Source of the DNA: Dactylellina haptotyla
Taxonomy: Eukaryota; Ascomycota; Orbiliomycetes; Orbiliales; Orbiliaceae
Assembly (NCBI GenBank): GCA_031310005.1
Contig: CM062387.1
Span: 868,001 to 932,000 of the forward strand
Direction of reading: 5' to 3'
DNA: 64,000 nucleotides
Shown here: piece after piece, positions 1 through 64,000 of the stretch
Layout of the letters: each line of letters starts with the position of its first letter
How positions within the stretch are numbered: the stretch's first letter is position 1
Notes under the pieces: model-generated
The model's input: the letters and a program-made list of their open reading frames with translations, nothing else
What the model was told of the DNA's origin: nothing
The model's database searches: none
Made by a program: the position numbers and the translations under genes

Positions 1-151
1 TCAGCCATTCGGGCTATCGTTCTTGGGGAGACGGTTCGATGAACAGAAACTGATCAATTTGGCTTTTGCCTATGAGCAGAAGACAAAGGTGAGGGAAAAG
101 GGTGTGAAGCCTTATATTATGCCTAGTGCCCAGATAGTAGATTTCATGTAA
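1..151 (+). CDS. Amidase-signature enzyme, C-terminal end only
   Basis: The frame starting at base 2 is open from the window edge and stops at TAA 149-151, giving about 49 residues. It reads PFGLSFLGRRFDEQKLI and then LAFAYEQKTKVR, followed by a short tail ending near PYIMPSAQ. This is the usual C-terminus of fungal amidase-signature enzymes (GatA-like, acetamidase or fatty-acid-amide hydrolase relatives), which hydrolyse amide bonds with a Ser-cisSer-Lys triad. The triad lies upstream, outside the window, so substrate and localisation cannot be judged. The family call is fairly safe; the subfamily is unknown. Confidence 0.8.
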   Translation, partial: QPFGLSFLGRRFDEQKLINLAFAYEQKTKVREKGVKPYIMPSAQIVDFM

Positions 152-1937
152 CGACGTGTACGATTTAACGAAGCCGATGAATTTATCTGCTATATATCAT
201 GATTGAACATGGAGCGATAGTTTTATATATTAATTATACACATACTCAAAATTTGAAATATATCTATAACTAACTAATCTAACGTACATTATTTATAACT
301 AAGTTTGATATTCATATCACTATATCTTAGGTATAGCCTTGATCTAAGTTGTCTCGAAGGTAAAAAGTTTCTGTTAGGATGAGTTCCCAGAGGGCAGCAT
401 CAGCTAGCTCTGTCTTCATCGGTGTCGCTTCGAGGGATTGTGCAAAAGTGTGCGTCCAACCTTGTCAGAGAAAATATGCGAGTATGTCAAATAAGGCAAT
501 CGCCGCCATCCTTTCATGGTAGTTGCCATCTCCCTCGTTACTGATGATTCCGGAATTCTGTGGGCGTTGTAGAAACTCCATAGGTAGTGATGAGTTTCTT
601 TTGTTCGAAAGGATAATGGGAGCCTGCTAACTCTTTTATACACCGCTGTCCATGATATTTATATTTTATGTAGCTGGCCGATTCGTGGTATTTTTACCCG
701 CTGGCATCTCCTTTCCTTCCTTAATACTAGCATTTTATTATTGCGAATTGACTCTCTGTCATCAGAGGGGAGATACCCGTTGAAGTTGGAACATTCCGCC
801 AAAGGTATCATACGGTAGGCCAAAGTATAGCCATTTGGTTCAGTGAAACTGGATTCGACTATAACAAGCCGGCAAAAGTTCATGAACAGGCAGCGCATAA
901 ATCGGTTGATGGTATGGAAGCTGATCAGTATGGCCTCTTGCGGGACTATGCTTTTACCTTTCTTCCATAAGATATGCAGAATGTCATATTTCGGGTCTTC
1001 TAGTTTGGTTTTCGACGTGAATAAACTCATAGAAGCGGGAATGGTAATCCATATTCTCTACAGCCACTCTGATATCAGGATTATATATATATATATAGGT
1101 TATACAGAGTCATATAGTATAGTAGCGATGTTACTCATATCAACGAGGCTAGTTTTCCGTTTCATCGCAAAGCTGTGTGTGTAGCCTTTAGCAAAATGCA
1201 CATATATTGCGATGTTAGAGCCGTGTTATAGGTCTGAAGGCTATGAGCTAAAGATTTTGAACATTGCAGGAGGAGTGCTCTAGTATGATATGTTGGGGAG
1301 CTTAAGGTTTTACATATTCGATATTAAAAAAGCGATGTTTTTTCATCCTTTTGGATAGATCTAGGAGTAAACTGAGTATCGCTTCGTGGGCCGTGTGAAT
1401 TTTAATTAAGATGGAGGAGAGATTGATTTGTCTAGCGATGGCTGATCTATTTATACTCAGGGTTCTATGAGGAGCTCAATAGGCAGTGTGCTGAGCGAGC
1501 TGAATATCCCCACTTCTAATAATATCTAGACTTATAGCAAAAAAAGTATGGAACGGCATCATGATAGTTGGAGGTGGTTGTAGAAAACGGTGGATTCTAT
1601 TAAAACAATATTGCTAACTAGGTAAATTATAGCATGCTATGTCATCATGATATTAAATCGTGTACGGTTACCGGAGCTACCTTAAGCTAGGCCAAATAGT
1701 TACCACCACTAGTAAGATATGAGGAGAAATGAGAAGACAGGCCGGGGTATCTACCACTAGCCTTCTAAATATTCACATATGAAACCCAAAAACATAGAGA
1801 AGAAGAAGGAAAAGGAGGGAAAATTTGCTGTTCTTTTTTCGAGTGAAAGTCCGCCATCCACAAAATGAAAGGAATAATTCGCTAAGAAACACCTGTTCGC
1901 AGCTTTTGTTAAGCTCGAGGTCGTGTGGATCGTCCAT
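152..1937. other. AT-rich intergenic region, no supported gene
   Basis: About 1.8 kb between the amidase stop and the SEY1 stop. It is AT-rich with a short TA run near 1082-1096. An ATG-started frame of 123 codons lies on the minus strand (659-1030), but its product matches nothing I know and it overlaps an open frame on the other strand. I see no splice-supported gene. Confidence 0.6.
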
Positions 1938-4582
1938 CTAATCCTCATCCTCATCGTCTCCGCGCTTCTTGCCCTCGGTGGTGAGGTTCCTCATGCGGAT
2001 GCTCTCTCCCTGTGTGGAGGCAGTCGCGTTGCCAGTAGAATACGCGTGTGCTCCTTGAGCGGCGGTTGGGTGTGGGACATCCAACAACTCCCTCAGTTTT
2101 TCCTAAATGCTAGTCAGTATAGTTCTGGTTTTGATTGAAGATAGGCAACTGACCTTTCCAACTTCGAGCGCTTGTCGTCCTGTCGCGCCACCCACAGTCA
2201 AGATCGGGCCCCATAAATTGAGCGTATGGGCTGCATACGCTCCAACAGCCAGGAGCAACAACATCATGAAGTAGAGAGGATTCATGATGACGGCCCAGAA
2301 CTCGTTCCAGCCTAGTACTACGAGCAAACCGTAGAACCACACAGGAATCTGCGAAACACTAGAAATAGTACCTCGCTTGGCATCAACGAAAGCTTGATCA
2401 GCTTGTCGGTTGAAGCTCTCGGTGAGGGATGTGATTCTTCCAGGGGTGATAATGGTAAATGTCTTCGGCGAAGATGGAGAAGTCACGTCCTCTTCCTCAT
2501 CTTCATCTTCTCCGGCCGGCCCAGCCTCTTCGATGCCAGCAGGAGTATCACCGATGAATTTCAACAGGGGTGGGTTGCTTCCATCCTCCAGCTTAAAAGT
2601 TGATAGTTCTGGAATCAACTTCAACACACCTTCTTTGCTCTTCGCGAAGGTTCCTTCGATATCCTCGCCGGCTTTCCACACTCTTGGAACACCTTGCTCG
2701 TCGTATCTGAAATCTTTGTCAAAGTATCCTAGTAATCGAGTGATCAAGCTCTGCTCCTTGGTTTCTTCATCCAAGATGCCCCTCAGCACTCTCCAGGCAC
2801 GCTTCTTTAGCTTGTACACAGCCTGTTCATTCTCCTCGGTAGTGGCGTTCAATGCTGTCGATTTCTGTGTGAACGTTGATATCTGGGTCTTGACGTTTTC
2901 GGTGAACATTGTCCAGATACGAGGGTAAAGAGTGGGCGAGATTGTCTTGAACAAGTACGCTACTCCATCGTCTTCGGAGGCAAACTTGTTTCTAAGGCTC
3001 TTCTCCATACGGGTGAGCAGGCGGGTCATCTCTTCGCCACGTAGACGGGTAGCGCCTTCATCGAGCTCCTTCTCTACCGCCTTCAATTCATCGGTATACG
3101 TAAAGGCGTTATCCAAACTGCATGCCTTTGCTTCCGCGATAAAGTCGGCAAGCACAGTTGCTCGGGTTTCGGTTACCAAGGTTGCAAAATCTGCACCTGA
3201 GCGCTTAATACCCTTCTGAATGGTATCGGCGAAAATACTAATGGCATTCTTATGCGCTGCTGTTAGTTGCGCAACATACAACACCTTTAGCCTCGCCAAT
3301 AATTTCTTCTCAAGATCCTCGAGCTTGCGTTTGTACACTCCCTTATGGTAGCGACCGGCTTCCTCTGTGAATTTCGAGATCGCCATATCGAGCGCTGTTT
3401 TCATTGCTGGCCCGAGGTTTTCTTGCACGATTTTCTGGTTCAGTGCTGTTTCGAAAGGTATGACAATTTCGTCGAACAACTCTACACAAACCGTGGAGAT
3501 CTCATCACATCGGTATTGGGCGAGAAGTTCCTGCTGAGTAGGAAGATCAAGGTCCTTATTTTCAGTGATCATTCGCCAAATATTGCCGGCGTAATGAGGG
3601 AGACCATCTGCTGGGATTCGGCGGTGGTATGCTGGTAAGAATACTCCACTCTCGTTTGTATCCAAGACACCATCTCCCTTATATTTGGCGTTCGTCAGGG
3701 TCTCTTCTCGAAATCTCAACTTGAGCCTTTGCGTTTCGGCCTTGAATTGATCGGGTTGCAGAAGTTTATGGGGTAGGGTGGTAAAGGCGAAGTCGAAGAA
3801 GTCGCTGATTGTCGACGTTTCTAGACCCGGCGGCTTAGAAAGACCATGCCAGATGTTGTTCAAATCCGCCAATAGTGTGTTTTTAAGATTCTCGAGGGGT
3901 GTGTGACCGATGTGATCACGGATGACGAAAAATAGAAGGGATCTATGAACTGAGGCTTTGTCTTTCTGGAAGAGTTGCAGGTTGACCTCAAAGACGGTTT
4001 TCAGTAGACCCATATTAGCACCCTGATAAAGACCGACTTGGTGTTCCCATATGTTGACTATGAGGACTTCGGAAGTGGCCAGGGCGAAAAGGGCAGATTT
4101 TCGCTCAAAGTCTTGGTCTTCACCACGCTCTCGGCCGTCAGTTCCTTCAACATCCATCACCAGTATGTTGTTTGCCATGTGGGGTTTCTCGGGGTCCGGG
4201 GAGGCGTTTGGATCTGTTGCTAACGACATCCATATGCCCTTGGTGGTCTGCTGCCTCCTAGCTTCAGTCATGACGGGGAAAGAAGTGTTGAAGAGGTGGT
4301 TTAATAGAGTCGATTTCCCTGTCGACTGCGAGCCGAAGACGGATATAAGATGGTAGGAGAAACCGGCCTGGAGGACGTGCGTGGCAGTAAGGTAGTCCGG
4401 CATCGTTTGACTATCCGGTAGAAGGTCTTAGTATTCTGTTCGAAGGAGGGGCATCGGAGTCCTTATAGATAGATGGCAACCCACGTGAATTCTTTGTTCT
4501 CATCGATGACCTGGATTCCATGCCCGAATTCGCCGTCCAAGTTGCCATTGGAGGCGGTTCCGTTCGTTCCGTTGGTCGTCAT
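1938..4582 (-). CDS. SEY1: SEY1, ER membrane-fusion dynamin-like GTPase (atlastin/RHD3 family)
   Basis: Three exons: 4485-4582, 2154-4410 and 1938-2102 (introns of 74 and 51 nt), giving 839 aa, close to the usual fungal length. Sey1 drives homotypic fusion of ER tubules. The short first exon carries the conserved HGIQVIDENKEF start. The P-loop GSQSTGKST sits at about residues 59-67, followed by the G3 segment VMDVEGTDGRERGEDQ and the G4-like VIRDH. A long helical stalk follows. A hydrophobic hairpin at about 722-765 anchors the protein in the ER membrane, then GGATGRQALEVGK and an acidic cytosolic tail ending in DDEDED. The ATG at 4580-4582 was chosen because the long exon alone would start after the ENKEF motif. 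Both introns keep phase. Confidence is high. Confidence 0.96.
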
Positions 4583-5326
4583 ATTGATAGATAGGAGCGT
4601 TCACTATCCGTTCGAGAGATGAATGAGGGTGTTTGAGGGAGGGTCAATGCTAGATTCAGCGCCTGGCTAGAGTTAGCTGCTGTTGCCCACCGGGATGAGG
4701 AACGCTGTGCTACCTCGGTACAGCTCCGAGAGCTTGAGAGAGCTTGGGTTGGAAAAGAGAGAACGAAGTTTGAGAAAAGCAGGCCGAGGAAGTCTCTACA
4801 CCCGGGCCCTAGCTGTTCATAGTCGTTCGGTGCAGATTTAGCGGGTGGCGAGAGGAGGACGGGGAGGATGAGCGGAACAAAGAAAGGGAGGTCAGGAGAG
4901 CTTGGAGCTTCCGTTCATGTGCCTCTCATTTTGAGAAGTGTTGAGCGAATGGTAACCTGTCGTCACTGTGGCACCGAAAAAGCAAATCCCCGCCCACCTC
5001 AGATGCAACACCATACAACACATCGTGCATTTCTCCAGCGAACGGGTGCGTGGACTGTATCCCGTATCATGTTTACGGATGTGTATACGGACTTCATTAT
5101 ATCACCGTGGGCTGGGTCAATAATAGTCGTCTCTGAGACTCTGAATCTTGGTAGTATTTTTTGGTGTGCACGTGCATGTGGAGAAAACCTTCCACCATAC
5201 AAGAGGACACCCCCAAAACGCCGCTGCTAAACGTTATGAACCAAATGGTAGATAAATACATAGAGTATGGCTGATTGTAAAGGACTTGAGAACAAAATAA
5301 ATTTGGAAAATAGGCAGCGTCCAGCC
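4583..5326. other. Intergenic, SEY1 promoter side
   Basis: About 740 bp between the SEY1 start and the stop of the next minus-strand gene. It should hold the SEY1 promoter and 5' leader. The plus-strand open frame at 4868-5230 has no recognisable product and no codon-like character, so I treat the region as non-coding. Confidence 0.6.
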
Positions 5327-8164
5327 TTATGTTGCTGTCGCCTGTGGTTGGGCCGACACCTGGCCCTGCCACCACTCGGTCTTCTCCGCCATCCTCTGGC
5401 CCAACAGATAGACTCTCTTCTTCATCGCCTCGTTTGACTTCTCTAACCTCTCGATCTTCTGATCCCTATCGCTGACCTGCTGTTCAGCATTCGTCAGTGA
5501 CGTACCGAGCCGCCCCATCTTTATCTGAGACTGTTTATACAGTTCCTTCAGTTTATCCTTCTCGTCGGTTGCCGTTTGCAAGAACTTCTCGAGGCTGATC
5601 TCCGACTCCTTCATTCTCTCGATCTTTTCCTTCACCTCCGCTAGTTCTACAAGTTTAAGCTGCATCTCTTCCAGGCTGGCTTTGGCTTTATTCGCTTCTC
5701 CCGTTACGTTCATAACTTTTGCTTTTGTCGCCTGGAGTTCTTTGACCATACTGTTCTTCGCGGCGGTCAGGGAGTTGACCTGCGTTTTCCACTCCTCCAG
5801 ATCGGCTTTGCACCCCACCAGCTCGCCTTGGAGATTGCGCCTCTGGGCGTCGAGTTCCACCATTCTCGGTGTTATCTCCTTGTTCTGGGCGTCGAGGGCC
5901 GCTATCTGTGACATGAGCTCCGTTCTCTGGAAATCATATTCCGCTCGAGCTGCGTTCATTGTGGTGTGCAAACGATCACTCTCTGAAGCATGCTCTGTAT
6001 TGAGACGGTCCCGCTCGATATTGTGGTCGACTTGCAATTTGTCTAGGTCGTCTCGGTGTGAAATTTCGAGAGCTTGGATGAGTTCTGCATGGTCCTTCTG
6101 CAGTCGCTCAATATCGTTAGTGAGTCGAGCGACCGTCTCAGCTCTCTCCCCCTCTATTCTTTGCGAATAGTTCTGCCAGTCTCGAACCGTGTTGTTCAAC
6201 TGGCTCAGTTGATTGTTCAGCGTAGCGAACCGTTGTTCCTTGTCCGCCATGACGGCGGCGTGTGCTTGTGCTGAATTTTGGAGTTTGTCGATCAAACTTT
6301 GGCGGTCTTTGCCCATCTGTTCCGTGTATTTCTCCACAGATGTTTTGTAATTTTCCCATTCGTTGATACGCTCCACATCGGCGATATTCTGTCTTTCCAG
6401 ATCGGCATTTCGAGCTTCAAGTTCTGCGCTGCGGGTTTCCAGTTCTATCCTACGAGTCTCTAAGCTTGCATGCCTGGTTTCCAAGTTTACACCACGTGTT
6501 TCCAGTTCTGCCGCACGACTTCGGAGCATAGTTAGCTCAGATAAGAGCGAGGCGTGCTCCGAATTACTCAAGAAGACGCCGTCCGTCATTTTCGGTTGTG
6601 AATCACTTCGATTTCTTATAGGCAGTATTAGTGAAGGGCTAGGGTTGGAATTTGGGGGCGGTACATACGAGAAAACGGATTCTTTGCGACTGGTACTTGT
6701 GTCTGAAGGGGTTGGCATGCTAGGATGCATGAGCACACCCTCCGGAATAAGAACCTTGCTCATCTCTCTAAGATCCTCTTCATTCTGCATTTGTTGCTCT
6801 TGGGAAGGTGTTGCACTCTCCAGTTCCTGGCGTTGGAAGTTTTGATTTCCAGACGGAGGTTCTGGGAACGCGGCGATACTATCCATTTCAACCACAAAGG
6901 AAGCAGGGCCACCGTAGTATCCCGTTGGATCGGGGATCCACCCCTCATATGCTTGATTCCTCGATGGAGATCTCGTCGAGGAGGGTGGTTCGGGGAAGGC
7001 GCTAAGGCTATCCTGCCGAATATGCGTATTTAAGGGACTGACTATCGAGTCCGCACCTGACTGTGGAGGCTGTGGAGATGTTGAAGGGGCAGGGGCAGGT
7101 GGTGGAGGAGGTGGTGGAACAGGTAGACTCGGGAGGCCATTCGGGCTTGGAGACACTCGGCCCGATAATGATCGTTTATGTTTGCTAAAAGCGCTAGGGG
7201 GAGGACCTTGTGATCTACTAGGAACACGCTGTAACTTGGGAGCTGTTGGCGGAGGAGGTGGAGGAGGTGGCGGTCGCGTTACAACTGGGCTCGCCGGTGC
7301 TGGACTTGCTGAAGATGAACTACTTTCCATGGTTTCTGTATATAGAACTGGTGGATTCGTACGGAATGGGTTCGCCAGAGGGCCGATAGGTGGAAGTGTA
7401 ACTGGCGCAGGAGGAGGGGGAGGAGGAGCAGTAGCCGGCATCGGCGGAGGGGGTAGAGGGCCAACTGGTGGCGGTTTGGGAGGTAAGGACGGCGGCGTAA
7501 TGCGCACTATGGGACTTGGGGGAACCAGCAAACTTCCTCGGGGAGGTGGGTAAGAAGGACTGAGGGGGACTTGAGATCCGTTGATAGGGGAATGGCTCCT
7601 TATCGAGGGACCCGCGGAATGGGGAACATTAGGTGGAGGGCTTGTAGGAGCGGATGGGATATTGCTCGCTGACATGGCCGATTCTCCTGTCTGTACGCTC
7701 AATGTGCTGGCGGGCACGCTGCTCGCGATACTCGCAGGGACGCTGTCTACGCTTGTCCTCGCGGAGGCCAGAGATCCATCAACCTTGGGCTTGGAGGGCC
7801 GGGATTTGGCCTTCGGTTTGGAAGCCATCGTCATCGTATGATGTGATGTTCCGCTCATCATCATCCATGGCTGAAGCTGCGGCGACGCTTGACTTTCGGC
7901 TGCCAGCCTTGCGCGATAGCTCTCCTTCTTCTTCTTGGAGTCCCCCGTAGACGTGCTGTCTATTGTTTCAGCCATACTTGACCGTCTGTTCCGTGTCGGC
8001 GAGAATGATGCATCGACGACCTCTGGTGCAGACGACTGATTCGCCTGCCCTTTCTGCGGCTCATTGTCTTCAATCACAGCGAGAGTGCTGGCCGCCTTTG
8101 CGTTGCTTTTGTTGGATTTTCCCTCGCCCCCTACCTTGGAGGCTTTCCGCCGAAGGAAGTTCAT
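5327..8164 (-). CDS. Proline-rich coiled-coil protein, function unknown
   Basis: Single open frame of 945 aa from ATG 8162-8164 to the stop at 5327. The N-terminal 200 residues are basic and Ser/Lys/Ala-rich. Residues about 200-370 contain runs of 5-9 prolines like the FH1 segment of formins or WASP-type profilin/SH3 ligands. A Ser-rich linker follows. Residues about 540-930 form a long coiled coil that opens with a run of LETR/LEAR heptads (near 555-590) and continues with many Glu/Gln/Lys heptads. There is no FH2 domain, membrane segment or enzyme motif. The layout suggests a cytoskeletal or polarity scaffold, but that is inference. I do not recognise a named orthologue. The Gly-rich plus-strand frame across 7182-7553 is the antisense of the polyproline tract. 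Confidence 0.85.
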   Translation of the reverse strand: MNFLRRKASKVGGEGKSNKSNAKAASTLAVIEDNEPQKGQANQSSAPEVVDASFSPTRNRRSSMAETIDSTSTGDSKKKKESYRARLAAESQASPQLQPWMMMSGTSHHTMTMASKPKAKSRPSKPKVDGSLASARTSVDSVPASIASSVPASTLSVQTGESAMSASNIPSAPTSPPPNVPHSAGPSIRSHSPINGSQVPLSPSYPPPRGSLLVPPSPIVRITPPSLPPKPPPVGPLPPPPMPATAPPPPPPAPVTLPPIGPLANPFRTNPPVLYTETMESSSSSASPAPASPVVTRPPPPPPPPPTAPKLQRVPSRSQGPPPSAFSKHKRSLSGRVSPSPNGLPSLPVPPPPPPPAPAPSTSPQPPQSGADSIVSPLNTHIRQDSLSAFPEPPSSTRSPSRNQAYEGWIPDPTGYYGGPASFVVEMDSIAAFPEPPSGNQNFQRQELESATPSQEQQMQNEEDLREMSKVLIPEGVLMHPSMPTPSDTSTSRKESVFSYVPPPNSNPSPSLILPIRNRSDSQPKMTDGVFLSNSEHASLLSELTMLRSRAAELETRGVNLETRHASLETRRIELETRSAELEARNADLERQNIADVERINEWENYKTSVEKYTEQMGKDRQSLIDKLQNSAQAHAAVMADKEQRFATLNNQLSQLNNTVRDWQNYSQRIEGERAETVARLTNDIERLQKDHAELIQALEISHRDDLDKLQVDHNIERDRLNTEHASESDRLHTTMNAARAEYDFQRTELMSQIAALDAQNKEITPRMVELDAQRRNLQGELVGCKADLEEWKTQVNSLTAAKNSMVKELQATKAKVMNVTGEANKAKASLEEMQLKLVELAEVKEKIERMKESEISLEKFLQTATDEKDKLKELYKQSQIKMGRLGTSLTNAEQQVSDRDQKIERLEKSNEAMKKRVYLLGQRMAEKTEWWQGQVSAQPQATAT

Positions 8165-10030
8165 AGTGGTGTCGGATACGCTCTTGTACTAGGCCTTTGT
8201 CAAAGAGCAGGCCACTTTGCGAAGAGACCTGAGGGGGGAAAGCTCTATTTTATCGTTAAAATCCGGATACGCCTTTTTAAGGGGCTGCCATTGCGAGATA
8301 TAGAGAAAAACTCCTATATAGCGGGGAAACGGAATGTCGAACGCGAATGCATACAGCCGTAATTTGTTGTGCTACAGCCTTCCTCCTCAGCGTTGCGCTG
8401 GCGGGTGAATGTGATATCTTCGAGATCAGGCCAATGACATGTAACCTTCGAAGCCCAAACGTTTTCCACCCTTTTCTTTGCGTTTGCGCTCTGGCCGTCG
8501 GTTTGGCAATTTCACCCAGGAATACGAAGAACCGCTTGAGAAACAAGGAGAGTTTTTGGATCAATTGCGATATGTAGGATGCTGCGTCGTCAAACTTTGA
8601 TCGAAAGACGTGGTGTGTATATAAGTCCCGTATAGTCTTGAATGTTATTAATATTGCGACACCGCCTCGACAGAGGAACCACGCCCGAATCCTTGAAAAT
8701 GGAGGGAGGCAGGGGTTGGACCCGCCCTAGACACTTTTTCGAAGACTCGTGCAGAGGGGTATTTCGAAGAGAGCAAGCGGTGGCGAAAGTTGTAAACGAG
8801 GCCGTGTGCCTAATTTCAAACGGACCATGTTTGGACAACCGCGATTTTATTCTCCTGCGGTGAATCCTCAACGTGACGGCAAAGAATATTGCTCAGAGGA
8901 AGCCTCGTTACCGCCACTGTCATCGATAGCGAATTCCCTCCCTGAACACGCTGGTAGTGGAGCACATGGGGTGTCCAAACACTTCTATTTGTTTCGGGCC
9001 TAATGATTGACGCCCCTGCTGCCTCCTATCTCCCAGTTGAGGTGACTGGCAGACTGGGCATGCCCTCGCCATTTTAAGCCTCAACGAACACTTGATGAAG
9101 TGGTTCAGCAAGGCTTCCAAAGAAACCGACGGCCAGGCAGTCGGACTGAGAGGCTCACAGGACCCGACAGCCAGCGATTGGCCGCTAGGCCCCCGTCGAG
9201 ACCGGTCAAACTTGGAGTGGACCATTAGGCCGGCACTGCTGGGCTCAGTCTGCACCCACACATCCCGCAATGACAAATCTCAGCCCCGGTTGTGGGCCGT
9301 TCTCTCGCAGCCGGGACAAACAAGGAACAAGAATAACAAGAGGGGCCGCCCATGTCTAGTGCGATAGCACTCGCTGCGAGCCAAGCGTCGTCACGACAAA
9401 AAGAGTCGATAAAACGGATAAGAGCAAATGGACTTCCAACCGGAGCGGGAGGTCTGCTTCAACGCTTGAACCGTCATTTGCTACTTCGGCTACACATTCT
9501 TTCCCCTCAAGAGATCTCGCGACATTCGAACTATAGCGCGAGACTAGCGTCTGGTAAAATCGACAGGACGAGAGGAGAATACAATCAAGGAGCTACAGCG
9601 ATTCTTTGGGGATGTGATGGGCGAGGGTGCATCGGCGAACAACACCGTCGTTTGAAGGATTCGCAACACCACCGCAATTGGTGTCAGGCGAGGCTTCGAC
9701 AATTCGTATAAAACCGGAAACGAGAACCCGACTGTAATCAATCGAATCAATTAAAAGCTACGTAGCGAACTTGCAGATACCCGGATTCGATAAGCGGAGG
9801 AAGAATAAGCGGAGTGGTAGAATATTATGTTTCTTTTCTATGGTACTAAACCAGAAGATATGAAACTAGCTGGCGCCCAAAGGTATGCATCTCTCCCCTT
9901 CTTTTGCCCGATCCACGCAATCCACTCCATATATACCCTGAGAATCTCGTCAGGAGATATCATAATATCTTCGTTCTCCTCTGAGCAATTGTAATTTGCA
10001 TATTTTCCAGACAAGGGCAACCCATAACTA
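8165..10030. other. Intergenic region between divergent genes
   Basis: About 1.9 kb between the coiled-coil gene (minus) and the RBR ligase gene (plus), so it should hold both promoters. Several small open frames on both strands (8347-8577, 9092-9367, 9352-9711) give low-complexity or compositionally odd peptides with no recognisable domain. A possible extra 5' exon for the RBR gene at about 9829-9894, with a GTATGC donor, leads into a different frame and was not adopted. Confidence 0.5.
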
Positions 10031-12014
10031 ATGCCAACTTTGGGGTATTTTCCTGGCAGACCGCCACTACGGGCAGGACAAGTAAGGAGTACCTCGAGTT
10101 CAGCCACAAGTTCGACATCCTATGCTTCAGGAAGTAGTGCAACAAGCTTCGACCCGGACGAGTGGCCCATCAAAGGGTACGTTTACGACCCTTCGATCTT
10201 AAGATACCAATCAAAAATTATAAAAGCTCCTTCAGCTAACATATTCTCGATTGTCAAGTGGTGATATAGATTCACTCAATCCTTGGAATTTCGACCTAAT
10301 AGATATCGATACTCCATTCGTCGACGAAGAATCGGGCCGCTCTTTTGGAAAGCTTGGGTCTCAAGTAAAAGGCAAAGGAACCACGAAAAAATCGTCCAAC
10401 CTTGCAAACGCAAAGCCGGTCCCTGGCCCTAAAAAATCAAGCTTTAGCTTTTTCGGGGTGAAGGGTAAATCAACAGTCGCTGAAAAGGCGCCCAAATCGA
10501 AATACCCAGACCCCGAAAAAGCCGCTGTCATAAAATCGATGCAAGATGATTCGACATACGATACCCTCTGGACATTGTGCTGGGAAGTCAATTTGTCCTT
10601 CATGACAAAGGATTCCGTCCAACGAGTCCGCTGCATAAAATGTAATTCGGCTCTGGCGGACTCGGATGGCAGCTACCATAGCGGATTTCTCAACACGGCA
10701 GCTTACATTGAATGTGGGCATTCGGCAAGGGGAGGGTTCTGCGTCTGTAAAGATTGCGACGAGGACCTAGTGTTCGACATCACAACTGTGAAGGTTGGAT
10801 GCCCGGAGAAAGGCTGCAAGGAGGAATTCAAGGTCGATAGAGCGATAGTTTCGGAAAAGCTAGCCAAAGAAAGAACCGGGCTCCTCGACGAGTAAGTCTC
10901 TATCTTTCCGCCGCTTCCAGTGGTATATTTGGTCGGTCGCTAATATATATATTGGCCTCATAGTTACCTCAACCTTTTAGGCACCTACCACTCCGACGCC
11001 TTTTCCTGCGATATCTGCCTTGAAGAAGTCGACCGACGGAAACAGCCAAAGGGCAAGATCGCACCGGGCTGTCAACACACCGAATCATCATGCTGCACGG
11101 ATTGTCTCCAAGACATGATTGACTCCGCCGTCAGAAACGCTATGTGGGGAGATCTTAAATGCCCCGAGCTAAGCTGCCAAGCGTTACTCGACTCAAACGG
11201 TGTCAAGAAATACAGTTCCCCAGAGGCTTACACTAAGTAAGTTAACCCTAAACTCCTTTGCGATCGACAACTGCTAATAGACACTCTACAGATGGGAGAA
11301 ATTCCAGCTCAACAAAGCACTAGAGGGCGACGAAGAATTCAGATGGTGTCCTGGTCATAATTTCACATGTGGCCACGGACAACTACATCCGGAGAGAGGT
11401 GTGTACCCCTCGCTGTCATCACTACTTCTCAATGATTCATTTTGCTAATAAAAAAACTTGTATCGTTAGATTCACAACCCCGAATCATCTGTTCCGAATG
11501 TGACACACATCACTGCTACACATGCCGTGTAGAATGGCACAGTGGCCAGACCTGCGAGCAATACCAAGCTAATTTGGCCATTTCCCAATCCGAAGCTCTC
11601 ATCCTCAAGACTACCAAACGCTGCCCCGCCCGCGGATGCGGTTACCCGATCGAAAAGCGAGAAGCCTGTCTCGAAGTCTCGCACAAGGGCGGCTGTAACA
11701 CAAACTTCTGCTGGGATTGTAAAGCGATCCTGGGCAACGATATCCCCCACAGCGAGCGTGTTGCAAACCGGCATTTCAGCACATGCAAAGCCATGGAAGT
11801 ACGGCATTGCGACGGCGTTATCCACGCCGATAAACCGCCTAGAGAAGGAAACGATAAATACCGAGAAGGGTGGGACACCGATCCTGCGTACGAGCGAAGC
11901 GACACCCGAGACGGAGCGCACATGTACTGCAGAGGTTGCACTCGAGAGCAGTGTAAGCCGACCCCTGGTGGTCTTCCTTTTATGCCTACGGTTACTGAGA
12001 CAGCTGTTGCTTGA
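10031..12014 (+). CDS. RBR (RING-IBR-RING) E3 ubiquitin ligase
   Basis: Five exons: 10031-10176, 10259-10891, 10964-11236, 11292-11398 and 11470-12014, giving 567 aa. Introns are 82, 72, 55 and 71 nt, all with standard ends. RING1 starts at CDICLEE (about residue 274) and ends near CPELSCQ (about 325). The IBR runs about 369-413 (WCPGHNFTCGHG to HSGQTC). RING2 runs about 436-493, with the paired CNTNFCWDC and a Cys in EACLEVSH as the likely thioester acceptor. RBR ligases take ubiquitin from E2 onto that Cys before passing it to substrate. Upstream, at about 172-229, there is another Cys/His-rich module (CIKCNSAL, ECGHSARGGFCVCKDC, CPEKGC) that resembles a further RING1-like unit. An in-frame stop two codons upstream supports ATG 10031, but a non-coding leader exon cannot be excluded. 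The substrate is unknown. Confidence 0.88.
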
Positions 12015-14328
12015 GTATGACATATTCCCTTGTTTTTCGTTTCTATAATATCCGATCAGCGTTATCATTTTTTCCCACTTATATCTTATCTTAATATCGG
12101 ATTTCATTTTTGTTTTGCAGGATAATCTCTTGATATTCCTCAAATTGGAGGCTATGGCTAGTTGTCTATTTTTCATTGCTCTGTACTCAATATAGCGCTG
12201 CCATCCGGGTTTTTATGTTATGTCCTTGTTGAACCACGAATTTTCTTTGTCATTCCCCTTTTCATTTATTTATATATATATTGGAATAAGGAGGCTAACC
12301 TTGCCTCCTTCATATGTACATAGGTATCAGCGATAATCGACGAGTCGATGATAATACAAACACCTTAGACAGAACCATAAACCATACTACGGAAAATCGT
12401 AGGACATCATTCGTTAGGAACCAGAGATATCGAGCAAGCAGGCGGCGTGCTGTCCGAGAAAGTAGAAATATGACACCCGCTAGCCGATATAGGGACCTGA
12501 TCTTGCTTGTTATACTCGTGCTTCTTTACCCAGTTATCGCTCAACGATTTGGGATCATCGGCGTGGTGGCGGTAACGGTTGCATACGGAGTCTGGGTATC
12601 GAAATTCATTTAAGCGATCTTTTTAAGTCATATTCCAGAGGCATATGGGAGAGTTTGGGGAAGGATAAAAGCTTTGAATATTTTTGAGCAATTACAAGAA
12701 GCATTTTTCTGGCGTTTTGATTTTAAGCATGGAAGAGATATCAGTTTGGCGCATCATATATATTGGGGCAAAATCTTTTTGAAATCCATATTGGTCATTT
12801 CTCACGAGCTAAAACTAGGATAGCATTTAGGGGATTAGCAGGTCCCATCCATGAAATTAAAAGAACCTTGAGTCCCAGTGGGCCCTCTCGGATAATCCCA
12901 GAAGAGCAAAAACTAAGCTCCCTTGTAGCATCCACCCGTCGACTCCGCTGACGTCTATCTAGCTATCCGAAGCCAGAATCAAACTAGCTGGTCATGGCGC
13001 CGTGCCCGTCCGTGTAAATTTCGATATACCAAAGAAGTTAGAAACGCTCGAAGGCAAAAATCTAGATTCTAAGCACATATATAGAAAACCTCAATTCTGA
13101 AACTAAATGGCAGCGGGGACTAGCTCTAATGGTCAGGGTCCTTGATGCCGTGGGGTTTAGTGTTCCGTGATTTAGATCTCTAAGCATTGTAGCTCAGCCT
13201 AGTAGACAAAAGTATATCATATAATGGGTTTAGCGGGGCAATAATCCGACCGCGACCGATAAGACCCTGAGAAACCAAGCTCTTAGTACCCTGAGAGGTC
13301 TGAAAATCGAAAAAGGTGTGCAAGCAGCTGAAAAGTTCCATAAGTACTTCGTACTCTAGTTTTGGAGAACCTTCATGGTAAAATATAAACCACGGCAGAC
13401 AAAACAACATAAAGAAGTCAAGTTCCAGCCAGTATCGAGAATTGCTCGGGGGTAGAGAGATCAACTAGGATAGCTTTGAACCCCTCCATGCTCGCAAGCT
13501 TATATGACTCGGAGGCGGGATATATCAACACTAGCTTCCATTAGTCGACGGATAGTGTTCACTCACTTTCGAATTCGATTCAACCAATACACAAATATAC
13601 ATGCTGAAACAAATTCGCCTGATCGCACGAGCAGATTTGAATGTGGACGTAAGGCAGATAGCCCACCTTCAATATGTACTTAGAGGGCCGGATAATATAG
13701 ACAGCCGCACAGCATGTGCATTCAAAAATCGAGACACCAACCGGGCACCTTGTGAACGTGTGTTATTTTGCCCACGACAACACAAATATTCCGGACATCA
13801 GCAGATGTGTGCTCTAGATTATTAACAGATTCATACGCGTCTGAGGAGCTGCGGGTCTCTTAGAACAGACCAGTTCTCGTGTTTCGCAAAGGTATCAAAT
13901 TGCTTTTCGATTCTGCATTCCTCTACTTCATGATCCCATATTTTTATTCGCCATGCACGCGAAATCCCAGGATGTGGGGCTCATCCATGAGTGCGACTAC
14001 CCAAATAGGTATCTGTAGTAGAACAGCTCCCGCCAGAACACGGAACGGACAGAAAGTTTCACGTAGGATCGCAGTTTTCTTTTAACGAGACTTTTCGGCG
14101 GTATTGACAACAAATCGGAGGTGCCTGTGATTGCTACACTTCCGAGCTTTTCCATTTTTTTATTATGTGGCTGGATCGGAAAATCCAGGAAGGCAGTCAG
14201 GCGACAATAGTTATATAACAACCGACTCTCTCTCTCACGCGGACTCAAGGAGCTGTTCAGGAACATCGATATACGAAGCATTCCATTTTTCTAGCAAAGT
14301 TTTGTTTTTCTTCTTCTCACAGCTCAAA
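12015..14328. other. AT-rich intergenic region, one possible tiny gene
   Basis: About 2.3 kb after the RBR gene. Apart from the small open frame at 12314-12613 (listed separately) I see no gene. The minus-strand frame 13180-13464 gives a protein-like, hydrophobic product but begins with TTG, lacks an ATG and matches nothing I know. The region marks the start of the AT-rich stretch that continues to about 25 kb. Confidence 0.5.
12314..12613 (+). CDS. Possible small membrane protein, 99 aa
   Basis: ATG-started open frame. The first two thirds are polar and Arg-rich (three arginines followed by basic pairs). The last third is hydrophobic from DLILLVILVLLYPVIAQ through GVVAVTVAYGVWV, enough for one or two membrane passes ending right at the C-terminus. 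There is no signal peptide at the start, so a tail-anchored topology would fit if it is real. It lies 300 bp downstream of the RBR gene, so it may instead be part of that transcript's 3' end. Only length, ATG and hydrophobic pattern support it. Confidence 0.28.
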   Translation: MYIGISDNRRVDDNTNTLDRTINHTTENRRTSFVRNQRYRASRRRAVRESRNMTPASRYRDLILLVILVLLYPVIAQRFGIIGVVAVTVAYGVWVSKFI

Positions 14329-15159
14329 ATGAATTTCATCAGATCGTTAGTTTGCTTCAAGTCGCGAAATGACGAGTCCGCGTATGAGAGGGTGAGTATT
14401 GCTTGTTATAATTTTCTAAGATACGGCAGCCGGCGACCAAATTTTAACCTTGATATCTGGGACGACGATGCACAGAAATCATCCCGCTCGAATAAATCTA
14501 GGCCGATGAGAGACAGCTCTCTCTCCTTCGCTCCATCGAAAAAGCGCAGCAGTACACCTTCGTCGCAAGTCTCGTCGCTCGATGACTTGTACCCCCCAGC
14601 TCCCCCGGCAGAATTCCACCCAGTGCCGACCCCTTCGAGAGTGTCAGAGAAACATAGAAATGTGGACCGCAATGAGACCTATATCCTCAACCATCCTTTC
14701 TTCGGTAACAATGGGGAAGAGATGCTAGTATTCAACCTAGGCTACTGCCATCTGAACACGGTTAACCATCCGGATTACCTTACAATATCACTGTTAGACA
14801 CGAGAAACATTGCCGAGCTAGAAATCAGTATCAGCCGATATAGCCGGAGAGTCATATTCAACCAACAGAATCCGAACGAGACATGGAAAAAGGAGCACAT
14901 CTACCGGATTGAAGATCTATTTGCCGATGGAGAGGTCAACGAAATCCAGATCTGGACCGAAGAGAGGTTTACCAGTGATAACTACGTATGGTACGAGTAT
15001 ATGGTTAAGACGCCCCGGCGACTTATTTCGACAGAAATCATGTGCTTTGAGACTAGCCCCAAGGTTAGGTTTCTACAGATATTCGAGAGAACAGATCCAC
15101 CTATGCTGCAACAGTCACATATAGAGGTTTCGCACTACAATCACAACGAGGATATGTGA
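14329..15159 (+). CDS. Orphan protein, 276 aa
   Basis: I start at ATG 14329-14331 (MNFIRSLVCFKSRND), which follows a pyrimidine-rich leader. The frame stays open further upstream, but the upstream part reads like non-coding AT-rich sequence. The stop is at 15157-15159. A GTGAGT at about 14391 looks like a donor, but the nearest acceptor would give an intron under 40 nt and shift the frame, so I read through it. A Ser-rich linker with a Pro-rich patch precedes a mixed alpha/beta-looking C-terminal two thirds rich in Tyr, Asn and Arg. No motif is recognised. It sits alone in an AT-rich block, consistent with a lineage-specific gene. Confidence 0.55.
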   Translation: MNFIRSLVCFKSRNDESAYERVSIACYNFLRYGSRRPNFNLDIWDDDAQKSSRSNKSRPMRDSSLSFAPSKKRSSTPSSQVSSLDDLYPPAPPAEFHPVPTPSRVSEKHRNVDRNETYILNHPFFGNNGEEMLVFNLGYCHLNTVNHPDYLTISLLDTRNIAELEISISRYSRRVIFNQQNPNETWKKEHIYRIEDLFADGEVNEIQIWTEERFTSDNYVWYEYMVKTPRRLISTEIMCFETSPKVRFLQIFERTDPPMLQQSHIEVSHYNHNEDM

Positions 15160-15876
15160 GCGGTAATATATCGCGCGGGATATCAATGCTTTTTGAATAG
15201 CGAGGGAGTGATTTACGGTGTTAACGGCGTTTCGCGAATCATCATAGCATTCTTCTTTTTATAAAATCTTGTATGCCTTCATACCCTGTAACATATCCAG
15301 ACGAAATAGACTATAGAGTCAACACCAAATTACCGTTCTATTGATTAGGATCCCTAGGCCAACATATACATGGCTCCCCTATTCCTCAGAAACACCATAG
15401 AGCTACCCCAGAGAGCACAGTTCCCAACAATTCTCTGCCACGGTTCCCTAGTAAAGTTATCGGCCAATGGCCCTACATGGCAAGTATTACCCAATCCATT
15501 CAAGAGGATACATGGTTAAACCTTGAACTCGATCACAACACAAAAAAGCGACGCTTTTGATATCCTATGCAGTCTTGGAACTAGCGTTTCGAGTTTCTGT
15601 TTCCACAGGCCTGCTGACACCTCAGATTATAGATTTACTACTAGATTTGTTCGAAGTGAAATTGAAATTAAAATCGGAATAATATTATATAAGATTGAGA
15701 TACTGATATAGAGAACATTCAATGTATATTGCTGATATCATGATAATGAAGTGATATTATCTAAATATATTACGACTAATGATAGGGACCCGCCGAAAAG
15801 GGCAATACATGAGTATAGAAAGATATAAAGGCACGCCCGTGGCATTTAGCAGTTGAAATACAATTATGCAATGTAT
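15160..15876. other. AT-rich intergenic region
   Basis: About 700 bp between the convergent orphan gene and secreted-protein gene. It has many short AT runs and no open frame worth keeping. Confidence 0.6.
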
Positions 15877-16332
15877 TTAAGCTGACCCATCTGGTGTTCC
15901 TGGTACTGGAACAGGCTGTGGGATTCCGTTGGAGGGAGTGCCAGGTACTGTAGCGCCAGGGCCAACTGGACCAGCTCCCGGGAGGTTACCAGCCGGCGCA
16001 CCAGGAGAGTTACTTGTGGGACCGCTAGGCGTATTCCTAGGGGCATCATTCGACTGTTTAGCTTGTAGCAAATTACTTATAGTTCCCATTATGCTACTAA
16101 TAACCTGTAAACTCATCTTATTGATAGGGGTCACTTTATCATCGCCGCCTGCGTACATACTGGCTAGGGTGTTGAAAACATTCATTAAAGTGCCCAGTAC
16201 GTTATCAACCTTACTAGGTCCTTGCCTAGGGAGAAGCAATACTCTATCAATTTCTTGATTCTTGAGAGGTATTACGGAAGAAGTAGCAGCAGTAGCGAGA
16301 AGAATTGTAAGTATGCAAGGAGTAAGCTTCAT
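15877..16332 (-). CDS. Small secreted protein, 151 aa
   Basis: Single open frame from ATG 16330-16332 to TAA at 15877. The N-terminus MKLTPCILTILLATAATSS is a clear signal peptide. A possible Kex2-like cut follows LLPRQ at about residue 36. The middle (about 40-95) is helical with Met/Leu/Ile repeats. The C-terminal 55 residues are a Pro/Gly-rich tail (GPVGPGATVPGTP and similar). It has only one Cys, so it is not a disulfide-rich effector type. Helix plus Pro/Gly tail is seen in fungal cell-wall-associated small secreted proteins, but no family is recognised. It is the first of three secreted genes around the efflux transporter. Confidence 0.7.
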   Translation of the reverse strand: MKLTPCILTILLATAATSSVIPLKNQEIDRVLLLPRQGPSKVDNVLGTLMNVFNTLASMYAGGDDKVTPINKMSLQVISSIMGTISNLLQAKQSNDAPRNTPSGPTSNSPGAPAGNLPGAGPVGPGATVPGTPSNGIPQPVPVPGTPDGSA

Positions 16333-19029
16333 TGTTGGCGAGATTGGTATCTATAGAAGAATGAGATACGAAAATAGTTGAGGGAAGTATATCAAGGTAT
16401 TAGTTATAAGTGTAGAGTAGCGAGATGCCCTTATTAATATGTTTAGACAAGGTGGTTCTTGGCGGGATTATTTGTTTATTAGATATTAAATTTGAAGTCG
16501 ATCAAACCGGCCAGCGGTAGAAAAGATGTTAATAGAAACTCTGAGAAGGAAGGAAGGAAGTATATAAAGAACGAGGGCTATAGTAAATTGAAATTCCTTT
16601 TTTAATGAATATTAAAGCTGGCTTTATATAAAGGGTTCGAATTTGACAATTATACCAATATCCGGATATACAATCGTTGTGTCGCGTTGTGTGGGAATCC
16701 TAAATCGTCGCTGAAGATGTTCAAAACTGCATCCACCGTGCAGGATCATAATCTACCATGCTTGAGATACCGGGTCTGATTTCTGTTTCAGAGCGGAGCG
16801 AATGTCTCATAACTATTGCAAGCTTAAAAACGGTCCTATATATATCCACATAAGTTGGTAGGGGGTGTGCGGCGCTGATGCATATATTGTAGTAGATCTA
16901 CCAACGACCAGCAGGCCAGTACACTCCGTCTTGGAAGCCAGATAGTAAGCCTGTAGTCAATGTGCGACAAGACACTCGCTAAAGTCAGTGTAATCCAAAT
17001 TAACGAATTCGGCACGGGCTTCAGTATGAACCTTGTCTCGTTCTATATTCAATATATCGCGTATCGATATAAATCATTGTTTCGCGATAGTCATAGGGCT
17101 ATTATTTATGAATAATAGTTTCATGTTTGTAGCAGCGGGCTATCGGCTAGGAGCTTATTTTTTCCTCACCGGTCAAACTGTTAAGCAAAAAGGCATTCTA
17201 AACGCTGGGTTATGGCTAGTATCCAATCTGCGACTTGGTTGCTCAAATATGATATCGTGGTGAACCCTATGCCGGCAGAACTTACACATACCGATTTAAT
17301 GCTTTGACTTATATGCGTGGTGGAGATATACCACTTACATCCTAGTTAACGGATGTGAAATTAGGTCCTATAAAATTGGACATCGGCCTATCGGCGAAAA
17401 GCATTGTTATCCACTGCTAGAAGTACCTCACAAATTTTATAAGAACTAGGAACCCGACGCATATCGTGATAGTAGTGCAAATTCGGGATGGCCAATAGAA
17501 AATGCATATTTAAGATTTTTTAAAGTTAGGATGCAGGCAATTGAGGACCCGGATTTCAACAAGGTGTGACTCCTGGAAGAGTGGTTTATGGACTGAAGGA
17601 AACACTTAGAAGAGTCATTTGATACGTTCCTCACTTTGCAGCAAATGATAAGTATCATGCTGGTTCGAATAGGTTTCTGGGAGTTAACTCTGTGTCATAT
17701 CGATGGGTAGTAATTACATATAATGTTTAATGCAGTTTTATAAACAAGGGTCAAGATCTTTGCTATTACTTTAGTTTTATTCACTAATATTTTTGCGGTA
17801 AAGGCCGCCAGTACACTGTACCAATGTCGTTTCTGTTTATTGGTGTTATGTATCAAGAAATTTCTACCTTTCGTCAGTTTCATTATCCTCCGCTCAAAAT
17901 ATCTGAAGGAGGAGTTCTGCCGTAAAGGTGTTTCCGATCTATCGTCTTCTATATGAAGCTTCGAAATATGTATGGGACTAACGTGCTTATCTCAATTTCA
18001 TACGGTTGTTATGAAAATTAGAGTGGTACAAATTCAAACATCGTATCGAGGTCAATCAAGCGGCACGCCTAAAACACTCGCTTCAACATTAACGAGGTAT
18101 GTCTGATGGACCTACAGAGTGTCTAATCCTGGATATCAGTCGGTTTAGCATTCCGCTCACACGACAGCTTCATGTTAGTGCTCAATAGCATGAAACCTTT
18201 CATATACCTGACTGATAGAGGAAATAAAAGACTAGGATTTCAAGACTCCTACTCAATGATACCTCCCGGGTCACGTCTAATTCCGTCTCCGCTGTATAGT
18301 TGAGACAGATGTCTATCGCGAATCTGGCTTATATAATTATATGCCTTTTCTTGGGATAAAACAAAACTAATGATAAGAAGTAGACATGAATCAAAATATT
18401 GAGATTGAGATATGGCCCTATATGTATAAACATCATTGTTGAGATCACAAATATGGGCCCGTTACCCTACCAAATAGTTCCCCGATCGAACCCGGAGTGT
18501 AGCAGGTCTTGCCATTCAGACGATTTCAGACTCAACACAACGAAGTGTTAAGCTGTAACTCTTCGAACAATAGCAATGGCTCTGCTCCTAACATTCCTTC
18601 GCCTTATTTTGGATATCATCGAGTTACCTTCATATACTACATGATTTTGATGACTTGTGATTCTACCGTTGCGAATTCGTGATACTATAGCTATACACTG
18701 AGAGGTTCCTGATTGTCAAACTAGCCGCAAATAAGAACACCTCAACCCAGTTTCAGGGCCGACCGACGTTTCACGTCACTCTGGAACACGCTATATGACC
18801 CCATTTCCGCACCATCGGATATTGATGTGCCATCATATATAAGCGGACCGCATTGCCCTATCTTTATTATTTTTCGACTTCACTCCTAATCATAATTAAA
18901 TCGAACTGTGCTGGCAACGTTCTGAACGACACTTCTACCTACTAACTCTAATTCAGAATTCTACAAAAAGCCTGACCATTTGTAGGAGCTCCTATAAATA
19001 TCCTACAAAAATCCCGTTGGGAGACCATC

Positions 19030-19046
19030 ATCTACTTAAAGTAGAT
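19030..19046. promoter_or_regulatory. Near-perfect palindrome upstream of the efflux transporter
   Basis: ATCTACTT-A-AAGTAGAT has 8-bp arms around one base. Its core CTACTTAAAGTA recurs at about 19160, both within 350 bp of the transporter start. Paired symmetric motifs like this could bind a dimeric regulator. This is inference from symmetry and position only. Confidence 0.3.
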
Positions 19047-19311
19047 CTGTAAAGCCAATATTATCTTTACTGACGTGCTTGCAGAATACGTTATATACAT
19101 ACAAGGTCCCTCTAGGACGAGGACCCTCTAGTCCACGTTTTCTAGTTAACAGGAATCTTCTACTTAAAGTATTTATTTGCTTTACACAATAATTTTACAC
19201 TGTAATACTTTTGCCGATTTTTGTCGTACGTGCGGCGAAGCTTCGGCAGTCTCGGAGGTCAATTCCTTCGGATTTTAAATAGTAAATACAAGGCAAAAGT
19301 TAATCTATTAG

Positions 19312-19373
19312 GTAAGCAGTAGCATATGAAGTCATTCCTTTGATAGCGGTTCTAACTATTTTATTTGTCTTAG
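19312..19373 (+). other. Likely 5'-leader intron of the transporter gene
   Basis: GTAAGC donor, TTCTAAC branch site and GTCTTAG acceptor over 62 nt, ending one base before the ATG at 19375. An in-frame TAA just upstream means the spliced leader would still start translation at 19375. Confidence 0.5.
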
Positions 19374-19374
19374 G

Positions 19375-21460
19375 ATGGCTCTTGCTTCCCTCCAATTGCG
19401 GTGTCTATTGATTCTCCGCTCTATTCAACAATCCACCAAACTTCTACCATATAAAAATGCTACAGCACCATCGATACTAACAGGCAGGACTACTGAAGTC
19501 CTACCTACCCACGGGCGAGCTATTGACCAGGTAGAAGAACCTAGGCTTAGTACGGACTCTGACAAGACTGTTGTCGAAGACTGTCCCGATTGGAGGCAAG
19601 ACGAAAAGTGCATTTTGCAAAGTCAACGCAAAAACAGCATCGCGAGTACAATTGTAAAGAGAGATGAGGAAGCTGAGGAATTAGAGGATGAATCAAAATA
19701 CCCTGGGAATGTGACATTGGCTATATTGACTATTGGCCTGTGTTTATCAATTTTCGTGGTTGCGTTAGGTAGGAAACGCTATATCGGTGACCTCGACATA
19801 CTGGTTATGCTAATTATTTTTTTCTCGATTTAGATAATTCAATCATAGCCACTGCTATCCCGAGTATAACGACACAGTTCAACTCCATTGAGGATGTTGG
19901 ATGGTATGGTTCATCCTACCTTTTAACACAAACATCTCTACAGCCTATTTTTGGGAAAATATACACACACTTCAACGTGAAATGGACGTTTTTAATAGCT
20001 TTATTCATTTTCGAGATCGGATCACTCATTTGTGCGACGGCACCGAGTTCTACTGCTTTTATAGTTGGTCGTGCTATCGCTGGTATCGGTGCGGCGGCGT
20101 TGTTCTGTGGTGGTATCACGATTATTGGACACACCGTCCCATTAAGAAAGCGGCCGATATACATCACAGCCCTAAGCTCCATGTTTGGGGTTTCCAGTGT
20201 TTTAGGGTTGCTGTTAGGTATGTAGTAGTCCCAATTCTCTGATCTCGTACTATTCTAAACATTTATTATAGGCGGAGCTTTTACCGATTCCAAATCTCTT
20301 ACCTGGAGATGGTGCTTCTGGATAAACCTTCCGATTGGTGGTATTGCGTTCATAGTAGTTTTTTTCTGCTTCAAAAGTCCCGTCAGAACTACCAACTTGA
20401 CATTGAAAGAGCGAATCCAAAGTATCAATCCTTTGGGTGCCTTCTTTCTCATCTGCTCGATTACGTGCCTCTTGCTAGCCTTGCAATGGGGCGGCTTTAC
20501 TTACGAATGGAGCAATTCTAAGGTTTACGGCTGCCTTATCGGTTTCGGTTTAATGATGTTGGTTTTCGTTTATATTCAATTTCGGGAACAAGACCTCGCC
20601 ACCATCCCACCCAGGATATTCCGCAATAGAACTGTTCTTGCTTCCTGCGGATTTCTCATGTTCCTTTCGATGGCGCTATATGCGCATATCTATTTCTTGC
20701 CGTTCTACTTCCAAGCCGTACGAGGGACTTCGGCGGTCGACTCTGGTGTGCGCTGCATCCCCTATCTGGTTTCCATTGTCATCGGCTCTATTATTGTTGG
20801 GGTAACTGTCACACGTATTGGATATTATACTCCGTTCATGTGGGCGAGTGCCATATTCTTCATCGTGGGGGCCGGTTTGTTACAGACCCTCGAAGTCAAT
20901 TCCTCATCTGAAAAATTGATCGGATATCAAATACTTTGTGGACTTGGGGTTGGTTTGGGTCTTCAAGTACCGTTCATTGCGGTACAAGTTGTCTTAAGTT
21001 CTGAGGATATGCCTATCGGAAGTACGTCTCTTGAATCACTCTTTATCATATTTTTGAATATCATCTTGCTAACAGTTTTACCACAGGCGCTCTTGCTAAC
21101 TTTTTCAACTCTTTGGGTGGCGCTATTTCTATTTCTATTGTGCAAAATATTTTCACCAATAGATTGTTCAGAGAGCTGCCGAAGTTCGCACCAGGTAACA
21201 ACCAACAGCTTGCCGCGACAGCTCTTCGTTCCGTCATGCTACTTAAAAACCTGCCCGAGATTAGCCGCGCATTCAACATTGCCATCACAACATGTTTTAT
21301 CTTACCGATTGTTGTTGGCTGCATTGCTTTGTTATGTTCTTTAGGGGTACGTGTATCATCTTTCCCGCATTAGCTAGTAGGCGTGCTAACGTTAACTCTT
21401 CGACAGGTAGAAATGAAATCCGTCAAGGACAAGAAGATTAATGTTGCTTGTGGAGCATAA
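19375..21460 (+). CDS. MFS drug:H+ antiporter, 14-TM (DHA2) type
   Basis: Five exons: 19375-19768, 19834-20217, 20272-21021, 21087-21346 and 21407-21460, giving 613 aa. Introns of 65, 54, 65 and 60 nt; at least two have GCTAAC branch sites. A cytosolic N-terminus of about 110 residues precedes TM1 (NVTLAILTIGLCLSIFVVAL, then DNSIIATAIPSI). Motif-C-like and RxxxG regions follow (VGRAIAGIGAAALFCGG, then PLRKRP), then WRWCFWINLPIGG, which is diagnostic for the DHA2 family of multidrug and toxin exporters. The C-terminus is short and basic. It acts in the plasma membrane or vacuole, using the proton gradient. No biosynthetic genes adjoin it, so it looks like a stand-alone exporter. All splice phases agree. 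Confidence 0.92.
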
Positions 21461-22847
21461 ATTTATAAATTTTTAAAAATTACTTTAATTTAAAAACATA
21501 AATTTTCATGATAATAATGGTAATGATAATTTAGAAGATTATTGAATAGTATAAAACGTTGCCAGATATGCAGTGTTCATATCGCCTAACTACCACTTAC
21601 AAGCACACTTATGATAAAATTGGGTGCTATCGATTCTACCTAATAATGCTCAATTAAAATGAGGAATTTCGTCGATGCTATCTGCGAGCTCCTTCGATCG
21701 AAATTTTTTAATGTGTGAATTGTGGATGACTCCAAACACAGGCAATGGGCCGTTTGGGAAAGAAAGGCACGAATCTAACTATATTTCGAGCAATTGCGCA
21801 AGGTTGCAGTTAGAAGCATGCCTAAGTAACATGATAGTCTATTAAAGTACAGAGTACAAGTTTTGCAGTCACACGCGAGTTTTAGTCCACCTTGTAAACC
21901 ATAGATGCTTGGGAGACGAGTGAAGTGTATCTCGCGCGTTGAACGTGTGGGGAAATTAAAATAGGTAATTGGCCTAAGAACTCACGCACGAATAATACAA
22001 CTATTCTTCGGATTTTTTAAGTAATTGCCTGGAGGCTAGTTACTGCCAAGACCGGTTTAGACCTTCAATGTTAAATATCGGGGGCATATTGCGGTTTAGC
22101 AACCGGCAACCGGGATGTTTCTTGTGAAACGTTATGGGACGAATGCTTTTTGTGTTGGCGAGCCAGAGATGTCGAGACCCTCGTTATAGCTAGGCTTAAA
22201 GACACATACATGAGCCGGGCTTTCGGAATCTTGTCTGAGACAATAATAGTAGCAAGCTGAGCGTGATTAGTGTTAGCTATTGTGCATATATAGTTCTCCG
22301 TTAGCTAATGGAGAGAACTATTTGATGGTGATAGAGGTTTCACTCCCGGTATATCCTGATACCCGAGTGCTTGAAATCCTACCCGCCCTTAAGGCCCTTC
22401 CTTCTACAGTGCCTTGCGACAGTCACGATCAAGATATCAAGTTGCCAATATACGACAAGTTCGTAACGGCCCTCAGACCAGAAGAAACATAAACTTCGCG
22501 TCAATTCTTCAAGTGCATCTAATTTTATATGTGACATGTTTCGAGGACGAGTGATATCGTGAGGTTTGATTCTTTTTTGGCCATTCTAGGTCCGCCCCTC
22601 GTGATATTTTCCCGGTCTGAGAGCATTCAGAATTCTTATATCTTCTGCCTTTGAGTAATACTTTATCTGAACATTATTCTTCTCGCATTCACACTTTCTC
22701 ACTGCTCTTCTATCAATAAATACCGCCGAGTTGATCTCTGCTATATTTCCTCAGTTTTTGAAATACGATCCAGCTTCTATTTTCTTTTTTTTCGACTTCA
22801 TTTAAATACTCAAGGGGATTCTTTATATATTTTGCCGAAAACACATT
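21461..22847. other. AT-rich intergenic region
   Basis: About 1.4 kb between the transporter and the next secreted-protein gene. A 70-codon frame at 22280-22492 has no recognisable product. The last 150 bp are pyrimidine-rich, as expected for a fungal promoter and leader. Confidence 0.55.
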
Positions 22848-23621
22848 ATGCACTTCTCTGTATTAGTTGCAGCTCTTCTTACCAGCTCCGTAGCGAATTG
22901 TTATAGCGTTCGCGTTCACGCGAGACATGCAGTCGCCAATTCTGAGAATGCGCTTCAGAAGGACGGCTATAAACACAACCATCATATGGCAGGAAGAAGA
23001 TTCTTGAACAACGTAGCCGTTCATGTGAAGATCGGCAGTGATAACGGTAACGGTAACGGTAATGGCAACGGTGTAGGTAACAATAGAGCTGTTGAGTCAA
23101 CCGACCTGAACCTAGCTACACAGGTTGCACAAGCTACATTCGCTACACCAGTTGTGCCGATCATGCCAACCACAGTAGCCGCACCAGCTGTACCGGCTAC
23201 CTTGCAACCAGTAATTTCTAAAAGAGCCAAGGGGAACACAGTCGGCCAACTTGTTAAAAGACAGCCCATTTTCGAGAAAGTCGGATTGGATTTGAATATT
23301 GGCAACGGAAATGGAAATAACAATGGCAACAACAACGGCGTCGGAAATAACAGAGGAGACGCTGGACTTGCGAATCTCAACCCTGTTCAGACTCTCCTTC
23401 CGAATGTCAAAAAGCCAGCCATTCCAGTCGTACCGGCTACATTGGCCACAGTATTTAATCAGGGTACACTGGCCGTCCCGGTCGTAAGTACAACATCAGT
23501 TGTTGCCCAACCGCAGGTATCTGGCGTAGGTACTTCTAAAGGTCAACCAAAACGTCGTTCGCCAAGTGACTCAGACATCCGGAATTTAAAAAGAAGAAAT
23601 ATTGGTCGTGGGCGTCCATAG
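22848..23621 (+). CDS. Secreted Asn-Gly repeat protein with dibasic sites, 257 aa
   Basis: Single open frame from an ATG at 22848. MHFSVLVAALLTSSVANC is a signal peptide. Two related modules follow. Each has a short beta-like lead (VAVHVKIGSDNGN, then VGLDLNIGNGN), a run of Asn/Gly pairs, and an identical ending GVGNNR, at about residues 56-81 and 146-170. Val/Pro/Ala/Thr-rich spacers (PVVPIMPTTVAAPAVPATLQP and PAIPVVPATLATV) come after each module. Lys-Arg pairs just before the second module (SKRAKG and VKRQPIF) and near the C-terminus (PKRRSPS, LKRRNIG) are Kex2-type sites. It may be a cell-wall protein or a Kex2-processed precursor. No known family is recognised. The DNA in the first module is a six-base repeat. 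Confidence 0.75.
   Translation: MHFSVLVAALLTSSVANCYSVRVHARHAVANSENALQKDGYKHNHHMAGRRFLNNVAVHVKIGSDNGNGNGNGNGVGNNRAVESTDLNLATQVAQATFATPVVPIMPTTVAAPAVPATLQPVISKRAKGNTVGQLVKRQPIFEKVGLDLNIGNGNGNNNGNNNGVGNNRGDAGLANLNPVQTLLPNVKKPAIPVVPATLATVFNQGTLAVPVVSTTSVVAQPQVSGVGTSKGQPKRRSPSDSDIRNLKRRNIGRGRP
23041..23072 (+). repeat. AACGGT-type hexanucleotide repeat inside the secreted-protein gene
   Basis: Four to five near-identical 6-base units encode alternating Asn-Gly. Units of six keep the frame, so copy number can change without breaking the gene. A more decayed copy occurs at about 23303-23344. Confidence 0.75.
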
Positions 23622-24110
23622 ATGTTATTCTAATTGCGTGAATTCAGTTGTTATTTAGTCGGCACTATAGTTTAGAGAGATATGTCCCGCTGGCCGGTTG
23701 GCATAATGCTTGTATTAAGGTTTTAGTGTATATTTGACTAATGTCTGAAATTACAATTTATTTTTCTTTGCTTAAATATGGACTGCAATCAATTCTGGTC
23801 AATGCATTCTGCGTTAGAGATTTGCGCTGTGCGTTTCGCTAGTGACACATGCCCGCCTGTCTTCGGGGCGAAGTCTTAGGTCGTCTAAGTTCCGGGTCGC
23901 TTGTCTAACGAGCGACTTGAATCGTGTGTCTCAGAGCTCGGAGTCCAGGTAAAGTACATCGCGTCCTACACATCCAAAAGATGAAACTTGATTTGAGATG
24001 ATTGTTTTAACAGCTTAGGACCCACTGAAGCTTAAGATACATCATGAAGCGAAACATAAATTCGAAATTTTGATAGACTATAATTATATAAAATTTCCAT
24101 GTTATATTAG
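23622..24110. other. Intergenic region between convergent secreted-protein genes
   Basis: About 490 bp, AT-rich, holding both 3' ends. I see no open frame or structure worth keeping. Confidence 0.6.
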
Positions 24111-24677
24111 TTACAACGCAGATTTAGCAGCTGGTGTGGTACTAGTCCCCGGTCCCAGAACCTCTGGTATCTTCCCACCTTTCAACTCGTTGATAGCCTG
24201 CTGTAACTGATCCCCAGATATACCCCCAATCTTCTGCATACTCGCATCCGGCAGGGCTTTCACCGCATCAATCGTAGCCGCGGGTACACCCAAGCCTGGC
24301 AAGAACTCCACGATTAAATCTTTAGGAGTGATACCCGGTATGGTTGGAATCTTGCCCTGTTTTAAACTTTCAACTGTGGGCTGTAGTTGCGCTGGAGGCA
24401 ATGCTATGATCTTTTGAATAAGTGTTTCCGGTGCGCTTTTCATCAGGGTTAGTATGACTTCTGGGGCGCCGAGTGGTTTCAACAGATTCACTGCTGCTTC
24501 CTTTAAATCCGCAACTTGCCGTTTGTGCATAGCATGGAGGTTCTCTAAAAGCTGACTCTCAGTAAGACCTGCTGTTGGATCTCTGGTTGCGATCTCCAAA
24601 TCTCGCGGGCCTCTGAATGGGTGGGCTTTAGAAGCGGAAAATAGGATAAGACCGAGGAATAGCGCTGAGAATTTCAT
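24111..24677 (-). CDS. Secreted protein with duplicated helical module, 188 aa
   Basis: Single open frame from ATG 24675-24677. MKFSALFLGLILFSASKAHP is a signal peptide. HKRQ at about residue 52 is a Kex2 site. The mature part contains two copies of a module of about 50 residues. The first runs from LKPLGAPEVILTLMKSAP to LKQGKIPTIPG, the second from LPGLGVPAATIDAVKALP to LKGGKIPEVLG. Each has a G-x-P turn, two amphipathic helices and the closing motif LKxGKIP. The tail is Pro/Thr-rich. There are no cysteines in the mature region. No family is recognised. A small helical, repeated, Kex2-processed secreted protein fits a wall-associated or host-interaction role, but that is inference. Confidence 0.75.
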   Translation of the reverse strand: MKFSALFLGLILFSASKAHPFRGPRDLEIATRDPTAGLTESQLLENLHAMHKRQVADLKEAAVNLLKPLGAPEVILTLMKSAPETLIQKIIALPPAQLQPTVESLKQGKIPTIPGITPKDLIVEFLPGLGVPAATIDAVKALPDASMQKIGGISGDQLQQAINELKGGKIPEVLGPGTSTTPAAKSAL

Positions 24678-25470
24678 CTTGATGTAAAGTTTTATGAAAT
24701 TTAATAGATTGTATGGATTTACGGGCTGAGAGAGCTTCTCAGGAATGAGATTAGAGATTCAATTAATCGAGTAAGAAAGATTATCTGTAGCCTGCCAGAG
24801 GTCTACAATAATGAGGTGAAGAAAGTGGTATGTTAGGATACCTTGTGTTGTCCAGACGTTGATTGCAATTAGGAATATCCAAGGAGAGAAGTTTTAGCAA
24901 AGGGCTTTTAAACTATTATCAATTACAATAAAAGGCATAGATATTCAAAATACAGATGTTCTCAAGACGTGCATTTCTTGGCGACCTGTTTCCTTCGGCA
25001 AGTCTAGTTAGGAATCAACTTGTTTCAGTAAGGTATTGTATCAATGGACTTTCGCCTCAAGCCTAATCAAAACCCCTTGATCTTGCAAGACAACATTTTA
25101 TCGGGATTCATATCAGGATCAAATCTCAGTTAGCCTATTTAAGACACTGTCGATTTGTGAAACAAGGTGTGTTATCTGTGACAATAGTTCCGTATTTGGC
25201 GATGGGACTAAGAGTTACTTCATGTGAAACTGCAACAGCCCAGATAAAAATCAAAAATCAAAATCAAAATCGCTTCATATTCGACGGACCCATTACCATC
25301 TCAATATGTATCTACAACCCCTTCAAACTATGCATGCTGCCTCGAATCCAGTACTGTAATTTTTAGGTTCATGCTCATAGCGATTGGTATCTGCTACGGT
25401 TATTAAACACATATGCCATTCTAGGTCCCGTGCCGAAATGTCTATAGACCTGCTAACTAAAACGAATATC
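24678..25470. other. AT-rich intergenic region
   Basis: About 800 bp, including the promoter of the secreted protein on the minus strand. An ATCAAA-type short tandem run lies near 25245-25270. No gene is seen. Confidence 0.55.
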
Positions 25471-27145
25471 CTACAACATGGCTTTGGGGAAATCCTTCAT
25501 CGCCTGCCTCACCCCCAGGTCACTCAAAACCTCCTCGGCACCTCCCAAAATAGCATCAAACTTGTACGTCCGATTAAACATCTCAATGTATTTGCCCATA
25601 CCACTTTGCGTGATACCTCGTCCGCCCCAAATCTGAACAGACTCGTCAGCAACTTCGTGCGCAGCTCGGGTAGCGCTCTGTTTGAGGAGGGCGATGGGAC
25701 CGGCGAGGTGGCGCGCTTGTTCTTTGTATGGCATGTGGCACATCTGGTAGGTGATACTCTCGAGCCAGGCTTGGTTTGCCTCTACTAGTGAGATCATTTT
25801 GGCAAGTCTGCGAGGAGTTGGAGTTAGTTTGAAGTTGAACTCTAGATCAAGCGGAGAATGACCGGCTTACTTTTGACGGATAACTGGCTGGTCAATGAGG
25901 CGTTTGCCGAAGACTAGACGCTGATTGGACCATTTAATACATTCCTCCACAATCCTTCTGCTAGAGCTGATTGATGCGCCTATAGTTTGTAGAGTCTTGT
26001 TAGGTGTCGTGTTCTTCATTGTGGCTAATGTGATTAGAAGGCTTACATGTCATCACCCAACGCTCATGATTGAAATTGCTAAGAATGACCTGAATACCCT
26101 TGTTCTCCTGACCTAACAGGTTTCCAACCGGTACTTTGACATTGTCGAATGTGATGTATGCTGTGCCCGCGGTTGTAGAGTATGATGTCTTGATGAGCTT
26201 AGTTTCAACGCCCTCGCTGCGCTCGATGAGAACGACGCTGAGGCCGTGTTCGGTCTTGACACCGGTGACAAAGTAATCGCACCACGCGCCGTTGGTGATC
26301 CATTTCTTGGTGCCGTTCACGATATAGTGTTTGCCGTCAGGTGTTTTGACGGCGGTGGTGCGCAGGCCAGCTACATCGGATCCGGCGAATGCCTCCGTAA
26401 TAGCCAGGCACAGCTTTTTCTTACCGCTCAACACCTCATCGGCAATCTTCTTTTTCCAGACGGGGTCGTTGGCGAAGTTGAGCACGGCGGTGAGACCGAT
26501 AGTCATACCACCCAAATTACCGTCTTGAGCACCACGAGCTAACGGCCGTACTAGCTCCTGTGAGCTGACCAAGTCGTGGAAATAGTCATATTCTTCACCC
26601 TTGACGACGCCACCCAGAATCTCAACTCCGTGGAGATGCTTGCCGGGGCCCATGCGTGTATGGAGGAGACCAGCTTTGCTCATGCGGTCAATGGTCTCCT
26701 GGCTGAGGAATTTGCCGGACGCCTCGTTCGCCCATGCTTCGTCGTGAAGGTGACGTTCGGTAAACTCGCGTACAGCACGTTGGAGACGGCGGTGGGAATC
26801 ATTGTAGTAAGGGCTGCGGAAGACGGGAGATAGCCATAATGGTTCGGCGTAGGGAACGGGGCTGAGGTCTCCAGGTTGTGGAGTGATAACCTGAGGTTTC
26901 TCTCCCGCGATAGTACCAATAGCAAATTTGGCGTATTTGGTGAGAACCTCGTGACGATGGAGGTTGTAGAATGCAGTGGTGGCATCCTGGCCGGCTACCT
27001 GACGCAGAACGGATTCACCACCAGGGTGGGCGTCGACAAACTCGGTGAGATCATACACGGTACTGTCGACAATACACCAGAGGGAGTCGTCGGTCGTGTG
27101 CTCACGCACCTCTTCGCGAGTGAAGGTCTTGGACGGAGGGGCCAT
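25471..27145 (-). CDS. Cytochrome b5 domain fused to acyl-CoA dehydrogenase
   Basis: Three exons: 26047-27145, 25871-25979 and 25471-25807 (introns of 67 and 63 nt), giving 514 aa. The first about 80 residues are a cytochrome b5 domain. It carries heme ligand H40 in HPGG and a second ligand among LHRH at 62-65. From about residue 110 the protein is an acyl-CoA dehydrogenase. The FAD-proximal ITEAFAGSDVAGLRTTA, the ITNGAWCDYFVTGVKT strand, NFNHERW and the C-terminal QIWGGRGITQSG are all present. Such fusions are known in fungi, where the b5 domain could act as an electron partner for the flavin. I start at MAPPSKTF because the upstream extension has only a GTG-type start. The C-terminus AML is not a canonical PTS1, so mitochondrial versus peroxisomal location is open. 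Confidence 0.93.
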
Positions 27146-28150
27146 CGTGTCGGGTCTTTGGGATTTCAGGGAAATTGATATCGATCGCCTAGCACAAACC
27201 AAAAGGGGGTGGAAGAGAGACGGGGAAGAAACGTCGTCGGACCCCGTCCCCTTCTAATACTCCCGCGGTGATATACTTTCGTCCAGCGCGAGAGGTCGGC
27301 ATTGCCGTGCCTCGGTGCACGCTGTCGGTTGACATTTAGTGAGACGTGCTAGCGCGGACCGGATTAATATTCGTCGCCTGGTCAGATTACAATTCTGCGC
27401 CAGGCGATTGGCTTCTGAGGCCCCCATCCCGGACCTCGGTAGCTAGCCGTCGGCGAACCCAAACGGGCCAATTGACGGCTCAAAATCTTGCATCCAATCG
27501 GGCTTCCTACCCATTTAAGGCCTCCCCACACTTTGCTTTAGCATTGATGCCTTCTCTTCTCATAAAATGCAATACTAGCCTGCACTTATATATATCCTTG
27601 TTCTATTTTCTCGATTGAGGTAATGTCTGGTTACACAAGAGCCAACAACACTTGCAGGGCCCCAGGGCTGGAAACAACTTTCCAGCAAATTTGTGATGAC
27701 CTTTGTGCATGAGTTTGTATGAGATATGCGAGCCGATGTAATTGATATAGGGGGACGGTATTCTAGGGCCATCGGTTCTACTCCTCCCCTTCTCGATTCT
27801 CGTCGGTCTGGTCCACGATGCCTTCTAGATGTTCGCTTCTCTCGGGGCTAGGTAACGTTATAACCACAAGGGTTGAGTAGACCCAACCTTTGATACTACC
27901 TAGATCAGAAAGCGGGAAATGACTTTTGCATGTAAGGGGACCAATATATTTTCTTGGCGGCATTGGCGCTCATAAGGGTGTATTCAAACTCATGAGAATC
28001 TCAAACATTGCACAAAACTCCCAGCCTTACGAGAAGGATCTGATAAAGGAGACCCCTTTATAGGAAACTTAAAGGCCCTTTCGACTCCCTACGCGCCTGG
28101 GTGGTGACCTAGTAAGCAAAGGAACCTTTCAATTCAGCTCGTCTACAAGT
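27146..28150. other. Intergenic region between divergent genes
   Basis: About 1 kb separating the b5-dehydrogenase (minus) and the ankyrin gene (plus), so it should hold both promoters. It is less AT-rich than the regions to the left. No gene is seen. Confidence 0.6.
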
Positions 28151-29999
28151 ATGCAAACAGCCCCTGAGACGCAGGCGAAACTGGAGATACCCCGGAGTGA
28201 AAATGGGGCGCACGGCAATGCTATTCGACAACCGGTATATCATGAGACCACGGCTCTTTACGAGCCATGGGTTCGAACCGAGAATAATGATGGATCTGCC
28301 GATATCAAATCGGTGACGCGAAAGGTAGAGACCATGTATCTAGGCAGATATACCTCTCCAGAAAACCACTCAAAGGTGCATATCTACGCTGGAATTGTAC
28401 TAAGACTCCCACGTTAACATTTCCCACTCAGCAATTTTCTCGAAAGCCAGTGCAAGAGAACGCCCAGAATGCTCGAAAGAATCAGGAACCCGAGATACCA
28501 AAAACCAACTTTAACGAAGCACCGCCGCCGAAGGCTCCAAATGAAACATCAACTATCCAGGAGCAAGATGATCTCGACATGGAGAAATTAAACTGGGCCA
28601 AGGAAAAATGCTACGAATTCCAATGCGCTAAGGAATGGCAGAAGGTCGAGGATTTCTGCAAGCTCGTTATAAAGATATACCAAACAAGTAACGACACCAG
28701 AATAGCAGTTGCTAGTCTCGAAGATCTGTCTACTTGTATGAGAGATTTGGCCGCGAGTCAGATTCAACTTGAGAAATGGGATGAAGCGCTACGGACGCTT
28801 CAAGGCACTGATATTTCGGAAGCATCAGCCTCCGCAGCTTCCCAAATCGAGCACTGGCGGGCAATTCTCTACCATAAACTTGGTGATCTCGAGATGGCAA
28901 AGACGCATTGCAAGAAAGCGATTAAGCTTCGGCGGGAGGACGGGCATAGCTCTCTAGAGAATTTGGAGAAGTCGATTGAATTGATGCTTCGCATTTTGAA
29001 AGATAGTGGCGAAGAATTGGAAATCGAATTTTACCGATCGATGGTTACCCAAACCAAAGAACCACGGACGACCACCCCCAATCGGCAAAATGTTGAAGAT
29101 ATCGCCCGAAATACTGCAAACATTAATTCTAATCAGATAGAGGATAGCTTACATCCGCCGTACATGGAAGTAGCCGATCTAGAGGCCCAACAAAAAGTGC
29201 TGGCACCATGGAAGTTCAAAATGCATCCAGATGGTCGGATCACGGGAAATGCAGATAAAATCGATCAAGCTGTCAAACACGCCATAAAAGCAAGTGACAT
29301 GACACTTGCCGATATCATATTTAGCAGTCAGTCCGCACTCCCAGATATCAGCTTCGTAGCGATAAAAACTAACAGCAATGAATAACCGCTTAAGATCAAA
29401 AAATTAGAGAAGGTCCATTATTAACTAAATTCGGAGGGTCCTGGGTGCAACCGCTCCATTATGCTATAACCCGCAACAACCAGGACATGGTCCGCTTTCT
29501 CGTCCTCCAAAAGGGCGCAAACATGTACTCAATTTCTGGCAATTCCTCTACACCTTTAAGCTGTGCAATCGAAGAAGCAAACCTCGAAATGATTGAATTC
29601 TTTCTGGAATGCGGATATCCGGCCAGCGGTGCACCAGGCCACAAGTTAGCAATTCCCTTGCACTGTGCTGCCGCCTCAAATCGAAGCGAAGAAGGGAGAA
29701 TAATTAAATTGCTACTAAATGCGGGTGCGAAGGTGGATCAAAAGGATTCAAATGGTGCTACACCGCTCATGGCGGCGGCCAAATCGAAGTTCATGCGTAA
29801 GCCGGCTTATATACCACCCTTTCACATACTTATAGAGGCTGGGGCAGATGTGAACGCGAAAGATAACGATGGAAATACCGCATTACACTACGCAACTAGG
29901 AATGGTCTAAACAGCGCTTTTATTAGAGTACTACTGCAGTACGGCGCAGACCAAAAGGCTAAGAATAACAAGGGCCGGAAACCATTAAACTACCTTTAG
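28151..29999 (+). CDS. TPR-like and ankyrin-repeat protein
   Basis: Three exons: 28151-28375, 28432-29326 and 29437-29999 (introns of 56 and 110 nt), giving 560 aa. Residues about 129-280 form paired helices resembling degenerate tetratricopeptide repeats (WDEALRTLQG, HWRAILYHKLGDLEMAKTHC). The C-terminal 185 residues hold four to five ankyrin repeats, seen as PLHYAITRNNQDMVRFLV, TPLSCAIEEANLEMIEFFL, IPLHCAAASN..IIKLLLNAGA, HILIEAGADVNAKDNDGNTA and ALHYATRNG. Both repeat types are protein-interaction surfaces. No enzymatic or NACHT domain lies between them. The second intron has a TAACTAAAT branch site and joins the two parts in phase (FSR-SWVQPLHYA). In fungi such helical-repeat plus ankyrin proteins often relate to NLR-like proteins, but here the switch domain is absent. 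Confidence 0.8.
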
Positions 30000-30079
30000 G
30001 AGGTTCTGGAGGCTAGAGCAGTAGCCTACTCTTACACGTATTTAAAACATGAGGATCCCTACGATATCAATGTCGGATT

Positions 30080-32022
30080 CTAGATTACGTCTCCCAACAC
30101 AGCTAGCAAATAGGGATATCCGATATCTGGCTTATCCGTACCTACTAAGGTACCACCTTCGGCTTTGAGGCTGTTACTATCAGCACCCAGTAATTTAACT
30201 GTCGCTTTATCAGTTTCCGAGTTCTCGAGACTATAAGTTAACTCTTCGATATCCTCCCCGTTTATCTTCAGCTGGATCTTCAACCCATATCCAAATAATA
30301 GTGCACAGGGTCGAACCACTTGGGACCTCAGGCGAAGAGGGGCGTCAGCGCGAAGCTTTGGGATGCATGATTTGAAGTCCGGGTTCTCCCTGAATAAGAA
30401 TCTTGTCAGGATTAATATAATTTTATTTGATTTTCGGATTCTAAAAACCCACCAGTTTCCTCGGGATATTTCAAAAGCTTGTAAATTAGTGACAGAGATA
30501 ATAATATCATCAACTTTTGGAGTAAGCATCTTATCAGCTGTTGATACAGAAAGCACTGTATCTTTGGGCGAAACTCCCTCATCCTTTTTAGAATCAATAT
30601 TCGGAAACCCAAGGCTGCCCCAGTCGACAGCCGTATCGACAAGGTCGTCAAGAGAAATAGCAAACAATGTCTCTGGTTTCTTATTTTTGTGATAGTTCTC
30701 GCTCCACAGCCCAACCGCGTCTTCGTACCCGTTTATATTGTATTTTGGCTTGTAGAATAGATCTGATGAGGTATTCCCTTCGTAATCTTTACCGCTTTCA
30801 GCTTCCTGTACACGCTGGGCCAAGCTTTTCGAAGAGCTTGTGCACGGCATGTTAAAACTTGGGGTGATACCGTTAGTCAACTTGTAGATAAGAAACTCCT
30901 AAGCCGACTTACCCTGGTTCTAATTTTGTGTATTCTTTGGCTGAGGCTATATTAGTTAATAGGTCATTCACTTCCAATACTCCCTCTCCATAGTAGTCCG
31001 CCCTAGCTTGATTGTACAGCTCTGTTTTATCTTTGAAATCATTTTGAGATACAATATAGGGAGTGTATTGCTGAAGCCAGACGGTCAAATTCTCCGAATT
31101 CGGAGGTAGTTTGGTTCCAGAAGCACTATCTGCAACTAGTTGCTTGTATTTCATAATTGCGTCTTCTTTCGCCTTTTCTACAGCGTTGGCAGCAACCTTC
31201 AGCTGGCCGGCGAGATGGAGCATGTTATTCCTTGCTTTGGGGTCGCTCGACTGTGCTCTATCATTAGCTGGGTCCCCAAAATTCGTATGACAGAAAACTC
31301 ACAGAAGGGCCGGCAACAGATGCATAGCTCAGATAACTAGTCTGACGTGAGCAAATTATACCCGCTATCGTACGAAATATAGGTTTTACTCACTCGCTAT
31401 AAAAATCGAAATAACTGCCACCATCGTGGTCCCACATCGGACAGTCTGCTTGCAACAGGCTGTCCGCATATTGCCACACCTGGTAGTTCATCAAATTCTC
31501 TGGATTTGGTTTCTCAACGGTGATACCAGGAGTAAAAGGCGGGGTTAGATAAATAGCCTTTCTATCTTTTGCCAGTTCAATCCCAGGGACCATGATATCC
31601 GCGAGCCGTTGCGCATACGCGAACAGCAGAGCCGAATTCCCGCTAAATGCATCTCCTGGTCTGGGTTTTGCTGGTGTTTCGAGAGTAATTTTGTCAAGGT
31701 TACACGGGCATTGGCACCCCGCTTTTGATTTTGAGGACTTCATCGGTATAGAGGCACGGGGGTTTTCAGGGTGTAAACTTCCTTGCCTTAGAGTTGGAAT
31801 CGTTCTGTCCGGAAGCTGTCGTCTTAAGAACTGTGTAATATCTATTGAATTGAAAGTTGGCGTTGCCGGTTTCCATTTCATGGCATATCTCTGGAGCAGT
31901 GAAAATGGATCGGAGTGGTCTACAGGGCCGAATTCGACCCGCGAAGTTCGAGTGGGTGGGAGAAGGAGGACAAAGAGACTCAAGAGTACTACGGACAGCC
32001 GTATGGTTTTAGGGGGTTCCAT
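30080..32022 (-). CDS. Secreted member of an unrecognised paralogous family (paralogue A)
   Basis: Five exons: 31394-32022, 31303-31336, 30913-31250, 30453-30857 and 30080-30389, giving 571 aa. Introns are 57, 52, 55 and 63 nt. A signal peptide (IRLSVVLLSLFVLLLPP) precedes about 120 residues unique to this copy, with a CQCPC cluster. From about residue 150 it aligns by eye with the divergent gene at 32898-34557. Shared points are YQVWQYAD/YGVYRWCD, DYLSYAS/EYLNYVD, a helical segment with WLQQY/WATEN, GFNMPC/GFNMPA, the beta-rich part up to RGNW/GGRW and PKLRADAP/PNLREDAP, and a C-terminal PYLLAVLG/AVLLGVVG. The 63-nt last intron reads through without a stop; the paralogue shows it is an intron. 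I do not recognise the family and give no function. Confidence 0.82.
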
Positions 32023-32897
32023 GGTGACGCTCCACGGAAATGCATGCGCACCGGGCCGGAATCCGCAGCAGCACTTGCGACTCGTATGGATCCCACGTCG
32101 GATTGATGGGGAAGGGTTACACCGTCTGTAGTCGTCACTCTGATACTAATTTAATCAAGTGGTATTTACGTATTTCGTTTGTTGCATGTTGTCAGCCTAC
32201 GCAAGAATGGCAATCATTATCAATCAGCGATGATCGTAGAGATGATAGCTAACTAATGGCTTGGATAAAATATATGGCCTTTTGAATACACTGGGGATTG
32301 ACATATAGAGCAGAGAATTATCTGATATCGATAGGAATTCATGGAGCCCAGGAATGCGGTACCAGGTTACTCGAGGCGAACGTGTCGGTATGCAAAGCCT
32401 GGAGCCCATACCCACCACGGGATAATCTTCCAAATATTCCAACTCCGATTCACAATTGGTGGGATTGTGGTATTCCCAAGAAACGTACCGTATATTGGTA
32501 GCGATACCAGCCTGGGTCGCCCACTCAGACTTTGGTTAAAATAACGTACAAGATGGGTGTCACAAACCGATATTAGCAGCGACAGCCCTCTTGATTTTGC
32601 GATACACTGCCCCACGTTGGGCGCTTGAAGCAGCAAGCACGCATGTGATAGACGTGTACTCGTTATCCCAGAAGTTGGGATTCATAAACATTCTGAAGTG
32701 ATAGGCACTCCAGAAATACGACAAAGGAATTGGGTTATAAAAGGACATTCTCATTGCTTAAACCTCAGAGATTGAATCTACCGATAGTCAACTGCAATCT
32801 ATCCGCTGTCACTCTGCCTGATTCAGAATAACTTTATACCTGAAACATTCCCTTTGCCCCTTCTCAGAGGCCTAGAGGTACTGAAGTACTTATCAAA
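32023..32897. promoter_or_regulatory. Shared intergenic region between divergent paralogues
   Basis: About 875 bp separates the two start codons and would serve as a two-way promoter. Short open frames inside (for example 32298-32501 and 32367-32636) overlap each other and show no domains. Confidence 0.5.
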
Positions 32898-34557
32898 ATG
32901 AGTGGAAACGACGATAAACCCCTCCAGCCCAACCAAGAAGCTTTCTGGAAAGCGTACCTTTTCAGTTTGAAGAATGTGATTCTTCCAGAACCATCTCCGG
33001 ACACTCTTTTCTTCCCAGCACCCCAAAATACCGTAGGAGTGCTAGCAGGGGCAAGTCCTAAGGAGGTTACCAACTACGGTGTCTACAGATGGTGTGATGG
33101 CGTTCTCTCTCCCACCGATCCTCTGTATTCCGGTACAGGAAAAGGAAGCTACATCCTCAATCTACAAGAGTAAGTCACCAATAGCCACCTTTCGCAGATA
33201 TTATGTTTAGTCTAGGCTATAATCGCTAATATAAGATAATAGATATCTAAATTATGTCGATCCAGTACGCAGATATCCATGGTCTGACTGCTTCCATTAA
33301 TTCCAGTTGAAGATACTAACTCTATCAAAAGGGCGGTAACCCCGACCCTGGTACCATGAATGACTACATCCAAAAGATTGAGCTGGCCCGGCAAGCCAAA
33401 GAGGGCTATATTCATGAACTCCAACAAGCAGTCGAGATGCACAAGGCAGACCCAGGGACGTATCCCACACTTGAAGAATGGGCAACCGAGAACGATCCCT
33501 CACTCCTGGCCGCAAAACAAGCCTGGCAGGATGCCGTTGGTGCTCAATCAGCTCTCTGCCGTGAGGTCTATGGTGAGCAAGCCGGACCCTTAAACACGGC
33601 TACCCAAAACATCATGAACGCGCTATCCACCAGTTCGCAACCCGGGTAAGCTCCATTTATATCCCGAGTCCTGGTTTTTCATTAGGAGAAGGATAGCTCA
33701 CAATAGAAAAACTAGTTTCAACATGCCAGCGACAATGGAAGACGTAGAGCTCGATGAAGCCCAGTCTCTCGCTATTGCCCAGGGCGAGAAAGTGGACTTC
33801 CCTCCTTATACTGTTACCTACGTACCCACCTACTCTGTTGGTGGTGGTTACAAGTCCACTATTGCAACTTGGTGTCGCCAGATGACGGAAAAGTCTTTAG
33901 AACCCCTGGCGATCAAGATTGATATTGAGTCCTACGGGAACACAGACTGGGAGCAAGCCGGGTTTACGCAAGTCAACGGCGAAGGGTTCGTTGGGTTTTT
34001 CATTGGCGCGTTCGCAACATACAGTCGTAGAGATGAGTTTGAGAAAACTTTCAGCACTATGACTGCAAAAGATTTCACCTGTACGCTGACCATATACGGA
34101 TGGGAGAATTTCCCCTTAGAAGGTGGGAGATGGTAGGTGCTTCTCGTTCTCTATCGTTCACATCAAGTCTCATATATTCACAAAATATAGGGATGTACCC
34201 GATGTCACTCATATATTCCCCAACCTTCGGGAAGACGCCCCGAAGAGTATGATGGACTTGATAAGGCCCAGTGCTGTAGCGGTGGCGTACACTATCGGCA
34301 TGGAGGTTACTTTCGAAGACCAGTTCGCTACTGAATTCAACTCCCATTTCAAGTCAATTGAAGAAGAAGAAGGCGGTTTCACTATATTTGGTATTGATAT
34401 TGGCTTAGGAGGTAAACGAACTTCTCAAACGGAGACGACTTCACACAAGGCAACTTACGACAACCAGAGCGGGACCCTTACAGTTATTCCAAACAATGAT
34501 GGCCACGCAGTTCTCCTAGGAGTTGTGGGCAATAGGTTGGGCGAACCAAAGGAATAG
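32898..34557 (+). CDS. Leaderless member of the same unrecognised family (paralogue B)
   Basis: Five exons: 32898-33169, 33243-33264, 33332-33645, 33716-34132 and 34191-34557, giving 463 aa. Introns are 73, 67, 70 and 58 nt. The second exon is only 22 nt; its position matches the 34-nt second exon of paralogue A. There is no signal peptide: the protein starts MSGNDDKPLQPNQEAFWKAY. Order: an N-terminal segment with FFPAPQNTVGV and YGVYRWCDG, a helical region (about 100-200), GFNMPATMED, then beta-rich sequence (YTVTYVPTYSVGGG, FVGFFIGAFATYS, TCTLTIYGWENFP) and a C-terminal half with IFPNLREDAP and FGIDIGLGGK. Intron sites 1 to 4 fall at the same aligned places as in paralogue A, which confirms both models. 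The function is unknown. The lack of a leader suggests an intracellular counterpart or non-classical export. Confidence 0.84.
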
Positions 34558-34673
34558 CCCACCACTAGATTCTCAGCTCGGGCCATATATGACCTCCTTT
34601 TTTGGTGCTATCAATGAATTTTCAATCAATTTGTCACTTAATATTGTTAAAAATGAAAGGTTATCCAATAAAA

Positions 34674-36015
34674 CTAGCCATCTTTCTTGATCTGCTCCAT
34701 TTCAAATGCCTCAATTCGTCTCCGCCCTTGATTCTGCTGTCTTTGTTCTTGTTGGCCTATGTAGTCCTGCTGCGGAATATCAGAATTGTAGTTATAGCCA
34801 CCATAATATTGACCACCCTCCTCTACGAAATCTGGACTACTCTCAGGAGAATCATCACCAAAGTAGCCCGCAGGAAAGTCCTCTTTAGCCTCTTCTTGTT
34901 GGCCATGAATATGCGTACGCGGGTTATTTCCCATAATTTTCTTGATGCCACCTTCAAACCCAGCTTTTATTTTATCCTTTACGACACCTTTTGCTTTCTG
35001 TACTTTACTTTTAACACTCGTCTTCATGTTTCCGAGAAAGCCCTTGATGTGTTTCATGGGGTTGAGGTTTTCGATAGCCTGTCGTTCTCTAGCTAGACCT
35101 GCCTCGATGATCAAGTCGTTCAAACGGCTTTGACTAGTCACCCTAAGTATGACGAATGGGAAACTCGGGTCGGGAGCTCCAACTTCACCACGCATTATAG
35201 CGAGTCTAGGGTCATACTCGTCTGTGGTACCAACCAAATCGACTATTAAATGAGTAGAACCAAAAGTTAACAGCCGTATTCAAGGAGAGAATTCGTCGTC
35301 TAGTAAGGAATGTATACTCTGCAGCATCTTCTCTGTTGCCGAAGTGAGAACATCATGCCCTGCGAACTGGATGATGTCGCCGACCTCGGGTGGGTTCTGA
35401 GGGGATAGCTCTTGCGCCTCTCCTGCTCTAATCATGCGGAAGCTATTCATATCATAATCGTTAGAAACCAAAAGAAACTAGAAACTGCCCTAGCAACTTG
35501 CCTCGCAGGTATCTCATCAGTTGTTTGGAGAGTCTCTAATTCGAGAGCACTGTGCAGAATACTGCTCGTAAAAACAATGGGAATCAGATCTTCGGGTGGC
35601 CAATGCTTGTTCCCTGCCAAATAGAACTTTCTGGGATCGTTTGGAACTATATCATCTCGTTTGTAGACATCGTAAGGGTCTGATTCGGCTCGATGACGGA
35701 GCCATTGCCAGTTTGGATCTCCTTCTTGCTTCTCACAATTCGTTCGTGCAGGATCGATTGCGAAGACGGTGAGTCCGTATTTTGTAGAAGGGCGGTTTAT
35801 GTTTCTACATACTGAAATAAGAATTATTAGCGAACTCGGGGGGAACAGGGCGGAATTCTAGATGAGTTCCATAACTTACGCTGCCACGGGCCTTGGTCTG
35901 GGTAGTCTCTGCTTTCTACTTCGATGTAAAATGCCGTCGCATGTTCCACTAGCGATATTATGGCAACAAGGCAGGGAAGTATTCTGCCTAGGAGATAGTG
36001 GGGACAGCTCCTCAT
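34674..36015 (-). CDS. Secreted protein, 379 aa, four exons
   Basis: Exons 35880-36015, 35502-35811, 35318-35442 and 34674-35242; introns of 68, 59 and 75 nt. The second intron has a GC-AG boundary (GCAAGT donor), a minor but real fungal type, and is the only way to keep the frame. The protein starts at ATG 36013-36015 with a signal peptide (LLGRILPCLVAIISLVEHATA). The mature N-terminal domain has three cysteines among FYIEVESRDYPD, LCRNINRPS and TNCEKQEGDPNWQW. A later segment (DIIQFAGHDVLTSATEKML) looks helical. The last 110 residues are Lys-rich then Gln/Tyr/Gly-rich with a basic end. It converges on paralogue B with only 116 bp between stop codons. No family is recognised. The extracellular location is well supported, the role is not. 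Confidence 0.78.
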
Positions 36016-36491
36016 ATTTTCCAAGCTGAACTATCTGGTTGGGATCTTCAGCTTTCTACCTCACGAGTTGCGCTAGTGCCGTGAATGAATACAGGTGCTC
36101 TGTTCTCATTTGAGAGTCTCCAGAATATTCGTATCTCTTAGGATCCTACAAGAAGATAATCTACATACCCAATTTTGTCTTTTCTCTCAAATAAACTCAC
36201 AATCTCTTAGAAATCTTCTTTGATAATTCGAGATTTTATTAAACCTCTGCCTTAAAAGCACGAACCAGTGTCACAGCAATGGTATTTGCAAGTGGTAACA
36301 AACACATGCCGCATTAAATATATTTAAATATACGACCAGACAAAACCAGGTTTCTGAGCGTACTGGTAGTTTACGTAACAGGAAGTTACAAAAAGCCGAA
36401 ATAAAGAATAAAGAGCCATAACGCTTCGTTATTAAAGTTTGATTTGATGTAAGTTTTAACGAAACCGTCCGCATTATATGAGGGGCTAGTT
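36016..36491. other. AT-rich intergenic region
   Basis: About 480 bp upstream of the secreted-protein gene. It holds that gene's promoter on the minus strand; no open frame is worth keeping. Confidence 0.55.
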
Positions 36492-36806
36492 TTGCGCCGA
36501 TATTTTCGAAATTTCAAACCATACGCACGTGCGCACATCAATACGTTAAATACAGAATATTGGGATCTGGCTACACCTTTCCAGTCCATCAGAAGAAATG
36601 ACACCAAAATAGACATCGATATTGTTAATCATGTTGACCGTTTCTCATTTAAATTTGAGACGCTCTTAGAACCACATTCTCAAAGTCATCAATACGTTAA
36701 TACTACAAAGACGAAACTACTGTATTATTTTAAAGGTCTGGAGACTAGGCAATTAGAAAGATATCATCATTTAGCAATCATTGCGTTAAAGCGTTTGCAA
36801 AATTGA
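36492..36806 (+). pseudogene. Stray copy of the N-terminal module of the HNH gene
   Basis: An open frame of about 104 codons without any ATG. Its product aligns by eye with exon 1 of the HNH gene 430 bp downstream. Shared points are WDLATPF versus WEDLSSPF, a middle segment rich in Phe/Arg, and the closing HLAIIALKRLQN versus DLTVAALKNLRN. The HNH part is absent; the frame stops right after the module. With no start codon it is best read as a partial tandem duplicate, a decayed host gene fragment, though an unseen first exon could make it a small separate protein. Confidence 0.5.
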
Positions 36807-37239
36807 GGCAAAAGGTTCCCCATATCCGTAAAATCCACTAGGCGTGTGATACTAAGCAAAATGCGAGCTAAAGACCATTAATGCGATATAATTCTTAACA
36901 TTCTTAGTCTCATCCCCGCCACAAAATTTGCAACGCAAGATTGTTGTAAAGCCTCGAGGTGTCAATTTAAGCTTTCTCTTCTCTGCTTATCATTCTATTT
37001 ACGTAAATCTACTTCTCTCCAGCCTCAAGTTTAAATGCCGGTTGGTAGGTAAGATGACACTCGTTCAAAATGACACGTCGAGCTACGACGCTAACTCGCT
37101 CACCGAAGTTTTAAGATTTACGAAAGTCTACCTCTCCATTCTATCATTTACTATTACGTCCGAATCTATATGCTGTTAGGACGTTTATGGGTGCCCATGC
37201 TATCAGCCAGTTACACCTAGCTTCCGGCAACGAAGCAGG
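36807..37239. other. Intergenic gap between the fragment and the HNH gene
   Basis: About 430 bp, AT-rich. An open frame at 36928-37179 has no recognisable product. The segment just before 37240 should include the HNH gene promoter. Confidence 0.5.
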
Positions 37240-38536
37240 ATGGCAGGTGCTGATATCAAATGGGAGGACCTCAGTTCTCCCTTTACACCATCAAGGACGA
37301 GGCACCCGAGGATTTTCCAGCAGCTATTCGATTACATTCAATATACTCCAAGACTAAATCATTCCGAAAAGCGGATATTGAAATCTCTGATATCACATAC
37401 TCCAAACGAGAAATTCTTTTTAAACTTTAGAATTCTAAACAGCGCCCAACTCAAGATTCTCCATGATCTTACTGTCGCGGCCCTGAAGAACCTTCGAAAC
37501 GCCCTGAGTCGAAGCTCCTCAATGTACGATACCCCGGGAAGCCAATCGCCCACCGGAACAGGAACCAATTCCCCGACAAGTCCACAAGACCTATCCGTTA
37601 CTGAGGCTCAAGGTATTACCAAATCCTGATAGTTGCCGAAAGGGACAATGTTGCAACTCCAGTGCTTAGATCAAATACTAACGTTGCGATGCGAACTCAC
37701 TAGTTCTTGAATTACTGAGGCTCTTCGAAATGAAGGACGATGACAACAAGCTACCAACTGAGAAAGTCTCCAGGGATGCGAAGTTTGTGCAGCTTTGCAG
37801 AGAAAGAGAGAGATACGCATGTATCGTAACCACATTTGATTCAGCAGTCAGTTGCCAGGTTGCCCACTTATTTCCATTTTCATGTTTGAATTTGGCTAAT
37901 ATGATCAATGGTTTAACCTGGCAATTCCTCACTCTCTTCCTCGGTGAGGAGAATCGAAGGCTTCTCATTTCGAAGGTCGTCACAGAGGATAAAAACATAC
38001 ATGGTCCCCAAAATGGGATGATGCTACTCTCAGCACTTCACACCTTCTACGATGTGGGTGCTTTCTGTTTAGTCCCCGTCAAACGCTCGATCGGCGCACA
38101 TACCGGGTATTTTCTAGAGGCAAAATGCACCCTATATGCCGATTTTGATACTTTGAATGCGACGGTTTCTCGTACACCCGAAGATCCTGACGATCAATGT
38201 CAACTCGACCCCCAGGGCTTCCCTACTACTCGCAATATGCTACAATTAAAAGAAAAACGAGATCTTGAGCACGGTGATAGAATTCGAATATCCACTCCCG
38301 ATCCCGCGATTTTGCCATTACCCTCTCAAACACTTCTGTTTTGGCAGGAACTTTTTTGGAACCTCTGGGGAGACTGTGGCATTCGCACAGGGAGGACCAT
38401 GCAAGGAGGAGACAGCGCCTGGGACGATGAAGTATATCAGGAAGAAGACGTGGACGAGGAGATGTCTTATCGAAGACGTCAAGCTGTCAAATCTGTGGCC
38501 GTATGGTGCGAATCAGTTAGACAATCGCGTGTATAA
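37240..38536 (+). CDS. Fungal HNH-nuclease-like protein
   Basis: Two exons, 37240-37612 and 37704-38536 (91-nt intron), giving 401 aa. The intron was placed because the upstream frame ends in TEAQ and the downstream one opens with VLELLRLFEM in matching phase. Exon 1 has a helical N-terminal module and a Ser/Thr/Pro linker. The HNH-like core follows: YACIVT (about residue 160), QVAHLFPFS (about 176), an aromatic stretch WQFLTLFLGEE, then NGMMLLSALHTFYD (about 228). The first His (AH), the Asn and the last His (LH) of the H-N-H trio are all present. The canonical fungal form (VTG...CHI.PF...NLI.LS...H..W) is somewhat eroded, so activity is uncertain. The family is common and variable in Pezizomycotina; its role is unknown. 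Confidence 0.75.
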
Positions 38537-39012
38537 TATCAGATTAGAGTGTTTCTGTTCAGCGAAACTCTTTTCTGCTACTGAACTGTATTGTTAGCCA
38601 AAGCAATGCCTTACATTTGCCTACGCCGCCATACGCTTGTATTAGAGCATCAAGTGACAAGATTTTAAGAGACACAAAATGGAAGCTCAGGTAGAAATAT
38701 ATAGAGTAGCGTATTATACAGATTTAGTCTTCATTAATTACAAAACACCAGCTAAACCCTTTAAAGAGATAATAAAAAATGCAGAAAAATAAAAATATTC
38801 ACAAAGAAGTAGTAGCTAATATATCCAGGATATCAATGCTTTTTTTTGTTTATGTTGTCGAGACCCCTGCAGAAAGTCCCATACCAAGTGTATGCCCCAT
38901 ATACCAAGAAAATTCCAAAGAACCTACATCGCGGAATTGTGCACGCGGAGGGTTCGCCAGCCTTCTAGTCTTATATCGATCCTGTATGTAATAATAACGT
39001 CCAAGGGTATGT
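38537..39012. other. AT-rich intergenic region
   Basis: About 480 bp between the converging HNH and RCF2 genes. A 70-codon frame at 38779-38991 has no recognisable product. Confidence 0.6.
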
Positions 39013-39801
39013 TTATTTAGCCTCCTCTTTATGTCCCTTAAGAGCGGCAGCCTCGTCTTTCCTAGTCTTGAGCCTCTCCTCCTCTCGCTTGACCATATCC
39101 ATCCACAAATCCTGTCCCTCGTACTGTTCGTGGTGGATCTTCTTTGCGATCAGGCGTTTTCCGGTGGGGTCGCTCGGGTCGGGAACCATGACGATATCCC
39201 TCCTATTGCCGCTCCTAGCATCGGAGATCTCAAAGGCGGCGGAGGCGAGGAGCACCATGAGGGTCAGACCCTGCGCGTAGACACGTGCCTGCACGAGCTT
39301 CTGGGCGCGGGTGAGGTATTTGTCGCGGTATACGAGGGCGAGAGAACCGGCCATGGAGGCGACCCAGGAGGTACCGACGATCTTGTATCTGTTCTCGCGG
39401 CCCCAGTCCATGAACCGCTCCTTGGGGGTCATGCGAGCGCGGTTCTCGGCCAGTATACGGGCGGTTTCGTCTTGGAATGTGATGTTTGTGTGGTGGCGGG
39501 TTGCTTCGTATCCGCGGGAGGCATTATCGGCGGCGATGATGAGGGCGAAAGTGGCGCTGGAGGTGACGAAGAAGGCTTTGAGAGGGAGAGTGAGGCTGCG
39601 AAAGAAGGGATAGCGGTGGTTGAGGAGGTAGGCGGAGGCTCCACCGATGCCGAGACCGTAGGCGCCGCCTTTGAGGCCTCCTTTGACGACGGCAGCGTAG
39701 TGCTCTGAGGTATACAATTAGCAATTGAACGATTGACAATAATAAAAGAGGATAGAAAGGAATGGCCTACCGTCTTCTTCTTCTTTTGTTAAAATCTTCA
39801 T
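39013..39801 (-). CDS. RCF2: RCF2, respiratory supercomplex factor (HIG1 domain)
   Basis: Two exons, 39771-39801 and 39013-39704 (66-nt intron), giving 240 aa. The 31-nt first exon encodes MKILTKEEED, which matches the usual fungal start. N-terminal membrane segments lie in GGLKGGAYGLGIGGASAYLL and LKAFFVTSSATFALIIAA. The HIG1 domain is at about 105-171 (ENRYKIVGTSWVASMAGSLA, then AQKLVQARVYAQGLTLMVLL) with the conserved Gln-Ala-Arg-(x)-(x)-Ala-Gln. Rcf2 sits in the mitochondrial inner membrane and helps assemble and tune complex III-IV supercomplexes. The C-terminus is charged and matrix or intermembrane-space exposed. Family and gene model are firm. Confidence 0.93.
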
Positions 39802-40724
39802 GTTGGATTATAGATATAATACGATGGAGGGGTCCAATCGATGTTTTGTGAGGTGTCGTGAGATATATTTAATTGATAACTACCTAAACGTATGGAGGAT
39901 ATCAAGAACTGCCAATGGAGAGACGTCGGCCGTATATTTATAAAAAAACCGAACCGGCCGCGCTAACGGGAAGGGTAATAATAGTAATCGCGAGCAGATG
40001 CACCCGTAAGCAGCCAGCCAGCAGTTAGTATTCTTCTTATTGCTAGTGATATCGTCCGCCAAAAGAAGCTCGCCAGACCCTGTTCGCAGCAAAAGTATGA
40101 AGTTTTTTTCAGCCGGGAATGTCCGACTGTGTCTGGCCGCCCCATGCAAACACATTATGTAACGTCATCTGTCCCACCACCGACCTCAGGCCACCTCGAG
40201 ACCCTTCTCGCACTAGACCCTTCTCACTGACTAAGGCCGGACGCTGGCCCGTATCAAAAACTCGGGTCGTGTTTCTGGAAGCCTGCCGCATCGAGCGGCC
40301 GTTCGGGTGAGCCGGAAGCGACGCCTGCAGGATGACATCGAGCACGCCTGCTCCTCCGAGGAGAAGCCCTTCTCACTCGCTGCTGACTACGCCCGTACGA
40401 GGAGTGAATGAGCACGCGGGCACTCGGCGAGCTCGCCCTTCAATGCAAAATACGAGCGCCTTATTCTCTACTCCTCCTCATACGGGCGGATAAACGCTGG
40501 AGAATGAGTCCGGGGTATTCTATTCCTTCGGCCACCGGACGCCGCTGCAACAACACAAGGACGGTAAATTTGTAAAAAAGGTAGTTCAGAAATTAACAAA
40601 TGATCATATTGGATGTTTAAACAGGCAAACCAACAGCGGAAGAATATATATGGAAATAATAAACCAAATTCTAACTATTAGTGACACTATATAAGGAGTG
40701 TATACCGTATGGAGTAGACATTGA
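39802..40724. other. Intergenic region, partly GC-rich
   Basis: About 920 bp. The part 40100-40500 is clearly more GC-rich than its surroundings and contains short CCTTCTC/CGAG-type repeats. No gene is recognised there. The RCF2 promoter lies at the left end. Confidence 0.5.
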
Positions 40725-43109
40725 CTATAAAATCCTATGCAGTGTGAGATTCGGAGATGGCGTGTCTCGAAGGGTCGTAAACCACCCTATTGGATCCGCA
40801 AAGTTGCAAATATCAGACATGAATTCTTGGAAGCCCTCTTCATCAATGTTGACAGGCTCAGGAATAAACGGCACCGTTGGTTCTGGGTGCAGTATCTCCG
40901 TAGATGTATCTGGCGGTGCATCGTCCAGCTCAATATCGTCGGCCATCTCAAACCCTACTGCTTTGCCGTTGGCGAACGTTCCGATCAGGCGAGAACGAAA
41001 TTGCTGGATCACCTGGACTCAGTTTATGCGTGGTACCCCACAGATTGCGCTCGAGCCTGACCTTCGGACTATCGGCGTCAGAATCAGAGAGATACTCGTC
41101 CATCATTGCCTCCCGTAGTAGTTGACCTATTCTCCTTTTCCCGGAGTTTTTTGTATGGACAACTCTCTCGCATGACTTTAAGCAATTTTGGTATCGCTTC
41201 CAAACCTCTTTTATTCTCGAGTTAGACCTCTCGATAATAAACCTACCCTTCCACCGTTTCATCGACTGGTACGTCAGTCGGAAAGCAACCGTCGCGTAGA
41301 TAACTTCACCACAACTCAGCATACACTCCGCCACGTCGGTCATAAGATCATGGATCAAAAGCGAAGATGGCGCGTGCGTTTTTAACATTTCAACACCTCT
41401 CTGTGCCCACAAAATGGCTCGTCGGTAGTCTTCTGAACGTCTAAACAGACGATGCAGAACTAGAACGATATTATTTGATGCGTTCATCTTGAATCCAGCA
41501 GATTGCAGCTCATAAGCCCGAGCCAAAGGAGTTCCCAGTGCCTGCATGGAGTCTTCGAACCCTGCGATCTCGAATATTAAATCGAGGGCATTCGGCACCC
41601 ACAGGTCCCACCCTGACTCCTGGCTACCGATACAATTGATTATTCTGTTAATTACTCTCCTGATCAGTTTTTTGGCTCTAGCCTTTTCTTCTTTTGACGG
41701 TAGCGATTCTATCCCACCGAACCCATACGACCGTATAGTTAGCAAAAAAAGCGTAGTCTCATCCTGGCTGTTCGGGGAAATACCATTACTATACAGGTAA
41801 TCGATATATCCATCGAGAAGCTTTTTGCCTTCCTTCCTAATTTCAAGGTCCGAACAATCTGAAAAAATCTCTATAATATCTTCAAGAGCCTGAACTGAAA
41901 GGGTGAAGTCCTGGTTGAATTTAGCCATGAGTTTGACCAACATAGTGGTGGTAAGTCCCTCGAGCGTCTGCTTCATAAAGTATTTAAAAACAAAGCCCAA
42001 GCTGCGACAGATATAAACCTGACGCTCATGAAGCGGTGGCCAGAACTTTTCGAGATACAGGAGGATAATAACGGCTTCTTCTAGATATTCTCTGAATTGC
42101 CAGGCCAGGTAAAAACGGTCTGCCTCCGTGTGCAAATCTAGTAAACACTTATAACAATACGAGTCGTGCACGCAACTTGGTTTCTTCGGCCACAGGTGGT
42201 CCAAATCCCCAGTCCAACTGAATCCTGATGTTCGAGACTCCACAGTCCTCTGCGAAGTAGCAACTCCAGCACTAGAAAAGTATGATCTAGGTTTATACTG
42301 GAGTCAAACTCAAGTTGCTTATCGCTGCATGACAGATTTTCGAAAGAGTCAAGGACCTGATCGTAGAGGTCTTCGATATTGGCGTTTGAATGCTCTATCT
42401 GTGCGTCGTAATCGCTATAGCAGTCCTCGTATTCACCGTCTTCGTTTTCATCTTCATCATTCTCCTCCTCTTCCTCATCCTCATGACCAATGACACTATT
42501 ATTATTCACCGGGGTGGTTTTGTATATCTTCGGCCATAAATCGTTAGATTCCGCGGTTTGCGACTCTATAAACTGAATAAGCGTAGTTCTCGTCGCCGAG
42601 CTTCTTATATCCGAATCATCTTGGGCACCAGGCTCCTTAGAAGCCGTAACCCGACGAGCGCGCTTCGTCGTGGGTTTTCGAATAGGAGCTAGGCTTTTAC
42701 GCCGAGTCGCACTATCCCATTGTGTAATATGCACGTGCATGCGAACATTGCCGGCAGATTTCGCCGCCTGCGATTCCGAAGCAGGCCGTACCCCTCTCCA
42801 CTTCAACAAGCGATGTTTCAATTGACGTTCACTAAGTATTTATATTCATTCATTAGCTGTTACTAGAACCATATGGACGAATGCCAAAAGAAACCCGTGA
42901 ACATACGTGACAACGAAACCGTGCGTCTTCTTCAATTCTCTCGTGATACCAGATCTATTGAGATCCTTACTATCAAGAGCGAGTATGTATTCTCTGTGCT
43001 CTTCCCAGTCATTCTCGGTTGTATACGCCCGGGAATCCTTCGATATCCCAGCTGTGGGTTCGACAAACTTGAAGCGAATGTCGGATGGAGCGTTAGATGC
43101 GTGGCTCAT
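40725..43109 (-). CDS. Clr5-domain protein
   Basis: Proposed exons 42907-43109, 42299-42831, 41037-42224 and 40725-40960, giving 719 aa. The Clr5 domain is at residues 35-82 (WEEHREYILALDSKDLNRSG, then KKTHGFVVTERQLKHRLLKW). It is split by a 75-nt intron with standard ends, which is well supported. After it come a basic nuclear-localisation-like stretch (KPTTKRARRV), an acidic run of Glu/Asp, and a long helical region typical of this family. Clr5 proteins are putative nuclear DNA-binding proteins; the fission-yeast namesake acts in silencing. The second intron (GTATAA donor, 74 nt) and third intron (76 nt) are less certain. Without the third, the protein would end at 40948. The final exon adds an acidic, Pro-rich tail (PEPTVPFIPEPVNIDEEG) that looks coding. 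Confidence 0.72.
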
Positions 43110-43542
43110 CTTTCTTGGTGTGGTATTAACAATCAATAGATAGTAGGATCGAAGAATGGAGACTTAAGGATAAGGAAGAAAGCCACCTTGGGTGGAGTAA
43201 CGAGCCCTTTTATCCTTCTTTCTGCCCTATACCGTGATCATGTATATTGCAGATGTACTTCAAGTTTTGCAGCCTTCTTGAACATCCGCGTTGCATTTCT
43301 GGATTGGTACCAATTGCACCCTGCAAACTTGGCTTGGGGGAATTGGCCATTTCCTATTTCGGCCAATTGTCCAGCTCCTGTTTGAGCGGTGTGGCACAAC
43401 ATGAGTTATCCATGCAGAGTCAGAGAAGTTTGGTCTAGGCGGCAGGATCTTTTCCCAAGTGATATATACGTGCATACACAAGGAATATATCCATTCACTG
43501 AAATATATGTATAATTCCTATCTAGATTCTAATAAATTTTCC
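43110..43542. other. Intergenic region
   Basis: About 430 bp between the Clr5 gene start and the TMA64 stop, both minus strand. It should hold the Clr5 promoter; no other feature is seen. Confidence 0.6.
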
Positions 43543-45643
43543 TCACTTCTTCTTCTTCAGCTTATTATCAACCATCACATCAGCCCGCCTTATTCCTGCC
43601 TTCACCAATAACTTCTCCACCTCAGCGTTCTTATCCCCCTGCACCATGACCTCCACCATCCCCTCCGCCGCCTTTCCACCGCCTTCAATCGGACCCTTCG
43701 TGACAGAACTAGCCGCCACGCTCTTCAGCTCGTCCATAAACTTGCCCACATCAACTCCAAAGACCTCCATGCCTTTAATCCTTGTCACCACCTTCTTCCC
43801 CTGTCTGCTTTCAAGCGTGACCACGATCTTAGGCGGCTGCCCGGCCTTCGGTTTCGATTCCTCCCCTGAAGGGGAAATTATAGTATAATACTGCTGGTGT
43901 TCACGGACGAACCGTTCGGCGAGGAAATCTCGCGTTGCAGTGCCGGACTTTAACATCTGCACGTCAGGCCCCTTAGTGTCGTTCAGTAACAACTTGGCGA
44001 GGATGGGGTTTAGGCTGATCACCCGCGCGTTAGACGCGGACACCAGTGTTTCCGAAGGATCCGAAGGCGTCGGGGAGATGAAGTACTTGTACAGCGTGTC
44101 TCTGACTTGTGATGCCGTGTAAAATGCTTTTGTGGAGGTACCCGTGGCTTCGTATATAATTGCTACTTTGGCGGGCGGTTTATACACCTCCACGACTTTG
44201 ATGGTGCCGGTTGTGCCATTTGAAAGACCTGCGCCGGCGTCTTCTGTTTTCTTTTGCTTTTTAGGTTTCGGTGAGATTATCGGGTATGGGACGAATGATG
44301 TGATTTTGTTGCAGTCCCAGTTTACGGCGTAGACGAGAACGTCGCCACCTCGTTCTTTGATCTTTATCAGATCATCCTTGTCCATTTGCTTGAGCATCTT
44401 TTGTATCTTCTTCCAACTGGTCTTTTGGATTGTGTAGTTCGGGTTCGGGGAGGGTAGTTTCGGGATTATCAGGTTCAGCAGAACTGAGGAGGACGGAATA
44501 GGGAAGTTGAGGGCGTGGTGGGCGTTAGTCGACCGGTCTGTGGATGCGAGAACCGAGTGAAGGGAATAGATGAGAGCGTTTCTGAAAGCAGAGTCGATTT
44601 CTGTTTGTATTAGCATTGAATAATCAGAAGATAAAAGGGGGATAAACATACCAGCTGTGGTCAGCTCTGGAAACTGTGGCTCATCGCTGTCCTCGCCGTC
44701 CTCGGGTAGCTTCTCCGGAGCCTTACCCTTATCCAACTTGTCGCCGGCCTCTTCACCAGCATCCCCGATTTTCAACCCTTCTAACGAGACGCCTCCGTCC
44801 TGCTCGCCCTCAGTGTCAGAAGTGGTCCAAGCAACATCTAGACTCTCCGGTGGGTTGACTCCGCTACCGCCCAGCCCCCACAGCTCATCACCAGCCCAGT
44901 GCAGAATCCTCACGCCCTTTCCCTTCTCCCCTCTGCCGCCGTCGACACCGATATGCGTCTCAGCAATGCCCACAGCCAACACGACATTCTCATTCTTATA
45001 ATCCGCGACACCCACCACCTCGCCCTTCTTCACCCCTTCATTCGAAGCTTTCCTCCTCGCCCCGATGACACCTGGCATCATCAGATCCGCTCCACCATAG
45101 ACTTTCTCCATAACCCCCGCGTGCGTAAACACGACTGGAAGCAGGCCGTACTCCCGGCTCTCCCAGCAGGTGTACACGCTCGGGAACCAGCCCTCGTCAC
45201 TTTTGACCCATAGCGGCCTGGTTTTACCGTCGACAAGAATAGACGACTCTGGATATGTGCCGGAGTAGATGATGCCGTTGACGGGGTGTAGGTCCGGGCC
45301 AAGTGTTGTAGTGAACTTTGCGGAAACGGTAGATTCCGGCAGGAGGGTGTTACGGAGGGCTGTTACGGCAGGGTCCGGGGCATTGTTTGTGCTGGGCCCC
45401 GTCGATGCCGGTGGTTCAGCATCTTCTGCGGGTGTATCGGTAGTGGCTTGAGGAGGTGCGGTGGGTTCTTGCGACTTCAAAGGTGCGAGGTTGAAGTCGG
45501 TGATAATACCTGCTGCGAGCTTGCGGCGATCGGAGGACCGGAGTGGGGCAGCTGGTTTGACCTGTTCCGAGGCCCTACGTTAGCTTCGATTGACGACTGC
45601 GATATAGAGAAGTAGGAGGTACCGTTGGCTTCTTCTTGAACAT
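43543..45643 (-). CDS. TMA64: TMA64, eIF2D/ligatin-type ribosome-associated factor
   Basis: Three exons: 45623-45643, 44652-45561 and 43543-44600, giving 662 aa. The first exon is only 21 nt (MFKKKPT), followed by VKPAAPLRSSDRRKLA, the hallmark start of this family. A PUA domain spans about 147-234 (GLLPVVFTHAGVMEKVYGGA, LMMPGVIG). A winged-helix or SWIB-like part lies at about 350-407. The SUI1 domain is at about 564-644 (KIVVTLESRQGKKVVTRIKG, then FGVDVGKFMDEL). Tma64/eIF2D helps release or recycle 40S subunits and can deliver tRNA without GTP. The second intron is 51 nt with no stop, so a naive reading would add 17 residues after LTTA. The paired EIDSAFRNAL shows where exon 3 starts. Confidence 0.94.
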
Positions 45644-46697
45644 GATGTCGAAGTGTGCTTTTCGCGTGATCGATGACGTAGTATACGTGTCCGAACGCGG
45701 GTTGATAGAAATGCAAAAACGCACACGACAAGAAAATACAGCACTCGTACACGCCTAACGCCGTGGCAGGTTCGCAGAAGGAAGGTTTAAGTACTCGATC
45801 CCGCGAGTGGGAGGCAGAGATCCGGCTGGCGAGAAGTCGGTGAGTCAACCGCGTCAGAATGAATAATAATAATCCGCCGGCGTTGTTCGTCTGGCCTGCG
45901 GGGCAAAACCAGCTTGTCCCGAAGCAGGTGCCCCGCCGCCGCTCTCTTGGCGTCGCCCGTCTCCAAATCCGCGACTTCAACGGAGAATCGGGACATCGAA
46001 GCTCGCCCGAGATACTGCCTCTCCTCTTCTTTCCGAATACTGGTGACGGCTGAATACAGTTCTCACCTGCATCAAAGAGCAATACCGCCAAGAGGTTGGC
46101 TGGTTGGCTGGATGCCCATTCGTGACTTTAATTCGGCGCTATTCCCAATACCAAAATACCACCCTTCGCTATCAAATGTGCCTCTATCCAGATTACCTGG
46201 GCAGAAAATGTGATATCCCAATTAATCTCAACGGTCCCTCCCCGCCAATCTCACGCCTTGTCTACTCGAGGTCGCAGTATAGCTGTCCCGCCGAACAATG
46301 TGGTATCCATGCACATATACAAATGCAAGTGTATGGCACAGCATCAGCCTACTCCACCCACCATTTCAATCCTGCATGTATTCTCCCCCTCGCTAGACAA
46401 ATAGGTCTCGTACCTATTGTTTCTTCCTTTCCCCCCTATTGTTTATGAATCCCAAGCACAAATCGATGTGCTGTGCAGTCCAAGGCATGGAGTCGATTGA
46501 TACAATTTAACCGGGCCAAAAATCATATTTAAATACATCTTCCCCCATGTCCCTCTTGAAAGGGAGAACTCTTTGAGCCTCTGTTACATATCTGCATCTA
46601 ATTAGCTGCGAATATCATAAATAGATAAATATATTTATATTCCGTTCTCTCTTTCCCCTGTAAATCATACTACTTTGACCGGCAAGGCCACAATACA
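45644..46697. other. Intergenic region between divergent genes
   Basis: About 1.05 kb between TMA64 (minus) and the PNP-zinc-knuckle gene (plus), so it holds both promoters. Several mid-sized open frames overlap on both strands; none shows a domain. Confidence 0.6.
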
Positions 46698-48101
46698 ATG
46701 TCTCCTGACGACTACACCGTAGGATGGGTATGCGCCCTCGACATAGAGCTCGCTCCTGCCCAGGAGATGCTCGACGAAGAGCACGAGAAACTTCGCCGGA
46801 CAACCCACGACCAGAATATATATACACTAGGACGGATCGGCAAGCACAACGTCGTTATCGCCACCTTGCCCAGCGGGAAAACTGGTATAGGTGCCGCCGC
46901 GGTGGTCACCAGCCGCATGAGGCAGACGTTTCGGTTTATCGAATTCTGGTTGCTCGTGGGTATTGGAGGCGGCGTGCCCAGTCGGAAAGCAGATATTCGA
47001 CTCGGTGATGTAGCCGTCAGTCGGCCGGAAGGGATCCACCCCGGAGTGGTCCAATGGGACTTTGGAAAGACCAATCCAAATGGCTTCGAAAGGACAGGCG
47101 CCCTTAACAACCCGTCGCTGATTTTACTCTCGGGGCTTACGCACATTCGGTCCAGGTACGATAGGGGGGGATCAAAATTAATGGAATACGTTGCCAACTT
47201 TCCCGGCCCGAAATATGCGCGCCCGGATATAGAGGATATTTTGTTCAAATCCGAATACAACCATGTCGGCGAAATTGGGTCCGAATGTACTGAGTGCGAT
47301 CAACAGAATAGAGTCAACCGGCGACGACGAACCAATGAGGCAGCGGTTCACTACGGTACCATAGCGTCGGGCAACGAGGTTGTCAAAAACCCAGTACTAA
47401 GAGACGCTATCAGTGCGTCACTAGGCAATGTCGTATGTATTGAGATGGAGGCGGCAGGCTTGATGAACGATTTCCCGTGTCTCGTCATCCGAGGTATCTC
47501 CGACTATGCCGACTCGCATAAGAATGATGACTGGCAGAGATACGCTGCATTAACAGCAGCGGCCTACGCGAAGGATCTGCTCGCCGAAATAACACTACCG
47601 GAAACCCTCAAGCCTGAACTCAAACCTGAGCCCAAGCCCAAACCCAAACCCGTCGCTACAGCCAGTTCTTCAGGTTTTAGTCCGTACAGCCGCTCAGGTA
47701 GGAATACTCCGAATGAGCCAGACAGGCTTAGCAGGGCGATGTACCGACCTTTCGGGAATGTGAAGTGTTTTGCCTGTGGGGACTATGGACATTATGCAGA
47801 TGACTGCAGGAACACCTGCGACAGCTGTGAGCGAAATATCATTCCGAGATTGCATAGTAAAGCCAGAATTCGCTAACAGAAACCCGGAGCGTAGGCGGTG
47901 ATTCGGGTCATACGGCAAGGGATTGCACCCGTCGACCAGGCGATTCCTGCTTTAGATGTACGTCCATCCCCTTTCTGATCCCCAAAAAGTACCAGAGTGA
48001 TGTATTAATTCCTATCTGCTCACGCAATAGGTGGAAAACGTGGTCATTGGGCAGAAACGTGCTGGGTAGATTTAGACCGGCAGCCCCGGTACTATTACTA
48101 A
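46698..48101 (+). CDS. PNP_UDP nucleosidase-like domain fused to three CCHC zinc knuckles
   Basis: Three exons: 46698-47826, 47895-47957 and 48031-48101 (introns of 68 and 73 nt), giving 420 aa. Residues about 5-300 are the nucleoside phosphorylase/nucleosidase domain used as an N-terminal effector in fungal NLR-like proteins. Visible motifs: YTVGWVCALDIELAPAQ, LPSGKTGIGAAAVV, LLVGIGGGVP, DIRLGDVAVSRP, GTIASGNEVVKN and CIEMEAAGLMNDFPCLVIRG, then ISDYADSHKNDDWQRYAALT. A Lys-Pro linker at about 304-318 follows. Three CCHC knuckles come next: CFACGDYGHYADDC (357-370), CDSCGDSGHTARDC (374-387) and CFRCGKRGHWAETC (395-408). Both introns split a knuckle cysteine codon, which fixes their positions. 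Usually this domain is followed by NACHT/NB-ARC and repeats; here nucleic-acid-binding knuckles take that place. Related PNP domains in bacterial Detocs and in eukaryotic immune proteins cleave ATP. A role here is inference. Confidence 0.88.
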
Positions 48102-49696
48102 GAATAGGGCTGCTAAAAAAGCCCTGAAGCCTAATCCATTGAAAAACACCGAATAAATAGTTAATATAAGTCAGGCTTTTTCTCTGCGGAAATCTAAATC
48201 CATAGAATTACAAGTTAGTTCAAGACCAAACTTAATTCTCTCAACTGAAACAACGTAAATGTGTATACTCATGTTGAGGAACAAAGTGGGAAACCGAGTT
48301 CTTATTTATGACACTCAAAGCACCATATATTACCCACAAATAATCGCCGCACCCGATCTTGAGATCTCAAAGTTTCTAGGTAACCCTCACTTAATTAAAT
48401 CAGAAGCTAATAGTCCGTGAGAGATCCGGAGTCCATTTTGAAGCTTTCACAATCAGCTCACGTAAACTATTAATCCGCGATCCCTATACCTCTCCTCGCT
48501 GAACAGTAAGTTCGGATACGAAACTCATTTAAATCCTGTGTCCTACCGTATGGGCATGCTCCAGCAAGCGCCAATGATGCCCATACACCATACCACAACC
48601 CGCCCACAAACAACGATAGAAACGAACACGTACGGGACTCGGGTTTCCAGCCGAGCCGTAGTGGAGGAAGAAGCTATGCGGTGGGATCCGGCACACCATG
48701 TTTGCTCTGAGACACGTAGAAGAAACAATGGACTTATAAGATACGAGTAGCGAGAGGAAAAGGTGCTTCTCTCGGCTTCTGGTGACGCGAGTCAGTAGTC
48801 CCTAGTAGAATCGCACCAGCAGATCTCGCCCTTATCCGCGCGGTTCCCATTTCGGTCGAAGAATCCACCAAAAGAGGCAATCAACACATAAAATACAACA
48901 TGCTCTGCTAGGTATATCGGACCTGGAAGGAACAAGGTTTGCAATCATTTTTTTTATTTACAAAGGTTATCCGATTCGAGAATGCTAGGTTATAGAAAAC
49001 AAAAAGCCTTTCTCAATAGGGGACTATAAGATACATTGAAACCCATAACGAATGAAGAAATATCAGGTGCAAGAACACAATACGAAGTGACGAAAGGCGT
49101 AAAAGAGCAAGCAAAAGTCAAATTAATCAAAATAGAAATGAAAACATGTCGCTCACAAAACCCTTTTGAAGGCAATTGATAGTGCCAACTGAGTGTTTTT
49201 TAGAGTATTTTAATATATGAAATTGCAGAACGCGAAACCAGAGTAATAATAATCAAAACTGGAAACGCAAGCAAAATATCTACCTTTTCAAGTAAGATCC
49301 GAGACCAGCTCAAAGACCAAGAGCCCGTGTAGCAGGGATCTAAAGATGTTAGCAAACTACCAGCGGTCTCCGGAAAACCGCTGGCTTCCCCAAAAGTGAA
49401 GAAGAAAAGGAAATAAAGTGGATAAAAACGTAAAACAACAACCAAGAAAGACAAAAAGGAATAAAAGAAATGATAAAAAGCAAAGCATTTTTTTAGGGTT
49501 TTTTGTTTTTAATTTTTTTTGGTGTTTTTTATTTTCTGAAAAGGAATTTTTATTTTGACGTACCTTGAAGAGCTACCTTATCGATGTTCGACGACTTTTT
49601 CTTTCTTCGAATTCCTCCTCTTTCTCCGATCGTGATCTTTTCGTCGTAGAGTACATCGATAGCTCATTCTGATATCATTCCATAGAGTAGAACGCC
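48102..49696. other. AT-rich intergenic region
   Basis: About 1.6 kb. The part 49450-49560 is unusually T-rich. A 70-codon frame at 48538-48750 lacks an ATG at its first position and has no recognisable product. No gene is supported. Confidence 0.5.
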
Positions 49697-50578
49697 CTAA
49701 CGTTGCAGCGCCTCCATGGCAAGGTACCCCAAGAATGGCCAGGTAGCCCTGACAAACCCCACTGCTGTTGCTGCAACAGTCTTTGCACACTCCACAACCT
49801 GTGAAATTGCTTCTTCTCGGTCGCGTTGCTGTTTCTCCTCCCAGAAGCTGCCCAGGTCGGTTAACAAGCCGTGGGTTTTCTCGACCAGGATCTGAGCTCT
49901 CCTCTCCTTCTTCCTCTGGTCTTGACGGACTTGCGTGGCCGACTTCTTGACTGGCTCCTTGAGACGACCGAAGAAGGGTTGTCTGAGGGGGTCCTTCGGT
50001 CTGGAGAGCTCTGGATGGCTGCCCCGGGGCCGTCCAGGTGAGCATTGCCAAAGGCGGAGTGGCGGAGGGGTGATTTCCTTGACCCAGAAGGACACCGGCT
50101 GCAGGGCCAAGGTCGGGCAGCGCTTCGGCCCCGGCGCTCGAAAACAACTCGCCCAAAGCAGAGAGTCAGGACTACGCCTGACAATTGCCCGTGCGGTATC
50201 GACGGCCTTTGGGGTGGAAGGTATGCGCGCCTTCTTCTTGTCGACTCGAACAGCCTTCATCTCCTGCAACGTTGCCGAAGCGGGATAGAAGGGCTGCTGA
50301 GGAATAGCAGCGGCAGGGGGAGGGAGAAAGGGGACACAGAACGAGTCAACGAAGACAGAGTCGACGAAGACTGGCTCAGGGGCAGGGGCAGGGGCAGGGA
50401 AAGGACAAGGAGCAGGTTGGCATGGCGGGGCAACGAAAGCTGGGGCAGGCTCAGCTGGGACCGCAACTGGAGCCGGAGCCGAAGCTGGGGCTGGAGCTGG
50501 GACGGGTGCTGGAGCTCGAGCCGGAGCTGGAGCTGGGGCAGAACCGAGCGGGAACGAAAAATTGAAGGAGAAGGACAT
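49697..50578 (-). CDS. Ala/Pro-repeat protein, function unknown
   Basis: Single open frame of 293 aa if started at ATG 50576-50578 (MSFSFNFSFPLGSAP); the frame stays open further upstream, but that part lacks coding character. Residues about 12-75 are dense Pro-Ala repeats (APAPAPARAPAPVPAPAP) with occasional Val and Glu. A Lys-rich linker (RVDKKKARIP) follows, then a Pro/Arg-rich middle. A helical charged segment with QVRQDQRKKERRAQILVEKT precedes a hydrophobic C-terminus (VVECAKTVAATAVGFVRATW). The middle, about residues 125-190, is compositionally odd and could include an intron I could not place. No family is recognised. It may be a small scaffold with a C-terminal amphipathic or membrane-associated helix. 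Confidence 0.45.
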   Translation of the reverse strand: MSFSFNFSFPLGSAPAPAPARAPAPVPAPAPASAPAPVAVPAEPAPAFVAPPCQPAPCPFPAPAPAPEPVFVDSVFVDSFCVPFLPPPAAAIPQQPFYPASATLQEMKAVRVDKKKARIPSTPKAVDTARAIVRRSPDSLLWASCFRAPGPKRCPTLALQPVSFWVKEITPPPLRLWQCSPGRPRGSHPELSRPKDPLRQPFFGRLKEPVKKSATQVRQDQRKKERRAQILVEKTHGLLTDLGSFWEEKQQRDREEAISQVVECAKTVAATAVGFVRATWPFLGYLAMEALQR

Positions 50579-51566
50579 TGTGAGAGCTTGGATTGGGAAG
50601 GATAAAAGTGTGCTTTGGAAGACGAGAATGAATTGGGTCGCAACGGAGAAGACTTGTTTGAAGATACGCGGTATTTTCAGGGAAGAAGACTCGGAAGCGG
50701 CGAAGGAAGGAAGGAAGAGAAAGAGAAAGAGGGAGCACGGCAAGTCGTCGATAAATAGTCGCCGCCACCGTTGCTCGGCCGGAGGGAAAATCGTCGACGG
50801 GTTTGTCGTCGGCGTCGACAACCGCACGCTCGCCCGTTGCTGCCCCAAGAAACATCTGCACAATACAGCTGTGATTGCGCAGCAACTGAGGGATCGGACC
50901 ATGTATCCGTCGCTCTTTCCACAGAAAAGGGGGGGGTAAGTGATATATATTTAGGTGTGTATATGTGGTCTATTTGCCGTCAATTCACACTCTAACAGCG
51001 GTGATATATATGGTATATATCTTCGATTTCATATGTGATCAGTACACGGCTATCCCTCACGAACAATTGTGCCATATATCGTGATTCAAAATCTCTCCCC
51101 AGACGACATAGACTCCTAGGATATACGAGGTATCGAACTGTCAATCTTTGGAGCAAGAATATAAATGCAATATTTCCGGTGATTCATATTACATAAATCA
51201 TGAAGCGAGACCTATAGTGTCTATCTTGAACTCTAGAGTTTTATGTGCATAGGAATTGACGTAATTGGCATTCTTCTCCTGTACCCCTTATGGGATATCA
51301 CTGATTCTATAATCATCAGCAGATCCAGCTCTATTGTTCTTAGAGGTTTGTAGATGCATCAGCATGCGCTAACGGAGACCAACGACACCAGACATTGTTG
51401 TAATTTGTTGTCGTTATGCTGGGTTGCGGCACAGCGCGCCTAATCACAGAAGCTTCGAAGCGGGGCGCTGGCTAGAACGCACATACAAACTCAAGGATCC
51501 AAGCTTCAAGCACGTTGGATCCCGCACCTGAAAGTGTCTAACAGAGAATCATCTACAACTTCCAGC
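50579..51566. other. Intergenic region between divergent genes
   Basis: About 990 bp between the Ala/Pro protein start (minus) and the F-box gene start (plus). It holds both promoters and no gene I can support. Confidence 0.55.
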
Positions 51567-53529
51567 ATGGATGTCGAGCTTCCCTTGGGTGTTGTTGCCG
51601 CGAAAGCGAACGCGTTCGATTGTCTTCCAGATGAGCTACTGATCGAAATCCTCAATCACTTGCCGGTATGGAATTATACAAAGTAATCAATAGTGGGACG
51701 CCGCCGGGTAACCTCTAACTCGATAAATATATATACAGACATCCGTCCTATACGAAAGCGGCCTGCCGGCTTCCTGCCTGGTATCCAAGAGGTTCAATGC
51801 TATTGCAACTCCACTACTCTACCGGCACCTTGTGCTCACGTTCGGACCGACAACGGGCTTCGGCAACAAAAATATCGAAGCCCTCTTCCAGCTAGACCAT
51901 AGCTCTCTCAAATTCGTACGAAGCATCTCAATCAAAGAAACCATGGATCTCATCACCTATACAGTAGACTCCCCAGCACTGGAGAGGAGAAATCGTGAGC
52001 GCGACAATCTCACACGAGAATCGGCTGCAATCGGATCCATGGGTGCTCTATTGAGATGCTTGTTTCAAAGATTCAACAACATAGATACCATAACGTTCGA
52101 CAGGTACGTCAAATATGTGCTAGTACGCGCTGTACATAAACATGCAAAATATTTATACTCAAGACGCCCAGGTGCGATAGCTATCACTTCCTCAGTGAGT
52201 TGCCAGGCGGATATAAGCCTAAGGTTCGCCACCTGAAGTACAAGCTCTTCAAAGAAGGGGACGTGGAACATCGAGAACGATTTTGGTTCCCACGGCCATC
52301 ACTAGACCTATGCGACGAGCTGGAGAATCTTACCATTCATTGGATCAAAAGACATTTTCGAAACTTTTTGCCCGGCTGGAAAATGTGCGCTCTCAACCAT
52401 CGCACCCTCAAAAAGCTAAGTCTGATATGTAAGCACTCGGAAGGCATGCCCAATCCCACACGAAGGTCAAATGGGCTTGCAGACGTGCTGTCCCAGTACT
52501 ACATCCGGTCCGCTCCTCAAAATCTGCCATCCGTCCGTCTCTCCCAGGTGGAAGATCTCACTCTCAAATATACTTCGAACCTCGACGATGCCACCGAATC
52601 ATTCAAGGATATATTGGCTTTCGAAAATATCAAAGTATTAAAGATGACCCGATGCGTGTATAGTCTGGATTTTATGACTACTGTATTCCCAGCCATGCAC
52701 TCCTTGACAAAACTGTCTCTTGAAGTATTCTTTGAGGATGTGGATTTTCATACCATTCTAGGGAATCTACAATGTCGCCTTCAACTCCTGCGTATCGAAT
52801 ACTCCGGCAATGGAGTAGTTTTGCCCTCTATAATCACGTTCGAGAATCACCGTGAAACGTTGAAGAGTCTGTGGCTGGATTTCAAAACTACAGCGGACAA
52901 CGCTGATATCGTTAACGATGACCCCGATATTATCAAGTTAAGGATTCTAGACATTCCCGTCGTCAAGGGTGCAACGGAACAAATCGTCGATCTAGAGATT
53001 CTATCCCAGTTCCCAGTTTTAGAATACCTTGCCATACCCTGCGCGGTTCCAACCACCTGGGATGCTTGGTGTCCCTACGTGAGTTTCCCCCATCCATAAA
53101 CGCTTTTTCAAAACTCTAACGTCTTTTATCCTCTCCTAGTTCCCACAACTGAAAGCTTTTTATGTTCTCAACGACTATGGAAGGTGGAGTGAGCCTGGAC
53201 CTGCTCAATTTAACGACCCAGATTTCCCCCCAGCCGACTTCCATCCCTCATTCGTGCAATGGTTCTTAAAGTCTCACAGTGACCCAGCCAACAACGATTT
53301 AAAGGGAAAGTTCCCCCCTAAGGGCCTTCCACGAGTAATAGCGTTCCGTGGTAATCATTACGCCAACTGGAGAGGTCATTTGAGCTATAGTAGCACCCGT
53401 GCCTATTTTAGAGACGAGGAGGATCTTAGTAAATTTAATGACAAACATCGTTGGCTTACGGATATAGCAGTTTGGCATCCTGACTTTCTCGCGTTCATCG
53501 ACCCCAATATATGGGGTAGGACATTTTAA
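51567..53529 (+). CDS. F-box protein with leucine-rich-type C-terminal region
   Basis: Four exons: 51567-51665, 51739-52103, 52172-53078 and 53140-53529, giving 586 aa. Introns are 73, 68 and 61 nt; all phases agree. The F-box lies at about residues 16-58 (FDCLPDELLIEILNHLP, interrupted by the first intron, then ASCLVSKRFNAIATPLLYRH). This segment binds Skp1 in SCF ubiquitin ligases. The rest shows widely spaced Leu-rich segments (LTIHWIKRHFRNFL, KVLKMTRCVYSLDFMTTVFP, SLTKLSLEVFFEDVDFHTIL), as in fungal F-box/LRR-like substrate adaptors. The C-terminus has aromatic-rich segments (RWLTDIAVWHPDFLAF). The substrate is unknown. Such genes are numerous in Pezizomycotina. Confidence 0.85.
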
Positions 53530-54059
53530 ATTATTTATTTGGGCGATTTTGCCAAATGTACTTTTATAGATATATATTTGCTAGATAAACAGGGGTTGGA
53601 GATACAAACAATCATCGCCGGAGATACAAATAACAAAAATTGGGGGAATCAGTAGTGAACCAAAAACAAAATACGTTACAAATCACCGCTAGAATGAAAT
53701 GAATAATGCGCTTCCAGAAAAGAAGAAAAGAGCACTCAGAAGACCAGACAACCAGAATAGATGGAGATAACAATGGTGAGGTCCTATTACACAACAAATT
53801 TGATGCTTTTTTGTTTGAAAAGAAACATAGGCTCCATTTAGTCAGCAGATGGCAGTAGCCAGGGAACGAGGTACAGGCGCCAATTAAACAAAAAGAAAGA
53901 AATCATGTCCAAGACAAAACAGTAACATAATCCTGCTGTCAATCAATGCTTCGCCAATTCCAATGACCAAAGGTGACTAGATTAGTCTTCCTTCCGAGCA
54001 GAAGGCAAATTGCTATTTTGAGATAAAAAAACCCCCTCCACATATCACAAACCAAAATT
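53530..54059. other. Intergenic region between convergent genes
   Basis: About 530 bp between the F-box and RNH1 stop codons. AT-rich with several A runs; no gene seen. Confidence 0.6.
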
Positions 54060-55306
54060 TCAGGCGGCCTGTCCATCTCGGACAGCACCATCTCTCGCCA
54101 ACTTGTCCGCCATTTCATTCCCGACGACTCCCTTGTGTCCATTGACCCACTCAAACTTAGTTTTCGCTCCGCCTTGTGTAATCCTCTCCTCAATTCGCAG
54201 CAAGATCTCTTCAATAATGTCTTGGTTTTCAACGGGCTTTCCGGCAGAAGTCTGCCAGCCGTTCGAGCGCCATTTCTGAAACCAATCGGTAACGCACTGA
54301 ATCGCATACTTGCTATCCGTGAAGATCAGAACCTCGCGGTGTTTTGGGGCAATCTCGATGGCACGGAGTATAGCGGAGAGTTCGGCACGGTTGTTGGTAG
54401 CCTTGGGGTCGTTGAGAGGTTCGGAGAGGTTTCTACACAAGTCTAGTTAGCTTTGCATCTTCTTTAAAACCCGAAGAGTTTCCATAAGTACCGCTTATCC
54501 CCCGGTCCGAACCAGATGCCCACACCAGCTCTCGCGCTCGCACTCCCGTTCATGAGCGAGCTACCATCTGTATAAATCTTCAAAACCGCCGTCTTCTTGG
54601 GAACCAACACGTTTCTCATCAACTTTGGCGACGACCTCTTGACCACGTTGCCCGACGTCTCAATCTCTACTTCCTCCAAAATGTTGTCATCCAGAATCTC
54701 GGACTGCTCTTTGCCATCTTCATGCAATCCTGCATCTCGGAGATCCGAGTTAAGGTCGTCACTACCGAGAATACTCTCGATAGCGGTGCTGCTCCTTCTA
54801 CTCCCGACGGTTCCAGCGCCGGATGTCTTGCGGCGCGTGTTCCTACTATCCTCATCCTCTCTCGAATCTACTCCGGCGGCGGCAGCGGCGGCAGCAGCAG
54901 CATTGGCAGCGCTCACGCTCTCTGCGAGGCCGCTGTGCTCCCCAACACCTCTAACAAATGCTTCAGCCTCTTCCCTCGTCGAAAACTGCCTGAACTTTGG
55001 GTTCTTGACGCCGACGACGTGTTTCTGACATTCCTCCCAGCTGGTGTAAACACCCGGTGTGCCGCCACTCCGGACGCCGTAAAATTTGGGGACATACGAC
55101 GGGCTGTTTGGGTCTGTACTCGGGTCTTTTCCGGAGAGGTAAAGTTCCGCCTCCTGTTGGGTTGTGAAGCTTTTGAATTCAGCCTTTTTGAAGCCGGTAA
55201 CTTGGGCGAGACAATCCGGGTAAGTCTTGTAGATGCCTGGGGTGAAGCCGGTGCGGACGGCGTAGAATTTGGTGGTCTCAGACGCTGGGCGCTTTCGTTT
55301 GAGCAT
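54060..55306 (-). CDS. RNH1: RNase H1 with two hybrid-binding domains
   Basis: Two exons, 54492-55306 and 54060-54432 (59-nt intron), giving 395 aa. Two RNase H hybrid-binding domains: FYAVRTGFTPGIYKTYPDC at about 12-58 and FYGVRSGGTPGVYTSWEEC at about 75-120. An Ala run and a Ser/Arg-rich linker follow. The catalytic domain starts at LKIYTDGSSL (about 239) and has all expected acids: Asp in YTDGSS, Glu in NNRAELSAI, Asp in IFTDSKYAI and Asp in GNEMADKLA, plus His in NGHKGVVGN. It cuts the RNA strand of RNA-DNA hybrids in nucleus and possibly mitochondria. I start at MLKRKRPAS because no ATG lies upstream in frame; a 49-residue open extension there is Arg-rich and could matter for mitochondrial import. 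Confidence 0.93.
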
Positions 55307-56306
55307 CCTGAGGACCGCGAGGTTATAACCGCGAAGGAGCCTTGCGAGGGATGGAGGACGCGGGATGGCTACGGTCGATGTCCACTTTTTAGATCTCAGT
55401 GGAGAGAGATGGCGGTCGAAAGGGTATAGAGGAAGAGGAGATAACGAGTGCAAGCGCGCGCACTAGAGGGGAGCGAGATGGTAGGATAGTAAAAGACGAG
55501 TCCGATTTGGGGTATGCCGTCTGGAAGTAGCGGGCGAGGTGCGTACGCTGTGGGAGCTGCAGTTTGTCGAATTAGCGACTGCTGCTCATCGCAGGGCTGA
55601 GCAAACAAACAGGAAGCTTCACCTTTCCAAACGCTACGGGATGCAGTTCTGGGTAGGTGCACAGGATGCAAGTGATGCCCCGGGGCTGCGGAGGCCGCGG
55701 AAGTCGTGAGAATCACGGTTGGTAAGAGCAATGGGGTGGTGGTGAGCGGGAAAGTCGAGGCGGGCGGGAAGAGATGAGGTTGGAAACGGAGAGGAGGAGA
55801 GGAGACTGGCACCCCGGCCGACCTCCCCGCAACACATCCGCTCAGACCACCCCCCGCGATATAAATTTACGGACACAGCCCCCCCGTGCGATTGCAACGG
55901 CACTGGTACGATGTATACGTTTTCTTCTTTCCTTTATTGTTTCATTCACTCAGTCCATTATGTACACAGAATAATAGTAGAAGTAGTAGCAATGGTGGTA
56001 ACGCAACGGCGCTTCGCTTCACACAAAGGAAACATGAATCTATTCCGCCAGGTAGTTCAATCGCCTCTATCAGTTGCAACAGTAACAAAAGAGTCCCGGT
56101 TAGCTGGCTCTTTCAGCGCAATCGTGTACATGCGGCGTTTTTGTTGTTTCGCCGTCGTAACAGACGAATCTAGCGTCTATATTTGTCAAGTAATGGTCAT
56201 ATGTTGGCGATTCTATTAATTTCCAAGCACCAAAAAAAAAGATGAAACGAGCGACCCAGTCTAGGGAGCAACAGCAGGGCAAAACCCGAAAATACGACTT
56301 CCCTTC
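55307..56306. other. Intergenic region, RNH1 promoter side
   Basis: About 1 kb. It includes an open, ATG-less, Arg-rich extension of the RNH1 frame up to about 55453, preceded by a pyrimidine tract and a CTAG acceptor-like site. The rest is AT-rich with no gene. Confidence 0.5.
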
Positions 56307-57792
56307 TTACTCATCGGCTCCGATGATGACCCCCTTCTTCAAGTCCTGCTCCTTCCTAGGTGCAACACCAAGGCCGTTCCTGTTCCTGAAGAATAAGACA
56401 CCGCTTCCCTCAGCGCCAACAGGCTCTTCAACAAAGTGGCACCATCTGGCGGAGTGCCACAGAGAGCCAAGGAAGCCCCACATACCGCCCTCAGTGTTGG
56501 AGCGGTAGTGTTCACCCATAACCTTCTTGATGGCATCGGTGGCTTCATCTGCATTGTAGAATGGGATGGAGGAGACATAGTGGTGAGCGACGTGAGTTTC
56601 AATGATTCCGTGGAGGAGATGACGACCGATGAAACCGAAGTCACGGTCAATGGTAGCAGCGGCACCGCGGGTGAAATCCCAAGCGGATGGCTCATAATGT
56701 GGCAGGGTAGGGTCGGTGTGTTGGAGGTAGGTGATAGCAACTGCGACATTGTTAGCTCTGATTCGTGCAATCCTCGAGAATACTCGTGCATGATAACTTA
56801 CCCAGCCAGTGGTTGACCCAGAGATATGGGATACCGTACCAAACCATAACATTCGAGGCGCCCCACTTCTGGCAAGCAGCGTACAAGATAGTTCCCATGA
56901 TGATCAGACCCAAGTCGCTCAACAAGATCAGTTTCCTGTGCTTGTACTCGTAGAGGGGGCTCTCCGGGTTGAAGTGGTTGACACCGCTGAACCAGCCGTT
57001 CTTCTTGCCCTTACCGCGACCCTCGGACTGCTTCTCATGGAAGTTGTGGCCGGTGACATTGGTGACGAGGTAAAGGGGCCATCCGATCAATTGTTGGCCG
57101 ATCATGTGGCCGGCAGTGTAGATTGGAGTTTCTTCCAGAAGCTCACCGACCTTGGCACCAAACTTGAGGGCGTATTCAGCACGGGTGCGCGGAACGAAAA
57201 CCATGTCACGTTGCATGTGTCCGGTTGCCTTGTGGTGCTTGTGGTGGGAGATTTGCCACGAGAAGTATGGGACCAAGAGAGAAGAGTGGACGATCCAGCC
57301 AACGGTATTGTTGAGCAGCTTGGAGTCAGAGAAGGCTCCGTGGCCGCACTCGTGAGCCAGAACCCACAAACCGGTTCCGAAGAGACCCTGAAGGACGGTA
57401 TAGACGGTCCAAGCGGCAGTTCTAGCATAAACGTTTGGCATGGCTGGAACAATGTGGTTGTTGAAGGCAATGAAAGTCACGGTCAAGAGGAAGGCATCAC
57501 GAGCAACATATCCTAGCGACCTCAAAGCAGAACGCTTGAAGCAGTGTTTGGGAATGGCATCGTGGATGTCCTTGATAGTGTAGTCCGGGAGCTTGAACTC
57601 GTCTCCGTAGGTGTTGAGGAGCTTGGGAGTCTTCTTGGTCTTAACATCGAGGTCGCTGAGAGATGTGTTCGACGAATGAGGGGACGGATTGAAGGAAGGG
57701 GACTCGGAGGGAGAGACCGAGGTGGAGGTCGAGTAAGCAGCCTTGTCCGAGGCGCTGACTCGACTCACAGCTGCAGGACGAACAGCGGCCAT
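56307..57792 (-). CDS. FAD2: Delta-12 fatty acid desaturase (oleate desaturase)
   Basis: Two exons, 56802-57792 and 56307-56740 (61-nt intron), giving 474 aa. The three His boxes of membrane desaturases are present: HECGH (about 149), HHKHH (about 182) and HVAHH (about 380). A Ser-rich N-terminus of about 50 residues precedes KLPDYTIKDIHDAIPKHCF, typical of the fungal delta-12 type. Hydrophobic stretches flank the His boxes, as expected for four membrane passes in the ER. The enzyme inserts a second double bond in oleate to make linoleate, using cytochrome b5 and oxygen. The delta-12 versus omega-3 distinction rests on the N-terminal motif and length; delta-12 is the better fit. Regulation by temperature or lipid supply is common but not visible here. 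Confidence 0.93.
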
Positions 57793-60700
57793 GTTGAATT
57801 CTTCGTCTTCTTCGGCTTTCTTCTTTCTATTCTTCTTTTGATATCAGAGAGGGGCCCTTTGAAGCGCTCTCGCAGCTCGTCGTCGGGTTGCGTTGTGGCA
57901 GTCAAGCTACAACAAGGTCCACCGGAGCGTTGTCTCAACGGTGAACAGCTTAGATGGTTCTGTGGGAATGCGAGAGCAACGTCAGCCAATTGAGCGCAGA
58001 AAGTGATGCCGCTGAAGGAGCAAACGGTATCAAAATGCGCATACCACAAAATCGAGAGACTTTGTAAGAAGGGTGTGCGATAACAGTCAGGAGAGGGAGG
58101 AGGACTGGAAGAACTGGCGAAAAGGGACGCAAGCCAGCAACGACATGTGGGACTCGCCCTCCTCAACAAAATTCAGCCAAGCTGAGCGAACGAGCGAGCG
58201 AGCGAACGAAAACCTTAGAGCGAAAAGGCTGTCCCCATCCACCCAAACTGTAAAAATAAATTGAAAAAGACTGCAAATGAGTGAGAAAGTGCTTACCTGA
58301 AGCGTCTGGGTTTTTTACCGTTGACTGTGGCCTGACTATCGAGTGTCTGGCAAGCTGCAAGCTTGGGAGAATGGGAAAATCGATTCTCCAGATTTTTCTC
58401 GCAGGAATGTGGAGGGTTTTATATCAACCTCCCTCAACCGAAACGCCTTATCAATTGGCAGCTCCTCAGTGGGCCACCTCAAACGACAGCTATCCCTATT
58501 CCAAGACAGCCTCGATGCTTTCACGAGACTCGAGACTTATGCCCCGACCCTCGACGGCAAAAGTTCCGGGTGCATGGTGTTGAATTTTTCTTCTCCCTCC
58601 TTCTTTCGTGCCTTCGAGCTTGGTCGGAAACGACGAGTCTGTCACAAGCTTAAAGCGGCAGGGAGGGTGCCCCAGCAAGTCAAGCGAATGGCAAAATGCA
58701 CGCTGGGCACTCCTCCTATTGTTCTTCGGGCGAATATCACCATGGCCAGACTTGCGCTCTGCGAACTCTCCACCGAAAATCTTGCATGGGGGTCGAAAAT
58801 GCATACCACACCATCTTACAATCGAGGCCGGAGACTGTTTCTCGATGGCCTGGAAACGAGCTTGAAAGACAGCTGTTCGAACTCGATCTTCCATTGGCCC
58901 GCATAGCCAACTTGGGACAGCATTTCTTGCATATCTCTGCATGAGCCCGATTAGAATTCTTTGTGTTCTGGCGAGGGAGCAAACTATCCAGCATCAGGAG
59001 CCCATGCCCAGCTGAACAGGCATGCCACTCTGTTCTCCGCATTTCTCGTGATCGAATGGAGCAGCTGCGTTAGGGTTCAAAGGCTTCATGCTCTCGACAC
59101 ATCCCACCCTCTATATCAGATGAAAACCCTCGCAGGAAAAGCCCTCAGCCAGACGGTTCTTGCAACAACAACGAAATAGAAAGCCCAGATTTTTCTCCAG
59201 CTCTGGCATGTGAAAGGGATCCCAGATTTCGAGCTACTGAGCGTCCAATCACATCCCTTGCCGTCGTATGCAGGGCCGTCCCGATCTTTCCTCGATGAGC
59301 TAGCGTCAGCTACCACTCGCAAGTCTCGATATTGCGTTGAGGCCTTCATACATTTTTGTTGGGAACAAGCAAAGGATATTTTCCGGGCGACTACCTCAGC
59401 TAGGAAAGCGCCCGAATCAAACGCCAACTACCTCAAGTTTTCGATGGCGAGTGACAAGTATGAACTTCAGGAGCCGCTTGGCTACTCACTCGAATTCGCT
59501 GCCTCTTGTTTAAAAAAAAGACAATAATGATATTTATTAAAATGTATATTACCAAGAGGCAACACAGGAAGATATCACAGATGGAGGCATCTCCCAGTCT
59601 TCTCCCCACAAAAACCAAGCCTTGGTAGCTCGGCAGCATATCGAGATCTTGATCGAGTTCGGAAACCACGATGACCCGATCCTTTATCGCGCTCCTGCCT
59701 GTCTAGACAAGCGATCACGCACGGAATGCAAATCTTTCGAGCTGATTCACTCGTGGCAAGAAAGGGGAAAAACCTGCAACATTCCTGATGCCGCAGTATT
59801 GTGAGCATTTACCCGATCGGTCCTCTCCGACTTGGGTCTTCGCAGGCTGCAGTGTTACCGGGAGCTAGTTCCACCCCCCCCTCCCCGGTGCGCCACGATT
59901 ATGTCATGCATCTGGGAAACAAAATTGGGCTATAAGATTTAGAGATAGTTCAGCGATGGTTACCATATCATGAACGAATGGAATTCGCAATTATGTCCTA
60001 AAATGCACATTAGCCAACAATATCATCTCGACACACTGTTGTATTCCCACGCGTAGTTAGCTGGGAACAAAACAGGCAAACCACGTACATTTATGCCTCG
60101 GGGAATCAAAAGCAAGGAGCATGATACCAAGCTTGCTCGACACCCGTCAAAAAATCCCCATGGGCATTCCAACGCTACTCGTTTCCTCGCTCAGCATATA
60201 AACTCCTCCTTTGGTCCTTTGACCCCCTTCGCCCCACCCCCTTCACGCCAAACTTCGGCCGTGAGCTTATTGACATGTTGCTTTTTCACAAACCAATACT
60301 GCCACATGGAAGGACACCATCTTCATTTCAGGTCGCCGGTTAGCGAACTCTTTCATGGATCTGGCCCATGGATACCGAAGTCGAGATTCATCGCACTCCT
60401 CTACGACACCAGGCAGGTTTGAGCTCACATTTCTCAGTCTCCACACTTTGCCTATCAGGGAAGTGTACCGGCGTAACCGGAGAACGACGAGAATTTTTTA
60501 AAAATTTTTCCGTATCGAGGATGTCGTTGCATACCGATCTTACAACCAGGAGTCGAGAATCAGGTTCAGCAGCATGAGCTCGCGCTGACCAGGCGGGTAT
60601 AAAAAGATAGAAAATAAAAAGCCTAGCCACGGCTGAGACAGCGCCCCAGGGATGAGAGCAGCATAAGAACTAGGCTCCCACGCGGTGTATATATAATACA

Positions 60701-61637
60701 ATCCTTTCACCGGTTGGATATAATCATTAAGTAACCTCCTGCGGGCGCCCCTGTTGCATTTTCGCCACGAGTCGCGTTGAGCAACACAGTTCCCGGAAGA
60801 CCAACAAAAGACGCAGTCTCGTAACCAGCAAAAGACGGCCCTGCAACCCCGCAAAATAGCCCTGTACCCCAGATATTACTTGTGCAGAGTGTCGATATCT
60901 GTGCTGGTGTTTTTCGCAAGAGGTGAGATATATAAGAATCCTCTGCATTCCTCGAGCACCCTAACGCTCCACGTAGCCAGATGACAGAGTTGCGTTGTCG
61001 TGGTTGTTATCATCAGAGCGTTTGTTTTCGAATTCGATCGAGGTGCTCGAACCAGCTGGTCTTGTCCCTCGGCATCTCCCATTTTGCCAATTAAACGGCT
61101 GCCCCCACGCTAAGATTGCGAATCCACTTCGTCCCAAGTTGTTCTGTTGATTGCTGACTTGGTGGGCCTTTTGTGCGAGAAGCCTTTTGGTGGCATGTGC
61201 TTTGCAATTTAAACACCAATTGGAAGTCCACATCAACAAGGCTAGTTATTATATTATTGTATGTGATCGAGCGGCTTCGATTCTTTTCAAGATACATTTC
61301 CCGATCCCAAGAGGTTCGCTTCGACCGTCTCCTGGCTGCCTGCCTTCTTCATCGTCTCCGGTCTTCCTCCTCGTCTCTCGGTCCTCTCCGCCTACCTATC
61401 TCGCCGTAGCTTCACTCGGATAAACAGGTCCACCCCTTTTTGCAAACGGGCCCTTGCAGTAGTTTCCTCCGGTGTGTTGTTTTCTGTGTTGCTCTGACGT
61501 CGAGCTTACGGCCTTCGTTCCACTCCGTTCCGCGCGCGCTCCGGAACGCCCATCTCCTTTCCTTTGTCTTTAAAAAGGTACCGGAAGTACATAAGGCCAA
61601 GCGGGTCGTAAGAAGGGAATAGAAAACCACCGTCGCC
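57793..61637. other. Long intergenic region upstream of FAD2
   Basis: About 3.8 kb separates FAD2 (minus) and the THEM6-like gene (plus). Open frames up to 187 codons (for example 58343-58906) overlap on both strands and carry no recognisable domain. A (GAGC/GAAC)n run lies at 58184-58210. A likely FAD2 leader intron at 58248-58296 is listed separately. Several poly-purine and poly-pyrimidine tracts are present. A long non-coding control region or an untranslated leader fits best. Confidence 0.5.
58248..58296 (-). other. Candidate 5'-leader intron of FAD2
   Basis: On the minus strand a GTAAGC donor, a pyrimidine-rich interior and a TTTTACAG acceptor span 49 nt, about 460 bp upstream of the FAD2 start. 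A second possible acceptor (TTTGCAG) lies inside. Leader introns are common in fungal lipid genes. Confidence 0.4.
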
Positions 61638-62814
61638 ATGCCGCTTATCAGCACGTTGCGATCTCTTTTGATGGCGGGCGCCGCCTACGCCCATCCAAAA
61701 AGCATGACGGTGGGAAAGGTCGGAAAGCTCCTGGCGGTTCTCGTCGTCCTCGCGAATCTCAAAGTCGTACCTTTCTTCTGGCACGTAAGTAACAATCTCC
61801 TGTGCAGCTTATACGCGCAGTTCGACTCTTCTGCGTCAGCTTAATAAGCTTTGCGTCAGCGCACCTTGAAGTCTAACTTTTTGATATGAATAACACCTGC
61901 AGTCACGCTTCTGGTATGCTCTGTACATCCACCTTCTCTCTCGTCGCCGTATCCTTCCGAACCCGACGCAGCTCTTCGCACCGGTAAAAATCGCCTCTCG
62001 CTCTCCGCTGTACGAGTGCGACTTCAACTACCATAAATCCAACTCGACTTATTTCTCCGACCTTGATATCGCGCGTACCCACCTTGTCGCCCATCTAATC
62101 AAGAAATCCCTCCGATTACGCCGACAGAGGGGTGATAAACCGCTATACGTAGCGCTAGGAGGCGTTGCTAGCTTATTTAGACGAGAGATTAAGCCATTCG
62201 AAAAATATGAGGTCTGGAGCAGAGTCCTCAGCTGGGATGACAAGTGGTTTTGGGTTGTTAGCCACTTTGTATCGGCTAAGGGTGATCCGAAGCAGAATGG
62301 AAGACGCAAAATCTATGCTTCGTCGTTGAGCAAGTATGTTTTCAAAGTCGAGAGGAAGACGATTCCACCTATGGAAGTTCTCGAGGAGTCCGGATTGCTG
62401 CCAAAGAGGCCGCAATCGGTCACTCCACCAGAGAGACCGGAGATATCCCGCCCAGCTGGACTAATGGAGAGCGCGGATCTTATCGTGAAGACCGAAGTCT
62501 TGCATCCTCATCTCCAGCACATGGACGCAGACTCGAACGCCGGGAGCGATGTGGGCAGCAGTCTTCCTGTCATTCTGACGAATGGTTCCCGGGAAGACAG
62601 TCTAGCTGCTGAGGAAGAAGAGCTGGAGATGATTGAGAAGATCACAAGCTGGGACTGGGACACCGTCGAGCGATTGAGGAAGCAAGGACTCCGAACCGCT
62701 CACAACATGCTTGGACTTGATGCTCTGGAAGGTGAATTCGAAAAGGGTAACGAGAGGGTTGGTAACAGAGTCGGTGAATATCCTGCTTCCATCTTGGGGC
62801 TCTCGTGGGCGTAA
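61638..62814 (+). CDS. THEM6-like thioesterase-superfamily protein (4HBT_2)
   Basis: Two exons, 61638-61784 and 61903-62814 (118-nt intron), giving 352 aa. A hydrophobic stretch at about 24-45 (VGKLLAVLVVLANLKVVPFF) is an N-terminal membrane anchor. A hotdog-fold domain follows from FWYALYIHLLSRRR at about 52: FAPVKIASRSPLYECDFNYH, then STYFSDLDIARTHLVAHLI. This is the pattern of the THEM6/4HBT_2 group, related to acyl-CoA thioesterases but with uncertain catalysis. The C-terminal 120 residues are Pro- and acidic-rich (EEEELEMIEKITSWDWDTVE). The first intron phase joins FFWH to SRFWYAL, the family's usual junction. The short exon 1 also contains an upstream, polar segment (AHPKSMTVGK) typical of this family. 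Confidence 0.88.
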
Positions 62815-63276
62815 ATGACTGAAGGGGTATTCGGAGTTTTAATCAGGAGCACTAGTGCCATTTATTTTAGACTTTTAAAAGGGAAAGGGTAACTAGGAGG
62901 GAACTCGGGCCTAGATCATCGTCATCAAGGATAGATATATATCAGTTATTTTTGTAGCATAGGATGCGGAACTTTGTTATTTTAGCACGTACTTTCAGAT
63001 CGCAGGATTATCGGTTTGTCTGCTTTTAATTCATATGTGCATTTCATTCTCTTCATTGTACAGAATAATCTAAATCAATACCAGGAACGATTGAGTTTAC
63101 ACTCATGCTAGGCTTATCACGAAATATAATGATGATCCGGAATAGAAATGGGTTTAGAAACCCATAAATGTCTTTCATTTACGCCCGCTGTCCATGGAAA
63201 ATCGCTACAATTTCTGAGATAATGAAGCCTATCATACAGAATCGGTATACCTACCAACGCCGGTCAAATACTGAAC
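62815..63276. other. Intergenic region between convergent genes
   Basis: About 460 bp between the THEM6-like and FMN-oxidase stop codons. AT-rich; no feature seen. Confidence 0.6.
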
Positions 63277-64000
63277 CTACAATTTTGCTTTCATCCTGTA
63301 TTGCAAAATATCTGCTTCTGGTCGCCACAGCAGAGGATCAAGAGCACTGGTGTTTACCTAGAATTATCGAACATTATCAGCATATTCCTAGCAGAGGCTG
63401 TTGATGCATGACATACATATTTCATGCCGAGGTCATTTATGGAACCCGCTCCTAGCAAACGGATGCAGGTTGCCATTTCTTCGTGGAGAACTTTATCATG
63501 GCAGTTAGCATAGTTAAGAAGAAAAGGTTTGTAGAGTGAGTTACATACTATCAATAACTCGCTCGACGCCCTGAGTACCACCAGCGCTTAGTCCGTACAA
63601 TGCGCCTCGCCCAATGCCAACCGCTTTTGCCCCGAGGCATAGCGCTTCAAGTTTATGCCAGTCAGTAATCAGAACCCTGCAGCCTTTAGATGCTGTCACT
63701 CACCCTTGATAATGTCAGTGCCCCTCTTTATCCCGCCATCAACCCAGACTTCAATCCTCCCAAATACCTCCGGGCAATACCTCCTGATCTCCAACAGGGT
63801 GTGTACTGCTGGTGGTGCCGTATCTAATCCTCTTCCACCATGATTAGAAAGCACGATACCTGCAACATACTCCTCCTCGCTGGCCAATTTGGCGTCCTCC
63901 CATGTTTGAAGGCCCTTTAGGATGATTGGTAGTTTGGTTGCCTTTCTTAGCCACGGAAGAGTCGCCTTCCACGTGAGATCAGCAGCAGTACCCGCAAACA
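63277..64000 (-). CDS. FMN-dependent 2-hydroxyacid oxidase/dehydrogenase, 3' part
   Basis: The gene enters from the right edge. Exons seen: 63704 to beyond 64000, 63549-63644, 63417-63490 and 63277-63357; introns of 59, 58 and 59 nt. The sequence shows [14 protein letters not shown], then [13 protein letters not shown] with the catalytic His of the family, [17 protein letters not shown] with the FMN phosphate-binding loop, [20 protein letters not shown] and [18 protein letters not shown]. This is the FMN_dh fold of glycolate oxidase, L-lactate oxidase and the flavin half of cytochrome b2. The last exon ends in MKAKL: AKL is a canonical type-1 peroxisomal signal. A peroxisomal lactate or glycolate oxidase is therefore likely; a b2-type fusion would need a b5 domain outside the window. 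Confidence 0.9.

What the first reader, a model, noticed from the sequence alone, without database searches (positions are those of the whole stretch)
46698..48101. PNP_UDP effector-type domain joined to three CCHC zinc knuckles
The N-terminal domain matches the nucleoside phosphorylase-like domain that sits at the head of fungal NLR-like proteins (EMEAAGLMNDFPCLVIRG, DYADSHKNDDWQ). The NACHT/NB-ARC switch and repeats are missing. Three clean CCHC knuckles, each C-x2-C-x4-H-x4-C, follow a Lys/Pro linker. PNP domains from bacterial Detocs and eukaryotic immune proteins are reported to destroy ATP. A protein coupling such a domain to single-stranded nucleic-acid-binding knuckles could be a direct nucleic-acid-sensing nucleosidase. 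The domain calls are strong; the coupling and role are inference.
Basis: partly seen in the sequence, partly recalled or inferred. Interest (0 to 1): 0.82.

Follow-up and report, generated by a model that had tools for sequence, protein, structure and literature searches.

The report
Fungal nucleosidase with zinc-knuckle tail
A gene of what is probably a nematode-trapping fungus joins an immune-type enzyme that probably breaks down nucleotides to three small zinc modules of the kind that grip single-stranded RNA or DNA; the same pairing occurs in other fungi and may be a direct nucleic-acid alarm.

The parts
46698..47826 (+). exon 1: PNP domain, linker, knuckle 1, first residues of knuckle 2
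   Evidence: one open frame from ATG; spliced model
46719..47543 (+). PNP_UDP_1 (MTAN-fold nucleosidase) domain, aa 8-282
46746..46748 (+). Glu17, aligned with the MTAN active-site Glu (E. coli Glu12)
   Evidence: E in 219 of 225 aligned domains, gap in 6
47448..47450 (+). Glu251, aligned with the MTAN ribose-binding Glu (number 174 in E. coli recalled)
   Evidence: E in 222 of 225; alignment to MTAN chains
47502..47504 (+). Asp269, aligned with the MTAN catalytic Asp (E. coli Asp197)
   Evidence: D in 223 of 225; alignment to MTAN chains
47604..47762 (+). Lys/Pro/Ser-rich linker, aa 303-355; pLDDT under 50 at 322-354
47766..47807 (+). CCHC knuckle 1 (aa 357-370)
   Evidence: motif, Pfam zf-CCHC
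47827..47894 (+). intron 1, 68 nt, phase 1, inside the second Cys codon of knuckle 2
   Evidence: GT-AG, CTAAC at 47873; same junction in the D. haptotyla model
47817..47926 (+). CCHC knuckle 2 (aa 374-387), interrupted by intron 1
   Evidence: spliced motif
47895..47957 (+). exon 2, 63 nt, symmetric phase 1-1 exon: rest of knuckle 2 to start of knuckle 3
47958..48030 (+). intron 2, 73 nt, phase 1, inside the second Cys codon of knuckle 3
   Evidence: GT-AG; same junction in the D. haptotyla model
47948..48062 (+). CCHC knuckle 3 (aa 395-408), interrupted by intron 2
   Evidence: spliced motif
48031..48101 (+). exon 3: end of knuckle 3, C-terminus, stop

Best explanation
An intracellular, NACHT-less immune-type effector of filamentous fungi. 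The N-terminal MTAN-fold domain removes the base from a small nucleotide or nucleoside (most likely ATP or another adenine nucleotide) once it is activated. The flexible linker and the CCHC knuckles are the input: they bind single-stranded RNA or DNA and so recruit or cluster the enzyme on foreign or misplaced nucleic acid (mycovirus, retroelement, or nucleic acid set free by damage or incompatible fusion). Clustering switches the nucleosidase on and kills or stalls that hyphal compartment. Shown: gene model, both domains in one frame, intact triad, nucleosidase fold, recurrence, kinship to PNPs of conflict systems and of NACHT genes. Inferred: nucleic-acid binding (from the knuckle family), substrate, activation by clustering, immune role.
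For: Gene and domains. Fold and triad. Not an MTAN equivalog: best NCBIfam model 73.8 bits against a cut-off of 169. Bacterial relatives: EAD2 conflict adaptor in 4 of 10 scanned, and 1 of 10 fused to a SIR2/pAgo-associated protein. K-x3-W after the catalytic Asp is shared by the fungal domains (K 219, W 225 of 225) and 9 of 11 bacterial relatives, and is absent from E. coli MTAN and the three MTAN chains printed. Similar PNPs stand before NACHT in this genome, 16 of 73 loci, and before NB-ARC in one more. Knuckles match HIV-1 nucleocapsid, an RNA binder, best in PDB. Recurrence with 1-6 knuckles.
Against: No biochemical, expression or phenotype data. CCHC knuckles can also bind proteins. Knuckles sit on 11 of 221 listed relatives and on 1 of 70 PNP loci read in this genome, so most PNPs do without them. 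The PADLOC defence-effector match (58.8 bits) does not count: housekeeping E. coli MTAN scores 54.6 bits with the same model. ATP cleavage is reported for Detocs; the primary paper is not held and I could not test ATP against MTA/SAH. No defence partner was seen beside the gene; the neighbour is eIF2D. A genome paper on D. haptotyla lists the phosphorylase superfamily among expanded families under fungal virulence factors (PMC3828140, one passage), which points to another possible role.
Confidence: 0.4

Rival explanations
1. PNP effector of an NLR network: the knuckle tail is an adaptor or decoy that pairs it with a partner protein, like the C-terminal amyloid motifs of single PNP_UDP effectors; nucleic acid is not sensed directly.
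For: Single PNP_UDP effectors with a C-terminal signalling motif paired to NLRs are published (PMC9815663, passages). Zinc fingers (C2H2 and treble clef) were found in 57 Sordariales NLRs, 52 of them C-terminal, and proposed as sensors or decoys (PMC12258605, passages). Four of 10 bacterial relatives carry EAD2 adaptors at the same end.
Against: No PUASM-like pattern in query or relatives, 0 of 222 by a simple regex without a positive control. Nearest NACHT or NB-ARC match on this contig lies over 450 kb away, though published pairs are not always adjacent. Knuckles are chiefly nucleic-acid binders (established knowledge).
Confidence: 0.26
2. RNA-tethered nucleosidase: the knuckles place the enzyme on host RNA or ribosomes, or hold it off, rather than sensing non-self; the role is local nucleotide or SAH/MTA turnover, or some step of predation.
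For: Knuckles resemble nucleocapsid and other cellular RNA-binding knuckles; nearest solved folds are MTA/SAH nucleosidases; a 2014 survey predicted MTA/SAH activity for fungal PNPs (PMC4986451, passage); the family is listed among expanded virulence-type families of D. haptotyla (PMC3828140, passage).
Against: NCBIfam scores are far under the MTAN cut-offs; about 73 loci here, at least 16 with NACHT downstream, unlike a housekeeping enzyme.
Confidence: 0.21
3. Degenerate or mis-modelled gene: the knuckle frame is not what is translated; as in the annotated D. haptotyla protein another frame is used, or the tail is decaying.
For: The D. haptotyla model P0001 reads this stretch in another frame, which is open through both introns.
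Against: The knuckle frame gives three motif-exact knuckles continuous with the PNP frame; annotated proteins in other classes read PNP plus knuckles. Of the two differences from D. haptotyla visible in this stretch, one is silent in the knuckle frame and one changes a non-ligand residue (inferred).
Confidence: 0.05
4. N-glycosidase acting on the bound nucleic acid itself: knuckles present RNA and the nucleosidase fold removes bases from it.
For: Domain pairing only.
Against: MTAN-fold enzymes act on small nucleosides and nucleotides in a closed pocket (established knowledge; fold).
Confidence: 0.04

Closest known systems
PNP_UDP effector domain of fungal NLRs (with NACHT or NB-ARC and ANK, TPR or WD40)
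   Same: same PNP family; this genome has 16 of 73 PNP loci with NACHT close downstream
   Different: no NACHT/NB-ARC and no ANK/TPR/WD repeats in this protein; knuckles in their place
Single PNP_UDP effectors with C-terminal amyloid motifs (PUASM, HRAM; PMC9815663, passages)
   Same: NACHT-less PNP with a short C-terminal module
   Different: the module is zinc knuckles; no PUASM-like pattern by regex
Detocs PNP effector (bacterial ATP nucleosidase; PMC11249213 glossary passage)
   Same: PNP superfamily; nucleotide-destroying immune effector proposed
   Different: no two-component partners; substrate untested; primary paper not held
Bacterial PNP-EAD2 proteins (L080, L081, L084, L085)
   Same: PNP then a C-terminal module; K-x3-W after the catalytic Asp
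   Different: EAD2 instead of knuckles; 28-32% identity
MTA/SAH nucleosidase (MTAN, Pfs)
   Same: fold and catalytic Glu/Glu/Asp
   Different: no K-x3-W in E. coli MTAN; far under the equivalog cut-offs
CCHC zinc knuckles of nucleocapsid and CNBP-type proteins
   Same: C-x2-C-x4-H-x4-C knuckles in tandem
   Different: attached to an enzyme, not to Gag or only to other knuckles

Membership tests
PNP_UDP_1 (PF01048) | Pfam gathering score | tested here: met
   35.8 against 25.1 bits for the whole protein; six-frame genome search gave only a 24.4-bit piece
MTAN-type nucleosidase mechanism | catalytic Glu/Glu/Asp | tested here: met
   E17, E251, D269, kept in all 13 knuckle-bearing rows
MTA/SAH nucleosidase equivalog | NCBIfam curated cut-off | tested here: not met
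   NF004079 73.8 against 169; TIGR01704 22.2 against 73.8
zf-CCHC (PF00098) | Pfam gathering score and C-x2-C-x4-H-x4-C | tested here: met
   38.4 against 20.8 bits, three stretches, three exact motifs
fungal NLR | NACHT or NB-ARC domain | tested here: not met
   none in the protein; no NACHT or NB-ARC match within 450 kb on its contig
fungal NLR | C-terminal ANK/TPR/WD40 repeats | tested here: not met
single PNP effector with amyloid motif | PUASM or HRAM motif at the C-terminus | tested here: inconclusive
   PUASM-like regex 0 of 222, no positive control; HRAM not tested
Detocs / ATP nucleosidase | cleaves ATP to adenine and ribose-5'-triphosphate | not testable with these tools
   needs an enzyme assay
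Detocs | three-gene two-component system | tested here: not met
   fungal gene beside eIF2D; no such partner among the 20 of 39 long ORFs scanned
defence effector by PADLOC model PDLC00759 | match that separates it from housekeeping MTAN | tested here: not met
   58.8 bits but E. coli MTAN scores 54.6: the model does not separate them
single-stranded nucleic-acid-binding knuckle protein | binds ssRNA or ssDNA | not testable with these tools
   similarity to HIV-1 nucleocapsid only

The most novel reading that the evidence does not exclude
PNP-CCHC proteins are one-polypeptide nucleic-acid sensors of fungi: the knuckles bind viral or retroelement RNA directly and switch on an ATP-destroying nucleosidase, a receptor-effector with no STAND switch. 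Knuckles are added or lost as symmetric phase-1 exons, so the number of RNA contacts evolves like the repeats of NLRs.
Probability: 0.24. Interest if true: 0.85.

Novelty: new variant of a known kind. Interest (0 to 1): 0.57.

Why it matters
Fungal immunity is described mostly through NLRs that switch on an N-terminal effector; how fungi detect mycoviruses or foreign nucleic acid with protein sensors is open (my general knowledge). A recurrent fusion of a common nucleotide-cleaving effector type with a nucleic-acid-binding tail makes direct sensing testable with one purified protein, and would add a eukaryotic counterpart to bacterial effectors coupled to nucleic-acid-recognising systems.

Tried and rejected
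Chance motif: rejected; the frame is continuous and Pfam scores both domains above cut-off. Knuckles as a separate gene: very unlikely for knuckle 1 (one open frame), unlikely for 2 and 3. Loss of catalysis: rejected. Plain housekeeping MTAN: disfavoured. Nearby NLR partner or defence island: 20 of the 39 ORFs of 180 aa or more were scanned with Pfam and show no NACHT, NB-ARC or second PNP. Single origin of the pairing: on a quick tree of 92 PNP domains (13 knuckle-bearing, 29 own-genome, 50 of the 199 others) the knuckle label needs 7 changes, at least 3 forced by starred branches, and one clade is rejected (p-AU 7e-80); but many neighbours are fragmentary metagenome models, so gains cannot be told from losses or from missed 3' exons. 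A tail-only search answered that no candidate shares three words, so whether knuckles also ride on other fungal effector domains is unknown. All protein searches listed only the best 120 and only proteins of 231-735 aa, so a longer PNP-NACHT-knuckle protein could not appear. A first tree lost own-genome loci on the minus strand because I read them in the wrong orientation (13 of 28 kept); one search corrects this; the own-genome column rests on those same 13. The own-genome knuckle scan looks for unsplit knuckles, so a tail whose every knuckle is cut by an intron would be missed.

Literature: PNP_UDP with zf-CCHC, 0 papers; zinc knuckle with nucleoside phosphorylase and fungal, 0. In the listings (top rows only, titles and starts of abstracts) I saw nothing on the pairing; papers listed there that hold both CCHC and NACHT (for example PMC11412873, PMC3218866) were not opened. 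Only open-licence papers are held, so this is no proof of absence from print.

Full report
WHAT IS THERE. The window (G000:C9:868001-932000 of a 39.8-Mb, 11-contig genome) is fungal; the closest listed protein is from Dactylellina haptotyla, an Orbiliomycete, so the fungus is most likely a close relative of that nematode-trapping species (inference). At 46698-48101 (+) a three-exon gene encodes 420 aa. Exon 1 carries the PNP domain, the Lys/Pro linker, knuckle 1 and the first three residues of knuckle 2 in one open frame of 376 codons. Introns of 68 and 73 nt, both GT-AG, each interrupt the second cysteine codon of a knuckle after its first base. The 63-nt middle exon is therefore a symmetric phase-1 unit that begins and ends at the same point of a knuckle.

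IS IT REAL. Pfam places PNP_UDP_1 at 8-282 (35.8 bits, cut-off 25.1) and zf-CCHC three times (38.4 bits, cut-off 20.8) on the spliced protein. In the six unspliced frames of the whole window the strict motif occurs twice, one of them here. Six-frame genome searches see the gene poorly: a 24.4-bit PNP piece under the cut-off and none of the 16 listed zf-CCHC matches. The annotated D. haptotyla protein P0001 ends with this same DNA, spliced at both introns but read in another frame, apparently through one more upstream intron that I take to be spurious. Two relatives give weak support for the same intron position elsewhere: P0017 ends in CFNCK and P0207 reads CGKCM, as would happen if a gene model ran into a donor starting inside that cysteine codon (inference from protein letters; DNA not seen).

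RECURRENCE. Searches with the whole protein and with residues 245-420 (only the best 120 of 7998 and of 6462 are listed, and only proteins of 231-735 aa can appear) gave 221 distinct relatives; 11 of 221 have CCHC knuckles, 1 to 6 each: Dendryphion nanum, Arthrobotrys megalospora, Aspergillus taichungensis (six), A. campestris, A. candidus, Mytilinidion resinicola, Pyrenochaeta sp. and four unnamed sequences (P0017, P0130, P0171, P0207). These span Orbiliomycetes, Dothideomycetes and Eurotiomycetes (the classes of Pyrenochaeta and Arthrobotrys are recalled). Pfam on 10 of the 11 (P0207 not scanned) finds PNP above cut-off in 10 of 10, zf-CCHC above cut-off in 7 of 10 (P0130 18.4 and P0171 20.2 bits are under 20.8, P0160 none), and NACHT or NB-ARC in 0 of 10. 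Two of the 10 carry DUF3597, one of these also DUF7104 repeats. On a tree of 92 PNP domains the knuckle label changes 7 times, at least 3 by well-supported branches, and a single clade is rejected. So the pairing is either old and often lost or made more than once; incomplete gene models prevent a choice.

IN THIS GENOME. The PNP search gives 98 matches, which with two places I grouped into 73 loci. Sixteen of 73 have a NACHT match within 2 kb downstream on the same strand, and one more has an NB-ARC match about 330 bases downstream (C6:641914-642834 with C6:643166); both are lower bounds. Of 73 loci, 70 were read in six frames with 1.5-2.5 kb downstream; only this gene has a standard knuckle. 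Loose matches at two other places (one of them seen in two overlapping loci, L002 and L056; the other in L064) lack the knuckle spacing. Three loci could not be read. The flanking gene is eIF2D (SUI1, WH_eIF2D).

BACTERIAL KIN. A scan of bacterial and archaeal genomes gave 13 loci. Two (L079, L082) look like fungal contamination (53% and 62% identity; inference). Ten of the other 11 were scanned (L086 was not): PNP in 10 of 10, EAD2 at the C-terminus in 4 of 10, SIR2 and an ATPase-like domain in 1 (L091), whose best PADLOC match is a pAgo-associated SIR2 protein; 5 of 10 show PNP alone. After the catalytic Asp, 9 of 11 share K-x3-W with the fungal proteins (fungal K275 in 219 and W279 in 225 of 225); E. 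coli MTAN and the three MTAN chains printed do not. Published work reads EADs as coupling adaptors of conflict systems and the PNP superfamily there as a possible generator of a signal by base release (PMC7159879, passages). Thus the same enzyme type is joined, at the same end, to NACHT, amyloid motifs, EAD2 or knuckles.

MECHANISM. The knuckles are best matched in PDB by HIV-1 nucleocapsid, and knuckles of this kind bind single-stranded nucleic acid in well-studied cases (established knowledge). The most economical model is input through the tail: nucleic acid gathers several copies, the nucleosidase becomes active, and adenine nucleotides are destroyed. ATP as substrate rests on Detocs, read only in review passages (PMC11249213; PMC10197012); a 2014 survey predicted MTA/SAH activity for fungal PNPs instead (PMC4986451, passage). 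A D. haptotyla genome paper lists the phosphorylase superfamily, and NACHT, among expanded families and files the former under fungal virulence factors (PMC3828140, one passage). The chief rival is an adaptor role inside an NLR network.

KNOWN OR NEW. PNP as NLR head, single PNP effectors with amyloid tails, and zinc fingers of other types in NLRs are published (passages only). In the main text of PMC9815663 and PMC4986451 the terms CCHC and zinc do not occur; PMC12258605 lists C2H2 and treble-clef fingers, and CCHC does not occur in its main text. Joint searches for PNP_UDP with zf-CCHC, and for zinc knuckle with nucleoside phosphorylase and fungal, gave 0 papers. I rate it a new variant of a known kind.

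The E. coli MTAN control removed one argument; confidence in the best explanation went from 0.42 to 0.40 and the novel case from 0.25 to 0.24.

Noticed in passing
window 46698-47826, residues 189, 197, 200: An H-x7-C-x2-C set in the PNP insertion is kept in 213, 222 and 221 of 225 PNP domains: a possible further zinc site in the whole family.
   Followed up: partly
window 54464-55462 (-): ORF with two RNase H1 N-terminal (Cauli_VI) stretches, 132.8 bits; such domains are known to bind RNA:DNA hybrids (recalled).
   Followed up: no
window 37682-38536 (+): ORF with an HNH_2 endonuclease-like domain.
   Followed up: no
L091:3953-7564: Bacterial PNP in front of a SIR2 protein that PADLOC assigns to pAgo systems: a PNP possibly tied to guided nucleic-acid recognition.
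   Followed up: partly
L079 and L082: Records titled Deltaproteobacteria and Bryobacterales MAGs carry PNP genes 53% and 62% identical to the fungal one; probably fungal contamination.
   Followed up: no
P0001 (D. haptotyla H072_6062): The annotated C-terminus reads the knuckle exons in another frame, so domain counts from databases miss this architecture.
   Followed up: yes
P0122 (Aspergillus taichungensis), residues 366-471: Six knuckles, several nearly identical 18-residue units, suggesting recent tandem duplication.
   Followed up: no
PADLOC model PDLC00759: This 'Effector, PN-superfamily' model scores housekeeping E. coli MTAN almost as high as the fungal PNP (54.6 and 58.8 bits).
   Followed up: yes
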